64,000 nt of DNA from an uncultured Planctomycetales bacterium (lineage in GTDB: Bacteria; Planctomycetota; Planctomycetia; Isosphaerales; Isosphaeraceae). Location of the stretch: positions 1-64,000 of the forward strand of contig CAIYJE010000111.1 of NCBI GenBank assembly GCA_903926465.1, read 5' to 3'. Made by a program: the position numbers and the translations under genes. Shown piece by piece: positions 1 through 64,000 of the stretch. How positions within the stretch are numbered: the stretch's first letter is position 1; every line of letters begins with the position of its first letter. A model generated the notes under the pieces. It searched no databases. It was not told the DNA's origin and worked only from the letters and a program-made list of their open reading frames with translations.

Positions 1-62
1 AGTACATTCGCCAGCAGGAAGGGACGGAACCGGATGACGGTGGCGATAACTTCCAAATTACG

Positions 63-137
63 AAATCGTGAGCGTAGGACTTCAGTCCGGAGCCACGATT
101 TTCTTCGAACCTACCGGCTTCTAGCCGGTAGTGGTTC
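63..137. repeat. Two adjacent nested palindromes (REP-like or IS200/IS605-like end)
   Basis: The first structure has an outer 8-bp stem (AAATCGTG at 63-70 with CACGATTT at 94-101) enclosing a small GGAC/GTCC hairpin with a TTCA loop (77-88). The second has GAACC (107-111) pairing with GGTTC (133-137) around a perfect 8-bp stem, TACCGGCT (112-119) with AGCCGGTA (123-130). Paired hairpins of this kind are typical of REP elements and IS200/IS605 transposon ends. No TnpA or TnpB gene is visible in the window, so the element is either a solitary REP or the end of an insertion lying to the left. Confidence 0.45.
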
Positions 138-138
138 A

Positions 139-466
139 GTTGGGCCGGTTTTTTGGACCGGTCGACTGGGGGCTGGCACAGTTCCTCGATCCGTCGCCGA
201 GCCGCAATCCGCTCGGCGACATTGGTGAGCATCTCGGCCTAGGTCAGGTTGGACACGCTGTGCTCCAGAGCCTTGGTGTTGGAGACCGCCTAGGTAATGC
301 AGCGTCCCGACTCCCGCCAGCGGCCGATGGCAGGTTAAATCAGCAGGGCACTCAGGTTGACCCCCCCTCCACGAAGTGCGGCGGGCAGTTCTGGCTGCGG
401 CGGTAGTCCCAAAGGACCTTGCCAGAGCCTCCAAGCCCGGATATGGTTCGTGAGGGTAAGCGTCAT
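139..466 (-). pseudogene. Decayed reading frame with three in-frame stops
   Basis: Read leftward from an ATG at 466, one frame gives protein-like sequence (for example SNTKALEHSVSNL and NVAERIAARRRIEEL) but is broken by TAA at 337-335 and TAG at 292-290 and 241-239. All three stops are one C-to-T change from a glutamine codon. CAA and CAG are also used normally in the same frame, and neighbouring genes end in TAA, so ordinary decay is likelier than stop-codon recoding. The frame stays open beyond 139 through the hairpins to the window edge, which may be chance. I do not recognise the ancestral protein. The overlapping 107-residue frame at 111-434 is a shadow. Confidence 0.35.
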
Positions 467-621
467 GGCTGGGCCTCCCGGGTCTTACTGGCCCGCCGGT
501 AGGGCCTGCAGGGTGCTCTTCATCGCCTAGAGTTTGAGAGGCGCGAATCCGCTTTCTCTGCGCGGCCCCGAGTGATTGCGTTGCTCATCGGTACAGGCTC
601 CTTTGCGTTTGGGTGCGGGCG

Positions 622-1074
622 TTAGTGTTTGATGGTGACACCGAGAGATTCGGCCACGTCGTAAGATACTCCTAAGCCGGTGACGTAAGCCACCTCTGCT
701 CCTCGTCCCCAAATTGTCTCGATAGCATCGCGGGTGGCGTCCGCTTTGGTCTTGGCTGGCGATGACTGCGTAACAAGAGGACCACCGTCACCGCACCAGT
801 GGTATCCATTTACGTCCTCGAAAATATAAATCCCGACCGGGTTAGCAATGGGAATGTCGGCTAGTTCAGGTTCGCCATACGATTTCTGTTTGGACCACCT
901 TTCCCCTTCGTCAAAGCTGGCTTGGAATTGCCAGACTTTGTGATCACCCCATTCTTCGCACGTGACATTGCGAATCAGGGTACCGGCCTGGAGATAGCCC
1001 TCTTCAATCTCCTGCCCAGTGATGCCGTGAATGGTCGTGGAGAATAGGTTGCGAACCAGAATCTTGACGCTCAT
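622..1074 (-). CDS. Uncharacterised 150-residue protein
   Basis: I do not recognise this protein. It is soluble-looking, with no signal peptide or membrane segment, has a mixed central part rich in W, G and E, and ends with an Ala/Gly-rich stretch and GVTIKH. I chose the ATG at 1074 over the longer frame beginning at 1146 because an AGGAG ribosome site (1081-1085) sits 6 nt upstream and the extra N-terminus reads through the intergenic decamer. It is the last gene of the leftward cluster, about 55 nt after the XRE-like gene. A GGGTGCGGGC copy sits 1 nt beyond its stop codon and another 26 nt upstream of its start. Confidence 0.7.
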   Translation of the reverse strand: MSVKILVRNLFSTTIHGITGQEIEEGYLQAGTLIRNVTCEEWGDHKVWQFQASFDEGERWSKQKSYGEPELADIPIANPVGIYIFEDVNGYHWCGDGGPLVTQSSPAKTKADATRDAIETIWGRGAEVAYVTGLGVSYDVAESLGVTIKH

Positions 1075-1129
1075 AGTTTGGCTCCTGCTAAGGTAATAAA
1101 GGGTGCGGGCAGACACGCGAGGATCGCCT

Positions 1130-1474
1130 TTACTTTGATTGAGCAATCGGCTTCTTCGCTTTGATGACTACCGGGTCGGGAATCGTTTCGGACAGTCTGC
1201 GTGGGTTGGTCTTCAGCGGTCTCCCAGACCGCCGTACAACTTCGGGGAGATCGCCATCAAGATCAACTCCGTGCTCTTCTGCGAGCCTGCGGATATAGAT
1301 CTCTGATAGTTTCCCAGGTTTTGAGTGGGTGCTTGATTCAGGATCCTGGCACCACTTTGCTACGGCCGTCAGCGTCACGCCAATTTGTTCGGCAAGTTGA
1401 CGGCTATTCCAGTTCAGGGCATGGAGTAGGTAGCGAATTTGCGTAGGGGTCAGTTTTTTTGATTTAGTGCTCAC
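1130..1474 (-). CDS. Small XRE-like helix-turn-helix DNA-binding protein
   Basis: This is a 114-residue protein starting at GTG, with a GGAG site about 8 nt upstream. Residues 11-45 read as a lambda-Cro/XRE-type helix-turn-helix: a helix around IRYLLHALNW, then SRQLAEQIGVTLTAVAKWCQD with the typical small-residue turn and recognition helix. The tail is basic and Pro-rich (SGRPLKTNPRRL). Proteins of this family act as phage or plasmid repressors or regulators. It lies between the AAA+ gene and the 150-residue gene, and copies of the local decamer flank the gene on both sides. That makes this protein a candidate binder of the decamer, though this is only inference. Confidence 0.7.
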   Translation of the reverse strand: MSTKSKKLTPTQIRYLLHALNWNSRQLAEQIGVTLTAVAKWCQDPESSTHSKPGKLSEIYIRRLAEEHGVDLDGDLPEVVRRSGRPLKTNPRRLSETIPDPVVIKAKKPIAQSK

Positions 1475-1505
1475 GGTAAGGCTCCGAATTGGGTGCGGGC
1501 GGTTT

Positions 1506-2657
1506 TTAGCCGTTCCGTGTTTTGGATTGAGACTTGATAAGACGTGCGAGTTTTGCTTCCGCTTTGACGAGATTTTCGTCCACTAGGTTGGCCTGCTCTT
1601 CGAGATCGGCGTCTTCCTGCTGAAGAGTTTTCAGTTGGAGTTTGAGCTTTGCAGTCTGCTCTTTGTTTTTGGAGTTCTTGATAGCAGACTTAATCTTGGC
1701 AATGGCTGCTTCGATTTCGAAGAAACGTGTGCCCATTTTTGCCAGTTCGTCATCGTAGCGATCGACCTCAATCTTCTGAAGGACCACTTCACGTGAGTCC
1801 GCAACGTGGGTGCGGGCCGGTTCAGATCTTGCCGGTTTATCGTCCTTCGCCTGGACAGGCTTCTGGACAGTTTTCACGGCCTTGGCATCCTTTGCCGCCT
1901 TGGCCAACGCGGGCTTGAGCCCTTGGCTGAATGGGATGATCATAGGCATCCCATCGTATTCGTGCTTCGCCATCTCCTGCCTCCACTTCTTGAGAATCCG
2001 CTCCATGTGCGTACAGATGCGACGGAACGAAAGGTTTCCATCAGAGTCCGTGAGGTCGCCAATCGCCTCATAATCCGGAGCGTTCTTGGACTGTCCGGTT
2101 TCCCCACACCAGATTTTGCGAACGTAAGCATCCGCAGCTTCTTTGACGCTTGCGGGGTTGGCGTCAAACATAAATCGTTTGCAACGGTCGGCAAGCCTGG
2201 TCTTGATCTTCTCGGGATAGTTGGTTGTAAATATCACCAGCCGCCGTGGTGGCATGTTTCGTTTCTCAAGAGCATTCAGCCAGATGGTGCCCACCTGCTC
2301 GCTCATCCGGTCAGCTTCTTCCACCAGCAGGACTTTCCAGCCGCTGGAGTTGGAAGCACAGACACGAAGATGGTCAAGTTGGGTGCGGACCTGATCCGCT
2401 GTCTGCTCGCCTGATGGGATGCATGTGAATCCACCCCAGATATCGTCGGGGTCGCAACCAATGGCGCGAGCGAGAGCCAGAGCCGTGCTGGTCTTACCGG
2501 TGCCGGTCGGACCTTCCAGAAACATTCCCGTCGATGTTGGTGACTCCAGCCATTCTTGAAGCTCTTCAATAATTGCGTCCTGGCCCAGGACATCACCGAG
2601 TGTGACTGGGCGGTACTTTTCATCCAGGTCAACGATAGGAGCAAGTTCAATCGACAT
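1506..2657 (-). CDS. AAA+ ATPase of the RFC/DnaX clamp-loader type
   Basis: This 383-residue protein opens with an RFC-like N-terminus (EKYRPVTLGDVLGQD). It has Walker A (GPTGTGKTS), Walker B (VLLVEEADR), a sensor-1 region (RLVIFTTN) and DRCKRF in the place of the SRC arginine-finger motif. The family loads ring-shaped sliding clamps or runs related ATP-dependent switching during DNA replication. The C-terminal third differs from chromosomal DnaX: a Lys/Ala-rich linker and then a long predicted coiled coil, with no zinc module seen. The ATG at 2657 follows a GGGAGA site, and a strong promoter lies just upstream. Its phage- or plasmid-like surroundings suggest it serves a mobile replicon. It could instead be a generic RarA-like AAA+ protein. 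Confidence 0.8.
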   Translation of the reverse strand: MSIELAPIVDLDEKYRPVTLGDVLGQDAIIEELQEWLESPTSTGMFLEGPTGTGKTSTALALARAIGCDPDDIWGGFTCIPSGEQTADQVRTQLDHLRVCASNSSGWKVLLVEEADRMSEQVGTIWLNALEKRNMPPRRLVIFTTNYPEKIKTRLADRCKRFMFDANPASVKEAADAYVRKIWCGETGQSKNAPDYEAIGDLTDSDGNLSFRRICTHMERILKKWRQEMAKHEYDGMPMIIPFSQGLKPALAKAAKDAKAVKTVQKPVQAKDDKPARSEPARTHVADSREVVLQKIEVDRYDDELAKMGTRFFEIEAAIAKIKSAIKNSKNKEQTAKLKLQLKTLQQEDADLEEQANLVDENLVKAEAKLARLIKSQSKTRNG

Positions 2658-2687
2658 GATGCTGAGTCTCCCTGGCTGATGGTCTAT

Positions 2688-2716
2688 AGTATAGCAGAAA
2701 TAATAAAGAACTTCAA
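2688..2716 (-). promoter_or_regulatory. Extended -10 sigma70-type promoter of the AAA+ operon
   Basis: On the minus strand, TTGAAG (2716-2711) is followed after exactly 17 nt by TATACT (2693-2688). A TG lies one base before the -10 hexamer, as in extended -10 promoters. Transcription would start near 2681, about 24 nt before the ATG at 2657. The -35 box directly abuts the stop codon of the small ORF upstream. This is the best promoter match I noticed in the window, and it would drive the AAA+, XRE-like and 150-residue genes. Confidence 0.6.
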
Positions 2717-2920
2717 TCACGAAAACATTCGAAGCTGACCAGGAAGATCGGGAATTTCCTTGTCAGTCCGGGCTTTCTTTTTCGATGAAATGTCCGATCG
2801 AAGCACGAATGGCACTTCCGTTCCGTCTGAGTACATTTCTTTTTCGTGACAGTCGCCATCCGGGGGGCGTGCGATTGTCGTTTCGTTTATCGTCCCCTTT
2901 AACTTGGAGGTCTTTGCCAT
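2717..2920 (-). CDS. Small hydrophilic orphan ORF (67 residues)
   Basis: This reads as a short, charged, soluble protein (MAKTSKLKGTINET at the N-terminus, a Lys-rich SSKKKARTDKE segment, and QLRMFS at the end). No family is recognised. Its ATG (2920-2918) is preceded by an AAGGA-like site about 8 nt upstream, and its stop abuts the -35 box of the next promoter, which fits a real, tightly packed gene. Against it, its start codon overlaps by two bases that of the opposite-strand small membrane-protein gene, whose Shine-Dalgarno sequence is better. One of the two may be spurious. Confidence 0.45.
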   Translation of the reverse strand: MAKTSKLKGTINETTIARPPDGDCHEKEMYSDGTEVPFVLRSDISSKKKARTDKEIPDLPGQLRMFS

Positions 2921-3104
2921 GAAGATGTTCCTTACTAACATGAAGGTAAACTGGAAGACCACGCTGGCTGGTATTGCAACCGGCCTGTTTGCTTCGTTTC
3001 AGTTTGTTCAGGCGTTGCGAGGCCAGGCCACTGCCGATCAGGTGATGGCTGCTTTGGGCCAGTTCTTGATGGCAATAGGTCTAGTTGTAGCCAAAGACGC
3101 CTGA
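2919..3104 (+). CDS. Holin-like small membrane protein (61 residues)
   Basis: A GGAGG site 8 nt upstream sets the ATG at 2919. The protein has NWKTTLAGIATGLFASFQF followed by a second hydrophobic segment ending GLVVAKDA. This layout (NWKTT-x-AG, a short linker, then GL-x-x-AKD) is familiar from small holin-like proteins of phages and of bacterial cryptic elements. It would sit in the inner membrane. Assignment as a holin is by resemblance only, because no endolysin is next to it. It is the only rightward gene in the accessory region and is followed 26 nt later by a strong terminator. Its first codon overlaps the start of a leftward small ORF. Confidence 0.65.
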   Translation: MKMFLTNMKVNWKTTLAGIATGLFASFQFVQALRGQATADQVMAALGQFLMAIGLVVAKDA

Positions 3105-3129
3105 TCTGTTGGCGTACAAAACAAGACTA

Positions 3130-3163
3130 GCCTCAGTCGCTCATATGAGTGGCTGAGGCTTTT
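3130..3163 (+). terminator. Intrinsic terminator, probably bidirectional
   Basis: GCCTCAG (3130-3136) pairs with CTGAGGC (3153-3159), and the interior (CGCTC with GAGTGG) extends the stem nearly to the centre using G-T pairs. TTTT (3160-3163) follows on the plus strand. It lies between the convergent holin-like gene (ends 3104) and the basic HTH gene (ends 3192), so it can end transcription from both sides. Confidence 0.8.
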
Positions 3164-3191
3164 GTATTGCGCGAATGTTACACATCTTCAC

Positions 3192-3587
3192 TCAGTCGTT
3201 ACCTGAGCCATTGGGTGCGGTTTGTCCAGGACTCAGGATTGCTTGGTGTTCGTCGTTCCATTGTTCGCGAGTAACGAGGAGCTTCCGAATTCGATAGGTG
3301 GGCAGTCGAAGCCTTGTAGAGATTGAGGCGAGTGTCAAGTTTCGGGTCCAGTAAAGCGAATTGACACGATCGACTATTTCCTGATGGCTGATCATGGGTG
3401 CGGGCGGTTGCCGTTTACGTTTGCGTTTTGATTTCTTTTTTTCTTTGACGGTCTTGGTCTTTTTGATTGTTTCGGTCGCTACTTCTTTTTTGAGCATTAG
3501 TCTGACTTCCGCGATGATCAATTCTTGCTTGGTCATTGGTTCATAAGGATCACGCGGTGGAGGCGTCCAGTCTTCTGGGATATCCAA
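3192..3587 (-). CDS. Basic protein with a putative C-terminal helix-turn-helix
   Basis: The frame gives 131 residues. The middle is very basic (KKTKTVKEKKKSKRKRKR, about residues 42-60). Residues 67-105 (SHQEIVDRVNSLYW, then TLASISTRLRLPTYRIRKLL) look like a resolvase- or homeodomain-type helix-turn-helix that could bind DNA. No catalytic domain is present. The start is uncertain: TTG at 3587 has no clear ribosome site, and an ATG at 3536 gives a shorter protein beginning MTKQEL. Two copies of the local decamer lie within the gene. It converges on the holin-like gene across a terminator. The function is unknown, with a regulatory or DNA-structuring role the simplest guess. Confidence 0.55.
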   Translation of the reverse strand: MDIPEDWTPPPRDPYEPMTKQELIIAEVRLMLKKEVATETIKKTKTVKEKKKSKRKRKRQPPAPMISHQEIVDRVNSLYWTRNLTLASISTRLRLPTYRIRKLLVTREQWNDEHQAILSPGQTAPNGSGND

Positions 3588-4968
3588 TGTGTCGTTGATC
3601 CGGTCCAGTTCGCCGACGCGAACCCGTATTTTGATCTAGGATTTCATCAGGTATCCGAACTTATCCCTGAGTATCAAGCGTCCGACTGACAGCACAGGGT
3701 TAAGCGCAACGGTATCGAGACATCATTCACCAGCGATGGAGCGTGTCGCTTACCTGTGTCCCCATGTCGCTCAGAATCTAACAGTGAGCTTTGTGCAGAG
3801 TCCTTAGTGGTCTAGGATCACCGCCCGGACGCGGTCTGAGTGGGGCGAAGTCGAGGTCGCCTAGGGATCACACGAGCGGAGTTCGCCTGATGCTTCGCCA
3901 TGTTAGAGTAGCTACGCTCCCGCCCAGGCCTCTGGCGTGCCCCCTGTAGTGTCGTCTCTGGTGACGCCGTATTTTAGTCGATTAACAGAATGGATCAGCG
4001 GACGGGGCTCCTGTTGCCATTTCGGCGGTCTGCTCAAATGCTCCGAGCAAGGATTCGAGGGCCTTGTCGATTTGAGTCTCGCTCCGGTATGATTAGTACC
4101 TAAAGATGTAATCCGCAAGGCCGCCTCGACCGACAACCTTGCCACTTAAGGATCGGATCGGTGAGGTGGCGGAGACGCAGGGCATTGGCCACCGTTTTCC
4201 TACCCGGACCGCAAGTGGCAAAGTGTTCACGCTCCGAGGCACTCGTTCGAATCGAGAACACAGGGCGATCGAAGCATCCATCCCTCCATTCAGGATGGTC
4301 GTACGTGGATCGCTCATTGTTGGAATTGCGTGCCTCTGTACAAATTCACAACACACGCAGATAACGCGAAGATCTACCAACCATCGAAACCAAAGACGAG
4401 CAGCGGACTTGTGGGGCTTACGGGAGCCCGTTTGAGCAACCACAGTACCAAGGAGAGGGCACCAGGATGCGTGACCCAACCCTCTCATTTGCTGCATAGT
4501 GCTGTTGCTCAAATTGCTCATAAGGCTCTACCCGGAGCTCTGTTCGCGCAAAATCTGTGAACTTTCAGTGAAGGGGATGCGAGCAAACCACGGCGAAGCG
4601 GTCCTCAATGGACGGGCCACTGATTTGGCGAACGCTCAACCGGGTCGAGCCCGGCCCCCAGAAATTACCGGAATGCAAAACACTAGGAGTGGACGGGCGA
4701 CGGGGAGGCCGATCACATCGGTAAATTCCTCGCCGGGAAACACCTGCCAACATAGCGTGGTCGTGTCCCAGCCCTGTCAGACCGGCAGGCTCATACGAGG
4801 CACAAATCTCTATCGGACTGATACCGGAATTGTTACCGGATTTCGACCGGATACCGCGTTTTTCCGCTATTTTTTGCTTCTCTTTGAGAACCCTTGCAAA
4901 AGGATCCACAATCGCTAAAATGTACCCGAATCAAGGGATTTTCGGGCTTTCTCCCTTGGCTCCAGAAC
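3588..4968. other. Gene-poor stretch of the accessory region
   Basis: I find no frame here that reads like a complete protein. The frames at 3912-4560 are mutually overlapping and low in protein character. One short minus-strand stretch near 4090-3974 (reading SETQIDKALESLLGAFEQ and ending at TAA) looks like the tail of a lost gene but has no start. Two similar sequences, TCTAGGATCAC near 3812 and CCTAGGGATCAC near 3861, form a loose direct repeat. Overall this is consistent with decayed mobile DNA. Confidence 0.5.
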
Positions 4969-5013
4969 CGCTTTGCACGCAGGAGGTTGTCGGTTCGATT
5001 CCGTCCGTCTCCA
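4969..5013 (+). pseudogene. 3' fragment of tRNA-Ala(UGC); candidate attachment site
   Basis: The sequence matches the 3' half of an alanine tRNA: anticodon loop TTTGCAC with TGC anticodon (4974-4976), stem GCAGG, variable loop, T-loop TTCGATT (4994-5000) and the acceptor end CGTCTCCA (5006-5013). The 5' half is missing. No GGAGACG acceptor strand occurs upstream, the 5' side of the anticodon stem no longer pairs well, and the T stem has a T-T mismatch. A run of T follows (about 5017-5028). Such fragments are left when an integrative element recombines into a tRNA gene, so this probably marks the right edge of the accessory region. The intact tRNA would lie outside the window. Confidence 0.65.
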
Positions 5014-5662
5014 CTCTTATTTTTTTTGCCTGCCCTATGCACACGCAGGCAACCTCTGGCTTCTGACAACTTGGGTTAGATTTCGCCCGCAAAGCACGCG
5101 GGGCAGGGTTTAATTCTTAACTCTTGCCCAGTTGAAGAGTATCCCTTCAGACCTCCTAGATTTGTTTTCCAGGCCCTGTTTAACACCACCATGCAGTAGC
5201 AGTCACAGGCTTGGGCCGTCGGCAGTTGATTCTGCTCTGGTGACGTGAGAATTCTGGATCAATGCCGTTGATATCGCGCCAGGCCGGACGTAAAACTCGC
5301 TACAGGCGGAGTTTGGAAACAAATTCCATTCATGGTGGCTCAATCATGTATTCCATGATTGACGGCCAAACCCCGTACCTAGCCGTGGCCGCAACCAGAT
5401 AACCAAGGCATTTCCAAGATCCACGGGCCTGGAGTGAATGGGTCTTCACAATTCGGATTCTCAGGGCCGGATGCGATATCATCTGGCTGTGCTGGCTACA
5501 GGGAATTCAAAAAAATAGGGCCAATCCTCACCAGGATTCCGCTGATAGTTTTTGGGTTCAAGATTTTTGTTTCAGGTCAGATCGAGGAACAGCGGCCGCC
5601 GAGGGTTGGTATCTCATCATTCGAAACACCGCCTGATGATTTCCCTTGAGCGTCCTTGAGTT
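5014..5662. other. Intergenic region between the tRNA fragment and the FG-GAP gene
   Basis: No convincing gene. The 71-residue frame at 5434-5649 has neither a ribosome site nor recognisable sequence. A structured palindromic segment lies at 5308-5374 and is listed separately. The final 80 bases before the next gene are relatively T-rich and may carry its promoter, but I could not pick a convincing -35/-10 pair. Confidence 0.4.
5308..5374. other. Nested hairpin in intergenic DNA
   Basis: GGAGTTTGG (5308-5316) can pair with CCAAACCCC (5366-5374) with one G-A mismatch. Inside lies a perfect 9-bp stem, TCAATCATG (5340-5348) with CATGATTGA (5354-5362), around a TATTC loop. It could be a structured RNA leader, a protein-binding palindrome or the remains of a repeat. 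It is about 290 nt upstream of the FG-GAP gene. Confidence 0.4.
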
Positions 5663-7999
5663 ATGATTTTTAAAATTGTTCGATTTTTGCTTGTCGCAGG
5701 CTTGATTCTTGGCGTTTCGTTGGGCGCAGCCATCTGGTTAACTCAGCCAGCAGGCCGATCGAACCGGCCCAAGGGCGCGGGGCAGGCCGCCAAGATGCAG
5801 CCCAACCGCTCCGGACCCGTTGGCTCCAAGCCAGACGATTCCTACTTCGTCCCGCTGTACTCAGACGACTGGCTCGATGACTCTGGATATGGCATTGCTA
5901 TCCAGGATACGCTTCGGGTTTCTGACCCCAACTCGCTGACCGAACTTCGTAGCTCGGCCGAGGGGCGGGCCGGTCGGGCCATCGCCCGAACCCAGGCTGA
6001 ACTCAACGGGCTTGATCGCCGTACGCCCAGCGGCAAAGCCCAGGCCATCCAGAAGATGGTCTTCATTGGCTTGCTGCAAATGAATGAGGGGCGTTTTGCC
6101 GAGGCCGATCACTGGTTCGACCAGGCGCAGGCGATTGACCCAGACTGCCCGCGCCTGCTACGGGCCAATATCGAGGCCCTTCGCGGGGTGGCCGCCCTGC
6201 GCCGGGGCGAGGCCGAAAACTGTGTGGCTTGCTGCAATGAGGCAAGCTGCATTTTTCCGCTGGCCGCGGCTGCCATTCACCAGTACCCCTCTGGGTCGCA
6301 AGAGGCTATCAGCCGGTTCACCACCTATCTTGAGCAGCGGCCCGAAGATCTGGGCGTACAGTGGCTGCTCAATGTGGCGCACATGACGGTTGGCACCTAC
6401 CCCCAGGAAGTGCCTGGCCCGTACCTGATCCCCTTGAAACCGTTTCGGACGGGCACCAACGTCGGCAAATTCCCAAACGTCGCCGCTCGTTCCAAACTCT
6501 CGGCCCGGGGAGAGAACATGGCCGGCGGAGTGATTGTTGATGATTTTGACGGAGATCGTCGGCTGGACGTGTTTTACTCGACCATCGATGTGTCGGAAGG
6601 GTGCGCACTGTTCATCAATCGTGGCGATGGAACGTTTGAGAAACGGACGGCACTGGCCGGGCTGGAAGATCAGGTCGGGGCAGAGAACTGTATCCATGCA
6701 GATTTTGACAATGACGGAGATCTGGATATTTTCCTGATTCGCGGCACCTGGGAAGTACCCAGGCGCCCTTCCTTGCTCAGGAATGAAGGAACCGGCATCT
6801 TCTCAGACATCACGATAGCTGCCGGGCTCGCAGAACCAATCTCTTCGGAAACAGCCGCCTGGGCCGATTTCGATGGTGATGGCGATGTCGATCTTTACCT
6901 GGGGGGCGAGTTCGATGCCGCAACTCCGAAACCTGCGAACCGGGGCAGGCTGTACCGCAACAACGGGGATGGCACTTTCAAAAACATCGCCGAGGCCGCC
7001 GGGGTGCTGAACGAGCGATTCTGCAGGGGGGTAGCCTGGGGCGACTACGATAACGACGGGCGGCCAGACCTGTACCTTTCGAATCAAGGGCAAGCCAATC
7101 GCCTTTATCACAACAATGGCGATGGCACATTCACAGACGTCGCCCGGAAAATGGGTGTCGATGAACCAATCCACAGCTATGCATGCTGGTTCTGGGATTA
7201 TGACAACGACGGTCGGCTGGACCTGTTCGTGACCGGCTCTTCAGCCTCGCTCTCTCAGGTCATCAAAAGCCACTTGGGCCAGCCAGCCATGGGAGAACGC
7301 CCACGCCTTTTCCACAACGAAGGGGATCGCTTCGTGGATGTGGCTCGCCAGTCTGGGCTCGATCGCGTTTGGCTGCCCATGGGCTCGAATTGTGGCGACC
7401 TCGACAACGACGGCTATCTAGATTTCTACCTAGGCACCGGCAGTCCGCCGTACTCCTCGCTGATGCCCAATATCCTGATGCACAACCGGAACGGACGAGA
7501 GTTTGAGGACGTCACAGTTTCGACCGGAACCGGCCACCTTCAGAAGGGGCATGGCATTGCCTTTGCCGACTGGGACGAAGACGGCGATCTTGATCTGTTC
7601 CTGGAAGCCGGCGGGGCAGTGCCAGGAGATAAGGCCCACAATGCCCTTTTTGAAAACCCTGGGCACGACAATCGGTGGCTCAAGCTCAAACTGCAAGGAA
7701 CCCGGTCTAACCGATCGGCCATTGGGGCCCGCGTTCTTGTGCGGGTGAATGGACCCGAAGGACCAAGATCGATTCATCGCCTGATCGGGCCTGGATCAAG
7801 CTTCGGCAACAATCCACTCTCGCCCACAATCGGGCTGGGGAAGGCGACGGAGATTATTCAGGTTGAAATCGTTTGGCCAGGTGGAGAAAAGCAAGCCATC
7901 CAGGGCCTACCCCTCAATTCCGCGATCGAGATTGTTGAGGGCCAAGCCGGCTATCAACGGCTGGAACCGCTCGGCAAGTCCGGAAGCGGCGCCCAGTAG
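5663..7999 (+). CDS. TPR plus FG-GAP/VCBS protein with ASPIC/UnbV domain (CRTAC1-like)
   Basis: This 778-residue exported protein has an N-terminal signal anchor (about 7-26). A TPR-like helical part spans about 100-250. Seven FG-GAP/VCBS repeats follow, each with a calcium-loop signature, for example DFDGDRRLD near 293, DFDNDGDLD near 346, DYDNDGRPD near 459 and DWDEDGDLD near 634. The C-terminus (about 668-770) is an ASPIC/UnbV domain (NRWLKLKLQG, GARVLVRV, IVWPGG). The family is expanded in Planctomycetes; it forms extracytoplasmic beta-propellers, usually thought to act in adhesion or binding, but no exact role is established. The ATG at 5663 has only a weak ribosome site. The GT41 gene follows downstream after an inverted-repeat element. 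Confidence 0.9.
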   Translation: MIFKIVRFLLVAGLILGVSLGAAIWLTQPAGRSNRPKGAGQAAKMQPNRSGPVGSKPDDSYFVPLYSDDWLDDSGYGIAIQDTLRVSDPNSLTELRSSAEGRAGRAIARTQAELNGLDRRTPSGKAQAIQKMVFIGLLQMNEGRFAEADHWFDQAQAIDPDCPRLLRANIEALRGVAALRRGEAENCVACCNEASCIFPLAAAAIHQYPSGSQEAISRFTTYLEQRPEDLGVQWLLNVAHMTVGTYPQEVPGPYLIPLKPFRTGTNVGKFPNVAARSKLSARGENMAGGVIVDDFDGDRRLDVFYSTIDVSEGCALFINRGDGTFEKRTALAGLEDQVGAENCIHADFDNDGDLDIFLIRGTWEVPRRPSLLRNEGTGIFSDITIAAGLAEPISSETAAWADFDGDGDVDLYLGGEFDAATPKPANRGRLYRNNGDGTFKNIAEAAGVLNERFCRGVAWGDYDNDGRPDLYLSNQGQANRLYHNNGDGTFTDVARKMGVDEPIHSYACWFWDYDNDGRLDLFVTGSSASLSQVIKSHLGQPAMGERPRLFHNEGDRFVDVARQSGLDRVWLPMGSNCGDLDNDGYLDFYLGTGSPPYSSLMPNILMHNRNGREFEDVTVSTGTGHLQKGHGIAFADWDEDGDLDLFLEAGGAVPGDKAHNALFENPGHDNRWLKLKLQGTRSNRSAIGARVLVRVNGPEGPRSIHRLIGPGSSFGNNPLSPTIGLGKATEIIQVEIVWPGGEKQAIQGLPLNSAIEIVEGQAGYQRLEPLGKSGSGAQ

Positions 8000-8147
8000 A
8001 CTGACCATTTCCAAGAAAAAGCCCCTCGCCAAGTGCGTAGCCCCTCGCCAGACTCATGGCCGCTACATCGGTTGCCCGCGACTTCAGTTTCGGATATGGC
8101 CCAGAGCTCTATTTATGGTTCAATCTTTGGGAATGGTACTACGACAG

Positions 8148-8233
8148 CGGTTTGCGCTTGGGTTGCACATAGAAACAACCGCAAGAGATAGCCGACGGCG
8201 GCTGTCCCATCTGTGCAACCGATTCGCGAACCG
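8148..8233. repeat. Intergenic inverted-repeat element, copy A
   Basis: The ends CGGTTTGCG (8148-8156) and CGCGAACCG (8225-8233) pair. GGTTGCACA (8161-8169) pairs perfectly with TGTGCAACC (8212-8220), and the central GATAGCCG pairs with CGGCTGTC (8187-8206). The sequence is alignable with copies at 16433-16516 and 55153-55264, sharing an AGAAACAACC segment and the central GCCG...CGGCTG hairpin. No ORF is inside. It resembles a non-autonomous miniature element or a REP-type repeat. Confidence 0.7.
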
Positions 8234-8265
8234 CCACGAGCAGCGCGGTAAAGGGGCTGGCCGCC

Positions 8266-10527
8266 ATGTTGGATCTTGCGTTTCAGGAAGCCGTTGAACA
8301 CCACCGTTCGGGACGCTTGAAGCAGGCTGAACAAGCCTATCGGGCCTTGCTGGCGAAACAACCAGAGAATGTTGATGCCCTTCATGGCCTGGGAGTCATT
8401 GCCATGCAGGTTGGCCAACCGGCAGAAGCGGTCAGGCTGATCTCCCACGCCGTATCCCAGCGCCCCGAATCGATGGCGTTTTACTCAAACCTGGGTATGG
8501 CTCACCAGGCACTCAAGCAATATCCAGAGGCCGAAGCAGCATTCCGGCGTGCCATTCAACTCGATCCCGAGGTCGGTGGCCTGTTCTTCAATCTGGCAAA
8601 CTGCTTCAAAGAACAAGCCCGCCTCACGGAGGCGGTTCACACGTACAAGCAAGCCATTGATCGTCAGCCCAGCCATGCATCGGCTTACATGAACCTGGGG
8701 AACTGCTATCGAGAGCTTGGCATGCTTGAGCAGGCTCGGCAGTCACTCTTGACGTCGATCCAGATCAACCCGTCGGCCGCCGAAGCCTACATGAATCTTG
8801 CCAACGTCCTCAGCAGCCTGGGTCAACCCAGAGAGGCGGAAGCCTGCTGCCGCCACGCCCTGGCGCTGCAACCAACCCTGGGGCATGCCTACACCAACCT
8901 GGGGAACGCCTTGCGATCTCAGGGACGCAAACCCGAGGCGGCCGAAGCCTATCAGCGAGCCATCGAACTGCTCCCGAACTCCGCGGAGTCGCACGAGAAC
9001 CTGGGTATCATTCATCTGGATCTGAAACAACTCGATCAGGCGATCCACTGCTTTCGTCGGTCGGTAGAAATTGCGCCCCACCGTCCAGAAGCCTGGAGTC
9101 AGCTCGGGAGTGCACTCATCATCAGGCGAGAGTTTTCTGAAGGAGACGCCTGCTATCGCAAGTCGATCGAGCTTGATCCGCTTGAGCCCACAACCTTCAG
9201 TAGCTGGCTGTGCTGGCAACTTTATCGCCCTGAGAACCGGCTGGAAACCATCGCCGCCCGACACGCCGAATGGGCGACCCTGTTCTCAACAGCCATCACG
9301 GCTCAAACGCTTTCAGCTTCGAGTAACCTTCAGGCTCAAGCGAAAAATGCTGGGCAAACGGCTTCAATTGCCAAAGATTCAATGCAGCGACGTGCGGCAA
9401 TCGTCGACCGTCCGATGCGTGTGGGTTTCGTTTCCGCGGATTTTGGTCATCACCCCATTGGTTTCTTTACCATCCGTACGCTGGAAGCGCTTCGCACGAT
9501 GGGGTTTGAGCTGGTCCTTTACTCAACCTTGAACCCCGGCGGCAATGAAATCACCGAACGATTCCGGGCCTGTGCCAGCCTCTGGAGGGATGTGAAGCAT
9601 CTACGGTTGGCAAGTTTGATCGATCAGATTCAGGCCGATCAGATCGACATTTTGATGGATCTTGGCGGGCATACGGCCGGAAACCGGCTCGCAATCTTCG
9701 CGCATCAATGTGCCCCAGTTCAGGCCACCTGGATTGCGTCTGAAGGCACCACCGGGCTGGCCACCATGAATTATCTGATTGCGGACGAGCGGCTTGTTCC
9801 TCGATCGGCCGAACCGCATTACACCGAACAAATTGTGCGGCTCCCAGGTTCGTATGTGAGCTGGAATCCGCCAACTTCCGCACCGGCGGTCTCTGAACTT
9901 CCAGCCCTCTCGGGCCAGCCGATCACGTTCGGGAGTTTCAATAACCCGGCCAAGTACCATGACGGGGTCATTGAACTCTGGTCACAGGTGCTGAACGCGG
10001 TGCCAGGGTCTCGCATGATGCTCCAGTACAAGCATCTCAGCGACCTGGTTCTGCAATCCAGGCTCCTGGAATTATTTCAGGGGCATGGCATTGAACGAAG
10101 CCGGCTCACATTCCTGGACTGGCAGCCATACCAGGAATTCCTCGGGAATTATGGCCAGGTTGATATCGCGCTCGATCCATTTCCGTTTGCAGGCGGGGCC
10201 ACAACCTGTGAGGCGCTCTGGATGGGGGTGCCGGTTATCACCAAACCAGGGGAAACCTACACCTCACGCCATTCCTTGAGTTACCTGCACACGCTTGGAC
10301 TCCAGGAACTGGTTGCCAGCAATGATGAGGCATATGTGAAGATTGCCGTTGGCCTGGCGAGTGACCTACCAAAGTTGCAGCAACTCCGGGCCACTCTTCG
10401 ATCCCGAATGGCAGCTTCACCCTTGTGCAATGGGGCTCAATGCGCCCAGGAACTTGCCACCGCCTTGCGCCTGATGTGGGCCGGCCAGGTGCCATCGTCT
10501 ATTTCTACAACGGGCCAGGAAGCCTAG
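8266..10527 (+). CDS. TPR-containing O-GlcNAc transferase, SPINDLY type (GT41)
   Basis: This protein probably transfers a sugar from a nucleotide donor (UDP-GlcNAc, or GDP-fucose as in plant SPY) to Ser/Thr of proteins. It has 753 residues. About ten TPR units fill residues 1-330. The split GT41 catalytic region starts near 384 with [16 protein letters not shown], whose histidine matches the active-site region of human OGT. It continues with [17 protein letters not shown] near 466, [18 protein letters not shown] near 554 and [19 protein letters not shown] near 639. The ATG at 8266 follows AAGGGG. Its stop codon overlaps that of the convergent DUF1501 gene. Substrates are unknown and no signal peptide is seen, so it acts in the cytoplasm. 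Confidence 0.92.
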
Positions 10528-12047
10528 CTGAGAATGGGCTTCACCAGAGTGCCGTGAACGTCGGTCAGGCGAAAATCTCGTCCCTGAAACCGATACGTCA
10601 GGCGGGTATGGTCAATTCCCATCAGGTGCAGCATGGTGGCGTTGAGGTCATGCACGTGGACCGGATCTTTCACGATGTTGTAGCAGTAATCGTCGGTCTC
10701 TCCGTACGTGATACCCGGTTTAATGCCGCCGCCAGCCAGTAAGGTGGTAAAGCAGCGTGGGTGATGATCTCGCCCGTAGTCGGTTTCCGATACACCTCCT
10801 TGCGAGTAAATGGTTCGTCCGAATTCGCCACCCCAAACCACCAGCGTGTCTTCGAACAAACCAAGACGTTTGAGATCATTGATCAGTGCGGCGGTGGGCT
10901 GGTCGGTGTCTGAACACTGCCCCTTGATGGCGGCAGGAAGCCCACCGTGGTGGTCCCAGCCCATGTGGAACAGTTGCACAAACCGCACGTCGCGCTCGGC
11001 CAGCCTTCGGGCCAGCAAGCAGTTGGCGGCATAGGTGCCAGGCGTGTTGACCTCTGGCCCGTAGGCATCCAGCACGTGTTTGGGCTCACCGCCCGTGCTC
11101 AGCAAGTCTGGAACGCTGGTCTGCATCCGGAAGGCCATTTCATACTGCTTGATCCGAGTCTGAATCTCTGGATCGCCCAGGCTTTCGTAATGCTTTTGAT
11201 TGAGCGCAGACAGGCGGTCCAAAGTTCCCCTGCGAAGGTCACGATCAACCCCTGGCGGATTTGAGAGGTAAAGGACCGCGTCTCCTTTATTCCGAAACTT
11301 CACTCCCTGATACTGCGAGGGCAAGAAGCCGGCCCCCCAGAGCCGGTCATAAAGCGGCTGGTCTTCACGCCGGCCGGTTCCAAACGAAGTGAGCACGATG
11401 TAGGACGGAAAATCCCGATTCTCGCTGCCCAGCCCGTAACTAACCCAAGAGCCAATGCTCGGCCGGCCCGCCAGCTGGGCCCCAGTCTGGATGAAGGTAA
11501 TGGCCGGGTCATGGTTGATGGCCTCGGTGTTCATTGAGCGAATAATGCACCAGTCATCGGCCAGCTTTGCCATGTTCGGCATCAGCTCGCTGAACCACGC
11601 CCCAGACTGTCCGTGTTGCGCAAACTTGAAAATGGAGGGCGCCACCGGGAAAGTCGATTGCCCGGAGGTCATGGTGGTCAGCCTCTGGCCCATCCGGATC
11701 GAGGCCGGCAGATCTTCACCACGGTGTTCGGCCATTTTCGGCTTGGGGTCGAACAGGTCCATTTGCGAGGGAGCACCCGACTGAAACAGATAGATGATCC
11801 GTTTCGCTTTGGGGGCCAGGTGCGGCAGCCCTGGCAAGCTCTGGGCCTGAGAATCGGTGGTGGCCGCCTGGCTGTCTCTGCCCAGTAACGAACCGAGCGC
11901 GGTCAGCCCCAGGCCCGCTTGCGCCTTCTGGAGAAAGATCCGTCGGTTGAGTGAATCTTGAATGGAAAGGATCTGGCGGTCGTTCACGGCAATTGCCCCC
12001 GAACTAGCGGATTCAGATTTGTGATTTCCCCAGGCGAGGAAGCTCAT
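10524..12047 (-). CDS. DUF1501 family protein with Tat-like signal
   Basis: This 507-residue protein carries a twin-arginine-like leader ([19 protein letters not shown], about 34-52) and the DUF1501 body. Recognisable segments are [18 protein letters not shown]-like sequence near 90, a central [13 protein letters not shown] segment, and [10 protein letters not shown] toward the end. DUF1501 proteins have an alkaline-phosphatase/sulfatase-like fold and in Planctomycetes are nearly always encoded beside PSCyt/DUF1549/DUF1553 proteins. Their reaction is unknown. Here the start overlaps the stop of the upstream PSCyt gene by 4 nt (ATGA), so the two are translationally coupled. The stop codon overlaps that of the GT41 gene on the other strand. 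Confidence 0.92.
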
Positions 12048-15000
12048 TCGCGAGTGATCACTTCGTCCAGATTCAACAGGATGTTTCCAACCATGGTGTA
12101 GGCGGCAAGGTCGACCACGGGTAAGGCCGGGTTGGCGGCAGACTGGCCGCTAGCCACCAGTTTCTGTGCCGACTCCGGATCCGCCTGGAATCGCTTCAGG
12201 TCTTCCTGAAGGCCGTCCAGTAGAACCTGAAGTTCCAAGGGAGTGGCAGGCCTGGCAGTGGCTATCAAAAAGCCCAGGCCAATGCGTTCTTCAGGCGTTG
12301 CTCCACCTTCCATCAACATGCGCTCGGCCAGCTTGCGAGCGGCCTCCACATAAGTCACCTCATTCAGAAGTGCGAGCGCCTGCAGCGGGGTGTTAGTGCG
12401 AGATCGTTTGATGGTGCAGGTTTCTCGATTAGGCGCATCAAACAGCAAGAGCGTGGGCGGGGCCGCGGTTCGTTTCCAGATGGTGTAGAGGGTGCGGCGA
12501 TACAGCCCTTCACCTTGATCCGCCTGATAGTTGCGCAGGTTTCCGTACTTGCTCGTTTCGTCCCAAACACCGTCCGGCATGTAAGGCCGAACCGAGGGAC
12601 CGCCGAGCTTGTGAACCAGCAGGCCGCTGGTGGCCAGGGCCTGGTCACGAACAATCTCTCCAGAGAGCCGGAACCGCGGACCCCGGGCTAGCAGGCGATT
12701 CTCTGGGTCACGTTCCATGAGCGCCCCAGACACCTTGGACGACTGCCGATAGGTGGCACTCATGACAATCTGTTTCTGGATGGCCTTCATATCCCAGCCA
12801 AGCCGAACAAACTCGGTGGCGAGCCAGTCTAGCAGTTCTGGATGGCTGGGGAACTCGGCCTGCGTACCCAGATTTTCGGTGGTTTTAGAGAGTCCAGTCC
12901 CGAAGAACTTTTCCCAGGCCCGGTTCACCCAAACCCGCGCTGTGAGCGGATTGGAAGGGTCCACCATCCAGCGGGCCAGGCCGAGCCGGTTCATGGCCTG
13001 ACCGGTGGGCAGGGGAGGGAGCGCAGCGGGCAGTGCAGCTTTGACAGCGTCGCCTCGCTTGTCGTACTGCCCGCGGATCAACAAGAAGGCTTCACGCGGC
13101 TCAGGGAGTTCACGCATAACCATGGTATTTGGCAACGCGGTGCGAAAGGCTTGCTCGGCCTTCTGGGCCGCCTGAAACTGCTGGTCTGCCTGGCGCAGGG
13201 GAGAGTCTACTTCTTTGCGAAAGTAGGCGGCAAGTTCGTCGCGCTGACTCTGGCTTCGCTGGTTGGGGGCAAGCTTGACGATTGGCAAGATTGTGGAGGC
13301 ACCTGACGTGGAATCTAGCTTCACCAGTTCTCGTGGCCTGGACGTGACCGAGAGCCGAAACCGGCCGACATTGTGCCGATCGATCGCATCATGCTTGAGT
13401 CGAATGGTAAGCATGGCATCGGGTGGCACGGCGAGCGGCGCATCAAGAACCAGCACCAGTTGGCGTTTCAGTCGCTTGTCCAGGTCGTTGCCGGAAATCG
13501 CCCAGCCGTTGCGAGGATCCGCATCCACAAGCAGTTTGGCCTCGTAGCCCGGCTGAGAGTAATCCGCATCGGCCGACACAAAATGGGCGAGCAGGGGAGT
13601 TTCCAGACTCGGGGCAGAGATCTCGGCCTCCACTCCGGTCAGAACATAATTCCCGTTCGGGTACCGGCCCAGGCTCTGGTTAGGCAAGCTGGGATCAGGA
13701 AACGCCTCAAGCAACAGGCCCGAGAACGGGCCAGCCAGAACCGGCGCAGTGATGGTGTAAACGTCATTCGCAGGATTGGTCCCACCGGCGAGCCAAGACC
13801 CGTCGTCTTGCCTGGCAAAGGTTGCCCCCCCAGACGAAACTACGGCCGTTGGGCTGATCTGGGTCCAGGGAGCGCCCTGGTCTTCCGCTTGTTTGAGAAA
13901 CTCAGGCTCCCAGGCCGCCAGGAGCCGGTCTCGATCCCCCTCACGATCTTGCACCTGGCGGGCAGCCGCTTTGGTCAGTGTTTCAAGGCGGGCCAATTCC
14001 GCTTCCTGAGCCGCCGTCGGTGTTGGGATGGTCGGCTCTGTATTCTTCGCCTCTTCGCCAATCATGCCGCTTTCCGGCACATTATTGAAAAAGGCAAAGA
14101 ATTGATAAAACTCCTTCTGGCTGATCGGGTCATACTTGTGATCATGGCAACGGGCGCAACCCATGGTCAGGCCGAGCCAGGTCTGGCTGGTGGTCTCCAC
14201 GCGGTCGATCACGGTCTCTACCCGCCACTCTTCGGGGATGGAACCCCCTTCACCCGTCAGCCGGTGATTGCGGTTGAAACCGGTGGCCACGAGCTGGTCC
14301 CGAGTGGGTTCTGGCAGCAGATCGCCGGCAATCTGTTCCACCGTGAACTGGTCAAACGGAAGGTTGCGATTGAACGCGTTGATTACCCAGTCACGCCAGG
14401 CCGACATATCTCGGCTGCTATCCACCTGATACCCATTGCTGTCGGCATATCGCGCGAAGTCCAGCCAGCCGGCCGCCATCCGCTCGCCATACGATTGCGA
14501 AGCCAGTAGTCGATCCACAACCTTTTCGTAGGCATCCGGAGCATCATCCGCAATAAAGGCATCGATCTCGGCAGGTGTCGGCGGTAGCCCGGTCAAATCC
14601 AGGCTCACTCTCCTCAGCAAGGTGTACTTGCCGGCCTCTGGCGCAGGTTGCAACCCCTCAGCAGCGAGCTTTGCCAGCACAAACGCGTCAATCAGGTTTC
14701 GGACCCAGCCGGTCTCCTGGACGCCTGGAACCTGGTGCCGCACCGGCGAGATAAACGCCCAGTGCCCCTGGTAGGCCGCCCCTTCAGTCACCCAGCGCTT
14801 GATTGTGGCTTTCTGATCGTCTGAGAGCGGTTTCCCGGCGCTCGCAGGCGGCATCACCAGTTCCGGCTCGTCCGCAAAAACTCGCTCGATCAGCTCGCTG
14901 AGTTCAAGGTTTCCGGGAACGATTGGCACGGCCCCAGACTTCGCCGGTTTCAAGGCCTCATCCCGAAGGTCCAGCCTTAGACCGGCTTTCCGGCTCGATT

Positions 15001-15139
15001 CGTCGATTCCGTGGCAACTGAAGCAATGGTCCGCCAGAATTGGCCGGATATCGCGATTGAAGTCCAGTCGATCACTGGCCGGTGCGGATTCACAGATCCA
15101 GAGCACCGGCACAAGTAGCAGTAGACTCCGGATCGACAT
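12044..15139 (-). CDS. Planctomycete cytochrome C (PSCyt1/PSCyt2, DUF1549-DUF1553) protein
   Basis: This is a 1031-residue secreted protein with an N-terminal signal peptide ending near ESAPAS (about 22). The PSCyt1 module carries a c-heme motif, CFSCH (residues 39-43). The DUF1549 part includes [19 protein letters not shown] and a second heme-type motif, [14 protein letters not shown]. The C-terminal DUF1553 part includes [11 protein letters not shown] and [19 protein letters not shown]. These proteins are planctomycete hallmarks, probably periplasmic, and work with a DUF1501 partner, here coupled by a 4-nt overlap. Roles in electron transfer or in breaking down complex polymers have been proposed but not proven. 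A second, differently built pair is at 49021-53420. Confidence 0.92.
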
Positions 15140-15475
15140 TGGCCTCTCCTAGACACCCAGCCCGACGACCTGAACCATGTTTTCCAACCGGAATTGTTGA
15201 ACATTCCTGTCGGTTTTGCAACGTGCTGTCGGTGGCAAGCCGGTTCGCAGTTGCCAGAACGCGATCAAACCTGTGGCTTGACCCCCCGGCGCAGGTCTGT
15301 TCGTATTCATGGAGACTCACCAAGCAAACCTCAAGAGCGGTACCTCTCAACATGCCGAACCGAGAGGCTTTCCCCCGCCTGCTGAAGATTTGCAGGCATG
15401 GTGAGTTTTTTGGTCAAAATCTAGATCCTGGGTGGCTTCAGGGCGGCGAGAGACGGGCCACCCCTGTTCCTTGAA
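15140..15475. other. Divergent intergenic region
   Basis: Upstream region shared by the PSCyt gene (leftward) and the M28 peptidase gene (rightward), so promoters for both should lie here. I see no good consensus promoter, repeat or small gene. The frames at 15082-15474 and 15090-15353 are shadows without ribosome sites. Confidence 0.4.
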
Positions 15476-16417
15476 ATGGTGAACACAATGCCTTTGCCTG
15501 TGATGGTTGCGTGGATCTTCCTGGGATTGGTGGGATGGTCGAGCCTTGCGGATGGCCAGGAAGCCGTGCCTCCGGTGCGAGAGCTTGTCTCAAGGATTGA
15601 GGCGGTACGGATTGGCGATGATGTGAATCACCTCTCAGGCTATGGCACACGGCACTCGGGCTCAAAGGAGATTATTGAGGCGGGGCAGTGGATCCGAGAT
15701 CGTTTGACCGCGCTGGGCTATGAGGTCGAATTTCATGATTTTGCGCTGAATGGCAAAACCTGTAGAAATGTGGTTGCGACCCGGCTGGGCAAGACCGAGC
15801 CTGATACCTTTCTGGTCCTGGGTGCGCACTATGATTCTCGCGCCAGGAATCTTGGCGATCCCCGGGCGGCCGCTCCGGGCGCAGACGACAACGCCTCGGG
15901 AACCAGCGGCTTGCTGGAGCTGGCCCGCATTTTGAGCCAGGTAGAAACCGGCTGCTCGATCCGCCTGATTGCTTTCAGCGGCGAAGAGCAGGGGCTCGTC
16001 GGCTCCACCTCCTATGCCCGAAAAGCCGCAGCCGAAAAGCACAAAATTCGCGCCATGCTGAACATGGATATGATTGGCCATCCCACGGACAAGAACAAAG
16101 TTGAAGTGATGGTAGAGAGCGACCGTGGAAATCGCAGGCCAGAGAACGACGCCCGATCCAAGGCCTACGCCGATCGGATGATCGTGGCCGCCACCACTTT
16201 CACCAGGCTCGTGCCCAAGCCAGGCCCGCTGTACGGCACGGACTACATGCCATTCGAGGCTGAAGGCTTTGCCTGTATCGGGGTTTTTGATGGTGCAGAC
16301 AAAGCCCCCTTCTACCACACCGACGAGGATGCTCCCGACGTGGTTGATTTTGAATATGCCGCGGAAGTGGTGCGCATGGTGCTGGCCACCGCGCTCGAAA
16401 TTGCGAACCAGCCGTGA
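15476..16417 (+). CDS. M28 family zinc aminopeptidase, secreted
   Basis: This 313-residue protein has a signal peptide (about 1-27, ending SSLADGQ). The two-zinc M28 site is complete: GAHYDS (first histidine), GADDNASGT (bridging aspartate), SGEEQGLVGS (catalytic and ligand glutamates), NMDMIGH (aspartate) and FYHTDED (last histidine). It removes N-terminal residues from peptides outside the cytoplasm. ATG codons at 15476 and 15488 are both possible, and neither has a clear ribosome site. It stands alone, followed by an inverted-repeat element and the convergent baeRF3 gene. Confidence 0.92.
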   Translation: MVNTMPLPVMVAWIFLGLVGWSSLADGQEAVPPVRELVSRIEAVRIGDDVNHLSGYGTRHSGSKEIIEAGQWIRDRLTALGYEVEFHDFALNGKTCRNVVATRLGKTEPDTFLVLGAHYDSRARNLGDPRAAAPGADDNASGTSGLLELARILSQVETGCSIRLIAFSGEEQGLVGSTSYARKAAAEKHKIRAMLNMDMIGHPTDKNKVEVMVESDRGNRRPENDARSKAYADRMIVAATTFTRLVPKPGPLYGTDYMPFEAEGFACIGVFDGADKAPFYHTDEDAPDVVDFEYAAEVVRMVLATALEIANQP

Positions 16418-16432
16418 GCACCGGATTGAGAG

Positions 16433-16516
16433 CGGTTCACGATTGGATTGCATAGAAACAACCACAAGGGACAGCCGAGGGCGGCTGCCCCTTGTGCGCA
16501 AGCCCATTGTGAACCG
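16433..16516. repeat. Intergenic inverted-repeat element, copy B
   Basis: This is the most symmetric copy. CGGTTCAC (16433-16440) pairs with GTGAACCG (16509-16516), and ACAAGGG (16464-16470) with CCCTTGT (16489-16495) around a CAGCCG/CGGCTG hairpin. It lies between the convergent M28 and baeRF3 genes, where it may also act as a transcription terminator. It is related to the elements at 8148-8233 and 55153-55264. Confidence 0.75.
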
Positions 16517-16537
16517 TGAGAAATGTCTTCTGGGCCA

Positions 16538-17701
16538 TCAGTAGCGATAGATGGCCGCGAGCCCGGAAGAGGTCGGCATTGAGCCGGTGGGAACCACAAT
16601 CACTTCCCCTCGGTCTGCGAGCACTCGCTCCGCGAGATCTTCGAGCAAATCACCGGCTTGGGAATCGTCACGCTCCAGAAACCGGATCACGCCGGTGGCG
16701 GAATCGAGCTGACCAGGAACCACCCGATCTGCGTCCAGCAGCAGGGTGCGAACCTGGCCCAAAAGTGCAGCCTTCATCCCTTCAGAAAGGTCTGCGGTGG
16801 CATGGCCTCGGGCGCGTGCCTCCTCAAATGAGGCTACCAGTTCTGCCATCCGGTTCTTGTAGTGCATGGCTGCTACGGACCAGGCCGATTCCCTGAGCTC
16901 TTGAACTGAAAGTGCCTGGGGATCGGCTACCACGCCCTGTCCAATCAGGGCCGAGTTATGCGTGAGGTTTCGGAACAGCTCCTGGTTTTCCGCAAGCGCC
17001 ACCAGCACCAGGGGGAGTCCCGACGGTTTGCTGTACTTCTCAAGGATGGCCCGGTCCACCGTCCGAAAAAACCGCGTGGCATCGTTCTCAATGTCATTCA
17101 AATCGGTGCCATAACGGCGCTGAGAATGCGAGGGAACCTCATTCGCATGCCGCCGGTGAGAAGGAACGTGCTCGAGCCGGTCATCGGCCGCGCCATTGCC
17201 CTGCTGCAATGCCTGGTCGTTCGAGGAAGGAATGTCAGGCGAGAGCGTGATCGGTTCCAGGCCGTCACGGTTCCCCTCAAACAACCGCGCGGAGTCTCGG
17301 CTCAGGCAGAGGACCTGATACCGGTCGGCCGATTGCACCAACCGAATCAGCGGCTTGAGGTGAAATCGCTCAGAGACAACCGTCCCCTCTGGCACCTCCC
17401 TGTTAAGCGAATAGACCCGGAATAAGTCGGGCGATACGAAAACCGCCAACCCCTCATGCCCCTGATTCCAGAAATCATGATCTTCCGCCAGCGCTTGCAG
17501 CGGGTTCAGTAACGGTCTGGGATCACGATCGGGATACCGTTCCATCAGCGCAGTTTCCGCCTCCTTGACTAGCTTGCGAAATCGGACCGAATCTTGCTGG
17601 TTGCCGGGGTACCCACGATGAGTCTTTTCATACACCGTGATGCAGGGCAAATGGCCTGGCTCCATCAGATCGGTCAAGTTGTAAATGGATGTGGCTTTCA
17701 T
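16538..17701 (-). CDS. baeRF3-like protein (bacterial archaeo-eukaryotic release-factor family)
   Basis: This 387-residue soluble protein resembles the bacterial homologues of eRF1/Pelota (baeRF3 group). The N-terminal part contains CITVYEKTHRGYPGNQQD and RFRKLVKEAE, the middle has DRYQVLCLSRDSARLFEG (typical of the family), and the C-terminal part resembles the eRF1 domain-3 region (ADRGEVIVVPTGSMP). The family is predicted to act on ribosomes, in rescue or antibiotic- and stress-linked ribosome modification, but has little experimental support. The ATG at 17701 has GGAG 8 nt upstream. It is transcribed alone and converges on the M28 gene. Confidence 0.8.
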   Translation of the reverse strand: MKATSIYNLTDLMEPGHLPCITVYEKTHRGYPGNQQDSVRFRKLVKEAETALMERYPDRDPRPLLNPLQALAEDHDFWNQGHEGLAVFVSPDLFRVYSLNREVPEGTVVSERFHLKPLIRLVQSADRYQVLCLSRDSARLFEGNRDGLEPITLSPDIPSSNDQALQQGNGAADDRLEHVPSHRRHANEVPSHSQRRYGTDLNDIENDATRFFRTVDRAILEKYSKPSGLPLVLVALAENQELFRNLTHNSALIGQGVVADPQALSVQELRESAWSVAAMHYKNRMAELVASFEEARARGHATADLSEGMKAALLGQVRTLLLDADRVVPGQLDSATGVIRFLERDDSQAGDLLEDLAERVLADRGEVIVVPTGSMPTSSGLAAIYRY

Positions 17702-18040
17702 CAAAGATTCTCCAGTGAACTCAAGATTTCAGCGAGTCCCAGAAACAGACCATCGTCATGGCCCCGCGCTGTTCCACGGTGAGAGCCGTGCATTGCGAAT
17801 CTCAAGGGGCCACAGTGAGGGGGTGTCTGGAAGATCACGCAAACCCAATGCCTGGCACTTATGCCAAGACGTACGGCTCAGTTCGGAAACCACACGCAAT
17901 CCTGGAAAATCCAGACCTTCGATGCGTGCTTGCCCAGGTGCAGGTAGAAATGCGACGATTGAGAACCGGCCTACAATGCCAATTGCGGATTTCCGAACAA
18001 ACGCAGGTTCACGAACCGCTCAGCAGGCGAGGAGCAAGCC
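17702..18040. other. Divergent intergenic region
   Basis: Upstream region shared by the baeRF3 gene (leftward) and the lipoprotein gene (rightward). No complete gene, tRNA or clear promoter was found; the overlapping frames at 17685-18216 are shadows. Confidence 0.4.
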
Positions 18041-18469
18041 TTGAGGTCTGCAAAAACCTGGACGATTCCCCTGGCCACTGCCGCCTGCCTGGGCCTGATC
18101 ACGCTTTCAGGCTGCACTCAGCCCGAACCGATCAGCACCCTGGAAGGCCTTTATGGCGTGCGGCCACCCAATTCCGTGAAGGTGATCCATTACCGGGCAG
18201 ACGTTGGATTTATTGATCCCTCGTTCGTCTGGGAACTCGCTCCGATTGACGAAGGCTTTCTTCAGGCGATGATCCAGTCCAAAGGGCTCCAACCTCCAGC
18301 GGCCGGAACGCCGGTTCCGCCTTCGGGCTATACCTGGCACCTTGGGTGGTGGAATCAGAAAGCCCTGGATCAACTGACCGAAGGCTATTTCAGCGATCAG
18401 TCGGGCGGACTCCGTGTTTGGGTGGATCGCCCAAACAATCGGCTGTTCGTGGAGTTTGCTGGGAGGTAA
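18041..18469 (+). CDS. Small predicted lipoprotein
   Basis: This 142-residue protein has a signal peptide ending in the lipobox LSGC (about 22-25), so it is probably lipid-anchored to a membrane. The rest (EGLYGVRPPNSVKVIHYRAD, WHLGWWNQKALDQL, VWVDRPNNRLFVEFAGR) matches no family I know. The start is TTG at 18041, supported by GAGGAG 7 nt upstream and by the signal peptide beginning right there. It stands alone and converges on argG across a terminator. Confidence 0.75.
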   Translation: MRSAKTWTIPLATAACLGLITLSGCTQPEPISTLEGLYGVRPPNSVKVIHYRADVGFIDPSFVWELAPIDEGFLQAMIQSKGLQPPAAGTPVPPSGYTWHLGWWNQKALDQLTEGYFSDQSGGLRVWVDRPNNRLFVEFAGR

Positions 18470-18540
18470 CCACTCCCTGGTCAGAGAAAGCAGCCGTAGC
18501 AACAACCGGTTGCGTGCGGAACCCTCTCTGGAAAACAAAA

Positions 18541-18569
18541 GGCCGGCGTGTTAACTGAACACGCCGGCC
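18541..18569. terminator. Bidirectional intrinsic terminator after argG
   Basis: A perfect 12-bp stem, GGCCGGCGTGTT (18541-18552) with AACACGCCGGCC (18558-18569), has a 5-nt loop and flanking AA/TT that lengthen it. On the minus strand it is followed by TTTTGTTTT, so it ends argG transcription. It also lies downstream of the lipoprotein gene. Confidence 0.85.
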
Positions 18570-18605
18570 TTGGCATGAAAATTCGCAGTGATCTTAAAAT
18601 CACGC

Positions 18606-19865
18606 TCAGTTGATGTCGTTAGGTGGCAAGATTGAAGGCAGTTCCAAGCGGTGGCCACCGGCCGGACCCCTGAGCATCTGATGCTTGGCCTGGGTCACCT
18701 GCATCAGGCCGTGAATCTTGATAAAACCCTGAGCCGCGGACGAGTCGTACTGGTCGGCCTTTTCATAGGTTGCCAGTTCGTAGCGATACAGACTGAACTC
18801 GCTTTTACGTCCGGTTACGTACACGCGGCCCTTGTGCATCTTGACCTTCACCTGGCCGGTCACATATTGCTGGTTGGAAGCAATAAAGGCCATGAGGTCC
18901 TGGTGCAAGGCGCTGAACCAGAGGCCGTTGTAAATCAGGTCCGAGTAGGCCTGGCTTACGAAGGTTTTGAAGCGGGTTGCTTCCTTGGTCAGGGTGATAA
19001 ATTCCAGTTCCCGATGCGCCTCATGCAGAACGAGTGCGCCTGGAGCTTCGTAAATCTCTCGGCTCTTGATCCCCACCAGGCGGTTTTCCACGTGGTCAAT
19101 TCGACCAATACCGTGCTTGCCGGCAAGCCGGTTCAGTTCCTGGATCAGCAGAGCGCCGTCCACTTCCTTGCCATTGAGTGAGACCGGCCGCCCTTTATCG
19201 AATCCGATTTCGATTTCTTCAGGCTGATTCGGGGCATCGATCGGATCGACGGTCCACTCAAACGCAGCGGCTGGGGGTTCGACCCAGGGATCTTCCAGTA
19301 CGCCGGCCTCTACCGAACGACCCCAAAGGTTCTGGTCGGTGCTAAAGATCTTCTGGCTGGCGGCCTCAAGTTCAATCCCATGCTTGTGGGCGTACTCAAG
19401 CTCCTCAGTCCGGGTCCAGCGCCACTCACGCACAGGAGCAATAATTTTGAGATCAGGGGCCAGGGTCTGAAACGTCACGTCGAATCGAACCTGGTCGTTT
19501 CCCTTGCCCGTACAACCGTGGGCTACGGCCTTGGCATCAAACTGACGCGCAAAATGCACCATCCGTTGCGCAATCAAAGGGCGGCCGAGCGAGGTGGCCA
19601 GCGGATACTTGCCCTCGTAAAGGGCTCCCGCCATCAAGGATGGAAAAACGAAATAATCAACGAACAGGTTGCGAACATCCTCGGCAATCGCTTCCACGGC
19701 CCCGGTACGGAGCGCTTTCTGGCGAATGGCCTCAATATCTTGGCCCTGCCCAAGATCGCACGTGTAACAGACGACGTCGTAACCGTACGTCTCATTGATC
19801 CACTTGACGGCAACACTGGTATCAAGACCGCCGCTGTATGCCAGAATAACTTTGTCACGTGCCAC
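18606..19865 (-). CDS. argG: Argininosuccinate synthase
   Basis: ArgG joins citrulline and aspartate using ATP, giving argininosuccinate, the second-last step of arginine synthesis in the cytoplasm. The 419-residue protein has the family length and key motifs: the N-type ATP pyrophosphatase loop AYSGGLDTS (about 9-17), the citrulline/aspartate region ATSLGRPLIAQ, HGCTGKGNDQVRFD, and SREIYEAPGA near the C-terminal third. It is not next to other arginine genes and appears to be a single-gene unit with its own terminator. Confidence 0.97.
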   Translation of the reverse strand: MARDKVILAYSGGLDTSVAVKWINETYGYDVVCYTCDLGQGQDIEAIRQKALRTGAVEAIAEDVRNLFVDYFVFPSLMAGALYEGKYPLATSLGRPLIAQRMVHFARQFDAKAVAHGCTGKGNDQVRFDVTFQTLAPDLKIIAPVREWRWTRTEELEYAHKHGIELEAASQKIFSTDQNLWGRSVEAGVLEDPWVEPPAAAFEWTVDPIDAPNQPEEIEIGFDKGRPVSLNGKEVDGALLIQELNRLAGKHGIGRIDHVENRLVGIKSREIYEAPGALVLHEAHRELEFITLTKEATRFKTFVSQAYSDLIYNGLWFSALHQDLMAFIASNQQYVTGQVKVKMHKGRVYVTGRKSEFSLYRYELATYEKADQYDSSAAQGFIKIHGLMQVTQAKHQMLRGPAGGHRLELPSILPPNDIN

Positions 19866-20125
19866 GGTTAATCTCGCGCTCCTGAGAGAAACGAATCCAT
19901 ATCGCGGGCAAGCCGGTAAGACCCTCCACGGTAGCTAGGCTGACTCTGGAGTGGAAGACCAAGCCGACCAGCACCCGTTGCAAACCGTTCTGGCGGCCCC
20001 ATCTCACCCAGGCCAGGGTAATGGAGAACCCAACGGTTGCCGATTCCCGCGATTCATGGGATATTCAGTTCCCTCGCCTGGTGGAAACACGGGTGCGCCA
20101 GACCTCAAGATCCGGAGAGTTGACG

Positions 20126-20863
20126 ATGCCTCCCAGCGACCCCGACGCCTCAGAACCTCAGCGTCCACAGCCCGGCCAGCGACGCGCGTACCAACCGCCA
20201 CCGGGGGCAGCCAAGCCTCAGAGCCCTCCCCCCGAGACCGTTGAGAGTGCCGCTCGGGCCGCTGCTGCTGCACCGATGTCTGGTGGACCAGGTGGACGCC
20301 CAGCCATGCCGCCAGGCGCGGCTGCCGCGGCCGCTGCCAAGCGAACCGGCCCCTCAGTCGGGCTCCGTGGTGCGGCTTATGAGTACAGCTTCGAGCAAGA
20401 TGGCCTGATCAAGGAACTTGCCAAGAATATCAGCACCGTCTCCTGGGTCTTGCTGGCACTTGCACTGATCCTGCTGGTTCGAAATGCCAAACCACTGTTC
20501 GCGGCCCTCTCGACCCAGTCATGGGGCGAAATGCTGGATCCCGCGATCGCATTCCTGGGCGCTGGCGTCCTGATTTACAGCTTCATTGGCTTGCGACAGT
20601 CGGGCGGCACCTTCGCCCTGATCCCTGAAAGCCAGGGGCAGGACCAGCAGTTGACCGTTCAGGGGTTACGCAGCCTGAATAAGCTCTTCAGTGCCCTCTC
20701 CCTGATCGTTATCGCCATCGGAATTCTGATCGCGATCTCTATCGCCATCGGTGCCTTTGCGGCCTCAGGCGGAAAACCGGTCAAGAAGAAAGACGCGGCC
20801 AAGGCCAAAACCGCGGCCGTTCAGCTGGAAACCATGGGCCTTCGCTTCCCAACAATCGCCTGA
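20126..20863 (+). CDS. Uncharacterised membrane protein with Pro/Ala-rich N-terminus
   Basis: I do not recognise this 245-residue protein. Residues 1-80 are a disordered Pro/Ala/Gly-rich tail (PPGAAKPQSPPPE). Three hydrophobic segments follow: around VSWVLLALALILLVRN, around AIAFLGAGVLIYSFIGL, and around LIVIAIGILIAISIAIGAF. A Lys-rich stretch (GKPVKKKDAAKAK) precedes the C-terminus. I start it at the ATG at 20126, which has GGAG about 9 nt upstream, rather than at the in-frame ATG at 20021. It stands alone between argG (divergent) and the FAH gene (convergent). Confidence 0.75.
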   Translation: MPPSDPDASEPQRPQPGQRRAYQPPPGAAKPQSPPPETVESAARAAAAAPMSGGPGGRPAMPPGAAAAAAAKRTGPSVGLRGAAYEYSFEQDGLIKELAKNISTVSWVLLALALILLVRNAKPLFAALSTQSWGEMLDPAIAFLGAGVLIYSFIGLRQSGGTFALIPESQGQDQQLTVQGLRSLNKLFSALSLIVIAIGILIAISIAIGAFAASGGKPVKKKDAAKAKTAAVQLETMGLRFPTIA

Positions 20864-20992
20864 AGTCAACCCGTGCCCACGCATGGATGCGGCCGTGAAG
20901 CCGTGGCCAGTTGCAAACCTTGCCAGCCTTCAGGCCAACCATGGCCTTTCCGAACCCGCAAGACGGCTGTCATTCCTTGAATTTCTCAACCG

Positions 20993-21026
20993 GGCAAGGC
21001 TCCGCAGAGTGATGCGGAGCCTTGCC
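20993..21026. terminator. Long hairpin between convergent genes
   Basis: A perfect 14-bp stem, GGCAAGGCTCCGCA (20993-21006) with TGCGGAGCCTTGCC (21013-21026), has a 6-nt loop and lies between the membrane-protein gene and the end of the selB-selA-FAH operon. There is no clear T-run on either side, so termination may depend on other factors. Confidence 0.65.
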
Positions 21027-21046
21027 CCAGGTTCAGAATTCGTGGC

Positions 21047-22018
21047 TCACTCTTCGAATTCCTCGGCCTGGACCGGGTTCGACAGGGTGCCAATTCCTTC
21101 AATGGTCGCATCAACCTGATCACCAGGACGCAGATACTCACCCCGGGCCGACCCCACGCCACTGGGCGTGCCGGTGGCAATCACATCGCCCGCCTCTAGC
21201 GTGATGAACGTTGAGAGGAAGGCAATGATCGACGCAACGGGGAACACCATCTGCGAGGTTGAAGCGTCCTGCTTCGTCTGGCCATTCACGGTCAGCTTCA
21301 AATGCAACGCTTGAGGATCAAGCTCGGGATCGGCCGCCAGGATGCAAGGGCCGATTGGGCAGAACGTATCGTGCCACTTGCCGTGCAGCCAGTCAAAATG
21401 CTCGTCCCTGGGACGCGCCTTCCGGCCAGGATTCGGCCGAAATTGCCGATCGGTGACGTCATTCACCACGGTATAGCCGGCAACATGCTCAAGCGCTTCA
21501 GACTCAGGAATATTGCGGCCGCCGCCACCAATCACCACCCCCAGTTCGCATTCCCAGTCAATGTGATCAGGCGAAATGGCCGGGATCACAATCGGGTCGC
21601 CAGGGTTCGTGAGCGTGGTCGAAGCCGGCTTCAGGAACACGTAAGGGAAGGTTTGTTCACGTTCAGACGCAGTTCCCCCACGCTCTTCCACATGCTTGGG
21701 GTAATTCCCGGCCAGCAACAAGAGCTTGGAGGGATTGGCAACCGGAACCAGTAACTGGACCTCGTCAATTGGCGTAGAGAGTTCTGCACGCTCTTCGCTG
21801 GTAAGCCCGCCAATCCAGTCCCAGAGGGTGCGAACCGACTCATGAACCGACCCATCGGGAGGCAGGTAGTCCAGAAGGTCGTCACTCGCGCCAATCATCA
21901 GATCAATGCCGGCCGTGTCGGCAGCCGCCTCAACCGCCTGGTCGATGGCGATCACCGAATCCCCCATATAAAAGCCAACAAGCGTCAAATCATCGAGCAA
22001 GAATCGGCAAAGCCGCAT
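21047..22018 (-). CDS. Fumarylacetoacetate hydrolase family protein
   Basis: This is a 323-residue protein of the FAH superfamily, whose members hydrolyse or decarboxylate C-C bonds in beta-diketo or 2-keto acids using a divalent metal. The metal/active-site region is visible as DHIDWECELGVVIG, followed by GYTVVNDVTDRQ, GPCILAADPELDPQ, VFPVASIIAFLS, ATGTPSGVGSAR and a closing IEGIGTLSNPV. Its start lies 3 nt after the selA stop and uses a GGGAGGA site inside the end of selA, so it is co-transcribed with the selenocysteine genes. The family also includes oxaloacetate decarboxylases and catechol-pathway enzymes, and the substrate here cannot be told. Confidence 0.9.
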   Translation of the reverse strand: MRLCRFLLDDLTLVGFYMGDSVIAIDQAVEAAADTAGIDLMIGASDDLLDYLPPDGSVHESVRTLWDWIGGLTSEERAELSTPIDEVQLLVPVANPSKLLLLAGNYPKHVEERGGTASEREQTFPYVFLKPASTTLTNPGDPIVIPAISPDHIDWECELGVVIGGGGRNIPESEALEHVAGYTVVNDVTDRQFRPNPGRKARPRDEHFDWLHGKWHDTFCPIGPCILAADPELDPQALHLKLTVNGQTKQDASTSQMVFPVASIIAFLSTFITLEAGDVIATGTPSGVGSARGEYLRPGDQVDATIEGIGTLSNPVQAEEFEE

Positions 22019-22021
22019 CGG

Positions 22022-23437
22022 TCAGTCCTCCCGCAAGTCGGACCAATCCCCGGGAATCGGGAATAATCGATCCAGGGCGTGAACAATCTCTTTATCCTCG
22101 TACTCGAATACGGCTTTGAGGTCGAGCCAGACATGGCCATCATGGACCCGCGGAACCACCGGCACTGGCCCGGTCCGAAGTGCTTTTGCCAGCCCAGCTT
22201 CACTTCCCAAGGGTCCGCCACCAGCGCATTCCAGTTGAATCCCCACCGAGGGCAACCTTTGCGAGGGCACACTTCCGCCCCCAATCTGAGCTTCGGTTTC
22301 GACCACGGTCGCCGATAGCCCCAGCCTGGCCCCAAGCTGCTCAAGAATGGACCGGGCCCGAGCCCGAAGTTCGGCTCGCTCTGTACCAAGAAGCCTCCAG
22401 AGCATGATCCGCGACCGGGCCAGGGATGGAGATCGGACCAGCCGCAGAACCGCCTCAAGCGCGCATAGCGTGAGTTTATCCACCCGAAGCGCCCGCATCA
22501 TGGGGTCGGCCTTGATGGTCGAGATCAGCCTGGCTTCACCCAAAATCAGGCCACACTGAGGCCCGCCGAGCAGTTTATCTCCAGAAGCCAGCACAAGCTT
22601 GGCCCCGCCTTGAAAGCTGGCCTGGATCGAAGGTTCGCCACGAAGCCCAGGAGGCAGATCCGGAGTGAGCGCACCTGACCCGATATCGTCGATGCACAAA
22701 ACCCCAAGAGCCGCAGCCAGCTCTGCCATCTCGGCAATGGAGACTTCCTCGGTGAAGCCAACCACCTGATAGTTGCTGGTATGAACGCGGAGCAGGGCGG
22801 CCGTTGCCGGGCCAATAGCCCGCTCATAATCCTTCAGACGTGTTTTGTTGGTGGTGCCTACCTCAACCAGTTTGGCCCCTGAAGCCAGAAAGACATCAGG
22901 TAGACGATAGCTGCCACCAATCTCAACCAGTTGCCCACGGCTCACAATCACCTCTCGGCCAGCGGCAAGGGCACGCAAGGTGAGCAAGGTGGCTCCGGCG
23001 TTGTTGTTCACAATCGCTGCGGCCTCGGCCCCGGTGATCTCGCGGAGAAGCTCGGCCACGGCGGCACCCCGTTCCGAGCGCTCGCCACTTTCCAGGTCGA
23101 ATTCCAGGTTCGAGTAGCCTTTGCCAAGACTGAGGATCGACTCCCAAACCCAAGGGCCCAGTGGCGCACGCCCCAGCCCGGTATGGAGCAAGATTCCGGT
23201 CGCGTTGATCACCGGACGTAGGTGCGGGCGTTCCCCCCTGAGTTCAGCCACAACCAGACAAGCCACAGCCTGATGGTCGGCTCCTGAACTGGATGCTCCA
23301 CCGTCTCGGATCTGGTTCAGGACCGTTCGGGCCGCCGCAACCACAACCTCTCGCCCCAGGTCTCGAACCAAGGGGACCATCTCTTCTTGTTCAAGCAGCC
23401 AGTGAACCGAGGGAAGAGCACGTCGCGGGTCAATCAT
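22022..23437 (-). CDS. selA: L-seryl-tRNA(Sec) selenium transferase
   Basis: SelA is a PLP enzyme that turns Ser-tRNA(Sec) into Sec-tRNA(Sec) with selenophosphate. The 471-residue length is normal. Motifs seen: INATGILLHTGLGRAPL, YSNLEFDLESGERSERG, NNNAGATLLTLRALA, ELIN-type region replaced by VSRGQLVEIGGSYRLPDV, VGTTNKTRLKDYE, and the PLP-lysine motif SGDKLLGGPQ with Lys288. The ATG overlaps the stop of the preceding uncharacterised gene by 4 nt, and the FAH gene follows 3 nt after. With selB two genes upstream, this operon implies that the organism makes selenoproteins. selC and selD are not in the window. Confidence 0.96.
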   Translation of the reverse strand: MIDPRRALPSVHWLLEQEEMVPLVRDLGREVVVAAARTVLNQIRDGGASSSGADHQAVACLVVAELRGERPHLRPVINATGILLHTGLGRAPLGPWVWESILSLGKGYSNLEFDLESGERSERGAAVAELLREITGAEAAAIVNNNAGATLLTLRALAAGREVIVSRGQLVEIGGSYRLPDVFLASGAKLVEVGTTNKTRLKDYERAIGPATAALLRVHTSNYQVVGFTEEVSIAEMAELAAALGVLCIDDIGSGALTPDLPPGLRGEPSIQASFQGGAKLVLASGDKLLGGPQCGLILGEARLISTIKADPMMRALRVDKLTLCALEAVLRLVRSPSLARSRIMLWRLLGTERAELRARARSILEQLGARLGLSATVVETEAQIGGGSVPSQRLPSVGIQLECAGGGPLGSEAGLAKALRTGPVPVVPRVHDGHVWLDLKAVFEYEDKEIVHALDRLFPIPGDWSDLRED

Positions 23438-23976
23438 TTCGTAGACTCTTCACACTGAAGCCAAGCGCCAGTAAGCCTGAGCTCGGACTGCTCGATATCA
23501 AAAAGGGAAACCGACCAGTAGCCACCCGCAACCTCAAGCCTGAGCACATCATAAGTTTCCGTGGAATCCAGGTTGAGCGGCGTGACACCTGGATCGGCCT
23601 CCAGGTCTTCTCCCTGATGTGCGGCATCAAAAAGCACCAGCTCTCCGCCGAACCTGGAAAGCCTGAGCACATTGGGTTGAACCGCCACCCCTTCAAAATC
23701 CATCAGCCCATCTTCCAAGCTGTAACCCTCTGGCGCATCCAGAATCTCCACCAGGGCAATCTCCTCGTGAGAGGCAAGCACCTCGCAGCGCCCAGTTGTA
23801 AGCTGAAGCAGGGCATACCGAACCCCTTCCTCATTGACCACGGTTTGGATGGGAAGGCCAGAGTCTTGAGTTTCGACCGAGGAATCTACGGGCAGCCCGG
23901 ACCAGGATGAGACCGTATCCCTGAGTGCAATACAGACGGGCCGACCACGCGTGAGCAGAGTCCCAAATGACTTCAT
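23434..23976 (-). CDS. Uncharacterised protein between selB and selA
   Basis: This is a 180-residue soluble, acidic protein that I do not recognise. It has no signal peptide or membrane segment and reads like a beta-rich domain (GVRYALLQLTTGRCEVLAS, NVLRLSRFGGELVLFDAA, YDVLRLEVAGGYWSVSLFD). Two cysteines (in RPVCIAL and GRCEVL) and one near the end (WLQCEE) are present, but no CxxC or metal motif. It overlaps selB by 4 nt at its start (GGAG about 9 nt upstream) and selA by 4 nt at its end. Strict coupling to both genes suggests a selenium-related or Sec-translation-related role, which is inference from position only. Confidence 0.85.
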   Translation of the reverse strand: MKSFGTLLTRGRPVCIALRDTVSSWSGLPVDSSVETQDSGLPIQTVVNEEGVRYALLQLTTGRCEVLASHEEIALVEILDAPEGYSLEDGLMDFEGVAVQPNVLRLSRFGGELVLFDAAHQGEDLEADPGVTPLNLDSTETYDVLRLEVAGGYWSVSLFDIEQSELRLTGAWLQCEESTK

Positions 23977-25946
23977 GAGCTGGATCTCCCCACGGTTTCC
24001 GAACCGGCAGAGATCACCGGTTGTTCCGCCAGAACGCGAACATCGTCTTCACGCCTCGTCAATCCGATTCGATCCAGGTACTCACCAATCGGAACGGCAA
24101 ACTTACGGGTGGTACCGAGCAGATCGCGAAGATCGGCCATCGACATCGGGGGCGCGTCTGGCAGGGAAAGAGTGCCGGTGACCTGCCTCCTGAGCGCAGC
24201 TTCCGAATCGGCCTGGAGCCAGATCCCAGACCCGATCTCAACCACCTGGCCTTCCTCGCCGAGCAACGCCAGCAGCTCTGGCACCACGGCACTCCTGGGG
24301 CCAGCCGCTTGCGTCATCTCTGCCAGATCGGGAGGACGAAAGCCGCCTCGCTTCAAGCCGTCCAGTATTTGCTGTTTCAGGGCACGCTCTCCCTGGCTCA
24401 ACCGGGGAACATGATCCTTCCTGGCCACGGTACGAGCATCGGCAATAACCTCTCCGCGCGCCGCCAGGCGATCGATGAGAGCCTGGATCATGACTTCCGG
24501 CCCAAGACTTTCCAGATACGCAACAACCACGCCACGTCGAATTCCGGATTGCCGAGGGCGCGTGAAATGGAGCCTTTTCAACGTCCTGAGAATCCGATCG
24601 CAGAGATTGGCTTCGGCCTCTATCGACACGGGCACAGTGCGTTTTGAGGCCAGAGGTAGGTCTGTCAACGCACCAGCTTCATGGAGCCTGGCTACGGCAT
24701 CCTCCACCTGGCTCCTTGGAATACCGCTTTCTCTCACCAGGCCTTCTTGCGACCAGCTCCGAACCGGCATTCGAGAGAAACAACTGGCCAGCCGGTCTGA
24801 GGAGTTGCCGGCCGCCAGAAGTCTCAACTTTTGGTGAGCTATTAAATCGCGACGACGCACCTTGGTGGCAACCGGTTCGATCACGCGTCCACCGCCCACC
24901 GTGTGCGCAGGACTCTCTTCACGAAGAATGAAGGGTTCCTGGGTTACGGCAACCAGCGGCTGGCTGAGCAGCAGTTGAACGACCGCCCGTTCGCCTGGGG
25001 TCAGTTCCGTACCCTGCAGAAGAATCAGGGTGGCGGGCAACTCATTAGTGCCAAGGTGTAACGTATAGGATTTTCGATGACGTAACGGTCTTGGGGCGGT
25101 GGCAGAAACCTCAATCTCGACCGTCAGCCAGCGGCTTGACTGGAGATAGCCCGGGGTTGCCAGCTCATTACCTCTTTGAATCTCAGTGTGGTGGATACCC
25201 GCAAGATTCACGGCGGCTCGGTTGCCGTGTCCAAGCGTTTCGACAGACTCATCATGCCTGCGAAGTCCACGCACGCGAACCGTTCGTCCTTGAGGCCACA
25301 ACTCAAGTTCGTCACCCACCCTGACCTGGCCAGAAGCCACGGTTCCGGTAACCACGGTACCGTGGCCGGCAATCGTAAAAACACGATCAATGGGTAGACG
25401 AAATAGCCCGGGATCTACCCGGGTTTCAAGCGTCTGGCAGGCGTTGTGGATTGCAGCTTTCAAGCTGTCCAGGCCTGCGCCGGTGGTAGACGAGACGGGG
25501 ATCACCGGAGCCCGTTCCAGAAACGTGCCGGAGACCAGTTCCCGGATCTCATCCGTGACGAGTTGGATCCACTCGGGCGTGGCCAGATCCGCCTTGGTGA
25601 GCGCAATCACGCCACCGGAAAGGTTGAGGTACGAAAGAATTTCCAGGTGTTCTCGGGTCTGGGGCATGACCGAGTCATTGGCCGCAACCACCAGCAGGGC
25701 CAGGTCGATGCCCGTAGCACCGGCCACCATGTTGCGAACAAACCGCTCGTGACCCGGCACATCTACCATAGACAGCCGAAACGGCGGAAGGTTGAGAAAT
25801 GCAAAACCAAGATCAATGGTAATGCCGCGTTGCTTCTCGGCCGGCAGACGATCGGTGTCAATACCCGTGAGAGCACGTACCAGGGACGTTTTGCCATGGT
25901 CGATGTGCCCGGCTGTACCAATGACCAGATCACGATTTACAACCAT
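23973..25946 (-). CDS. selB: Selenocysteine-specific translation elongation factor
   Basis: SelB is a GTPase that carries Sec-tRNA(Sec) to the ribosome at UGA codons by binding the mRNA SECIS hairpin. From the ATG at 25946 the protein has 657 residues. The G-domain shows AGHIDHGKTSL (12-22), RGITIDLGFAFL, DVPGHERFVRNMVAGA and ALTKADLA. EF-Tu-like beta-barrel domains follow (RVFTIAGHGTVVTGTV) and the C-terminal 280 residues contain winged-helix-like segments that bind SECIS. The frame is open upstream to 26048, but the extra residues come from a hairpin leader, so I use MVVNRDLVIGT as the start; no strong ribosome site is visible. It is first in the operon. Confidence 0.95.
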   Translation of the reverse strand: MVVNRDLVIGTAGHIDHGKTSLVRALTGIDTDRLPAEKQRGITIDLGFAFLNLPPFRLSMVDVPGHERFVRNMVAGATGIDLALLVVAANDSVMPQTREHLEILSYLNLSGGVIALTKADLATPEWIQLVTDEIRELVSGTFLERAPVIPVSSTTGAGLDSLKAAIHNACQTLETRVDPGLFRLPIDRVFTIAGHGTVVTGTVASGQVRVGDELELWPQGRTVRVRGLRRHDESVETLGHGNRAAVNLAGIHHTEIQRGNELATPGYLQSSRWLTVEIEVSATAPRPLRHRKSYTLHLGTNELPATLILLQGTELTPGERAVVQLLLSQPLVAVTQEPFILREESPAHTVGGGRVIEPVATKVRRRDLIAHQKLRLLAAGNSSDRLASCFSRMPVRSWSQEGLVRESGIPRSQVEDAVARLHEAGALTDLPLASKRTVPVSIEAEANLCDRILRTLKRLHFTRPRQSGIRRGVVVAYLESLGPEVMIQALIDRLAARGEVIADARTVARKDHVPRLSQGERALKQQILDGLKRGGFRPPDLAEMTQAAGPRSAVVPELLALLGEEGQVVEIGSGIWLQADSEAALRRQVTGTLSLPDAPPMSMADLRDLLGTTRKFAVPIGEYLDRIGLTRREDDVRVLAEQPVISAGSETVGRSSS

Positions 25947-25995
25947 GGCGGAGACGTCCACGGCTAATACCAGGAACCATGGAGAGCATGATCCC

Positions 25996-26028
25996 AACTC
26001 TATCCCCCGAAAGCGGGGGATACGAGTT
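25996..26028 (-). promoter_or_regulatory. Strong hairpin in the selB leader
   Basis: TATCCCCCG (26001-26009) pairs perfectly with CGGGGGATA (26014-26022) around a 4-nt loop. AACTC (25996-26000) pairs with GAGTT (26024-26028) across one bulged base at 26023, giving a 14-bp stem that ends 50 nt before the selB ATG. On the plus strand it is followed by TTTT; on the minus strand (the direction of gmd and selB) there is no T-run. It may terminate gmd read-through, or act as a regulatory RNA structure for the sel operon. Confidence 0.55.
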
Positions 26029-26075
26029 TTGTCGACAGTCGATCGCAATCACAGGTTGCAAGTCAGACAGCGCAA

Positions 26076-27089
26076 TTACTGAGGCCGGTATTCCAGTAAG
26101 TGCTTTTCACGTCTGGCCAGTTCAAGGTCATGTTCGACCATCATCTTAACAAGCCCTTGAAAGTCAACTTCAGGACGCCAGCCCAGCACGTTCTTGGCCT
26201 CACTGGGGTCACCCAGCAAAACATCCACTTCCGAGGGGCGGGTGTACCGGGGATCAAATTTCACAAAGTCCTGATAGTCAAGATCGAGCATCCCGAAGGC
26301 AATTTCCAGAAACTCTCTGACGGAGTGGGTTTCTCCCGTGGCCACCACATAGTCTTTGGGCTCAGACTGCTGGAGCATCAACCACATCGCCTTCACGAAG
26401 TCACCGGCAAAACCCCAGTCGCGCTTGGCGTCCAGGTTTCCCATCACCAGACGATCTTGAAGCCCAACCTTGATCCGGCCGGCTCCAAGCGTGATCTTGC
26501 GAGTGACAAACGATTCGCCCCGGCGTGGGCTTTCATGATTAAACAAAACACCAGAGCATGCGTACATCCCATACGCTTCACGATAGTTCACCGTTTGCCA
26601 GTGGCCATAGAGCTTGGCACAGGCATAGGGGCTACGAGGATGGAATGGGGTGTCTAGAGATTGCGGTGGTGGGGCAGACCCGAACATTTCGGAACTGGAT
26701 GCCTGGTAGAACCGAACAGGCTTGGTGCGTGCGAGTTGGCGAACCGCTTCCAGAATACGCAGAGTGCCCAGTCCCACGACGTCTGCCGTGTACAGGGGCT
26801 GATCGAACGAAACCCGGACGTGGCTCTGTGCACCCAGGTTGTAAACCTCGTCTGGCTTGATCTGGTCCATGAGCGAACCGAGGCTCGCGGAATCGGCCAG
26901 GTCGGCGTAATGCAGATGGAATCGATCGCGAAACGCGGGATCGATTGTGAGATGGTCAATTCGAGATCGGTTCAGGGTACTTGATCGACGAACCAGGCCA
27001 TGCACCACGTATTCGGGCTTTGAGAGCAGAAACTCGGCCAGATAAGATCCATCCTGGCCCGTGATACCGGTCACAACTGCGTGTTTCAT
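26076..27089 (-). CDS. gmd: GDP-mannose 4,6-dehydratase
   Basis: This enzyme makes GDP-4-keto-6-deoxymannose from GDP-mannose with bound NADP, the entry to GDP-fucose, GDP-rhamnose and related 6-deoxy sugars. The 337-residue protein is an extended short-chain dehydrogenase: Rossmann motif [12 protein letters not shown] (8-19), [31 protein letters not shown], the active-site SSSEMFG, and the catalytic [10 protein letters not shown] (YxxxK). [18 protein letters not shown] and [17 protein letters not shown] are characteristic of Gmd. It lies 279 nt after the epsI end and probably feeds sugar to the exopolysaccharide cluster beside it, although its promoter may be separate. Confidence 0.95.
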
Positions 27090-27368
27090 GGAAGTGATAT
27101 TTCGAGTGGGGAGTTGAATTCAGTGGGATGAAGGAATGCCGCGGATTTTGAGACTTTAGATGAGAACGCTTCCGGAGGTTCAAAGAGGCCAGAAAATCTA
27201 GCACTCAGGCTGTGGATAAGAACTCCGTCCGCGACCCGCCGAACGTTGGCTCATGCTGACCAGGCCGGAAGCCGTTGGAGGCGGTGCAGACACCACTCAG
27301 GCTGTCAAACCAGAGAACCCAATTTTCAGCTTGCGCCTCTGAATTTTACGGATTTTTCCGTGAAGCCG

Positions 27369-28052
27369 TCAAGGAATGTGATAGGACTTGCGATCCTGGG
27401 GAAGCAGGGGGTCTAACGCCTCAACCACTGCGAGTGAGAATTGTTTCAGCACCTCGGAATCCGAACTCAACTCGCCTGGATAAAAGATCTCCACGGTTAA
27501 TCCAGACCCGCGTGTGGTCCGACCGTGGCTGCTCCGGTTGCTGATTGGGAGCGTTCTTGCAAACTGTTCGAGTTGTCCTTCACCAAAAATGTAGTACCAG
27601 AAGCCAATCCCCTGAACCTGTTCACCTTGCGAGTATCCCAGGCTTGTGATGACAAGGTCCGGGGAACCTGCCGGCTCTGGCCGGATGGGAATGACCTGAG
27701 TTTGGGACTCAATCTTTGTCCAGCCGCCTGAGGGTAGGCAAACCTCGGGCGAATGGCGCAGGTTCATTCCGGTGGTGGAATAGTTCATCCAGAGTTTGAA
27801 GACACGGCCCGGATGCCGTCTGTCTTCATAAATCCGGTTCAGATAATCATCGGCCTGGGTCTTCTGGAGGATATCTGGATCCATCGGCTCGTCATGGCCC
27901 ACCCAGTCTCCCAGCGTGTAGGGGATGGTTTGAAGAGGCGCTGCGAGCAGGGGACGAGAGGTTCGGTAGCCAGCCTCAAGACCGGTCTGGACGACTGCAC
28001 CAATCGAAAGGATGCCGATCACGCAAGCAATTCGGATGTTCGCCGATGTCAT
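27369..28052 (-). CDS. EpsI-type exosortase-associated protein
   Basis: This 227-residue protein has an N-terminal membrane anchor (about 7-25) and the EpsI domain: a PLQTIPYTLGDWVGHD start, YLNRIYED, the signature RHSPEVCLPSGGW near 108-120 with its conserved Cys, and GFWYYIFGE-like sequence. EpsI proteins are found fused to or beside exosortases and act in exopolysaccharide production or protein sorting; their biochemical role is not settled. Its start overlaps the exosortase stop by 4 nt, so they are made together. It is the last gene of the leftward exopolysaccharide operon before gmd. Confidence 0.88.
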   Translation of the reverse strand: MTSANIRIACVIGILSIGAVVQTGLEAGYRTSRPLLAAPLQTIPYTLGDWVGHDEPMDPDILQKTQADDYLNRIYEDRRHPGRVFKLWMNYSTTGMNLRHSPEVCLPSGGWTKIESQTQVIPIRPEPAGSPDLVITSLGYSQGEQVQGIGFWYYIFGEGQLEQFARTLPISNRSSHGRTTRGSGLTVEIFYPGELSSDSEVLKQFSLAVVEALDPLLPQDRKSYHIP

Positions 28053-29044
28053 GAGGTGGCCCCTTGATTGCTAGCCTGAACGCCGTGAGTGGCGGAATAC
28101 CCTTCGGGAACGAGATAGCTTAATGCGGTACATTCGGCCCAGAGCATTGAAAGGCCAACCCCCATCAGCAGCAACCCCTCCACGGTATGAAATTGACCTC
28201 GGGCCAGAGCGGGATCGACGGCATAGGCCAGCCAGGCGGTCAGCGTAACGCGTAGCAGGTTGGCGGTGAGGGCAATCGGAATCGAAGACGCAACGATCAC
28301 CAATCGGTACCAGAGGGGACGTGGCGAAAACCAGGCAACTGCGGTGGTGAGTGCCAGAAATCCCGAAAGCTGACGCATCCCGCTACAGGCTTCAGCCACG
28401 AAAAGATGAACATCTCCCGGCAGTGTCATGGTGTTTCCCTGGCACAGGACCGGAATACCCATGAACCCAAGCAGAACCGCCGCCACCCGACTGACGAGCA
28501 ACTGAAGTGGAGAGGCAATCGCCGAGTACAGGGCGATTGGTAGGGGAATCATGAACACCAGAAAAAACAACGCAAATCCGTAACGACCGATCGCCTGGCG
28601 CCCGGCAAGCGCTGACACGAGGCCCGCAAGACCAGCCACAAACGCCAGGTCGCTCAGTACACCAACGGGAACAATGGTGGTTGCCATCCGCCCGACCAGA
28701 CAAAGGACCAGCAACGCGCAACCGAGAATCAGTCCCCCACGCCGCTGGAGCGGTTCGTCGACCGAGGCTTCACGGGCAAAATAAAGGCTGATCAGTGGCA
28801 CCAGAAAGCCGTGGCTGTAATTATCGTCTGTTGACCAGGTGTAAACGAGGTGCGTCAAGGAAGGCCAGAACAGGACGACAAGTAGACCTACGCCCACCAG
28901 ACCGGCAACCCATAAACTTTTGGCCGCCGAATCCAGACTTCGCACCCAGTTCTTCAGCGATGAGAGGTCAAAAACATTCCCGGGCGTAGGGGCGAAGGCG
29001 GCCGGGTAATCCGAAGGTGGAGGTGCGGTGGTCGAGCTGCTCAT
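28049..29044 (-). CDS. Exosortase (membrane transpeptidase)
   Basis: Exosortases are multi-pass inner-membrane cysteine proteases/transpeptidases that process proteins carrying a C-terminal PEP-CTERM-like sorting tail, often in exopolysaccharide producers. The 331-residue protein has about eight hydrophobic segments and the full triad context: Cys220 in EACSGMRQL, Arg265 in NLLRVTLTAW and His286 in FHTVEG. A 40-residue soluble N-terminus precedes the first segment. It overlaps the EpsI gene by 4 nt and follows the FHA-protein gene by 66 nt. The arrangement is like planctomycete exosortase loci, but I cannot assign the subtype with certainty. No protein with an obvious sorting tail is encoded in this window. 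Confidence 0.88.
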   Translation of the reverse strand: MSSSTTAPPPSDYPAAFAPTPGNVFDLSSLKNWVRSLDSAAKSLWVAGLVGVGLLVVLFWPSLTHLVYTWSTDDNYSHGFLVPLISLYFAREASVDEPLQRRGGLILGCALLVLCLVGRMATTIVPVGVLSDLAFVAGLAGLVSALAGRQAIGRYGFALFFLVFMIPLPIALYSAIASPLQLLVSRVAAVLLGFMGIPVLCQGNTMTLPGDVHLFVAEACSGMRQLSGFLALTTAVAWFSPRPLWYRLVIVASSIPIALTANLLRVTLTAWLAYAVDPALARGQFHTVEGLLLMGVGLSMLWAECTALSYLVPEGYSATHGVQASNQGATS

Positions 29045-29110
29045 GTTTGATTTTCATCCCTGAATTCGAGCCGATCGAGAGTGAATCATCCCTAGAATTT
29101 GAAGCGGTGC

Positions 29111-31789
29111 TCAACGTGGACGAACATTCCTGGCAGGTTCTTGAGCCTGAACCGCACCGGCCGCCGTCGCGACATCAATTCCCAGTCGTCGCGCATTGCG
29201 GCGAGCAAGATTCATGCGATTGATATCTGACCCTTGCGCTGCGTTCGAAGCCAGGTTTGCCCAGCAAGCCGCTTCCAACGGGGCCGGGCAACCCTCCTCA
29301 AGCAACGCTTCGTAAGCCGTTTGAGATTCTGGGAGGCGCCCAAGTAGGGCCAGGGCCTCGGCCTTGGCCGCTTTCTGAAGCTGGTCAGATCCCCCCTGGG
29401 GGGCATCCGGAGCCAGGCTCACAACTCGCTCGTACCAGTTTCTGGCCGCCCCTTTGGAAGAGCGACCAGCAACACGACCGGCCGTGAGCCGCAGTGGTCC
29501 GTAGTCTGGTAGTTTCGCTAGCAGATCTTCGACCTTCAGGAGTTTCTGATCGAATGCCACTCGACAGATTGGTTCAAATAGTTCCTCCTGAGGCAGAAGC
29601 CAGCGTGGGTTCCGCTCGGCAGCCGTTGGGCCGGGAAGGGGAAGTTCTCGGGGATTGGTGAGCATTGCCATTTGAGCGGCATCAACCAGCCTGGCAGTTC
29701 CAGCGTCACGATCTCCGCGCTGGAAGGCAATTCGTGCCGTTTCGGTCAGAGACAGAATGTCGCGAGTGGAGGGACGAGTGACTGGCTCAGAGGGCCGGTT
29801 GGGGATCGATTCGGTGAGCCTGATCATGCCAACACCAGAATGCCAGGGGCTGGCGTTTTCAGCCAAATCGATCAGGTCGTGCCCTTGTGCCCGCTCATCC
29901 GCCTCCCGGCTTGACGTCAGCAAGACCCCACGCTCAAAGAGATGCTCAGCGGTGGTTGCCCACCAGGAGGCATGAGGAATTGGATCTAGAGCCGTTGCGG
30001 TATCTAACTCCGAAGGGGATCGGCTCAACAAACCGCGAACCAGGTTTGCCGCCTGATTGTCTTGAACCCAGAGCCAGCAAAGCCCAACCGTTAACCCACT
30101 GACCAGCATCAAGACAGCCGCAAGCGGAACAGCCAGCCAGCGACCAGGAAAAACAATTTCAGACGGGGCAATTGCATCACTCAGGCAGACCTTGGAAGCG
30201 GCTGGTTTCCTGACAACCCTGGACGACTCGGCCGACTGAAGCAACGCCTGGCGAGCAGCCAGAATCATGGCAACCGTAGGCATTCCCTCGTTCGATTGCG
30301 AAATGTCCCGATCAAGCTCCGTTGATGCCAGCGCCTCGGGTACCCCCTCAGCATCGGCCTGAACCGCGTTGGCCTCTTCAACTGTCTGGGCCAGTTCCAA
30401 TGCGTCATCGAGTCCAGATTGATCGGCCGAGACAGGCTCGTACGTACACTCCAGAGTGACGGACGGGATCGGGAGGTGGCTCCGTTCCTGAATCACCGGT
30501 TCGGTCTCGGCAACAGACTCATCGGGAGCAGGCAGATCCTCAGCCACCGCACCAAGAACCATGGAGTCGGCGATCTGGCCAAAGCTCAAGCGGTCGACAT
30601 CCATCGTATCAAAGGATGTCGAAAGGCAGGGCACCGGATCAACGGCCGCCTCGATGGTGGCAAAACTGGCGTCGGATTCGAATGCATCGATCCTGGCATC
30701 GGTCGCAGTCGAAATGATTGGCTGGTCGCTCACCGGCTCGGCGATCAGGCTTGAAAGCGGAACCGTTTCCGAGTGATCCCAGGCGGCTCGCCCTTCGAGT
30801 TCTTCAGGATCGAGCCAGGGTTCGACCTTCGGACTGGACTCAATTTCATCGCTCACCGCAACTCGCTGCAATGGCTCTGAAGCGCGTTGAGTGATTGACG
30901 GTTCAACCGTGACGGTCGAGACAGGAACGGTTGGCGTGAAACTGGCCACGGCTGGCCACGCGTCTGAAGCCGATGGGCGCAGATCGACCTGACCGGAGGA
31001 AATAGGCCTGCGAGGCGCTGACCATTCCCGGACCGCGACAGCGTCTTTGATTCCTGAAGCGGGCACGGGCCGCGCTGGGAGTGGCCCCGCATCTGATCGT
31101 TGCCAGGGGGCAGTCTGTGGCCGATCGACGCGGGTTTCCTTCAGCCACTGTTCACAGCGGTCAAGAGTGGCCTTCCAGTTCGGAGCCTGTGCAGGATACC
31201 GCTGCTGACGAGGAAGAGGCGGTGGATCTTCGCCTGGCTCTTCAACTTCAACAACCGCTGGACTTGGCTTCACGATGGCGACCGGCACTGGAATAAACTC
31301 AGGGCTGACGGGAGCCGATTCCGGTTCCGCAAGCGTGGCATCCGTCTGGAGCAACGAAACTGGCTCGATCAACTGAGATTGGTTGCTAAGTTCGCTGGAG
31401 GCCATGGATTCCAGGGTGGACCGAACCTGCTGATCCAGAATGATCGGGGCATGAAAAGAGCCGAACCCGAGATCTGATTCTCCAATTTCCTCCGCGCGCA
31501 CTTCGAGGGTGATACCACCGATCTCGAACGATGTCCCGAATGGGACGTAGACCTGCTCGTGAAGCACCGACCCATTCATGCAAATTTGCGCATGCTCGCC
31601 CGCCGGCTGAAGTGACCAGGAACGCCCACGGCGGCGAAGGTAGCCCTCGACATCGGCAATCTGGGCACCGGTAAGACGTACTTCACAGAATACGCCTCGG
31701 CCAATGCGCACCACTTCAGAGTCGAGCTGCACAACGCGAGTCGTTGGGTCAGATGGAGACTTGATATAAAGATAAGTTCGTGATTGCAT
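29111..31789 (-). CDS. FHA-domain protein with one membrane span and helical-repeat C-terminus
   Basis: The first 100 residues form an FHA-like phosphothreonine-binding fold (VVRIGRGVFCEVRL, then a beta-rich stretch ending FEIGGITLEV). A long, acidic, low-complexity linker follows (about 110-540, rich in E, P, S and A). One membrane segment lies at about 550-575 (LAAVLMLVSGLTVGLCWLW). A C-terminal domain has TPR-like helices (AEALALLGRLPESQTAYEALL). The total is 892 residues. The FHA half would be cytoplasmic and the helical half outside. Its position between the polymerase-like and exosortase genes suggests a signalling or scaffold role in exopolysaccharide export, which is inference. Domain boundaries are approximate and the whole architecture is not one I know. 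Confidence 0.75.
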   Translation of the reverse strand: MQSRTYLYIKSPSDPTTRVVQLDSEVVRIGRGVFCEVRLTGAQIADVEGYLRRRGRSWSLQPAGEHAQICMNGSVLHEQVYVPFGTSFEIGGITLEVRAEEIGESDLGFGSFHAPIILDQQVRSTLESMASSELSNQSQLIEPVSLLQTDATLAEPESAPVSPEFIPVPVAIVKPSPAVVEVEEPGEDPPPLPRQQRYPAQAPNWKATLDRCEQWLKETRVDRPQTAPWQRSDAGPLPARPVPASGIKDAVAVREWSAPRRPISSGQVDLRPSASDAWPAVASFTPTVPVSTVTVEPSITQRASEPLQRVAVSDEIESSPKVEPWLDPEELEGRAAWDHSETVPLSSLIAEPVSDQPIISTATDARIDAFESDASFATIEAAVDPVPCLSTSFDTMDVDRLSFGQIADSMVLGAVAEDLPAPDESVAETEPVIQERSHLPIPSVTLECTYEPVSADQSGLDDALELAQTVEEANAVQADAEGVPEALASTELDRDISQSNEGMPTVAMILAARQALLQSAESSRVVRKPAASKVCLSDAIAPSEIVFPGRWLAVPLAAVLMLVSGLTVGLCWLWVQDNQAANLVRGLLSRSPSELDTATALDPIPHASWWATTAEHLFERGVLLTSSREADERAQGHDLIDLAENASPWHSGVGMIRLTESIPNRPSEPVTRPSTRDILSLTETARIAFQRGDRDAGTARLVDAAQMAMLTNPRELPLPGPTAAERNPRWLLPQEELFEPICRVAFDQKLLKVEDLLAKLPDYGPLRLTAGRVAGRSSKGAARNWYERVVSLAPDAPQGGSDQLQKAAKAEALALLGRLPESQTAYEALLEEGCPAPLEAACWANLASNAAQGSDINRMNLARRNARRLGIDVATAAGAVQAQEPARNVRPR

Positions 31790-31848
31790 GCTGCGGAACT
31801 CTCAAGATCCAAACAATGAGCCTGGTCCAGTCTGAAATCTGGGCTGTT

Positions 31849-33432
31849 TCAGTCGTGGATACGTCGTGTTTCAACAAAGAGGTCTGTGCCGCCGGCGAGC
31901 CAGCGATTCATGGTGCCGCCAAGGGCAGCGGCCGCGATGGCGATGGCCGGCAACTGAATCGTCCAGGCGACGGCGGAAAAGAGGCCAAATGAAAACGCAG
32001 ATCCGACCATGGCCGCCGGCAACGCACGATCCGCGGATCCAACTCGGGTCCAGGCGGAAGGCAACTTCCAGACGATCCAGGCCAGGCCGCTTGCCAGCAG
32101 CAACAGTCCGGCGACCCCGGTTTCAGCCCACCATTGCCCCAGAGAACTCAGGGCCGTTGATGAGCTAGCGTCATCATGCTTGACCATGGCATGAACCGGC
32201 CCATAACTGTTCAGGCCCACGCCGAAAACTGGAAAACGGGCACCAAGCTGCACCGTCTCCTTCCACACCTGTTGCGTTCGTACGCGCCCCTCCGCGGTTG
32301 CCAGCCAAGGACTGCCGGCAGGTCGGCCAACCGCGTTTCCGATGGCATTGCCACCCAGCAAACTCAGCACGCAGCCGATCAGAATCAAAAACGCGGCCCG
32401 ACTCACTCCAACGCCGCGAAGCGTGGCCAGACAGACGACGCCAACACCCAGCACCAGAACTCCACCCAGGAGTAAGCCGCCGAGATATCCAGAAAGACCG
32501 ACCGCAAGTAAGCCCGTGGCCAGCAAAAAGATCAACGCGGAGAATCCACCATGGGGCGATAGCCGAACCGATAAACTTTCTCGGCTGCCGCGGGGCGAGA
32601 GTCGGTAAAGGGCCAGCCCGAAAATCAAAGGCAAGGCCAGCGATGCCAGAGCCAGGTAGGCGCTCGGACCGGTCACCAAAGATCCAATTGCAAAACTTGG
32701 ATCGACCTGGGCGACGACCACCTCGCCCCTGCTCGTCGGTTTGGCACGCTCTTTTTCAAGGGCTCGCAAGCGTGTGAGAACCGGTCCAGAACTGAGATCT
32801 GCTCGCGAAGGGGCCCATGATGGCCCAGCTCCTGGCGTGAGCAACCCAAAAGCACCAGGGCTCTGCCCCAGTAGCTGAAGGGTTCCACCCCACGTGCAAA
32901 AACCGAATGCCACCGCCAGTGAGCCCCAGATCAGCCGGGTACGAGAGAGAGTGTCAGAAAAATGCCCGGTTACCACAAAAACCGTAAGGCATCCCACGGT
33001 CACCAGAACCCAGCGCAAGGTTGCGGGACGATCTGCCGTGAGCACAATCCGTCCTTGAACCAATGATGATCCGGTCTCTGCTTCAGGTACCAGCGAGGCC
33101 TGCCCTTGATCTGCGGTGGTCCAGCTTGTCACCGCACGCGCACTCTGCTTTGCCATCAATTCGGTAGGCAGCGGCATGATCTGGAAAATTCCCAACACAA
33201 TCGCACCCAAAACCAAGGCGGCAATGGGACTTTTGAGGATGGAGAACGAGCCCCGCACGCAGGCCCGGCCCAAGCTCACGAAGGCAAGCAAAGACATGAG
33301 TACGGAGCAAAACAGCGGAAACCACCACACGAGCCCGCCGAAACCAAGGATTGAGAAGATCAACAGCACTGAAAGCAAGACCGCCTGAGTCCGTTCTAGC
33401 CTGCGTATCCACACGTGGGAAGTTGTATCCAT
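31849..33432 (-). CDS. O-antigen ligase/polymerase-like membrane protein
   Basis: This 527-residue protein has ten or more hydrophobic segments. A large loop toward the C-terminus reads LGARFPVFGVGLNSYGPVH and then SSLGQWWAETGVAGLLLLAS. This matches the Wzy_C/O-antigen ligase signature (a Pro/Gly-rich GxGxNxY-like loop followed by a helix starting with ETG). Such proteins ligate or polymerise lipid-linked glycans on the outer face of the inner membrane. It lies between the BY-kinase/Wzz gene and the FHA-protein gene on the same strand, as expected in a Wzx/Wzy-type exopolysaccharide operon. A second polymerase-like protein is on the other arm (39347-40723). Confidence 0.82.
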   Translation of the reverse strand: MDTTSHVWIRRLERTQAVLLSVLLIFSILGFGGLVWWFPLFCSVLMSLLAFVSLGRACVRGSFSILKSPIAALVLGAIVLGIFQIMPLPTELMAKQSARAVTSWTTADQGQASLVPEAETGSSLVQGRIVLTADRPATLRWVLVTVGCLTVFVVTGHFSDTLSRTRLIWGSLAVAFGFCTWGGTLQLLGQSPGAFGLLTPGAGPSWAPSRADLSSGPVLTRLRALEKERAKPTSRGEVVVAQVDPSFAIGSLVTGPSAYLALASLALPLIFGLALYRLSPRGSRESLSVRLSPHGGFSALIFLLATGLLAVGLSGYLGGLLLGGVLVLGVGVVCLATLRGVGVSRAAFLILIGCVLSLLGGNAIGNAVGRPAGSPWLATAEGRVRTQQVWKETVQLGARFPVFGVGLNSYGPVHAMVKHDDASSSTALSSLGQWWAETGVAGLLLLASGLAWIVWKLPSAWTRVGSADRALPAAMVGSAFSFGLFSAVAWTIQLPAIAIAAAALGGTMNRWLAGGTDLFVETRRIHD

Positions 33433-33468
33433 TGGTGAGTTTCATCCTTGAAAGTGAAGGAGCGAGCG

Positions 33469-35682
33469 TCAAGCCGTGGTCGTGGCAGATTTCCGCTCCA
33501 ATTTTCGCGCTGGACCTGAGCCACCACCATCCGTTGGAAGTGCCCAGGATTCCCAGGAATTTGAACCATAGCTGGACCAGTTTCGGAGGTCTTCGCTCAG
33601 GTCGTTGAACACAATGCCGCCGAGATGAATTCGAGACTGATCCAGCATGGCCTTGGCACGACGGAGCGGGCTGAGTTCATTGGCTCCCGAGCGAACCACG
33701 AGCAGGGTGGTGTCTGCGAGCCGGCCCAGCATTCGACCATCGGCCAGGCCCAGAATGGCAGGCCCATCCAGGATGACCCGGTGGTATTGTCTGGCCAGGG
33801 CCGTGATCAGTTGCTTCAGTTCCAGAGATCCAAGAATTTCAATTGGTACGCCGGCCAGGTGCCCAGAGGGCAGGAACGAGAGGCCAGGAATTTCGGTGCA
33901 GGGAACTACGGCACGTTGCCAGGGCATTTCTCCCTGAAGCACGTCGACCAGTCCGAGCGCGGGATCGGCCTCAAACACGGCAGCCAGTGAAGGGCGACGA
34001 AGGTCGCAATCCACAAGAATCGTTCGCTCACCAGAAAGCGCACAGGTGGCCGCAAGGTTCAGGGCAGTTGTGCTTTTGCCTTCACCGGCCTTGGCACTGG
34101 TGATCAAAATGGTCACATGCGGCGAATCGACCGGTTCAGAACCGATCAGGCTGGCCCGAAGGTTCCGGAATGCATCGGCCTCTATGGTGCCTGGAACGGC
34201 AGGAGTCCAAAGATGGCCGCCTCGGTTCATGCGTGCTAAACGACGCATCCGAGGTACCACCCCCAGCAGTGGAAGCGAGAGGTTGGGTCCAAGATGCTCA
34301 GGCACCTTGACCAGCCGATCCATGGCCTCCAGACCGCAGACAAGCCCAAGCCCCACCAGCGATGACAGCACGCTGATCAGGCCAATCATCATCATCCGCC
34401 GGGGTCGAATTGGAGCGATTGGATCTACCGCGCTTAGTAAAGGCACAACAGGCGCCGACAGGGTGGGTGAAACCGACTCGAATCGCAACTCATTCTCTTG
34501 AGTCTTGGTGATCAGGTGCTCAAGCTGATCTCGCTGTCGTCTTAACGCCAGAAATTGCTGAAACTGAGGTGCAGACTGCTGCATCTCAATTTTTTGCTTG
34601 TTGACCTGCCGCTCCAGCTCCTTGATCTCTTCAAGCGAGCGGTTGAGCCGCATGGAACCGATGTCGGCAACGGCTGGAGTTTTTTCATCCAGCTCCGCCT
34701 GATCAATGGAGAGGTCCAGGGTGCCCAAGCGTTTCCGTAGCGACTTCACCACCGGGTCATTCCGGTGATTCCGGATCGTGCTCTGGTAATAAGATAGCTC
34801 GTTGGCAATCTGGGTCCGTGACTTCTGCAAGTCGCGAAGCGAGCCTTCCGCAACATCATTCTGGTCGGCTCTTTCACGCAGACCTGGCCACATTTCAGCC
34901 AGGTTTTGCTCGTAGGCCAGATCCTCGAAACGGACCCGTTTCTGGAGCAATAATGACCGCATGTTGAGGTACTCTTCCTCAACAAAGTTACGACCATCAG
35001 GCGCAAAGTAAGGAGCCACCTTGATGATCTTTGCAATCTGATCATCAATTCCTTTCAGATCAACCCGAAGTCGGTCCAGACTCTTGAGCGCAGCACTCTT
35101 GGAGTTGTTGATCTTGTCAACTTCCCTGAGCTTGGTCTCTTCTTCGTACTTCCGGATCAGGGCGTTCAAGACCTTCGCCACGCGGTCTTGGTCTTGACTT
35201 TCCACGGTAATCACAAAGGTGCTGGTGCCTGGAATCCGTTTTGTGCCCAAGGAGCTGCTCACCTCATTCACAAGTGCAGCGGCCGCTACAGGGTCGGCCG
35301 GCTCGAACTCGCGAACCACGGACGTGATCAGGGCCTTGGTCCCAAACTGGCCCATCGTGTCGAGCACGAACTGCTCGGTATTGTCGCGATTGAGGTTGGC
35401 GGGGTGCTCGACAATGACGGACAAGGCATGGTTGAACTCAGGAGGAACAATCCGCACCTGAGCCATCGCCTGAAAAACCGAGGGTTGCCTGAGAACGTAG
35501 GCCGTTCCAAGGAACGCCAGCGTGAGCGCGACTCCAAAGGCAACCCACCAGCGGCGTCTGAAAGCACGCAGATAATCCCCCAGAGTTTTGGGGATCGAAT
35601 CTACCGTGGCCGAGGGAGAAGCGAGAGCCGGTGAACCTACTCCGGGCGGCCCATATCCGTAGGGGGCGATGATCCGATCCAT
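33469..35682 (-). CDS. Wzz-type chain-length regulator fused to BY-kinase
   Basis: This 737-residue protein controls polymer length and export. The N-terminal Wzz domain has a first membrane span near 45-65 (WWVAFGVALTLAFLGTAYVL), a periplasmic coiled-coil region of over 300 residues, and a second span near 430-450. The cytoplasmic C-terminus is a bacterial tyrosine kinase: Walker A AKAGEGKSTTALNLA near 524-538, Walker A' VDCDLRRPSL and Walker B VILDGPAILG. The usual C-terminal tyrosine cluster, the autophosphorylation site, is nearly absent: the tail has a single Tyr (SSYGSN) and ends in a basic/Ser stretch. It may therefore be regulated differently from Wzc. Confidence 0.9.
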   Translation of the reverse strand: MDRIIAPYGYGPPGVGSPALASPSATVDSIPKTLGDYLRAFRRRWWVAFGVALTLAFLGTAYVLRQPSVFQAMAQVRIVPPEFNHALSVIVEHPANLNRDNTEQFVLDTMGQFGTKALITSVVREFEPADPVAAAALVNEVSSSLGTKRIPGTSTFVITVESQDQDRVAKVLNALIRKYEEETKLREVDKINNSKSAALKSLDRLRVDLKGIDDQIAKIIKVAPYFAPDGRNFVEEEYLNMRSLLLQKRVRFEDLAYEQNLAEMWPGLRERADQNDVAEGSLRDLQKSRTQIANELSYYQSTIRNHRNDPVVKSLRKRLGTLDLSIDQAELDEKTPAVADIGSMRLNRSLEEIKELERQVNKQKIEMQQSAPQFQQFLALRRQRDQLEHLITKTQENELRFESVSPTLSAPVVPLLSAVDPIAPIRPRRMMMIGLISVLSSLVGLGLVCGLEAMDRLVKVPEHLGPNLSLPLLGVVPRMRRLARMNRGGHLWTPAVPGTIEADAFRNLRASLIGSEPVDSPHVTILITSAKAGEGKSTTALNLAATCALSGERTILVDCDLRRPSLAAVFEADPALGLVDVLQGEMPWQRAVVPCTEIPGLSFLPSGHLAGVPIEILGSLELKQLITALARQYHRVILDGPAILGLADGRMLGRLADTTLLVVRSGANELSPLRRAKAMLDQSRIHLGGIVFNDLSEDLRNWSSYGSNSWESWALPTDGGGSGPARKLERKSATTTA

Positions 35683-35783
35683 GGAATCTTGCCTCGATGT
35701 TCAGAGCAGGGTGTTGATCAAGTAAGTTTGCAAATCAAGTGAGGCCGAACATGGCTAGACATGTCCAAGCGGCCGTTAACCCA

Positions 35784-37421
35784 TCATGTGGTTGGTGGGC
35801 GTTTCTGGGTCAGGGGTTGAATTCCGGAGGAGCCGGCAAATGCCAACGCCGGTTTAGAATCGGTGTTTGCCTCCAGAACGGAATCGGGCCCAGATCGCTC
35901 TCGTGATGTCTGGGTCTTGGGTGGGAACCCTGCGAGAACACAGAGTCGCCTGGCCGCAACTTCAGCCAGCTTCTGGCTCGATCGAAACAGAATGTCTGCG
36001 TCAAATTCCACGTCTGGAGAATGCTGGACCAGCAGGATGACTTCGATCCCCGAGGGTTCCTTGATCAGGAATCGGGCCCAATGTCCATCATTCAGCTCGG
36101 TAATCTCAGGCTGATCCAGCCCAGGTCCAGCCAAAGGCCCAGGTTCCAGTCGCAGGAGCATCGTGGCTCCAAGCTGGCTGGCGGCATCTTCAAGCACCAC
36201 GCGAACAGCACCGGGTGAATCACAAAGCTCAATGCGTTGGACCAGGTCCCAGGTAAAACGAGCGGCGTGCCGCTCCATGCGGCGGCGACGGCGGCGTCCC
36301 CGTAAATCGTTGAGCAACTGGGTCAACTCGTCCCGGCGGCTGGTCAAAACCAGGAGAAAAGCAATGCAGCCGGCCAGGCCAAGAATCAGAACCAGCAGGT
36401 CGCTTCGCCGGGCCACGCCCAGCATCGCCACACCACACAGGCCCGCGGTGAACAGGTACAGGATTTTGACCGACTGCTTGGTGGTAAGCCCAAGCCCGAT
36501 CAGTAGATGGTGGATGTGGCGTCGATCGGCCGAACTCAGGGGCAGGTCACGCACCCAGCGACGAAAGATTGCCATCGCGGTATCGCAAATGGGCAGCCCC
36601 ATGGCGACCACAGGGAACAGGATGGCGATGGAATCTGTTCCCTTTGCGGAATCCTGGATGCCGATGATGCCAAGCCATAGACCAAGTAACAGGCTTCCAC
36701 TATCACCCAGGAAAATGCAGGCAGGATTCCAGTTGTAGAGCAAGAATCCCGCAAGGCTTCCCATCAAGGCCGCGGCAAGCAGCGCAGAACCGAGGTTGCC
36801 ACTGTAAACCGAGATCAGCATCAGCGTCCCGGCCACAATCAACCCAACGCCAGAGGCCAGGCCATCCATGCCATCGATCAAGTTCCAGATGTTCATGCAC
36901 GCCGTGAACCACAACAGCGTGATCGCCAGGCTCGGCAGGTCAATCCAGAGTGCCTTTGAGACTCCAGTTAGCGTCAAGGCAAACGGAGCACTTACCGTTA
37001 CGTGGGTTCCCAGCAGGTCCAGACCCGTGATCCGGATTCCACCCAGATACAAGATCAGCACCGCGCAACCCTGGCCTGCGAGTTTCAAACGTGGACTCAG
37101 GCCACGTGTATCGTCCAACACACCAACAACCAGGGTCAGAACGGAGGCAGCCAAGATCGGCAGGAGTTGCTTCCACCACGGCCCAAAGCTGTCCCACTCT
37201 CGCAAGTCTCCGCGGAAGACCACCAGGGAAACCGCAGCGAAGATCCCCAGAGCCAGCCCAACTCCGCCCATTCTCGGAACGGACGTCGTATGAATCCGTC
37301 GAAAATTGTCGGGGGTATCAATAGCACCCATCCAGCCGGCAAGCCGGGTGATGAGTGGAATTACCAAAGCGCATACCAGAAACGCACAGGCGAATCCAAG
37401 CAATAAAAGGTTGAGCGTCAT
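35784..37421 (-). CDS. WecA/MraY-family sugar-1-phosphate transferase with extra C-terminal domain
   Basis: This enzyme starts polysaccharide assembly by moving a sugar phosphate (GlcNAc-1-P in WecA) from a UDP-sugar to undecaprenyl phosphate. The 545-residue protein has about eleven membrane spans over residues 1-375 and the family motifs IHTTSVPRMGG, GVLDDTRGLSPRLKL, NIWNLIDGMDGLASG, FLGDSGSLLLG and DRRHIHHLL. A basic RGRRRRRRMERH linker at about 375-385 is followed by about 160 extra residues (GAF-like in feel: CDSPGAVRVVLEDAASQLGA, IEVILLVQHSPD). Family members usually stop near 330-380 residues. It is the first gene of the leftward exopolysaccharide operon. Confidence 0.92.
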   Translation of the reverse strand: MTLNLLLLGFACAFLVCALVIPLITRLAGWMGAIDTPDNFRRIHTTSVPRMGGVGLALGIFAAVSLVVFRGDLREWDSFGPWWKQLLPILAASVLTLVVGVLDDTRGLSPRLKLAGQGCAVLILYLGGIRITGLDLLGTHVTVSAPFALTLTGVSKALWIDLPSLAITLLWFTACMNIWNLIDGMDGLASGVGLIVAGTLMLISVYSGNLGSALLAAALMGSLAGFLLYNWNPACIFLGDSGSLLLGLWLGIIGIQDSAKGTDSIAILFPVVAMGLPICDTAMAIFRRWVRDLPLSSADRRHIHHLLIGLGLTTKQSVKILYLFTAGLCGVAMLGVARRSDLLVLILGLAGCIAFLLVLTSRRDELTQLLNDLRGRRRRRRMERHAARFTWDLVQRIELCDSPGAVRVVLEDAASQLGATMLLRLEPGPLAGPGLDQPEITELNDGHWARFLIKEPSGIEVILLVQHSPDVEFDADILFRSSQKLAEVAARRLCVLAGFPPKTQTSRERSGPDSVLEANTDSKPALAFAGSSGIQPLTQKRPPTT

Positions 37422-37975
37422 GGATCAGCCATCCCGTCCTGAGAGGCAGACCACACGATCTTCAGCTTCCTGGCCAGTCTCCAGACCCCGAACTAGGCAA
37501 ACACAACTCATGTGTAGCATTTGCGCTGGGGGCCCCTGAATCATCCTTGTCGGTTGAGCAGGGGGGGATGGAGCGTCCGTGCAGGGTGTCGATCTTGTGC
37601 GGTCCGTCGGCTCACCGAATTCCACCGTTCCCGAATCCAGCCACAGGTTGGGGCTCGACCAGAAACAGATGGGCAGAGTCAAGAAAACATGGAAGGCATC
37701 GTCCAGATCTGGTCTGATCGAACTCGCAACCCATGTCCACTTCACGGCAAATACTATCCTTTCTGCAGGCGGCTGGGTCAACCCATCTTCGCCTGGAACA
37801 CCCTTATCTGAGAGCCTTCAACCCGTTCGGATTGGCCCCCAACCACCGTTCGACGCGTGAACTGATCCGAATCACTTAGCCTCACCAGTCATTAGCCCGC
37901 GGTTGACGACCCGCCATCGGCTCGATACCATCCTGTGACCACTCAGGATTTGCCTCCTCGATCAAGGACGATCGC
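37422..37975. other. Divergent control region of the exopolysaccharide locus
   Basis: This 554-nt region separates the two divergent arms, so it should hold promoters for both the WecA-like gene and the first rightward glycosyltransferase. No convincing small gene is present; the 93- and 96-residue frames at 37521-37860 have no ribosome sites. One sigma70-like promoter on the plus strand is listed separately. Confidence 0.5.
37903..37931 (+). promoter_or_regulatory. Candidate sigma70-type promoter of the rightward arm
   Basis: TTGACG (37903-37908) and TACCAT (37926-37931) are 17 nt apart, with 5/6 and 4/6 consensus matches. Transcription would start near 37938, about 38 nt before the GTG start at 37976. 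Confidence 0.35.
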
Positions 37976-39340
37976 GTGCGCTCAAGCACCGCACCACCAG
38001 AGTCTGGTGAAACAACGCTCGTGTGCCACCACGCGGCCGGCCACCAGATCTTGCTTGCCTGCCCAGATTCCCGCCCTCCAGCGTATGAGGCTGCGGTTGG
38101 ACTTTCAGATGCAGGCCTGCTCGGCGCATTTGAAACCTCGTTTTATTTCGGCAGCCAATCTCGTGTCATTGACCGGCTGGTTGCCACCCTGCCAAGCAGG
38201 CTGAAGGGCCGCCTGAGCCGACGCTCACATCCTGAGATCCCCGGAAGTCGTGTTATCAGCCATCCGGAAGTGGATCTTGCCTTGGCCGCCGAGAACCGGA
38301 TCAAGACCGCATCCCGGCGCCGAAAGCTCTCTCAGTGGCGAGCGGAATACTTTGATCGCCAACTTCGGCGGCAGGTCGAACGCGATCACCCGGCCGCCGT
38401 CTTCCTTTTCAGTGACGTCGGTTCCGGCCAAACCTTGCCACACTGCCGAAAACTGGGAATCCCAACCATCGTCAGCGTGGTTCACGGAGATCCCGCCGAA
38501 GAGCAAGACTTGCTGAAACGCGAAGCCGATCGCTCTCCAGAGTACTTTCCGCTCTATCTGGGAGATGGTGACATCGACCTCACGGAGCTGGAATGGCTCC
38601 ATCAGCGACGCCAGGCCGACCGCAACCTGGCGACCTTGCTACTGGTTCCCTCCCTGCATATCGCGGAACGGCTTCAGGCGCAGAACATCCCCGAGGAACG
38701 GATCCGGGTCATACCCTATGCCGCCGATGTGAATCGGTTCCGGCCCCGACCCCACTCCCAACCCAGGCCCGGCTGCCAGTTCGTGTTCGCCGGCGGTATC
38801 ACCCAGCGCAAGGGAATCAGTTACTTACTCCAAGCCTGGCGCATGATTCAGCGGCCAGGGTGGTCGCTTCACCTGGTTGGTGCCCTGCCGCGAAAACTTG
38901 GACCACTCCAGGCCGATCTCGATCAACCGGGCATCGTCTGGCGCGGTCGAGTTGCCCACTCGGAGATGCCCGCCCTTCTCTCAGATTCCGATGTCTTCGT
39001 CTTTCCATCCCTTTTTGAAGGCTCAGCCGTCGTGACCTATGAGGCCCTGGCCGCCGGTTTGCCGGAAGTGGTCACACGAGAGGCTGGGTCCGTTGTCAGA
39101 GATGGGCGAGAAGGGCTCATCGTGCCGGCCGGAGATCCAGGCACGCTGGCTGAAAAAATGGAAAGGCTCGGTACGGACATCGAGCTGCGGGCCGAGATGG
39201 CCACCGCCGCTCGCAAACGGGGTGAAGAATTCAACTGGCTTCGATACCGTCAATCGGTTGCCGAGGCCGTGCTCTCCCTGGTTCCCTCAAGTTGTTCAGC
39301 GAACCCGTTTCGTGAGTCGCTTGCTCCACGGAAGGGATAG
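37976..39340 (+). CDS. Glycosyltransferase, GT4 type
   Basis: This 454-residue protein is a probable retaining glycosyltransferase of the GT-B fold that adds a sugar to the growing repeat unit on the cytoplasmic side. The C-terminal nucleotide-sugar-binding half shows VIPYAADVNRFRP, FVFAGGITQRKGISYLLQAW, SDSDVFVFPSLFEGSAVVTYEAL (the EX7E-type region) and GREGLIVPAGDPGTLAEKM. The N-terminal half is divergent and unusually basic. The start is GTG at 37976 with AAGGA about 8 nt upstream. It is the first of five glycan genes on the plus strand. The sugar specificity cannot be read. Confidence 0.88.
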   Translation: MRSSTAPPESGETTLVCHHAAGHQILLACPDSRPPAYEAAVGLSDAGLLGAFETSFYFGSQSRVIDRLVATLPSRLKGRLSRRSHPEIPGSRVISHPEVDLALAAENRIKTASRRRKLSQWRAEYFDRQLRRQVERDHPAAVFLFSDVGSGQTLPHCRKLGIPTIVSVVHGDPAEEQDLLKREADRSPEYFPLYLGDGDIDLTELEWLHQRRQADRNLATLLLVPSLHIAERLQAQNIPEERIRVIPYAADVNRFRPRPHSQPRPGCQFVFAGGITQRKGISYLLQAWRMIQRPGWSLHLVGALPRKLGPLQADLDQPGIVWRGRVAHSEMPALLSDSDVFVFPSLFEGSAVVTYEALAAGLPEVVTREAGSVVRDGREGLIVPAGDPGTLAEKMERLGTDIELRAEMATAARKRGEEFNWLRYRQSVAEAVLSLVPSSCSANPFRESLAPRKG

Positions 39341-39346
39341 CCCACA

Positions 39347-40723
39347 ATGGCCCAAGACCAGATTCCCGTCTACCTGACCGCCGCCATGATCGTGCTCGTT
39401 TTTCTGGGCTCGGTCTTGCGCAAGCAATTTGATCCATTTGCACCGCTCTGGCTCTTCCTCGCGGGTTACGTTCAGGTTTACGTGGTCCAGGCCATCTCGT
39501 ACCGCGAATACGCATTACGCGTGCGCGGGTCAGAACTGGTCACGGCGGCCAATACCCGGGCCGCCTGGGCTATCGCCTGGTTCTTGCTGATCTACCACTG
39601 CGGCATCGCCAAAAAAATTGCCGCACGGCTTCCACGTGTGGCATCTTGCTGGTCTCCAGCCTTGGTCGTGGCGGTGTCTCCCCCGTTAATTGCCTGGGGC
39701 CTGATTTGCGCGGGTGTGGCACTTCGGTCCATGGAAGTTGCCCAGGAAGAGAACATCCTGCGTGCGTTTCCCATTGTAATGCTAGCCTCGGGGGTGATGT
39801 TGCTGGTCACTGGCCGCCAGCCGGCCAAACCCCGACCCATTCTCACGGCTTGCGGCCTGATGGTCGTGCTTGCGTACGTGGCGATCTGGATGTTCAACGG
39901 GCGCCGGTCCCATGCGGTCATCGGTGTTTTGACGGGCATTGCCGCATGGTACCTGCCTCGATTCCGCCGGCCTTCCATGCCAGTGCTCGGGCTCACCGCC
40001 GTCGCCTGCGCTCTTGTTGTGTCGCTTGCGCTTGGCTGGCGCAATAATTTGCGGTATGAGCCAACGCCTGCGGGGTTCCTGCGTTACCTCACAGAGTTTG
40101 ATGCCAGCAGCATGCTGATCAACTTGAACCTCAAAGAAAAGAACGATACGGTCAGCCCACTCGTAGAGCAGGAAAGCAAGGAAACCGAGGAGTACGGTGG
40201 GTTCCTGCTCATGATGTACGCCGTTCCGGAACTCTCAGACTATGACTACGGCTCCAGTTACCTGAGAATTTTTTCGACCTTCATCCCCCGCTTGGTCTGG
40301 CCGAACAAGCCAATTTATGGGCGTGATGCCTGGATCAGCGCCTGGATGGCCGGCTCCGAATTCAAACGGAACAAAGAATTCACGGGGCCAGCCATCAGCC
40401 TGCTGGGTGCCACGCAGTTGAACGGTGGGGCCATAGCCACACTGATCGTACTAGCCGCCCTCGCACTGCTGACCCGGACAGCCTATGACTACTTCCGGTT
40501 CCATGCGCACTTGCCGTGGGCCCAGGTGTGGTGGTGCCTGACCTACTACAACGCCTGGCTGATGACCGTAAACGATGATCCACTCGTCTGGTTCTATTAC
40601 ATCTACGGACACACCACCTTGCCGCCCATGGCCGCGTTGTGGATTTATTTGCGACTCAACGATCGGCCTCAAACTGCCAGAACTGGAGGCCTGCCAGGCA
40701 TGGCCTCACCCGCGCTTGCCTGA
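39347..40723 (+). CDS. Oligosaccharide repeat-unit polymerase-like membrane protein
   Basis: This 458-residue protein has about ten membrane spans. The central loop (ETEEYGGFLLMMYAVPEL) and IPRLVWPNKPIYGRDAW are typical of Wzy-type repeat-unit polymerases, which join lipid-linked units at the periplasmic face. Overall similarity in this family is low, so the call rests on topology, that P-R-x-x-W-P-x-K-P-like loop and the context of glycosyltransferases on both sides (6 nt after the previous gene). Polysaccharide export or acyltransferase functions are less likely alternatives. Confidence 0.72.
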   Translation: MAQDQIPVYLTAAMIVLVFLGSVLRKQFDPFAPLWLFLAGYVQVYVVQAISYREYALRVRGSELVTAANTRAAWAIAWFLLIYHCGIAKKIAARLPRVASCWSPALVVAVSPPLIAWGLICAGVALRSMEVAQEENILRAFPIVMLASGVMLLVTGRQPAKPRPILTACGLMVVLAYVAIWMFNGRRSHAVIGVLTGIAAWYLPRFRRPSMPVLGLTAVACALVVSLALGWRNNLRYEPTPAGFLRYLTEFDASSMLINLNLKEKNDTVSPLVEQESKETEEYGGFLLMMYAVPELSDYDYGSSYLRIFSTFIPRLVWPNKPIYGRDAWISAWMAGSEFKRNKEFTGPAISLLGATQLNGGAIATLIVLAALALLTRTAYDYFRFHAHLPWAQVWWCLTYYNAWLMTVNDDPLVWFYYIYGHTTLPPMAALWIYLRLNDRPQTARTGGLPGMASPALA

Positions 40724-40764
40724 ACGCCTTGCCGTTGGCTTGCGCAAAGACATTCGAATCCGGA

Positions 40765-41979
40765 ATGGAGTCCGACACCTTGAAACTTACGATCTGCTTC
40801 ACAAACTTCGGCCCGTACCACCTGGCAAGGCTCCGGGCGCTCGGGATCTCGCTCCGGGAAACCGGCGATGAACTGATTGCTTATGAGGTTGCCGGCCGCG
40901 AGCAACGATACCCCTGGGTTCCGCTTCATGGCCAGGAACCATTCACCTGGCAAACGTTCTTTCCGACCGCCACGCTAGAGACGCTGGCTCCGTCGAGTTG
41001 TCGGCAAGCAATTTCCCAGCACCTTGACCGTGACAAGCCAGATGCCGTGGCGGTGGTGGGTTACACACGCCCAGAGTCTCTCGCCTTACTGAGCTGGGCG
41101 GTACGACGTTCGATCCCACGCATCTTGATGTCCGAAAGTCAGGCGATCGATAAGCCGCGTGTCTGGTGGAAAGAAGCGGTCAAAGCACGCAGGGTGCAGC
41201 GGTTTTCGTCGGCACTTGTGGGTGGGCCACAGCACCGAGATTACCTGGTCCAGCTTGGAATTCCGGCGACAAAAATTGCGATGGGGTACAACGCGGTGGA
41301 TCATGATCAGATCCGCGACCGGGTTGACCAGCATCGAACCACCACGAGTGGCCGCCCTGCGCATCCTCGCCCTTACTTTCTGGCGGTCAACCGATTCGTG
41401 CCCGAAAAAAACCTGGCGCGTCTGCTGCGTGCCTACGCCGCCTACAGAGCCACAGTCTCTTCAGAAAACTGCTGGGATCTTGTGCTCTGCGGAGACGGCC
41501 CGGAGCGTGACCAGCTTCAGCAACTGGTGAACCAGCTCGAATTGACCCCGTATGTGCAATTCCCTGGATTCCTTCAAGAGCGAGACCTGGTGGCATGGTG
41601 GGCAGGGGCATCGGCCTTTGTGCACCCAAGTCTCATGGAGCCGTGGGGCCTGGTGGTCAATGAGGCGGCGGCTTGCCGCTTACCACTCTTGGTTTCTACT
41701 CATGCCGGATGCATGGAAACACTGGTGCCGGAACCCATCGGCACAACCGGTCTTCGATTCAACCCTACCCACGATGAAGCGGTGACTCAATCACTGGTCT
41801 GGATGGCCGCCCGAACGCCTGCTGAACGAGCGGCCATGGGACAGCGGGCGGAATTGACGGCCGCGGAATGGGGGCCCGCTCGTTTTGCCAAGGGTACCCT
41901 CGAAGCGCTGGCGATGGCCCAGCAAACGCGTAAACCAGGCAAATCGGCCAAAGTTCGTGCCATGAGGAGTGTCGGCTGA
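40765..41979 (+). CDS. Glycosyltransferase, GT4 type
   Basis: This GT-B glycosyltransferase of about 404 residues begins LKLTICFTNFGPYHLARLRALG. The C-terminal half has FLAVNRFVPEKNLARLLRAY, LVLCGDGPERDQLQQL, VQFPGFLQERDLVAWWAGA and ASAFVHPSLMEPWGLVVNEA, the EX7E motif of GT4 enzymes. The frame is open from 40639, inside the previous gene, but the family-like N-terminus supports ATG at 40765. TTG at 40780 has a better ribosome site (GGAG) and is also possible. The ATG of the next gene overlaps its stop codon by one base, so translation is coupled. Confidence 0.88.
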   Translation: MESDTLKLTICFTNFGPYHLARLRALGISLRETGDELIAYEVAGREQRYPWVPLHGQEPFTWQTFFPTATLETLAPSSCRQAISQHLDRDKPDAVAVVGYTRPESLALLSWAVRRSIPRILMSESQAIDKPRVWWKEAVKARRVQRFSSALVGGPQHRDYLVQLGIPATKIAMGYNAVDHDQIRDRVDQHRTTTSGRPAHPRPYFLAVNRFVPEKNLARLLRAYAAYRATVSSENCWDLVLCGDGPERDQLQQLVNQLELTPYVQFPGFLQERDLVAWWAGASAFVHPSLMEPWGLVVNEAAACRLPLLVSTHAGCMETLVPEPIGTTGLRFNPTHDEAVTQSLVWMAARTPAERAAMGQRAELTAAEWGPARFAKGTLEALAMAQQTRKPGKSAKVRAMRSVG

Positions 41980-43172
41980 TGCAAACGTTCAATCTTCGGT
42001 CAGGCACAGAAACAATTGCCAAGCCAGCGGCATCCTTGCAGCCCTATTTGCACGTATGCAACGGCATGGACCCGTTCCGTGATGGCGGCATGGTCCCCAG
42101 TATCTTGGGATTTTTAGGTGCTCTGGCTGAGCAGGGGACCGCCATCCGGGCCGTCACACCCACAGCCTCGAAGCTTGAGAACCTCAAAATTCCGCCAGGG
42201 GTCGAACTGATTGGCCCCGACCGCCACCTTGGTGCCTGGATCAAACAGGCTCCTGTGGCACATTTTCATGGGCTCTGGCAGTACCACGTGCGAGCGGGCA
42301 CCCGTGAGGCAAGACGTTACCGCGTCCCTTACGTCATGGCCGCACACGGCATGGCAGACCCCTGGGCGCTTCAGCATAAGCCATGGAAGAAACGTATTTA
42401 CACGTTTCTGGTTGAGGGGAAGAACCTTGGCCACGCTGCGTGTTTGCACGCCCTTTCGGTTCCCGAGGTCTCACACCTGCGTCAAATGGCCCCCAAAACT
42501 CCCATCGCGCTGGTACCGAACGGAGTGAATTTGGCCCCGTTTGAAAATCTTCCAGGCCGGGAAGTTCTGGAGGCTGCGCACCCTGAACTTCGAGGCAAAT
42601 TCCTGGTCCTCTTTTTGAGCCGGCTGCACGTCAAGAAGGGGCTCGACCTGCTGGCGGAAAGCATGATTGCGCTCCACCGCAATCATCCAGAGTTGCACAT
42701 CCTGCTCGCCGGTCGAGATGAGGGAGCTGGCAGTCTGTTCCTGGACACAATCCGGCAAGCCGGCCTGGGCCACACAGTGACCTCGCTTGGCCACGTGCAT
42801 GGGGAATCAGCGCGCCAGGCCTGGGGTGCCGCCGATGCCTTTGTGCTGCCCAGCTATAGCGAAGGATTTAGCATGGCGGTCCTTGAAGCCCTGGCCGCAC
42901 GCCTGCCAGTGCTCATTTCCAAAGCCTGCCACTTCCAGCAACTTGAAGCGGCCGGCGGCGGGTTGATTGTGGAGCCAAACGCACAGGCGCTTCAGACAGG
43001 CCTACGTGAACTGCTATCCATGACCAGTTCCGAACGAGCGGAAATGGCCACGCAAGGGCGACGTCTGGTGGAGCGAGATTTCACCTGGTCCCGACAGGGA
43101 GCCAGGCTTCAACAGCTTTATCACTGGGTCCTGGGCGGAGGCACGCCCCCTGAGTTCGTGACGCTGTCCTGA
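41979..43172 (+). CDS. Glycosyltransferase, GT4 type
   Basis: This 397-residue GT-B glycosyltransferase has an N-terminal half with DPFRDGGMVPSILGFLGALA and an acceptor-side AHFHGLWQYH. The C-terminal half has VPNGVNLAPFENLPG, LFLSRLHVKKGLDLLAESM, LHILLAGRDEGAGSLF, WGAADAFVLPSYSEGFSMAV (EX7E) and GGGLIVEPNAQAL. WxYxR-like and SEGFSMAVLEALA segments are close to the mannosyl/rhamnosyltransferase-like GT4 groups, but the donor is not certain. It is coupled to the upstream glycosyltransferase by TGATG. Confidence 0.88.
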   Translation: MQTFNLRSGTETIAKPAASLQPYLHVCNGMDPFRDGGMVPSILGFLGALAEQGTAIRAVTPTASKLENLKIPPGVELIGPDRHLGAWIKQAPVAHFHGLWQYHVRAGTREARRYRVPYVMAAHGMADPWALQHKPWKKRIYTFLVEGKNLGHAACLHALSVPEVSHLRQMAPKTPIALVPNGVNLAPFENLPGREVLEAAHPELRGKFLVLFLSRLHVKKGLDLLAESMIALHRNHPELHILLAGRDEGAGSLFLDTIRQAGLGHTVTSLGHVHGESARQAWGAADAFVLPSYSEGFSMAVLEALAARLPVLISKACHFQQLEAAGGGLIVEPNAQALQTGLRELLSMTSSERAEMATQGRRLVERDFTWSRQGARLQQLYHWVLGGGTPPEFVTLS

Positions 43173-43230
43173 AGAACCAGATCCTCACACCCCAGAAGCG
43201 GCCCATCACATTTTCGTTAGGGACAGCCAC

Positions 43231-44172
43231 ATGACGCTGCTGACTCGCAACCTCAAACCATCGCACTCGACATCCGCGGCCAACGATGAACCTCGGCCTT
43301 CCACCAAGACCAAGATCAGTGTGATCGTGCCGGTCAAAAACGAGGCAGACAATCTGCGTCGGTGCCTGCCCGCACTCGCCTGGGCCGACGAAGTGTTTGT
43401 GCTTGATAGCCAAAGTACCGACGCCACCAACGCTGTGGCCCAAGAACACGGAGCCACCGTTGTCCAGTTCCAATTCAACGGGTATTACCCCAAGAAGAAA
43501 AACTGGGCGCTCGAAAATGTTCCCTTCCGCCATGAATGGGTGCTGATTGTCGATGCCGACGAAGTTGTGCCCCCCGCGCTGGCCATGGAGATTACCCGGC
43601 GCATTGCGAGCGACGAGGCCGACGGCTTTTACCTGAACATGAAGTATTACTTCCTGGGTCGTAGAATCCAGCACTGTGGTTACAACGAGTGCTGGAATCT
43701 CAGACTTTTCAGGCACAAACTCGGACGCTATGAACGCATTCCGGCCGCTCCAGGATCTCCAGCCGGAGATAACGAAGCCCACGAGCACGTGGAACTTCAA
43801 GGGCGGGTACTCAAGCTCCGCGAAGAGCTTGACCATCATGCTTATCCCACAATCTCCACGTTTGTTGAGAAACACGACCGATACTCCGCCTGGGAAGCCG
43901 AGAATTATGATCGATTTCTGAACGCTCCCATTCCCAAGGGAATTGGCGCTTCCAAACGGATCAAACGGATCTTAAAAAAGCTCTATCTGCGCCTTCCGTT
44001 CCGACCGGCCATACGCTTCTTGTATACATACGTTCTGCGTTTGGGGTTTCTGGACGGCCGGCCTGGACTCATTTTTTGCCTGCTGCTCTCGTACTATGAC
44101 TTTCTTTGTGTTGCCAAGCGATATGAACGGCAAGTCACCCGGTCAGACAGCCAAAATCCTCAACTCGATTAA
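43231..44172 (+). CDS. Glycosyltransferase, GT2 type
   Basis: This 313-residue inverting GT-A glycosyltransferase starts its domain at about residue 30: ISVIVPVKNEADNLRRCL, then DEVFVLDSQSTDAT, a lysine-rich acceptor loop PKKKNWALENV, and WVLIVDADEVVPPAL with the DXD metal site. The shape resembles the WaaE/KdtX group that acts on lipopolysaccharide cores. The C-terminal part contains basic and hydrophobic segments that may associate with the membrane. It is the last gene of the rightward glycan arm. The next gene, moxR-like, begins 157 nt on. Confidence 0.88.
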   Translation: MTLLTRNLKPSHSTSAANDEPRPSTKTKISVIVPVKNEADNLRRCLPALAWADEVFVLDSQSTDATNAVAQEHGATVVQFQFNGYYPKKKNWALENVPFRHEWVLIVDADEVVPPALAMEITRRIASDEADGFYLNMKYYFLGRRIQHCGYNECWNLRLFRHKLGRYERIPAAPGSPAGDNEAHEHVELQGRVLKLREELDHHAYPTISTFVEKHDRYSAWEAENYDRFLNAPIPKGIGASKRIKRILKKLYLRLPFRPAIRFLYTYVLRLGFLDGRPGLIFCLLLSYYDFLCVAKRYERQVTRSDSQNPQLD

Positions 44173-44328
44173 AACGCACGCTAACGGTTTCGTTTTGATG
44201 AAATACCGAAGCCTGGCGAGTAAAGACTCGTGGTTCAGCCTGGGCTGAGCTATGATTATTCTGACAGAATTCACACCTGATACTCACTCATTCTTGATGC
44301 TTGGACTTTCTGGAACGAGGGAAATTTG

Positions 44329-45306
44329 ATGAACCAGGCCGATTCGAGCGAGCTGACCGAATCAGGCATTCGAGAATTTCACGTAAACCTTGATAGCCTG
44401 TTGACGAATATTGCATCGGTCGTCCTGGGCAAAAACGAGGTAACTCGCCTGGTCGTTGTGGCCCTGCTGGCCGAAGGGCACTTGCTCATCGAGGACGTTC
44501 CAGGCGTTGGAAAAACGTTGCTTGGGCGGGCGATCGCCGCCAGCATCAACTGCGTGTTCCATAGGATCCAGTTCACTCCCGACCTGCTCCCCTCCGATAT
44601 CCTGGGCTCAAGCATTTATAACGCTGGAACGGGTGAGTTCGTATTCAAGCCTGGCCCAATCTTTTCTAACGTGCTGCTGGCCGATGAAATCAACCGGACC
44701 ACACCCCGGACCCAGAGTGCATTGCTTGAGGCGATGAGTGATCGTCAGGTGTCGGTGGAAGGGGAAACCCATCACCTTTCGCCCCCCTTTCTGGTGCTGG
44801 CCACCCAGAACCCCTACGAGTTCGAGGGAACTTATGTTCTGCCAGAGAGCCAGCTTGATCGGTTCATGATCCGGATCCGGATGGGCTATCCGATCAGGGC
44901 CGAGGAACGGAAAATCCTTTCCAGCCATCGCGCGGGGGAGCCGGTTGAGTTTCTCAAACCGGTTCTCATGGCCGAACAGGTTGTGGCCATGCAAAATGCG
45001 GTTCGGCGGGTTCGCGTGGATGACGCGATCTCGGAATATCTGCTGGATATCGTCCATGCCACACGCAAGCATGATGATCTCCATGTGGGCGTGAGCACGC
45101 GTGGTGCTTTGATGCTTTATCGAGCAGCCCAAAGCTTGGCGCTGGTTTCGGGGCGCAACTATGTTGTACCCGATGACATCAAGTCGCTTGCCGTTCCTGT
45201 TCTGTCTCACCGAGTCGTTGGAAAATCGTTCCTTCAGGCAGGGCAGTTCGCAGCCGCGGAAGCCATTATTCGTGATATCGTGGACCGGTTAAGGGTTCCA
45301 TCCTGA
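44329..45306 (+). CDS. MoxR-type AAA+ ATPase
   Basis: This 325-residue AAA+ ATPase shows Walker A EDVPGVGKTLLGRAIA, Walker B NVLLADEINRTTPRTQ, sensor 1 LVLATQNPYEFEGTY, the arginine-finger region PESQLDRFMIRIRMGYP and a C-terminal lid with GVSTRGALMLYRAAQ. MoxR ATPases act as chaperone-like motors that help mature or insert metal or membrane complexes and are typically encoded with DUF58 and transglutaminase genes, as here. The ATG at 44329 has GAGGG 7 nt upstream; the TTG codon before it is not needed. Confidence 0.93.
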   Translation: MNQADSSELTESGIREFHVNLDSLLTNIASVVLGKNEVTRLVVVALLAEGHLLIEDVPGVGKTLLGRAIAASINCVFHRIQFTPDLLPSDILGSSIYNAGTGEFVFKPGPIFSNVLLADEINRTTPRTQSALLEAMSDRQVSVEGETHHLSPPFLVLATQNPYEFEGTYVLPESQLDRFMIRIRMGYPIRAEERKILSSHRAGEPVEFLKPVLMAEQVVAMQNAVRRVRVDDAISEYLLDIVHATRKHDDLHVGVSTRGALMLYRAAQSLALVSGRNYVVPDDIKSLAVPVLSHRVVGKSFLQAGQFAAAEAIIRDIVDRLRVPS

Positions 45307-45351
45307 TCAGTTTTGATCCGCAAGGCGATCCATGATCATCGAGGCATGCGC

Positions 45352-46635
45352 ATGAGCGAACCACGGTTCATCCTGAGCAAATTCCTGGGGAATGGCGAGA
45401 ATTCTCCCAGTTACCACTTTTTGCGGGTCACCAGAGCCGGCACCGGTTATTTCATGGTCTGGCTGGGCCTGATGGCAACCGGACTGTACGCCCAGAATAA
45501 CCTGATCCTGTTAATGAGTGGGCTTGCGGCTGGCCCCATTGCGGCATCGTTCGTGATGAGTTCGGGCATGCTCCGTAAACTTTCGGTTAATCGAAGAGCG
45601 CCCGAAACGGTTTTTGCAAACGATCCGCTGGCACTGCAATACACGCTGGAAAATCCGAGACGACTGAGCGCGGCACTGGCGGTCGAATTGCTTGATGAAT
45701 TCCGAGCGACAGATCGCCTGCGTTCAGGCGCTGAACGGGTTCGGCCTCAGGTTGAGTTTGAAAGGGTCGAGGCAGGGACAAACGCACGCTTGCGGTGGAT
45801 TGGCACCGTACCCACACGTGGCAGGTATCAGTTTGGCAACTTGAGCCTGGTCACTCGCGCTCCGTTCGGGCTGATGGAGCGACGGATCTCTTTCGAAGCA
45901 CCTTGGTCGATGATTGTCTATCCTCAGCTTGGCCGACTGACCAGAAACTGGCAGAAACAAATGCGGGCCGCATTACAAACCCGACGCGGCAGCCGCCACG
46001 ACCGAACCGCACAGCAACAGGAATACCACGGATTGCGGGAGTACCGCTCTGGAGATAGCCCCAGGTGGATTCACTGGCGGACCTCGGCGCGGACCGGTGA
46101 ACTCATGGTGAAGGAGTTCGAGCAAGAAAAGGACCAACTGCTGGCTCTCTTGCTTGATCCCTGGGTACCAGAGGGGCCGAATCATGCCAATCACGAGACG
46201 GCCGTAGAATTGATGGTTCGCTTCGCCGCCACGGTTTGCGTGGAAACTTGCAGACAGCCGGGCAGGCGATTACTTCTCGCCTGGACTGGCCCCAGTTCGG
46301 GCATCCGGCATGGCCCCGCCAGTTCCCGACTGATGCACGAACTGCTCACCACGCTTAGCACGCTTCAGTCAACTGCCTCTGGCCAGGTTTCAGCCCTGCT
46401 GGAAACCATTCCGCCTGCCATGGTCAGAGATTCCACCATTGTGCTTGTCACCACACGTCCCATTGACCTCAACGCAGAATCCCAGCGGTCCACCAAAATA
46501 GCGGATGGGCATTTGCGTGAATTCACGAGCCGTTTGCTGATTCTCAACGCTCGCAACGGTGACCTGACCCCTTACTTTGAACACCACGGGCCAACTGACT
46601 CAAATTACTCCACGTTCGCAGCTTTTCCCTCATGA
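45352..46635 (+). CDS. DUF58 domain protein
   Basis: A 427-residue protein with two hydrophobic segments at about 20-65 (YFMVWLGLMATGLYAQ, LAAGPIAASFVMSSG) and a cytoplasmic DUF58 domain (YRSGDSPRWIHWRTSARTG, the family hallmark, near 225-245). DUF58 proteins have a von Willebrand A-like part and partner MoxR ATPases, but their function is not established. I use ATG at 45352 because GAGG lies 7 nt upstream. The frame is open to 45313 but lacks a ribosome site there. Its stop overlaps the next gene's ATG by 4 nt. Confidence 0.9.
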   Translation: MSEPRFILSKFLGNGENSPSYHFLRVTRAGTGYFMVWLGLMATGLYAQNNLILLMSGLAAGPIAASFVMSSGMLRKLSVNRRAPETVFANDPLALQYTLENPRRLSAALAVELLDEFRATDRLRSGAERVRPQVEFERVEAGTNARLRWIGTVPTRGRYQFGNLSLVTRAPFGLMERRISFEAPWSMIVYPQLGRLTRNWQKQMRAALQTRRGSRHDRTAQQQEYHGLREYRSGDSPRWIHWRTSARTGELMVKEFEQEKDQLLALLLDPWVPEGPNHANHETAVELMVRFAATVCVETCRQPGRRLLLAWTGPSSGIRHGPASSRLMHELLTTLSTLQSTASGQVSALLETIPPAMVRDSTIVLVTTRPIDLNAESQRSTKIADGHLREFTSRLLILNARNGDLTPYFEHHGPTDSNYSTFAAFPS

Positions 46636-48929
46636 AACTTCGATTTCATTCGGTTTATCGAATCAGCATCTATCTCATGCTGTTCCTGTCTACGTTAATC
46701 CTCAGCATTGATGCCGGGGACTACAATCAGTTTGCCTGGATCTATCCGGTACTGGTTGCCATGGCGGGGATGACGGCATTCTGGACCGTTGACCGAAATC
46801 CAAAGCTGGGCCTGCCACGCGAACTTGCGAATGTTCTGGCACTTGGGTCTTTTTTGCTGGCGATGATTGAATACTGGTCGAACCCAGACTCGTTGATCCT
46901 GGCCATGGGTCACTGGCTCGTCTACCTTCAGTTCGTGAAGATGTTTCTGCCTAAGACCAGCGAGGATGACTGGTTTCTGTTCTTGCTCGCGCTGGCCCAG
47001 GTGCTGGTGGGCACATTTCTGAGCCGTAGTGACTGGATGGGCGTGATCCTGTTCGCTTACGCCGTGGTTTGTCTTTGGAATCTTTCGTTATTTCATTTAA
47101 AGCGCGAACTGAAAGAGGAAAACCCGACGGCCTGGGCTCGAATTGAGCCTAGCCCCGATCGAGATCAGCCCTACACCGGGCTGTTCAATCGAGGTTTTTT
47201 TCTCTCCACCGTCGTGGTTGGAATTTCGACCCTTGGCCTGGGTTCGCTGATCTTCTTGCTCCTACCGCGCTGGGCAGAATCTCGCACCGGTCAGAGTCCT
47301 GGATCAGCAACTCGCCATCTGACTGGATTCAGTGACCAGGTGCGGCTTGGCCAGATGGGGGAAATTCTCGAAAATGACTCGCTCGTCATGACCGTAGAGG
47401 TTGTTGACGAAAACAACAATGCTGTTGGTCCTGGAGAAGAGCTTCTGTTCCGGGGAGTAACCCTGGTTGATTATGAAAATGGGAAATGGACCAGAGGTCC
47501 GGTTCTAGAATCTGACGTTTCAAGGACTGAAAGCCTCGAAAGAATCCCAGAGACTTCACTGCTCAAACAAAAGATCAGCCTGGAGTCTACCGACTCCGAC
47601 GCCCTGTTCTCACTTCGATCGGTGATTGGGGCATCATCAAGACGCAGCGATGAGATCCAGATCAACCTGTTTGATGGCAATCTGATCAAGCAAAGCTCGA
47701 TGCGCCGAGGTAGCGACGGCACGGGTCGTACTGGGCAACGTGGTGCCTTCAATTACGAGGTAATTTCAAGCCCTGCCAAATTTGCGCGAATTCGATCGGC
47801 GGAGCAGCAACCAGGTCCAGAACTGCTAGCAGGCCTGCTGAAGGTCCAACCCTTACTCCTGCAACGGCTGAAACAACTCAGCCAGAGCATGCTCAACAAT
47901 GGTGTGAATGAAGGTGCCGAAGAGCGTGCCAAGCGGCTGGAGCACGCGCTCAGAGACTCGAACGAATATAGCTACACCCTTACGATGTCCAGAACGGAAC
48001 CCGATCAGGACCCGGTTCTTGATTTCCTGGAAAAGTATAAACGGGGACATTGCGAATACTTTGCCAGTGGCCTGACGTTGCTTTTGAGGGCCGAGGGTAT
48101 TCCTGCCAGGCTGGTGAACGGATTCAAGGGGGGTGAGTGGAACCCTTTGGTTCAAGCCTATTCTTTCCGAGAAAAACACGCGCATAGCTGGGTGGAAGCG
48201 CTGATCGTTGATGTGAATACGGGACAGTCTAACTGGATTGTTCTTGACCCGACGCCGGGCACAGAGCGGGCCGCCGTGGTGGCGCAGCTTGGCCGCTTTC
48301 CCTGGCAGTTTCGAACCATCGGTGACGCGGCTCGATATATCTGGACATTCTACGTAGCGGGTTTCGATGCGGATCGACAGAACCGATATATCTATCAGCC
48401 ATTACTCGCCGTGGCCCTGGGAATACTGGGCTTACTCAAAAGTGTCTGGATCCAATTAACCGGGCCGATTGTGATCCTGTTCCACTTCCGGACCCCCGGA
48501 GACTTCTTCAGCATCCGGGGGTTCCTGGCCTCGGTCTCGCTGATGCTGCTTGCCGTTGCCCTATTCCGAGCCATGCTGGCGATCCGAAACCGATGGAAGC
48601 AAAGACACGACGGTCTGTCGGATTCCACCGGGTTGATCCCGGAGCTGGCCTTGTTTGAGAGATTGCTAGAGCTTCTTGCCGTGACGGGCCTGACTTACAA
48701 ACCGGTGGAAACCCCGCGTGAATTTGCGGACCGAGCCAGAGTCCTGCTCGAAGCGAGCACGGAACCTGCCAGTGAACTGGCCGTAATTCCCAACAATATT
48801 GTGGACGCGCTCTACCGGGTTCGGTTTGGAAAATATCCTCTGCCTCCCGAAACCGCCGACTCACTCTCGGCCCAGTTAGACCAGCTTCAGAGCCGGCTAA
48901 ATGTTACCCTGAATCGGCCAGATTCTTGA
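46632..48929 (+). CDS. TgpA-like membrane transglutaminase
   Basis: This 765-residue protein has six or more membrane spans at the N-terminus (about 1-210), a periplasmic transglutaminase-like domain with Cys in RGHCEYFASG, His in REKHAHSWVEAL and Asp in WIVLDPTPG (the catalytic triad), then a further span near 600-645 and a DUF4129-type cytoplasmic tail (FERLLELLAVTGLTYKPVET). TgpA-type proteins are found with MoxR and DUF58 in many phyla and are needed for viability in some, but their substrate is unknown. It completes the three-gene operon (coupled by ATGA). Confidence 0.9.
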   Translation: MKLRFHSVYRISIYLMLFLSTLILSIDAGDYNQFAWIYPVLVAMAGMTAFWTVDRNPKLGLPRELANVLALGSFLLAMIEYWSNPDSLILAMGHWLVYLQFVKMFLPKTSEDDWFLFLLALAQVLVGTFLSRSDWMGVILFAYAVVCLWNLSLFHLKRELKEENPTAWARIEPSPDRDQPYTGLFNRGFFLSTVVVGISTLGLGSLIFLLLPRWAESRTGQSPGSATRHLTGFSDQVRLGQMGEILENDSLVMTVEVVDENNNAVGPGEELLFRGVTLVDYENGKWTRGPVLESDVSRTESLERIPETSLLKQKISLESTDSDALFSLRSVIGASSRRSDEIQINLFDGNLIKQSSMRRGSDGTGRTGQRGAFNYEVISSPAKFARIRSAEQQPGPELLAGLLKVQPLLLQRLKQLSQSMLNNGVNEGAEERAKRLEHALRDSNEYSYTLTMSRTEPDQDPVLDFLEKYKRGHCEYFASGLTLLLRAEGIPARLVNGFKGGEWNPLVQAYSFREKHAHSWVEALIVDVNTGQSNWIVLDPTPGTERAAVVAQLGRFPWQFRTIGDAARYIWTFYVAGFDADRQNRYIYQPLLAVALGILGLLKSVWIQLTGPIVILFHFRTPGDFFSIRGFLASVSLMLLAVALFRAMLAIRNRWKQRHDGLSDSTGLIPELALFERLLELLAVTGLTYKPVETPREFADRARVLLEASTEPASELAVIPNNIVDALYRVRFGKYPLPPETADSLSAQLDQLQSRLNVTLNRPDS

Positions 48930-49020
48930 TCGTCCGCTTGATCTCCAGCTCCTGCCGATCTCGATCCCATCCGTTCAATCGATCGAATTCGCGGTACTTC
49001 TCAAAGAAACCAGGGAGCTC

Positions 49021-51996
49021 ATGAAGCTCATACACACGGCCTTGATGGCCACCCCTTGGCTGCTTTGGCTTCTCTGTTTCAAGTCTCCATCTCAACTCAC
49101 TCCCGTAGCGGAAGAACCAGACTACTCGGCAGTGGTGACCGTTGATCGGCCAGTCGCTTTTTACCAATTTGAGCAACACGATCAATCTGAGCTTTGCCTG
49201 GCACGCAACTCGGCGGCCCCCAAGAACTCTGACCTCGACGGCGTTTGCTCACCAGGCGTTGTCACGGTCAAAGGACTTTCCGGACCAGGGGGGGAGATGG
49301 CTCGGTTCAATGGATCGGGCCTCATCGAACTGCCGCCGGCGAACGCATTCCACCTCGATGAGCTGACCGTGGAATTCTGGTTCCGAAGCGAACAAGAGTT
49401 CGATCAAAAGTTCTGGCCTGGGAGCGCAACCCTGGTCAGCAAAGCCACGGCCGGTCCGGGGTCGGGAGACTGGGTGATTCTGGGCGGAAGTCTGACCACA
49501 GGCTCCAACGAGGGCCGCATTCTGGTGGGAGTTGGGCCAAAAGGAGACCAGGACCGCGTGCTGGCCTCTGGCACGGGGCTGAACGATGGTCAATTCCATC
49601 ACGTGGTTTGGACTCGGTCTGGTACCGGGCTGAATACGCTCTACGTCGATGGGCAAGCGTGTGCCACCGAGCAAGACAGCAAAGGCTCCATCATCAACGC
49701 TCGACCGATTCAGATTGGGGGCGAAAAGTTTGAACCAGGCGGGAGCCAGTTCCGTGGAGACCTTGGCGAGCTTGCCATTTACCCCCATGCGCTCACCGCC
49801 GACCGGGTCCAAAGCCACTTCCTTATAGGGAGTGTTGACCCTCGCCTGCCACCAGCCTCCAATGTGCAGGTGGATTTCTCTCGGGATATCCAGCCCATCT
49901 TTCAAGAACACTGCTCTCGTTGCCACGGAAATGGCAAAGAGAAGGGGGGACTCTCGCTTTCCACAAGATCCAGGGCTCTGGACGGGGGCGATACTGGACC
50001 AGCCATGATTCCAGGCCTGAGCAGCCGCAGCCAGCTTGTCTCTCTGGTTGCGGCCATCGACGAAGATCGGATCATGCCACCTGATGGTGAAAAGCTGGAA
50101 GACTCACAGATCGGATTGATCCGCGCCTGGATCGATCAGGGGGCAAACTGGCCGGCTGAGGCCGAGGAAATCGACCCCAAAACAGTCAGAGCCCTCGAAC
50201 ACTGGTCGTTCAAGCCGATTCGTCGGCCTGAGATTCCCCAGACCCTTCAACCAGACTGGAATCAGACTCCGGTTGATCCGTTCATTTTTGCAAAACTGGC
50301 TGCCAACGATCTGAAACCGAGCCCGCCGGCAAACAAACTTGCGCTGCTCAGACGCTTGACGTTTGATCTGACCGGCCTGCCTCCGCAGCCGGAAGAGATC
50401 CTGGAATTTGCGAACGACAACCGCCCGGATGCCTTTTCACGCGTGGTCGACCGATTGCTGGCGTCCACTGCGCTTGGTGAACGCCTGGGACGTTATTGGT
50501 TGGATGTGGTTCGCTATGCAGACTCGGGCGGCTATGAAACCGACATCTATTACGAACAGGCGTGGCGTTACCGCGATTATGTAATCCGGAGTTTCAATGA
50601 GGGCAAACCGTTCGACCGGTTCCTGATGGAACAGGTGGCCGGCGATGAATTGTGGCCGGCAGAGGCCAATGCCATGCAAGACGCCGTGGCAGTGTGGACG
50701 CTGGGCGAATGGCAAAACGCGCTCGACGCATTTCCAGAGGAACTGGAATACACCCGCAGGACCGATCAGGTGATCACCTACAGCGAGTCGATGCTGGGTC
50801 TTACCGCTGGCTGCGCGAATTGCCATAACCACAAATTTGACCCGATCTCCCAGCGCGATTATTTTGGGCTCGAAGCCATTTTTGCCGCCAGCGAAACCTG
50901 GGACCGATCCACCAACCAGAAGGCCTGGCTCAAGGGGCAACGCACCGCGTATCGCATTTTCAGACATTCAGAAATTCCAACACCCATCCACCTGCTTACA
51001 CGTGGCGAAATCAAGAAGCCGCGTGGTTTAGTTTCACCCGCGCTCCCGGCGTTCCTCGCTGGCGAAGAGGCCGGCTTCTCAGCTCCGATGGCGAATTCGC
51101 AACGCAGGGCAATGCTTGCGAACTGGACAGTTTCCCCAAGAAATCCAATGACCGCTCGGGTTATTGCCAACCGACTCTGGCAATGGCACTTTGGTCAGGC
51201 GATCGCCTCCACCCCCAACGACCTTGGCACCCAGGGGCAACCTCCAACTCATCCAGAGCTTCTGGACTGGCTGGCATCGGAACTGATGGAAAGTGGCTGG
51301 AACCTGAAGCATCTGCAGCGACTGATGGTCCTCTCAGCCACCTATCAGCAATCGGCCGAAAGAACCCCGGAAGCAATTTCCAGAGATCCCCAGAATCAGT
51401 TCCTTTCCAGCTTTCCGCGGAAACGACTCCAAGCTGAGGCCGTTTGGGACCAGCTCCACGCCGCCGCCGGTGTTTTGGACCGGAAGAGTTCCGGGCCGCC
51501 GTTCGTTCCCAAACTCACCCCGGAAGAGCTTCAAGGGATGTACGACCTGGAGGACCGCAAGGACAAGAAATGGCCAGTGACTCCTGAGCAAAATCGGCGG
51601 GCCATTTATATCCTCAATCGTCGCTCCTTTCGGTTCCCCTTCCTGGAAGCATTTGATCCGGCCAACAACAGTACAAGCTGTCCCGTAAGGCAATCCACCA
51701 CGGTTCCCGCGCAGGCCCTGACCCTCTTGAATAACGACAAGGTCGTCGAACTCGCCCGCGCCATGGCCGAGCGATTATCACGCGCAACCCGCACCCACCG
51801 CGAGCGTATTCAGCTAGCCTGGCTACTGGCATATAGCCGCGTACCCAGCGAACAAGAAATCCAGCTCACCCAAGATTTTCTGAACCAGGCCCTGGCCGCA
51901 CAGACCAATAAAGGAACGCCTGACCCGCACCTGGCCGCCCTGACGGAACTCTGCCTGGCGCTCATGAATTCTGCCGAATTCCTTCAGACCAACTAA
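49021..51996 (+). CDS. LamG-like plus PSCyt1/DUF1549/DUF1553 protein
   Basis: This 991-residue secreted protein begins with a signal-like segment (TALMATPWLLWLLCF). A LamG/concanavalin-type jelly roll (about 40-270: DELTVEFWFRSEQEF, QFHHVVWTRSGTG, GDLGELAIYPHALTADRV) may bind carbohydrate. The PSCyt1 heme motif is CSRCH near residue 297. DUF1549 has TLRRLTFDLTGLPP-like sequence and GCANCHNHKFDPIS near 598, and DUF1553 has NPMTARVIANRLWQWHFG and [13 protein letters not shown]. It differs from the copy at 12044-15139 by the added LamG module. A DUF1501 gene follows 11 nt downstream. GGGAG lies close to the ATG. Confidence 0.9.
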   Translation: MKLIHTALMATPWLLWLLCFKSPSQLTPVAEEPDYSAVVTVDRPVAFYQFEQHDQSELCLARNSAAPKNSDLDGVCSPGVVTVKGLSGPGGEMARFNGSGLIELPPANAFHLDELTVEFWFRSEQEFDQKFWPGSATLVSKATAGPGSGDWVILGGSLTTGSNEGRILVGVGPKGDQDRVLASGTGLNDGQFHHVVWTRSGTGLNTLYVDGQACATEQDSKGSIINARPIQIGGEKFEPGGSQFRGDLGELAIYPHALTADRVQSHFLIGSVDPRLPPASNVQVDFSRDIQPIFQEHCSRCHGNGKEKGGLSLSTRSRALDGGDTGPAMIPGLSSRSQLVSLVAAIDEDRIMPPDGEKLEDSQIGLIRAWIDQGANWPAEAEEIDPKTVRALEHWSFKPIRRPEIPQTLQPDWNQTPVDPFIFAKLAANDLKPSPPANKLALLRRLTFDLTGLPPQPEEILEFANDNRPDAFSRVVDRLLASTALGERLGRYWLDVVRYADSGGYETDIYYEQAWRYRDYVIRSFNEGKPFDRFLMEQVAGDELWPAEANAMQDAVAVWTLGEWQNALDAFPEELEYTRRTDQVITYSESMLGLTAGCANCHNHKFDPISQRDYFGLEAIFAASETWDRSTNQKAWLKGQRTAYRIFRHSEIPTPIHLLTRGEIKKPRGLVSPALPAFLAGEEAGFSAPMANSQRRAMLANWTVSPRNPMTARVIANRLWQWHFGQAIASTPNDLGTQGQPPTHPELLDWLASELMESGWNLKHLQRLMVLSATYQQSAERTPEAISRDPQNQFLSSFPRKRLQAEAVWDQLHAAAGVLDRKSSGPPFVPKLTPEELQGMYDLEDRKDKKWPVTPEQNRRAIYILNRRSFRFPFLEAFDPANNSTSCPVRQSTTVPAQALTLLNNDKVVELARAMAERLSRATRTHRERIQLAWLLAYSRVPSEQEIQLTQDFLNQALAAQTNKGTPDPHLAALTELCLALMNSAEFLQTN

Positions 51997-52007
51997 CGGT
52001 AGCTCTT

Positions 52008-53420
52008 ATGAATCTCAACACCTGTTATTCGCGTCGAGAACTATTGCGCCGGTCGGGCATGGGTATCGGTGCGCTGGCGTTCTTGGATCTGCTTGGTAAA
52101 GAGGTTCAGGGGAAAGGCCAGCAGGGGCTGGCGCAGGGCCCAAACCCACCAACCCGAGCCAGGGCCGTGATCTCGCTCTTCATGCATGGTGGACCCAGCC
52201 AGGTTGATACTTTTGATCCCAAACCATCACTCAAACAATTTGAAGGGCAAACCCTGCCCGCCAGCTTTGGAAACCTGAACCTGGAATTTACCAACTCCAG
52301 TTCAGCCAAGCTCTTGCCCAGCCGGCGCACATTCCAAAAGTGCGGAGATTCGGGGATCGAGATCTCAGACATTTTTCAGCACTTACCCACCGTGGCAGAC
52401 GAACTCGCGGTCATCCGCAGTTGCCACCATACCGAATTCAATCATTCACCCGCGCTTTACCTGGCACACTCTGGAACCCGGCTCATGGGCCGACCCTCGC
52501 TGGGTTCCTGGATGAACTACGGCCTTGGATCGGAATCCGAGAACTTACCAGGCTATGTGGTAATGCGTGACGGACCGCTGAAAGGGGGCCCGGTGACGTA
52601 TGGCAATGGTTTTTTACCCGCCGTTCATCAGCCCACCGAATTGCGTCTGGATGGATCACCGATTCTCTATCTGAATCGCCCCGCAGAGATCGACAAAGAA
52701 AGCCAGCGGCGGGTGCTGCAATTCTCGGATCAGCTCAACCGCCAGAACCTGAGCTCGCACCCAGACGACGCCAGCATCTCTGCCCGCATAAGCGCCTATG
52801 AACTGGCGTTCCGGATGCAAGCGACGGCTCCGGAAGCCCTCGATATCCGCAACGAACCCGAGTACATCAAGCGGCAGTACGGACTTGATCAGGATGTCAC
52901 CCGCCCCTTCGGAACACAATGCCTGAACGCACGCCGGCTGGTGGAACGAGGCGTCCGCTTCGTTCAGCTCTATCATGGCGGCGGTGGAGATGGATGGGAC
53001 ACGCATGGCAGCAACGATTCCAAGCATCAGCGCAATGGACTCCAGGTCGATAAACCGATCACCGGCCTCATCGCCGACCTCAAAGCGCGTGGCTTGCTCG
53101 ATTCGACCCTGGTGATCTGGGGTGGAGAGTTCGGCCGAACCCCTACCTCGGAAGGCTCAGATGGGCGTGACCACAGCCCTTATGGGTACACGGTCTGGAT
53201 GGCAGGCGGTGGTATGAAAGGGGGAACCATCTATGGCTCCACCGATGAGTTTGGCTTCCGGGCCCAGGAAAACCCGGTTCAGGTACGTGACCTGCATGCC
53301 ACCATCTTGTACTTACTCGGATTGAATCATGAACGGCTCACCTACTACTTCCAAGGTCTCCAGCAACGCCTGACTCAGGTGGACGGTGACAGCCGGGTGA
53401 TTCATGAGATCCTGGCGTAG
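52008..53420 (+). CDS. DUF1501 family protein with Tat-like signal
   Basis: This 470-residue DUF1501 protein starts with a twin-arginine-like leader (SRRELLRRSGMGIGALAFLD, about 8-27). Family segments include LFMHGGPSQVDTFDPKP, SGTRLMGRPSLGSWMNYGLG, RFVQLYHGGGGDGWDTHG and [22 protein letters not shown]. It is the partner of the LamG/PSCyt protein 11 nt upstream and probably works outside the cytoplasm. It is a clear paralogue of the protein at 10524-12047, with the same partner order on the opposite strand. Confidence 0.92.
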   Translation: MNLNTCYSRRELLRRSGMGIGALAFLDLLGKEVQGKGQQGLAQGPNPPTRARAVISLFMHGGPSQVDTFDPKPSLKQFEGQTLPASFGNLNLEFTNSSSAKLLPSRRTFQKCGDSGIEISDIFQHLPTVADELAVIRSCHHTEFNHSPALYLAHSGTRLMGRPSLGSWMNYGLGSESENLPGYVVMRDGPLKGGPVTYGNGFLPAVHQPTELRLDGSPILYLNRPAEIDKESQRRVLQFSDQLNRQNLSSHPDDASISARISAYELAFRMQATAPEALDIRNEPEYIKRQYGLDQDVTRPFGTQCLNARRLVERGVRFVQLYHGGGGDGWDTHGSNDSKHQRNGLQVDKPITGLIADLKARGLLDSTLVIWGGEFGRTPTSEGSDGRDHSPYGYTVWMAGGGMKGGTIYGSTDEFGFRAQENPVQVRDLHATILYLLGLNHERLTYYFQGLQQRLTQVDGDSRVIHEILA

Positions 53421-53631
53421 CCTTCCTTCTAAAACCGTGGCGACAAGAAGTTACGCGAACGATCATCCGAGACCCCCCGTTTTCTCGATTGTTTCTTACG
53501 AAGCCACCCAAGCTCTGCCTCTGCTCGAATGACGACTCGATCCCAGGCAAGGATCACAAATCAAGTTTCTAAGAAAACGTGTCGACGGCCGTGTATTTGA
53601 CGGTCCTTTGGAAATTCCTTGGAGGAACGTG

Positions 53632-55032
53632 ATGATCCGCACACTGTTTACGGCATGGGTGGCCACCCTGGCGCTAGCCATTCAGGCTCAGGGGGCAACT
53701 TTGATTCGCGGAGACGTGGGGAACAAACCGCTGGATGACCCCGGCTGGCCGATTGGTGCCGCGAGCCTGGTGAATCACACCGGGCGAATTGCCTGGTGGG
53801 AGGGGCCACCATTTGGCGGTGGCCAGTGGCATAGCGAGTGCCGTGGCAATGCTCAGGCTTTGAATGCCGTTCTGGCCAACTTCGCCAAGCTGGATCTAAA
53901 AGTGAAACGCGTGGTGGTTCATGACGGCGCGGGGCACAGCTTCTGGATTGCCCCGAATCGTGAACCAGAGAAATTCAAGGAAGCCAGAATTGACTGGAGC
54001 TTGATGGTCTGGGAGTCCAAGAACTGGGAACAACTCAAGAAGATGCCGGCCGACTTCAACCCGATCGATGTCAGTGAAACCAGCCCACCCTCGCAGATTG
54101 ATGTCTATACGGCCGAGTTGCGTTGGTCCGAAGTAACGGTTCCGCCCGGAATCGAGGTGGTTGATAAGCGGCTCGAAGCCCATGGATTCACCCACGAAGA
54201 CGGCATCGTTCTGGAAGGGACCGTGAAAGCCGTTTCTACAGACCAACCCCTGGCCGCCAGGGTCAAGGTTGAACGGCTGGTACCGAAAGAGCAGGGGGGC
54301 TATGACTATCCGCTGGTCGCTGAAACTCAGGCCGACGCCCAGGGACGCTGGGTCCTGAAGAAAGTTCCGGCCGGCTGGTTCCAGGTTGTCATTGAGGCTT
54401 CGGGTTTCGTGCCGAGAATTGCCGGCTATGTCAGACTCGATGAGCAACCATGCTGGCAGTCGTTTCAAGCAAGCCTTTCGCCCGCGGTCAGCGTTTCGGG
54501 CCGAGTGATCGATGAGAAAGGCCAACCGCTGAAAGATGCCACCGTGCGGCTGGATAACGTTGAACCCAAAACCGGCGGTCGTTATGAGACACCCAGCGGG
54601 TATACAGCGCAAACGAACGCCGATGGCCGCTTTCAGACCAATCACGTGCCAGAAGGATCGGCTTCCGTCTGGGTCACCAAGCCTGGGTACATTATCCCAG
54701 GCCTGGGCAGGTCAATCAAAACACCGGCCTCGAACCTCGAATTCCAGATGATCCGTTCCGCCAGCCTGCTGGTGACTGTTGATTTTCAGGGGAAGGATCG
54801 GCCTGAGGGGTACATCATTCAGATGGCGCCTGTGGGCGGCGAGGTGATTGGCTCGTATGGCGGTTCTGGAAATATAAACGCCCAGCAGCAGATGAAATTC
54901 GAAAGCATTCCCCCGGGCGCTTACGTGGTACGAGGGCGGCCAAACCCCGGCTCTGTGGATCAGGAGACGGAACCGGTTACGGTTGAGTTGAAGGGTGGTC
55001 AGGCCGCGGAGGTCACACTCAGGGCCAAATGA
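53632..55032 (+). CDS. Secreted protein with carboxypeptidase-regulatory-like domains
   Basis: This 466-residue protein has a signal peptide (about 1-22, ending AIQAQGA). The first 190 residues are unrecognised (SLVNHTGRIAWWEGPPFGGG, VVVHDGAGHSFW). Two beta-sandwich CarboxypepD_reg-like modules follow: VLEGTVKAVSTDQPLAARVK to GFVPRIA, and VSVSGRVIDEKGQPLKDATV to VTKPGY. A third sandwich-like part ends with EPVTVELKGGQAAEVTL. Such modules occur in adhesins and secreted enzymes. The ATG at 53632 has GGAGGA about 5-6 nt upstream, better than the in-frame start at 53608. It stands alone. Confidence 0.78.
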   Translation: MIRTLFTAWVATLALAIQAQGATLIRGDVGNKPLDDPGWPIGAASLVNHTGRIAWWEGPPFGGGQWHSECRGNAQALNAVLANFAKLDLKVKRVVVHDGAGHSFWIAPNREPEKFKEARIDWSLMVWESKNWEQLKKMPADFNPIDVSETSPPSQIDVYTAELRWSEVTVPPGIEVVDKRLEAHGFTHEDGIVLEGTVKAVSTDQPLAARVKVERLVPKEQGGYDYPLVAETQADAQGRWVLKKVPAGWFQVVIEASGFVPRIAGYVRLDEQPCWQSFQASLSPAVSVSGRVIDEKGQPLKDATVRLDNVEPKTGGRYETPSGYTAQTNADGRFQTNHVPEGSASVWVTKPGYIIPGLGRSIKTPASNLEFQMIRSASLLVTVDFQGKDRPEGYIIQMAPVGGEVIGSYGGSGNINAQQQMKFESIPPGAYVVRGRPNPGSVDQETEPVTVELKGGQAAEVTLRAK

Positions 55033-55152
55033 TCCAACGACTCGCCGGGAAGGGCTGACCCGTCCCTCTGCGGCTCAAAGGACAAGGGCCATGGCCTCGG
55101 TGGCCTGATCTCAGGCCATGATCACCCTTCACGTTTGGGTTGCACTTATCGT

Positions 55153-55264
55153 GGTTCACGATTGGATTGCCCATCAAAACAATCCCAAGAGACAGCCGGG
55201 GGCGGCTGTCCTACATTCGCGACCCAATCGAGGCTGTCCTACCTACGTGACCCATTCGTGAACC
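55153..55264. repeat. Intergenic inverted-repeat element, copy C (expanded)
   Basis: GGTTCACG (55153-55160) pairs with CGTGAACC (55257-55264). The central GACAGCCG/CGGCTGTC hairpin is kept. A partial internal duplication (a second GGCTGTCCTAC) makes this copy about 26 nt longer than copies A and B. It lies between two convergent genes. Confidence 0.7.
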
Positions 55265-55278
55265 GCTACAAAGTAAAA

Positions 55279-55308
55279 GAACCCCGGAGACTTGGGTCTC
55301 CGGGGTTC
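55279..55308 (-). terminator. Intrinsic terminator of the S41 protease gene
   Basis: A perfect 13-bp stem, GAACCCCGGAGAC (55279-55291) with GTCTCCGGGGTTC (55296-55308), has a TTGG loop. On the minus strand it is followed by TTTTACTTT. It ends the leftward protease gene, whose stop is at 55339. Confidence 0.88.
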
Positions 55309-55338
55309 TTTAGTTTCCTGGATCATCTCCCTGAAAGG

Positions 55339-57471
55339 TCAGGGAATCTGAGCTGGCAGGTCTTCTCCGGGATTCGCGGCCTTGGTCGGGGCGGCCACCA
55401 AGATCTGCTTACCGAGCGTCATGTAGTCGGCCACAATCCGCTCGATCTCCTGGTTGTAATAATCCTTTTCATCCCAGGCCTCAATCACGGCGTGACGGCT
55501 ACGCTTCTTGGTCTTGGCTTTCACGGCTTCATTGTCGGACTCATCGCGGCGAGACTCGGCCCGGAATTTCTCTTCCTGGAGCGCGATCTGGTGCCGTTTC
55601 TTCCGTTCGATCAGCCGCTCAATGAAGTTGTGATCTTCCTGGAACTTGGGGTCGGCCTTGCGCCGGGCTTCCGAACGTTCCGTGAGTTCTTTGACCAGCC
55701 CATCGGGTACGCGGTTGTACATGTCGTGGGCCAAGGCAGCAACCTTATCGAACTTCAGTGCCGATTCACTGGTCCCTTCACCAAAGTCGGCATGGTCACG
55801 TGTGGAAGGGATGTGGATATCGGGCGTCACGCCGAGGATCTGGGTGCTTTCACCGTTCGGTCGGTAGAACTGCTGAACGGTTAGTTTGAGTGCGCCAAGC
55901 TTGGGCAGCCGGTTCCCTCTGGAGATCTGTTCGTTGAGGTCGAGGATCTGCTGGACGGTTCCTTTGCCATAGGTGCTGGCATCACCAATGATGAGCCCGC
56001 GACCGTAATCTTTGATCACGCCGGCGAAGATCTCGGAGGCGCTGGCACTCATTCTGTCGATCAGAACGGTGAGCGGGCCATCCCATGCGGTGCCTTGGTC
56101 GTCATCGTCGAGGTGCTTCCGGCTCCGTGCTTCACGCACCTGCACAACCGGCCCCTGATCAATGAACAGGCCAGACAGGGTGATGGCTTCAGAGAGCAAA
56201 CCGCCACCATTGCCCCGCAGGTCCACGATCACGGACTCAACGCCGTTCTTCTTGAACTCATCAAGGTATTTTCGCGCGTCTCTGGTGATGCTGACGGCGT
56301 TCGGATCTCCCCGAACAATCGCGCCGGAATCTCCGTAAAACGCTGGAATCCGGATCACACCAACCTTCAGCGGGGCCTCTCGATCAGCGACCTTGACGTC
56401 GATGATTTCCGAATTCGCATGGTCGGATACAAGTTCGATCTTCTGGCGGGTCAGTTCGTAGGCCTTTTGTTCCTTGGTACCCTGCGGCTGAACGATCAGC
56501 TTGACCTTAGAACCTTTGGGGCCGCGAATTTTTCGGACCACGTCGTTAAGCTTCTTTTCGACGAAGTCTTCACGTGTTCCGTCTTCCTTCTCAATGCCCA
56601 CAATCCGATCTTCAAGCTGAAGGCGGCCGTCTTTATCGGCTGCTCCGCCTGGCACAATTTCCTTGACGATGGGGTAACCATCTTCAACCGACAGTGAGGC
56701 GCCAATCCCTTCGACCGACAGGTGGAGCCCCTGTTCGATCATATCTTCGAGGGTTTTGGGACCCATGTAGCTGGAGTGCGGATCTACGGCCTTGGTCATG
56801 GCCGAAAGATAAACCTCAAGCAGGTCGGTGGTATCAAATTGCTTGAAGGTTCGGTTGCGATCCTTGTAGCGGGTGGTGAGCTGGGCCATCCCCTTTTCAA
56901 GATCCTCGTCGTCCAGCTTCCGCTGAAGGAGTTCGAGCTTGATCAGCTTCCGGATCCGGTCTTTGGCCTCGGCACTATCAACTGGCCAGTCGATCCGCTT
57001 GGGATCGTCGGTCAGGGTTTCATCAATGGTGAAGTCCGGCTTGGTCTTCAAGATATCCAGAGCATCAGCCAAGCGTTCATCGGCCCGGACCAAGAATCGA
57101 TCGAAGACCTTCTGAGCGAAAGTCAGGTCCCCTTTTTGAACATGGTCATCCAGGTTGGTCTCTTCGGCTCGAAAATCATCAAGGTCGGCCTTAAGGAAGT
57201 AGTATTTAAGAGGGTCTAACTCTTCAAAGTAGTTCTCAAACCAGCGCTTGGAGATCGAATCATCGATCTTGGGCTTGGAGAGATGGTCACGCTCAAGCAG
57301 ACCCGCAACAACCTGGGCTGTCAGCTGATCCACTTCGTTGGGGCGGCTGGTTTTTTCTTTTTGTGGGTCCTGCTGGGCCGCATGCAGGGTCGTCCCAGCA
57401 GCAAGCACGGTGAAGATCCCAGCGACGGCCGTCGATCGACGCCAAGCATGTCGAGGCATTGGTACCATCAT
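55339..57471 (-). CDS. prc: C-terminal processing protease (Prc/Tsp type, S41)
   Basis: This protease cleaves periplasmic proteins from their C-terminal ends. The 710-residue length matches the long Prc/Tsp form. A signal peptide comes first (GIFTVLAAGTTLHA), then the N-terminal helical part with DPHSSYMGPKTLEDM, a PDZ domain (about 240-330: LSVEGIGASLSVEDGYPIVK, GRLQLEDRIVGIE), and the S41 core with VIVDLRGNGGG, the serine motif RMSASASEIFAG (Ser at about 477) and the lysine motif STYGKGTVQQ. The long, charged C-terminal domain (DUF3340-like region, RKADPKFQEDHNFIERL) is also typical. The ATG at 57471 is followed by in-frame ATG codons, and any of the three could be used. Confidence 0.93.
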   Translation of the reverse strand: MMVPMPRHAWRRSTAVAGIFTVLAAGTTLHAAQQDPQKEKTSRPNEVDQLTAQVVAGLLERDHLSKPKIDDSISKRWFENYFEELDPLKYYFLKADLDDFRAEETNLDDHVQKGDLTFAQKVFDRFLVRADERLADALDILKTKPDFTIDETLTDDPKRIDWPVDSAEAKDRIRKLIKLELLQRKLDDEDLEKGMAQLTTRYKDRNRTFKQFDTTDLLEVYLSAMTKAVDPHSSYMGPKTLEDMIEQGLHLSVEGIGASLSVEDGYPIVKEIVPGGAADKDGRLQLEDRIVGIEKEDGTREDFVEKKLNDVVRKIRGPKGSKVKLIVQPQGTKEQKAYELTRQKIELVSDHANSEIIDVKVADREAPLKVGVIRIPAFYGDSGAIVRGDPNAVSITRDARKYLDEFKKNGVESVIVDLRGNGGGLLSEAITLSGLFIDQGPVVQVREARSRKHLDDDDQGTAWDGPLTVLIDRMSASASEIFAGVIKDYGRGLIIGDASTYGKGTVQQILDLNEQISRGNRLPKLGALKLTVQQFYRPNGESTQILGVTPDIHIPSTRDHADFGEGTSESALKFDKVAALAHDMYNRVPDGLVKELTERSEARRKADPKFQEDHNFIERLIERKKRHQIALQEEKFRAESRRDESDNEAVKAKTKKRSRHAVIEAWDEKDYYNQEIERIVADYMTLGKQILVAAPTKAANPGEDLPAQIP

Positions 57472-57846
57472 CCCTGTCTCAAGTAAGAACGCGCGACACC
57501 TCTTGAAGAAGAGCGTCGTCGACCTGTCCTCGGACCCATTTAACCTTCCCAGAATATCCTGATCGGATAACCGGATCTTGTCAGGATACGCTGGAAGGCC
57601 AAACCGTCTACATCAATTCTTCTACGATCTAGCAAACATAAGGTTCTGAAATTTTTTCAAGCATCGCCAAAATGGGTTTTTTCGCAACACGCTTCAGATG
57701 GCTTGGCAGGCTTTAGAAATGGCCCTATCCGAGAATCGGATAGAAAAAACCGTCGAACTTGGATTTCTTTTCAAGGCGGCCAGACATTTGTCCGAAAGAA
57801 AACGTAACTCACTCTGAAGACGCACCCTGCCGACTGATCTGCCACC
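57472..57846. other. Divergent intergenic region, relatively AT-rich
   Basis: Upstream region of the S41 protease gene (leftward) and the LysM-like gene (rightward). It contains the inverted repeat at 57544-57598 and a T-rich stretch near 57640-57690. No gene is evident, and I could not choose a convincing promoter for either direction. Confidence 0.45.
57544..57598. promoter_or_regulatory. Long inverted repeat in the S41 protease leader
   Basis: CCTTCC (57544-57549) and GGAAGG (57593-57598), and TATCCTGA (57555-57562) and TCAGGATA (57581-57588), form paired arms of about 18 nt separated by 18 nt, with few mismatches between. The inner part (GATCGGATAACCGGATC) is also nearly symmetric. It begins 73 nt upstream of the protease ATG and could be an operator or a leader RNA hairpin. 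Confidence 0.5.
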
Positions 57847-58386
57847 ATGATTGCTCAACCTCAGCTTGCCAGCTTTGCAAGCCTGGGCATAGTTCTTCTG
57901 GCTGCCTGGGGGCTTTACCCCCACCCAACACACAAAGAACTAACATCAGGCGCTGAACCCGTTCCGTCACTACCGGCGGCTCCGCAACCCAATAATGCCG
58001 TATTATGGCCCCAGGGGGGAAATCCCCCGAAGCCTGGAGGTCGAGACCCTCAACCGTTGGCCAGCGGACGACTTGGGTCCACGCCTGGCACAAACGAATC
58101 AGCCTTACCCAGCGGCCCAGCGGCCCACCAATCGCCGGCCGGCAAACCATCGTCCCAGCCAACTCCAACCGGAACCCGCCAGGCCATTGCTGCCAGGCCT
58201 AAGCCGACAACTCCCTCTCAGGCATTCACCATGGCAGAGCCTGGCGAAAACCTGGCGGATGTCGCCGAACGAATTTACGGCGATCGCTCGGCTGAGGCCG
58301 ACCTGATTCGCGCCAATCGCGATCAGATCCTGGAATCGGGAAAAGCGTTCTCGCGTCGAACCATCCTACGCACGCCTGCTCGATAG
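57847..58386 (+). CDS. Small protein with C-terminal LysM-like domain
   Basis: This 179-residue protein has a hydrophobic N-terminus (FASLGIVLLAAWGLYP, about 10-25) that acts as a signal anchor. A long Pro/Ser/Gly linker spans about 35-125. A C-terminal LysM-like module follows (FTMAEPGENLADVAERIYG, then AEADLIRANRDQI and a closing ILRTPAR). LysM modules bind peptidoglycan, so a cell-envelope role is plausible. The ATG at 57847 lacks a strong ribosome site. It is a single gene that converges on the ABC-2 permease across a hairpin. Confidence 0.7.
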   Translation: MIAQPQLASFASLGIVLLAAWGLYPHPTHKELTSGAEPVPSLPAAPQPNNAVLWPQGGNPPKPGGRDPQPLASGRLGSTPGTNESALPSGPAAHQSPAGKPSSQPTPTGTRQAIAARPKPTTPSQAFTMAEPGENLADVAERIYGDRSAEADLIRANRDQILESGKAFSRRTILRTPAR

Positions 58387-58443
58387 CCCGAACCTCGGTG
58401 CCCACTGGCGTCGTCATTCGGAGCCGGAATCGGGGATTGAAGA

Positions 58444-58480
58444 TGCCGCCACAGACCCCCAGTGGGGGCCTGAGGCGGCA
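58444..58480. terminator. Hairpin between convergent genes
   Basis: TGCCGCC (58444-58450) pairs with GGCGGCA (58474-58480), and inside it ACCCCC pairs with GGGGG-type sequence around the centre (AGACCCCC with GGGGGCCT). It lies between the LysM-like gene (ends 58386) and the permease gene (ends 58512). No obvious T-run, so termination is inferred from stem strength and position. Confidence 0.6.
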
Positions 58481-58511
58481 TTAGAAATAGATTTCCGTTC
58501 CTCAGAACGCC

Positions 58512-60377
58512 TTATCCCTGAATGGCACTGGTTCGTCCCAGGGCGATGTCAAACGAACTGACCGCTGGCACCAGCATGGCAAGGACAAAGAATCCGTAAA
58601 TCCCCATGCTGAAGAGGAAAGCGGCCATGAATTCGCCATTGATCAGGCTAATCACGCAGTAGAAGGTCCAGAACGGCGTCAGAATGGCAACCAGGGCAAT
58701 GGCCTGAGACGGGTTCCTGGCCCCAAGCGAACCGAACAAGGCCACGCTCCCCGCGCCAATGAAGATCATGAAGCTCAGCAACTGACGCCCGAACTCACGG
58801 TCACTCAGAATGATCAAGAAGGCGCAGATGCCAATTCCAGCCATCAGGAAGAAGATGGTTCCCAGGCTGTTGGCCACGGCCGCTCGGGAGTTGGTATAGC
58901 TGATACCGGAATGCACCCCCAGCATGGCCGCAAAGTGGCAAAGCAACAGAAAATCGGCTAGCACGAAGAAGGTATTCTCGTTCGTAAGGAAGCCTCGATA
59001 CGAAAGGTAAAGGATCCATGCGACCGGAAGCAGGATCATTTCCTTGGTGTTGTAAAGGGCGCCATAAAGCTTTCCAAGAATGAATTGCTTGGGCGAAAGC
59101 TCGGTCACCAGAAGCAGGTCAAGGGCCCCGGCGTCTCGCTCGCTGGTAAGTGCGGTCACTCCCTGAGCATTCACAAGCATCAGGCTCAAAATGCCAAGCG
59201 CTATGGGAATGAGTGCCAGGTTGGTGGCAAGTGGCTGCTTGATATCGGCCCCAACCGAGTGAAATACGTACACGCCCAAGGCAAAAATCAGGGCGTAGAT
59301 CCCTTTGATGATCAGCGGCTTTGTGCCGTAAGCCCTGGTCATCAATTCCCTCCAAAGGACGGGATTATCCCAGGCCCGTCGGTAAGGGCGAGCCGCCGAA
59401 ACCACGCGTCGATGGGTTCGCCTCGGCACGTTGAGACCGATCGAGTCCTGCTCTTCAGGACTTGCCGAAATGGCGCCGGCAGGAGTTTGCGTCAGGTCAT
59501 CCACCAAGCCCTTGACCTCTTCAAGGCTCTCATCACGCTGTTCGCGTGGCTCACTTTTGCCTGGGTTCCACTTCCTCAGCATGAAGCTCCCGAACAGGAT
59601 GATTACCGCGGCAGCCAGCAGTCGTAAGGCAATGTAAACGAAGCTGGAGGTACGCCAGGCCGAGGTCTGGTCCGAGGCCGGATACAGCACGGCAAATGTG
59701 GCCCGGTAGGGATTAAGGGCCTCAACAATGGGAACCCCAAACAGAGTGAGGTTCGGGAGCAGAAAGGCCACGGCCTCAACCGCCACCACGGAGAGTACGA
59801 CCATCAGGATCGTCAAAGAGATCGACTGGAACGTGCGATCTCGCCAGAGTGCGATCAAAAGACCAATCGCTCCGCCCGAAAGCCCAGAGGCCGCGGTCAC
59901 GGCAAACAGGTTGGCCACTTGTCCAAACGAAATACCGCCCAGCATGGCGCAAAGGGCTAGCACAGGTAGGCCGGCCAGTAGAACGACAAGAATTAGCACG
60001 AAACTGGCAACCAGTTTCCCGAGCACGATCTCCAGATCGCTCAGGTCGGTCATCAGCAATAGCATGAAGGTACGACGGTCTTTTTCCAGTGAGACCGCCG
60101 TGGCCGCACTCAGTGGGGCAAAAAATAGCAGCAGTGTTAACTGGAGGAGTGCAAAGAGCAGGTAAAGCACGCTGCCAAACCGGGCCAGCGTGCCGAAATC
60201 CTGAATCTCACGCCAGCCAATTAGCAATTGCCAGGCTGTCCACATCAGGATGAACATGGTTGTGGCAAATGCCGCACGCAATACGTAGAAACGCATCGGA
60301 CGTGGAGCAGTCAGAAATTCGCGAGTGATGATCGGGCCACCGAACACGAAATCGCTCCCCTCACGTACAGAACCCAC
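58512..60377 (-). CDS. ABC-2 type transporter permease
   Basis: This 621-residue protein has about twelve membrane spans in two halves joined by a charged cytoplasmic linker (around REQRDESLEEVKGLVDDLTQ). Segments such as EKDRRTFMLLLMTDLSDLEI-type sequence and SERDAGALDLLLVTELSPKQFILGKL are typical of ABC-2/NatB-like permeases, where a conserved TSERDAGALD-like loop precedes a span. Such permeases move lipids, drugs, polysaccharides or ions with a separate ATPase. No ATP-binding subunit is next to it, so it must use one encoded elsewhere. It is followed by a hairpin terminator. Confidence 0.85.
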   Translation of the reverse strand: MGSVREGSDFVFGGPIITREFLTAPRPMRFYVLRAAFATTMFILMWTAWQLLIGWREIQDFGTLARFGSVLYLLFALLQLTLLLFFAPLSAATAVSLEKDRRTFMLLLMTDLSDLEIVLGKLVASFVLILVVLLAGLPVLALCAMLGGISFGQVANLFAVTAASGLSGGAIGLLIALWRDRTFQSISLTILMVVLSVVAVEAVAFLLPNLTLFGVPIVEALNPYRATFAVLYPASDQTSAWRTSSFVYIALRLLAAAVIILFGSFMLRKWNPGKSEPREQRDESLEEVKGLVDDLTQTPAGAISASPEEQDSIGLNVPRRTHRRVVSAARPYRRAWDNPVLWRELMTRAYGTKPLIIKGIYALIFALGVYVFHSVGADIKQPLATNLALIPIALGILSLMLVNAQGVTALTSERDAGALDLLLVTELSPKQFILGKLYGALYNTKEMILLPVAWILYLSYRGFLTNENTFFVLADFLLLCHFAAMLGVHSGISYTNSRAAVANSLGTIFFLMAGIGICAFLIILSDREFGRQLLSFMIFIGAGSVALFGSLGARNPSQAIALVAILTPFWTFYCVISLINGEFMAAFLFSMGIYGFFVLAMLVPAVSSFDIALGRTSAIQG

Positions 60378-60589
60378 CCACGGGGCTCTCTACCGCTATC
60401 TGATATCTGAATCTGAACGAAACCGGTTTCTCGTCAGTGCCCGATCCCTTGAGCAGGCCAGAGCTCTATCATGATTGAGAACAGTTCCTCCAGACAAGTC
60501 AGCCGATCGGGATTCAGGAAAGAACGCCTGAAACTTCCCAGGATTCCCTGCCCTTGATCCACCTAACGGGCTGACCGCGTCTTGGATAC

Positions 60590-60618
60590 TTGACGGATTC
60601 CCGATTGCCTACCATATT
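60590..60618 (+). promoter_or_regulatory. Candidate sigma70-type promoter
   Basis: TTGACG (60590-60595) and CATATT (60613-60618) are 17 nt apart, with 5/6 and 4/6 consensus matches. They would start transcription near 60625, about 46 nt before the ATG at 60671. Confidence 0.35.
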
Positions 60619-60670
60619 TACTGCATCCCATCCGCTCATTGTCGGCCATCATGTTGACGGTTGCGACGCA

Positions 60671-61108
60671 ATGAACCTTTTGCTTCGACTTCCCAGATTC
60701 CAGCCCTACGCAGCCACAGTTTTCACTGTGCTGGTAGTTCTGGTTTCGACTGGAAGCAGGTCCAATGCTGCAAGCTGCCACCAGGCCGAACGCCCTGAAT
60801 GGGCGGCTTTTGATTTTCTTGAGGTCGGCAATTCCCTTGCATCCCTCGCCGCTCTTGACGGCGGATGGCAGTTCCAAGAAGAAAATCGGCTCATCCCTCA
60901 GCCTTGTTCCGGGAACTCAGATCACGGAAATTCGGTGGGCTCCGCGAATTTTGAAACAGGGCTCCAGAGCAGCCTGACCACCCTGGATGTGATTGTTTGT
61001 GGCCGCCTATCCTGGCCGAGTTTTGATGAGTTTCTCCCCTCGAACGCCCCAACCCGGCTTGATCGGCCGCCCCGCTTGATTGCGCACATCTCTTTCTCAC
61101 TATCTTGA
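60671..61108 (+). CDS. Small secreted protein, unrecognised
   Basis: From ATG at 60671 the protein has 145 residues, starting with a signal peptide (AATVFTVLVVLVSTGSRSNA, about 16-35) and then SCHQAERPEWAAFDFLEVG. The mature part has no motif I know: a single CHQAE, an acidic start and a Ser/Leu-rich middle. The frame is open from 60590, but the signal peptide and the promoter candidate fit the later start; a good ribosome site is lacking. It may be a lone secreted protein, or a chance frame. Confidence 0.45.
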   Translation: MNLLLRLPRFQPYAATVFTVLVVLVSTGSRSNAASCHQAERPEWAAFDFLEVGNSLASLAALDGGWQFQEENRLIPQPCSGNSDHGNSVGSANFETGLQSSLTTLDVIVCGRLSWPSFDEFLPSNAPTRLDRPPRLIAHISFSLS

Positions 61109-61163
61109 TTTGCGTGATTTCCAGGGCACGCTTTCCGTGCCGTTCCGAAGCAGGGGCGAATTC

Positions 61164-61730
61164 ATGGCTTGTAACTCTCAAGGTTCCAGCCGGACGGCCA
61201 TAGCCGCCTGGTTGGTTCCTTTGTCTGGCTTGATCATCTTCAGCGGATGCAGCGAGATCTATCGGGATCGACCTCAGGAACTGGTCCAGACTTTGCCAAT
61301 TCCTGCGGGCTGGGCTCGTACGGACGTCTATCTTCCCGTACCTGGTGCGCCGATTGCAGCCTGGAGCGATACGAGTCAAGGAAACGGCCTGATTGCGTTC
61401 CAGACCCTGCCTGATCCCCGGCCACAGGGGGCAACAGCCCTGGCTGGCGAGTGGGGGTTCCGGCATGAGAACCAGCCCGGCACCCATGTCATCAAATCCG
61501 GAACCGTGAACGCGGCAGAAACGCCACTGGCCCGGATTGAACTCACCCAGGAACTAGGGGCCGGTAAAGAGCCACTGAGCAACAATTCCAGGCGCAGGGT
61601 TTACCTGGGAATGCCAGCCAAAAACGCCACGTACTGGCTCATGTTTCATTGCCCCGAAGCGCAGGCTGAAGCACTTGAGCCGATCATTGAGGATTTCCTC
61701 AAAAAGTGGAACCCTCCCCACGAATCCTGA
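61164..61730 (+). CDS. Predicted lipoprotein
   Basis: From ATG at 61164 the protein has 188 residues. The signal peptide (LVPLSGLIIFSGC) ends in a lipobox FSGC, giving a lipid-anchored protein. The rest (TLPIPAGWARTDVYLPVPGA, AGEWGFRHENQPGTHVIKSG, NATYWLMFHCPEAQAEALE) is not a family I recognise. Its size and beta-rich pattern recall small planctomycete lipoproteins. I chose the ATG at 61164 over 61080 because the signal peptide begins there. It lies upstream of the multiheme cytochrome gene on the same strand, possibly in one operon. Confidence 0.65.
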   Translation: MACNSQGSSRTAIAAWLVPLSGLIIFSGCSEIYRDRPQELVQTLPIPAGWARTDVYLPVPGAPIAAWSDTSQGNGLIAFQTLPDPRPQGATALAGEWGFRHENQPGTHVIKSGTVNAAETPLARIELTQELGAGKEPLSNNSRRRVYLGMPAKNATYWLMFHCPEAQAEALEPIIEDFLKKWNPPHES

Positions 61731-61924
61731 TCGCCGGCGGTTTCGGCCAACCGAACCGTGACATGCCCTCGCTTCCCGTTCGCTGAATCAGACTCCCTTC
61801 GGCTCTTGGGCCGAGCATTTCGCGTGGTCATTCTTTCCTTTTCCGCTGCTCTGGCTCCCACGCGTAGCTGGCCGCAACAAGACAACGCATTTCATCCTTT
61901 ATCCAAAGCCTTGAGGTATTTTCC

Positions 61925-64000
61925 ATGTCCTCCGCATCCCCTTCTCCCAGGCTGAAAGACCGACGAGGGCGTGTTTACACGCCGGCGATCGGGTCTCGAC
62001 TTCGGCCCTGGCTCTGGGCCTTACTGATCGGATTTGCACTTCTCGCAGCCAACGGGGCCTATCTGGCCAGCGTGACCATGCTGGGCTGGGTGAGGGGCAA
62101 TAATCAGCAAACCTACTTCTCATTGCTCATGCTGGCCGCCCACCTGGCGCTCGGTGTGGTCTTCGTGACACCGTTCGTCGTCTTCGGTCTGGTCCACTGG
62201 TTCACCTCCTGGAACCGGCCGAACAAAGCCGCCATCCGGTTCGGCCTTATGCTGCTGGCCGCGGCCACCATTCTGATGGTCACCGGTTTCGCCCTCTGGC
62301 GTGAGTTCATCGACCTTCGAGACCCCAAGATCCGCCAGGTCGTTTACTGGCTCCATGTCATCACGCCGATCGCCGCAATTGCCCTGTACATGCAGCACCG
62401 GTTCGCCGGTCCAAGAATCAAGTGGCACTTTGTCAGAGCCTGGGTTGGGGCCGTCGCTCTCTTCATTGCCGTCATGGCCGTCTTCCACTCCCATGATCCG
62501 CGATCAATCAAGCGTTCCAGCGACCCGCGCTACACCTACCCCTCAGATGTCAAGCTGGCGGCCGGCAAGTTGATCCCTGAAGAAACTCTGATGATGGACG
62601 AGTACTGCCTCAAATGCCACAAAGATTCGTATGACGGCTGGTATCACTCGGCCCACCACTTCAGCTCTTTTAATAACAAGCCGTACCTGGCCAGCGTTCG
62701 CGATACCCGCAAGGTGGCCAAAGAGCGAGATAACGATGTTCGGGCAGCCCGATTTTGCGCTGGCTGCCATGACCCGGTGCCATTCTTCTCAGGCGCGTTT
62801 GACGATCCCAACTACGATGACGTGAACTCTCGGTCAAGCCAGGCCGGCATCACCTGCACGGCCTGCCACGCCATCACCCAGATTGGCAGCACCCGAGGCA
62901 ATGCCGACTACACCATTGAAGAGCCCCAGCATTACCCCTTTGCACAAAGCACCAATCCTGCGCTCCAGTGGCTCAACAACACTCTGGTCCGTGCCAAGCC
63001 AGAGATGCATAAGAAGACGTTCCTGAAGCCTGAGGTTCACAAAGACGCAGCCTTCTGCGCCACCTGCCACAAGGTGAACCTACCGTATGCCCTGAATCAC
63101 TACAAAGACTTTCTCCGCGGTCAGAACCACTGGGATAACTTCGTGCTCTCCGGTGTTTCCGGCGGCAATGCAAAGTCGTTTTACTATCCGCCGGTCGCTG
63201 AAAAGGATTGCAACGGCTGCCATATGCCGCTCAAGCCTTCGAACGATTTTGGTGCCCAAGACTTTGACAACGTTGCAGGCCGAGAGATTCATGATCACCT
63301 GTTTCCGGGTGCCAACACGGGGCTTGCCACCATTCGAGGCCGTGCCGATGTCGCCGAGGAGCAAGCCAAGTTTCTGGCGGAGAAACAGGTCCGCATTGAC
63401 CTGTTCGGGCTCAGAGATAACGGCTCGATTGACGGGAACCTGACCGCTCCCCTGCGTCCAGAGTCTCCAACTCTGGAACCTGGCAAGAATTACCTGGTGG
63501 AAACGGTGGTCCGAACTCTTCACATTGGCCACTTGTTCAGCCAAGGCACAGCTGACTCCAATGAGATCTGGGTCGAACTGATCGCCCGGGCGGATGACAA
63601 GATCATCGGCCGGTCTGGTGGCATTGATGAGACGGGCCAGGTTGATCCTTACTCGCATTTCATCAACATTTATATGCTTGATCGCAACGGCAAGCGGATC
63701 GACCGCCGCAATGCGCAAGATATTTTTGTGCCGCTGTATAACAAGCAGGTCCCGCCAGGCGCGGGCCAAATTGTCCACTTTGGCCTGACGGTTCCTCAGG
63801 GTACACCGGGGCCCATCACCTTGGAGGCTCGGGTCAACTACCGGAAGTTTGACCGCACCTATATGAACTATGTGTTTGGCAAGGGGAAGGGACCGGAACT
63901 TCCCGTCGTGGTGATGGCCAAAGACAGCGTGAACCTGACAGTGCAGGGGGGGCCGGCCGCAACCAACCCGCCGTCAACCATCAAAGACGAATGGCAGCGA
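61925..64000 (+). CDS. Membrane-anchored pentaheme c-type cytochrome (partial, runs off window)
   Basis: The frame from ATG at 61925 (GAGG about 8 nt upstream) stays open to the window edge, giving at least 692 residues. Residues 1-205 hold about five hydrophobic segments (PWLWALLIGFALLAANGAYL, LMLAAHLALGVVFVTPFVVF, LMLLAAATILMVTGFALW and others), including paired histidines typical of a heme-b-like membrane module. Five CxxCH motifs follow: CLKCH (228), CAGCH (278), CTACH (311), CATCH (378) and CNGCH (429), with extra histidines (SAHHFSSF, NHYKDFL) that could be sixth ligands. The later part is beta-rich. It resembles multiheme cytochromes with a cytochrome c554-like core used in electron transfer across the inner membrane. 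Confidence 0.88.
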   Translation, partial: MSSASPSPRLKDRRGRVYTPAIGSRLRPWLWALLIGFALLAANGAYLASVTMLGWVRGNNQQTYFSLLMLAAHLALGVVFVTPFVVFGLVHWFTSWNRPNKAAIRFGLMLLAAATILMVTGFALWREFIDLRDPKIRQVVYWLHVITPIAAIALYMQHRFAGPRIKWHFVRAWVGAVALFIAVMAVFHSHDPRSIKRSSDPRYTYPSDVKLAAGKLIPEETLMMDEYCLKCHKDSYDGWYHSAHHFSSFNNKPYLASVRDTRKVAKERDNDVRAARFCAGCHDPVPFFSGAFDDPNYDDVNSRSSQAGITCTACHAITQIGSTRGNADYTIEEPQHYPFAQSTNPALQWLNNTLVRAKPEMHKKTFLKPEVHKDAAFCATCHKVNLPYALNHYKDFLRGQNHWDNFVLSGVSGGNAKSFYYPPVAEKDCNGCHMPLKPSNDFGAQDFDNVAGREIHDHLFPGANTGLATIRGRADVAEEQAKFLAEKQVRIDLFGLRDNGSIDGNLTAPLRPESPTLEPGKNYLVETVVRTLHIGHLFSQGTADSNEIWVELIARADDKIIGRSGGIDETGQVDPYSHFINIYMLDRNGKRIDRRNAQDIFVPLYNKQVPPGAGQIVHFGLTVPQGTPGPITLEARVNYRKFDRTYMNYVFGKGKGPELPVVVMAKDSVNLTVQGGPAATNPPSTIKDEWQR

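Follow-up and report, generated by a model that had tools for sequence, protein, structure and literature searches.

Repressors have been proposed to stop or modulate RNA polymerase at mycobacteriophage stoperators. In the Cluster A phages, such as L5 and Bxb1, the stoperator is a short asymmetric site that is repeated 24-34 times per genome, in one direction relative to transcription and largely in short gaps between genes, and it is served by a helix-turn-helix (HTH) protein from the same element (PMC9283540, PMC6550527). The repressor has 183 aa in L5, and a solved relative has two DNA-binding domains (PMC9283540). Other repeats of actinobacterial phages, where oriented repeats tied to gene starts are so far best described, lie immediately upstream of genes. 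The Start Associated Sequences of Cluster K mycobacteriophages and Cluster EF Microbacterium phages are non-palindromic and of one orientation; they precede non-structural genes, 3-7 bp from the start, and contain or adjoin a conserved Shine-Dalgarno region. In the Cluster EC phage Quhwah and in Cluster EG the repeats, 18-bp or palindromic and unexplained in function, lie 22-30 bp and 14-21 bp upstream of starts, respectively. Finally, one proposal on phage mosaicism invokes boundary sequences that are short and conserved (PMC3029335).

Here we analyse an oriented decamer cluster at one end of a 64,000-nucleotide stretch of DNA (the window) from an uncultured planctomycete, and compare it with these systems.

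Results

A recount confirmed five exact and two partial copies (9/10 and 8/10) of the decamer GGGTGCGGGC in a single orientation, as the initial annotation had stated (Table 1). All seven copies of the decamer or its octamer core GGGTGCGG are on the + strand; the '8/10' copy, GGGTGCGGTT, retains the core, and positions 1-5015 hold seven octamers on the + strand and none on the - strand. The copies are irregularly spaced (183-832 bp), and a tandem array is absent. Over the whole genome (6.9 Mb) the decamer is not enriched, with 36 exact copies (21 forward, 15 reverse) versus 55 for the reversed control word. The same count revealed no second decamer cluster, and a genome search with the octamer-plus-GGAG pattern retrieved no further one. 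A similar density everywhere was not seen, and the earlier claim of a cluster survived this count.

The background rate predicts 0.013 decamers per 3 kb; the Poisson probability of at least five is ~4e-12, for a word that was chosen post hoc. In 1,200 Markov simulations (order 1-3) of the region 541-3660, no 10-mer of any kind reached five copies, and the maximum of four was seen once. When one mismatch is allowed, the whole window contains 11 copies versus 9.7 expected, which is not unusual, so the signal is a local oriented cluster rather than overall abundance.

Table 1. Positions of the repeat copies, genes and other features of the element in the window. Repeat copies are given on the strand of the genes that carry them.
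Feature	Position	Strand	Remarks
GCCCGCACCC copy (exact)	611..620	-	1 nt past stop of 150-aa gene, 22 nt before ATG 588; then GGAGCC
150-aa protein	622..1074	-	homologue not found
GCCCGCACCC copy (exact)	1101..1110	-	19 nt past stop of HTH gene, 26 nt before ATG 1074 of 150-aa gene; then GGAGCC
XRE/Cro-type HTH protein, 114 aa	1130..1474	-	phrog_4779, E=1e-6; Pfam HTH_3 below its cut-off
GCCCGCACCC copy (exact)	1491..1500	-	5 nt past clamp-loader stop, 16 nt before GTG 1474 of HTH gene; then GGAGCC
Clamp-loader-type AAA+ ATPase, 383 aa	1506..2657	-	phrog_5846, E=2e-24
Exact copy	1808..1817	-	in clamp-loader ORF, C-terminal extension outside the alignment with most relatives
9/10 copy GTCCGCACCC	2381..2390	-	within AAA+ domain
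Promoter-like TTGAAG-17-TATACT	2688..2716	-	TG before second hexamer; just upstream of clamp-loader gene
Terminator-like hairpin, 14 pairs	3129..3160	+	between convergent small + strand gene (2919-3104) and 131-aa ORF
131-aa ORF	3192..3587	-	basic linker; weak HTH-like C-terminus, Sigma70_r4 E=0.04, below cut-off
8/10 copy AACCGCACCC	3213..3222	-	in 131-aa ORF, near C-terminal end
Exact copy	3396..3405	-	in 131-aa ORF, past basic Lys/Arg stretch, directly before in-frame ATG
Attachment-site copy, 46-bp 3' part of tRNA-Ala	4970..5015	+	right edge of element

The carrier of the cluster is a tRNA-Ala-integrated, prophage-like element. Contig C162 carries the intact tRNA-Ala and, after it, a tyrosine integrase; an integrase and a tRNA attachment site with a duplicated core are as expected of an integrated tailed-phage-like element. 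The sites are thus carried by a mobile, AAA+-bearing element, as suggested in the initial annotation. The assembly breaks in repeated sequence, and the middle of the element falls outside the contig.

Relatives of the clamp loader, 31-44% identical, are encoded in planctomycete genomes and viral contigs, and terminase-like genes lie near them in the three loci read; the decamer cluster is absent from the examined loci of these relatives. A search of genome contigs with the clamp loader gave a single distant match. For the HTH protein, AlphaFold2 run without an alignment gave a model (pLDDT 41) too poor for a fold search. The reading frames 111-434 and 4093-4909 had no Pfam match, and Rfam yielded no match above threshold. 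Promoter-like matches are no commoner than in shuffled sequences, so the site just upstream of the clamp-loader gene, the only one on the - strand, is no more than a candidate; it has no copy of the motif. A close relative of the element was not found: nothing close was retrieved by the clamp-loader, 150-aa and HTH proteins, as single sequences, from viral contigs, by the latter two from genomes of the phylum or family, or by protein searches of phage records. Two apparent octamer clusters in viral contigs (L173 and L121) were set aside as compositional, their DNA being 69-72% GC.

Since the genes that carry the sites are on the - strand, the functional reading of the repeat is GCCCGCACCC(A), with CCGCACCC as the coding-strand form of the core and GCCCGCACCCA as that of the full site. 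Three copies occupy intercistronic gaps, with a stop codon 1-19 nt before and a start 16-26 nt after, and each is followed by GGAGCC and then by RTGAGC (start + AGC). The motif proper has no Shine-Dalgarno sequence; GGAG sits downstream of the repeat, and the start-to-site spacing varies by 10 nt. A 16S rRNA sequence was not found in the assembly. Intercistronic DNA makes up 4% of the region yet holds three of the five exact copies (binomial P 6e-4). The composite of GCCCGCACCC, GGAGCC and RTGAGC occurs three times in the genome, always within this cluster. No clustering of it was found among 398 related genomes, and its exact matches in viral contigs, among those listed, are apparently single chance matches. 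The initial annotation lacked this coding-strand view of GCCCGCACCC in stop-to-start gaps, tied to GGAGCC and RTGAGC.

The remaining four of the seven copies lie in ORFs, where two frames are represented. Synonymous-codon shuffles contained 0.16 in-ORF octamers on average and reached the observed four in none of 5,000 trials. The in-ORF copies exceed every shuffle, which places the constraint on DNA or RNA and not on protein, as had been proposed at the outset. This excess favours DNA binding over a purely translational signal.

Discussion

The locus resembles the Cluster A stoperators in having multiple short asymmetric sites, all in one orientation relative to transcription, and in carrying an HTH gene of its own. 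As to short gaps, three of five exact copies are intercistronic, more than chance predicts, and four of all seven lie in ORFs. The locus differs from them in an unrelated sequence, in having 7 sites within 3 kb rather than 24-34 per genome, in the many in-ORF copies and a candidate promoter without one, in an HTH protein that is short and has a single recognisable domain, and in belonging to a different bacterial phylum.

Our preferred, though tentative, explanation by analogy is that the repeats may be asymmetric regulatory sites, forming a set specific to the phage along the leftward-transcribed prophage genes, under stoperator-like control. The sites would be bound as double-stranded DNA by a DNA-binding protein of the element itself, one candidate being the 114-aa XRE-like protein encoded among them; once in place, this protein would halt or modulate RNA polymerase travelling leftward, and the replication-type genes would thereby be kept silent in the lysogen. 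A protein-binding site, one of the roles initially listed, is the leading option. In support, the cluster is real, confined to one strand, restricted to an integrated phage-like element and interspersed with the gene of an HTH protein. Against it, the candidate promoter, the place where an operator is expected, carries no copy, and the GGAGCC and RTGAGC beside all three gap copies point to translation initiation. The HTH protein, with 114 aa and one domain that can be recognised, also falls short of the 183 aa in L5 and of the two DNA-binding domains in the solved relative (PMC9283540), and no related element was found in which the sites are conserved. It is a more doubtful proposition that the oriented sites in gaps and, through synonymous choice, in ORFs represent elongation-level control of the stoperator kind that arose independently outside actinobacterial phages.

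A start-associated sequence acting on the mRNA is possible but rather less probable: GCCCGCACCC, GGAGCC and RTGAGC would together form an initiation cassette read by the ribosome or by an RNA-binding protein. The gap copies with their shared composite, peculiar to this cluster, agree with such a role, as do the similar, unexplained repeats that precede starts in Microbacterium and Cluster K phages; in addition, a viral contig with a distant clamp-loader match (L237) has ATAGGAGGATT before eight ATGs. The Quhwah and EG repeats come closest in start distance and short-gap location, although in-ORF copies are not the rule there. With the Start Associated Sequences the word shares its non-palindromic form, its single orientation, its place before starts of non-structural genes and the adjoining conserved Shine-Dalgarno region. 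Those sequences lie, in virtually every copy, a few nucleotides from a start and include the Shine-Dalgarno core, whereas here the word is C-rich, has no such core and stands farther upstream; the four copies in ORFs are not start-linked, having no convincing start after them.

It is improbable that the repeats serve as boundaries or linkers, where short stretches of homology between genes or domains would let phages recombine module by module (PMC3029335). Each exact copy does fall either on a gene border or in a protein linker under little constraint (the C-terminal extension at 1808 and the end of the basic linker at 3396), but those at 2381 and 3213 are away from module borders, homologous recombination would have little to work with in 10-16 bp, a mosaic partner was not found, and the uniform orientation is left unaccounted for. 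Slightly less probable again is a leftward promoter or activator element recognised by a phage-specific sigma factor or activator. The position of the gap copies upstream of starts would suit it, the 131-aa ORF very weakly matches sigma region 4, and among phages with a similar motif those of Cluster EC carry a sigma factor gene (PMC7302621); however, no second box is seen at a fixed spacing, the distance to the start is variable, and copies lie in ORFs and, in a tightly packed row of genes, right after stop codons.

The iteron, Chi, KOPS and packaging-type signals, also considered in the initial annotation, are unlikely, and a polarity signal for replication, recombination or packaging has very little probability left. 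The single orientation and the replication-type gene in the block speak for it, and because the carrier genes all run one way, orientation relative to transcription is inseparable from that of replication or packaging. A host signal such as Chi or KOPS is nevertheless largely refuted by the lack of genome-wide enrichment and the mixed strands, and an iteron origin fails on the irregular, non-tandem spacing; the integrase end of the element, as far as it is known, also has no copies. Chance or a codon-usage artefact is refuted, for despite the post hoc choice of word and the ordinary one-mismatch count, neither the simulations nor the synonymous shuffles ever reached the observed numbers, and the gap copies are strictly linked with GGAGCC.

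The cluster would add a second case, from the Planctomycetota and unrelated to the oriented repeats of actinobacterial phages, several of which are still unexplained. Its in-ORF copies, which the synonymous-codon control shows not to be protein-driven, would help to separate transcription-level from translation-level roles, and the sites could offer a regulatory handle on planctomycete prophages.

A single oriented repeat within one element

The repeat GGGTGCGGGC is a real, element-specific and oriented site set. The search recovered what the initial annotation had described, namely five exact copies in the window, all on a single strand, and a 9/10 copy on the same strand; one more copy was picked up through the eight-letter core GGGTGCGG, which occurs seven times forward and never in reverse in the first 5 kb. 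Similar density in mixed orientation everywhere had been named as the outcome against such a cluster; the 6.9-Mb genome holds 36 exact copies (21 forward, 15 reverse), and an exact-copy search of all of it found no second cluster. A reversed control word is commoner genome-wide. No 10-mer attained five copies when the region was simulated 1200 times with Markov models of orders 1-3, and genome background predicts 0.013 copies per 3 kb for GGGTGCGGGC, a word picked post hoc, for which the synonymous shuffle and the GGAGCC link below are the more independent tests.

The assembly has 207 contigs, one of which, C111, begins with the window. A 46-bp 3' piece of tRNA-Ala lies at 4970-5015, and the sole other copy of this core is inside an intact tRNA-Ala (anticodon TGC; 1471-1544 of locus L053) on contig C162, with a 410-aa Phage_integrase protein (tyrosine integrase; E=2e-15) encoded after it. 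The two are an attachment-site pair, arranged as for an element that has inserted at the 3' end of a tRNA gene; its left part is on C162, its right part at window 1-5015, and its middle is missing. The contig probably breaks here because it begins in repeated sequence (1-140), with near-identical copies on two other contigs, C14 (locus L184) and C127 (L185). Judged from reading frame and hairpins, the repeated sequence has the appearance of an IS605-type TnpB element's right end; the apparent TnpB gene end is followed by hairpins and TTCA, resembling an omega RNA 3' end. Stretches 140-540 and 3660-4960, in which no credible genes or Pfam matches were found, are likely decayed DNA.

Relatives of the AAA+ ATPase (31-44% identity) occur in planctomycete genomes and viral contigs, with terminase-like genes nearby in all three loci whose genes were read. 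The small plus-strand ORF is holin-like in appearance; no family match was found for it. Viral contigs, phage records and ~1,290 genome scans of various kinds yielded no close relative of the element.

Repeat copies and genes of the element
Feature	Position	Strand	Remarks
Truncated ORF	start at 588	-	leftmost of series
Exact copy, gene gap	611	-	1 nt past upstream stop, 22 nt ahead of next start
Orphan protein, 150 aa	left of HTH gene	-	
Exact copy, gene gap	1101	-	19 nt past stop, 26 nt ahead of start
XRE-like HTH protein, 114 aa	left of ATPase gene	-	phrog_4779, E=1e-6
Exact copy, gene gap	1491	-	5 nt past stop, 16 nt ahead of start
AAA+ ATPase, 383 aa	2657-1506	-	phage clamp loader match, phrog_5846, E=2e-24
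Exact copy, in ORF	1808	-	CGC-ACC
9/10 copy, in ORF	2381	-	CGC-ACC
Small ORF	2919-3104	+	good Shine-Dalgarno, hydrophobic stretch
Strong terminator-like hairpin	3129-3160		3' of small ORF
131-aa ORF	3587-3192	-	basic linker
Core copy, in ORF	3213	-	GCA-CCC
Exact copy, in ORF	3396	-	GCA-CCC

Sites between and within genes

On the coding (-) strand the repeat reads GCCCGCACCC, usually with A next. Three of the five exact copies are intercistronic, as against 4% of the region (binomial P 6e-4), and downstream of each of these come GGAGCC and then RTG AGC. The genome has three occurrences of the composite GCCCGCACCC-N4-18-GGAGCC, all within this element, and no cluster of it was found in 398 genomes of the class.

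The four in-ORF copies fall in two codon phases, in keeping with the different frames first reported. Synonymous-codon shuffling of the four genes gave a mean of 0.16 octamers, and none of 5000 trials reached the observed four; two exact decamers arose in 0.04%. This places the signal at the level of DNA or RNA, as the initial annotation had argued. Protein constraint is probably weak at least at 1808 and 3396, since the former lies in a C-terminal extension past the part aligned with most ATPase relatives and the latter after a Lys/Arg linker.

Possible roles of the repeat

Mycobacteriophage stoperators are 13-bp asymmetric sites (24 in L5, 34 in Bxb1), mostly intergenic and aligned with transcription, which are bound by an HTH repressor with a proposed block to elongation (PMC3029335; PMC9283540; PMC6550527). 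The present sites resemble them in asymmetry, single orientation along transcription, enrichment of the exact copies in gene gaps, extra in-ORF copies and a nearby HTH protein. On this resemblance we tentatively favour a DNA-bound regulator: a protein would bind the GCCCGCACCC sites and, once bound, may influence leftward transcription. Against this, the promoter-like sequence upstream of the ATPase gene carries no repeat copy; it is itself only a candidate, because promoter matches are no commoner than in shuffles. Orientation to transcription is inseparable from orientation to replication, since all credible site-bearing genes run leftward.

The main rival, a role in translation initiation, seems rather unlikely. 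It would account for the GGAGCC and RTGAGC context shared by the gap copies, and has parallels in unexplained Microbacterium phage repeats, which precede starts at similar distances, by 22-30 bp or 14-21 bp (PMC7302621), and in the Start Associated Sequences (SASs) of cluster K phages (PMC3203893). In L237, a viral contig from IMG/VR that has a distant match to the clamp loader, what looks like an SAS-like sequence, ATAGGAGGATT, stands directly ahead of eight ATGs (760, 1430, 2232, 2930, 4032, 4672, 5347, 8083), often with AACAATAACTT upstream. A purely start-linked role does not fit the four in-ORF copies. Less probable are readings of the repeat as a boundary sequence, a promoter or a signal for replication or packaging, and a Chi- or KOPS-like orientation signal of the host is excluded by the genome-wide count.

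Two other clamp-loader-bearing contigs, L233 and L234, have five oriented copies of GTGACACGGCG (4843, 5178, 5230, 6811, 7973), some of which fall inside or close to what look like gaps between genes, possibly a further oriented repeat.

From a brief literature search, we know of no phage regulatory repeat of such a kind described from the planctomycete group. The site set would be a variant of phage regulatory repeats already known in kind.
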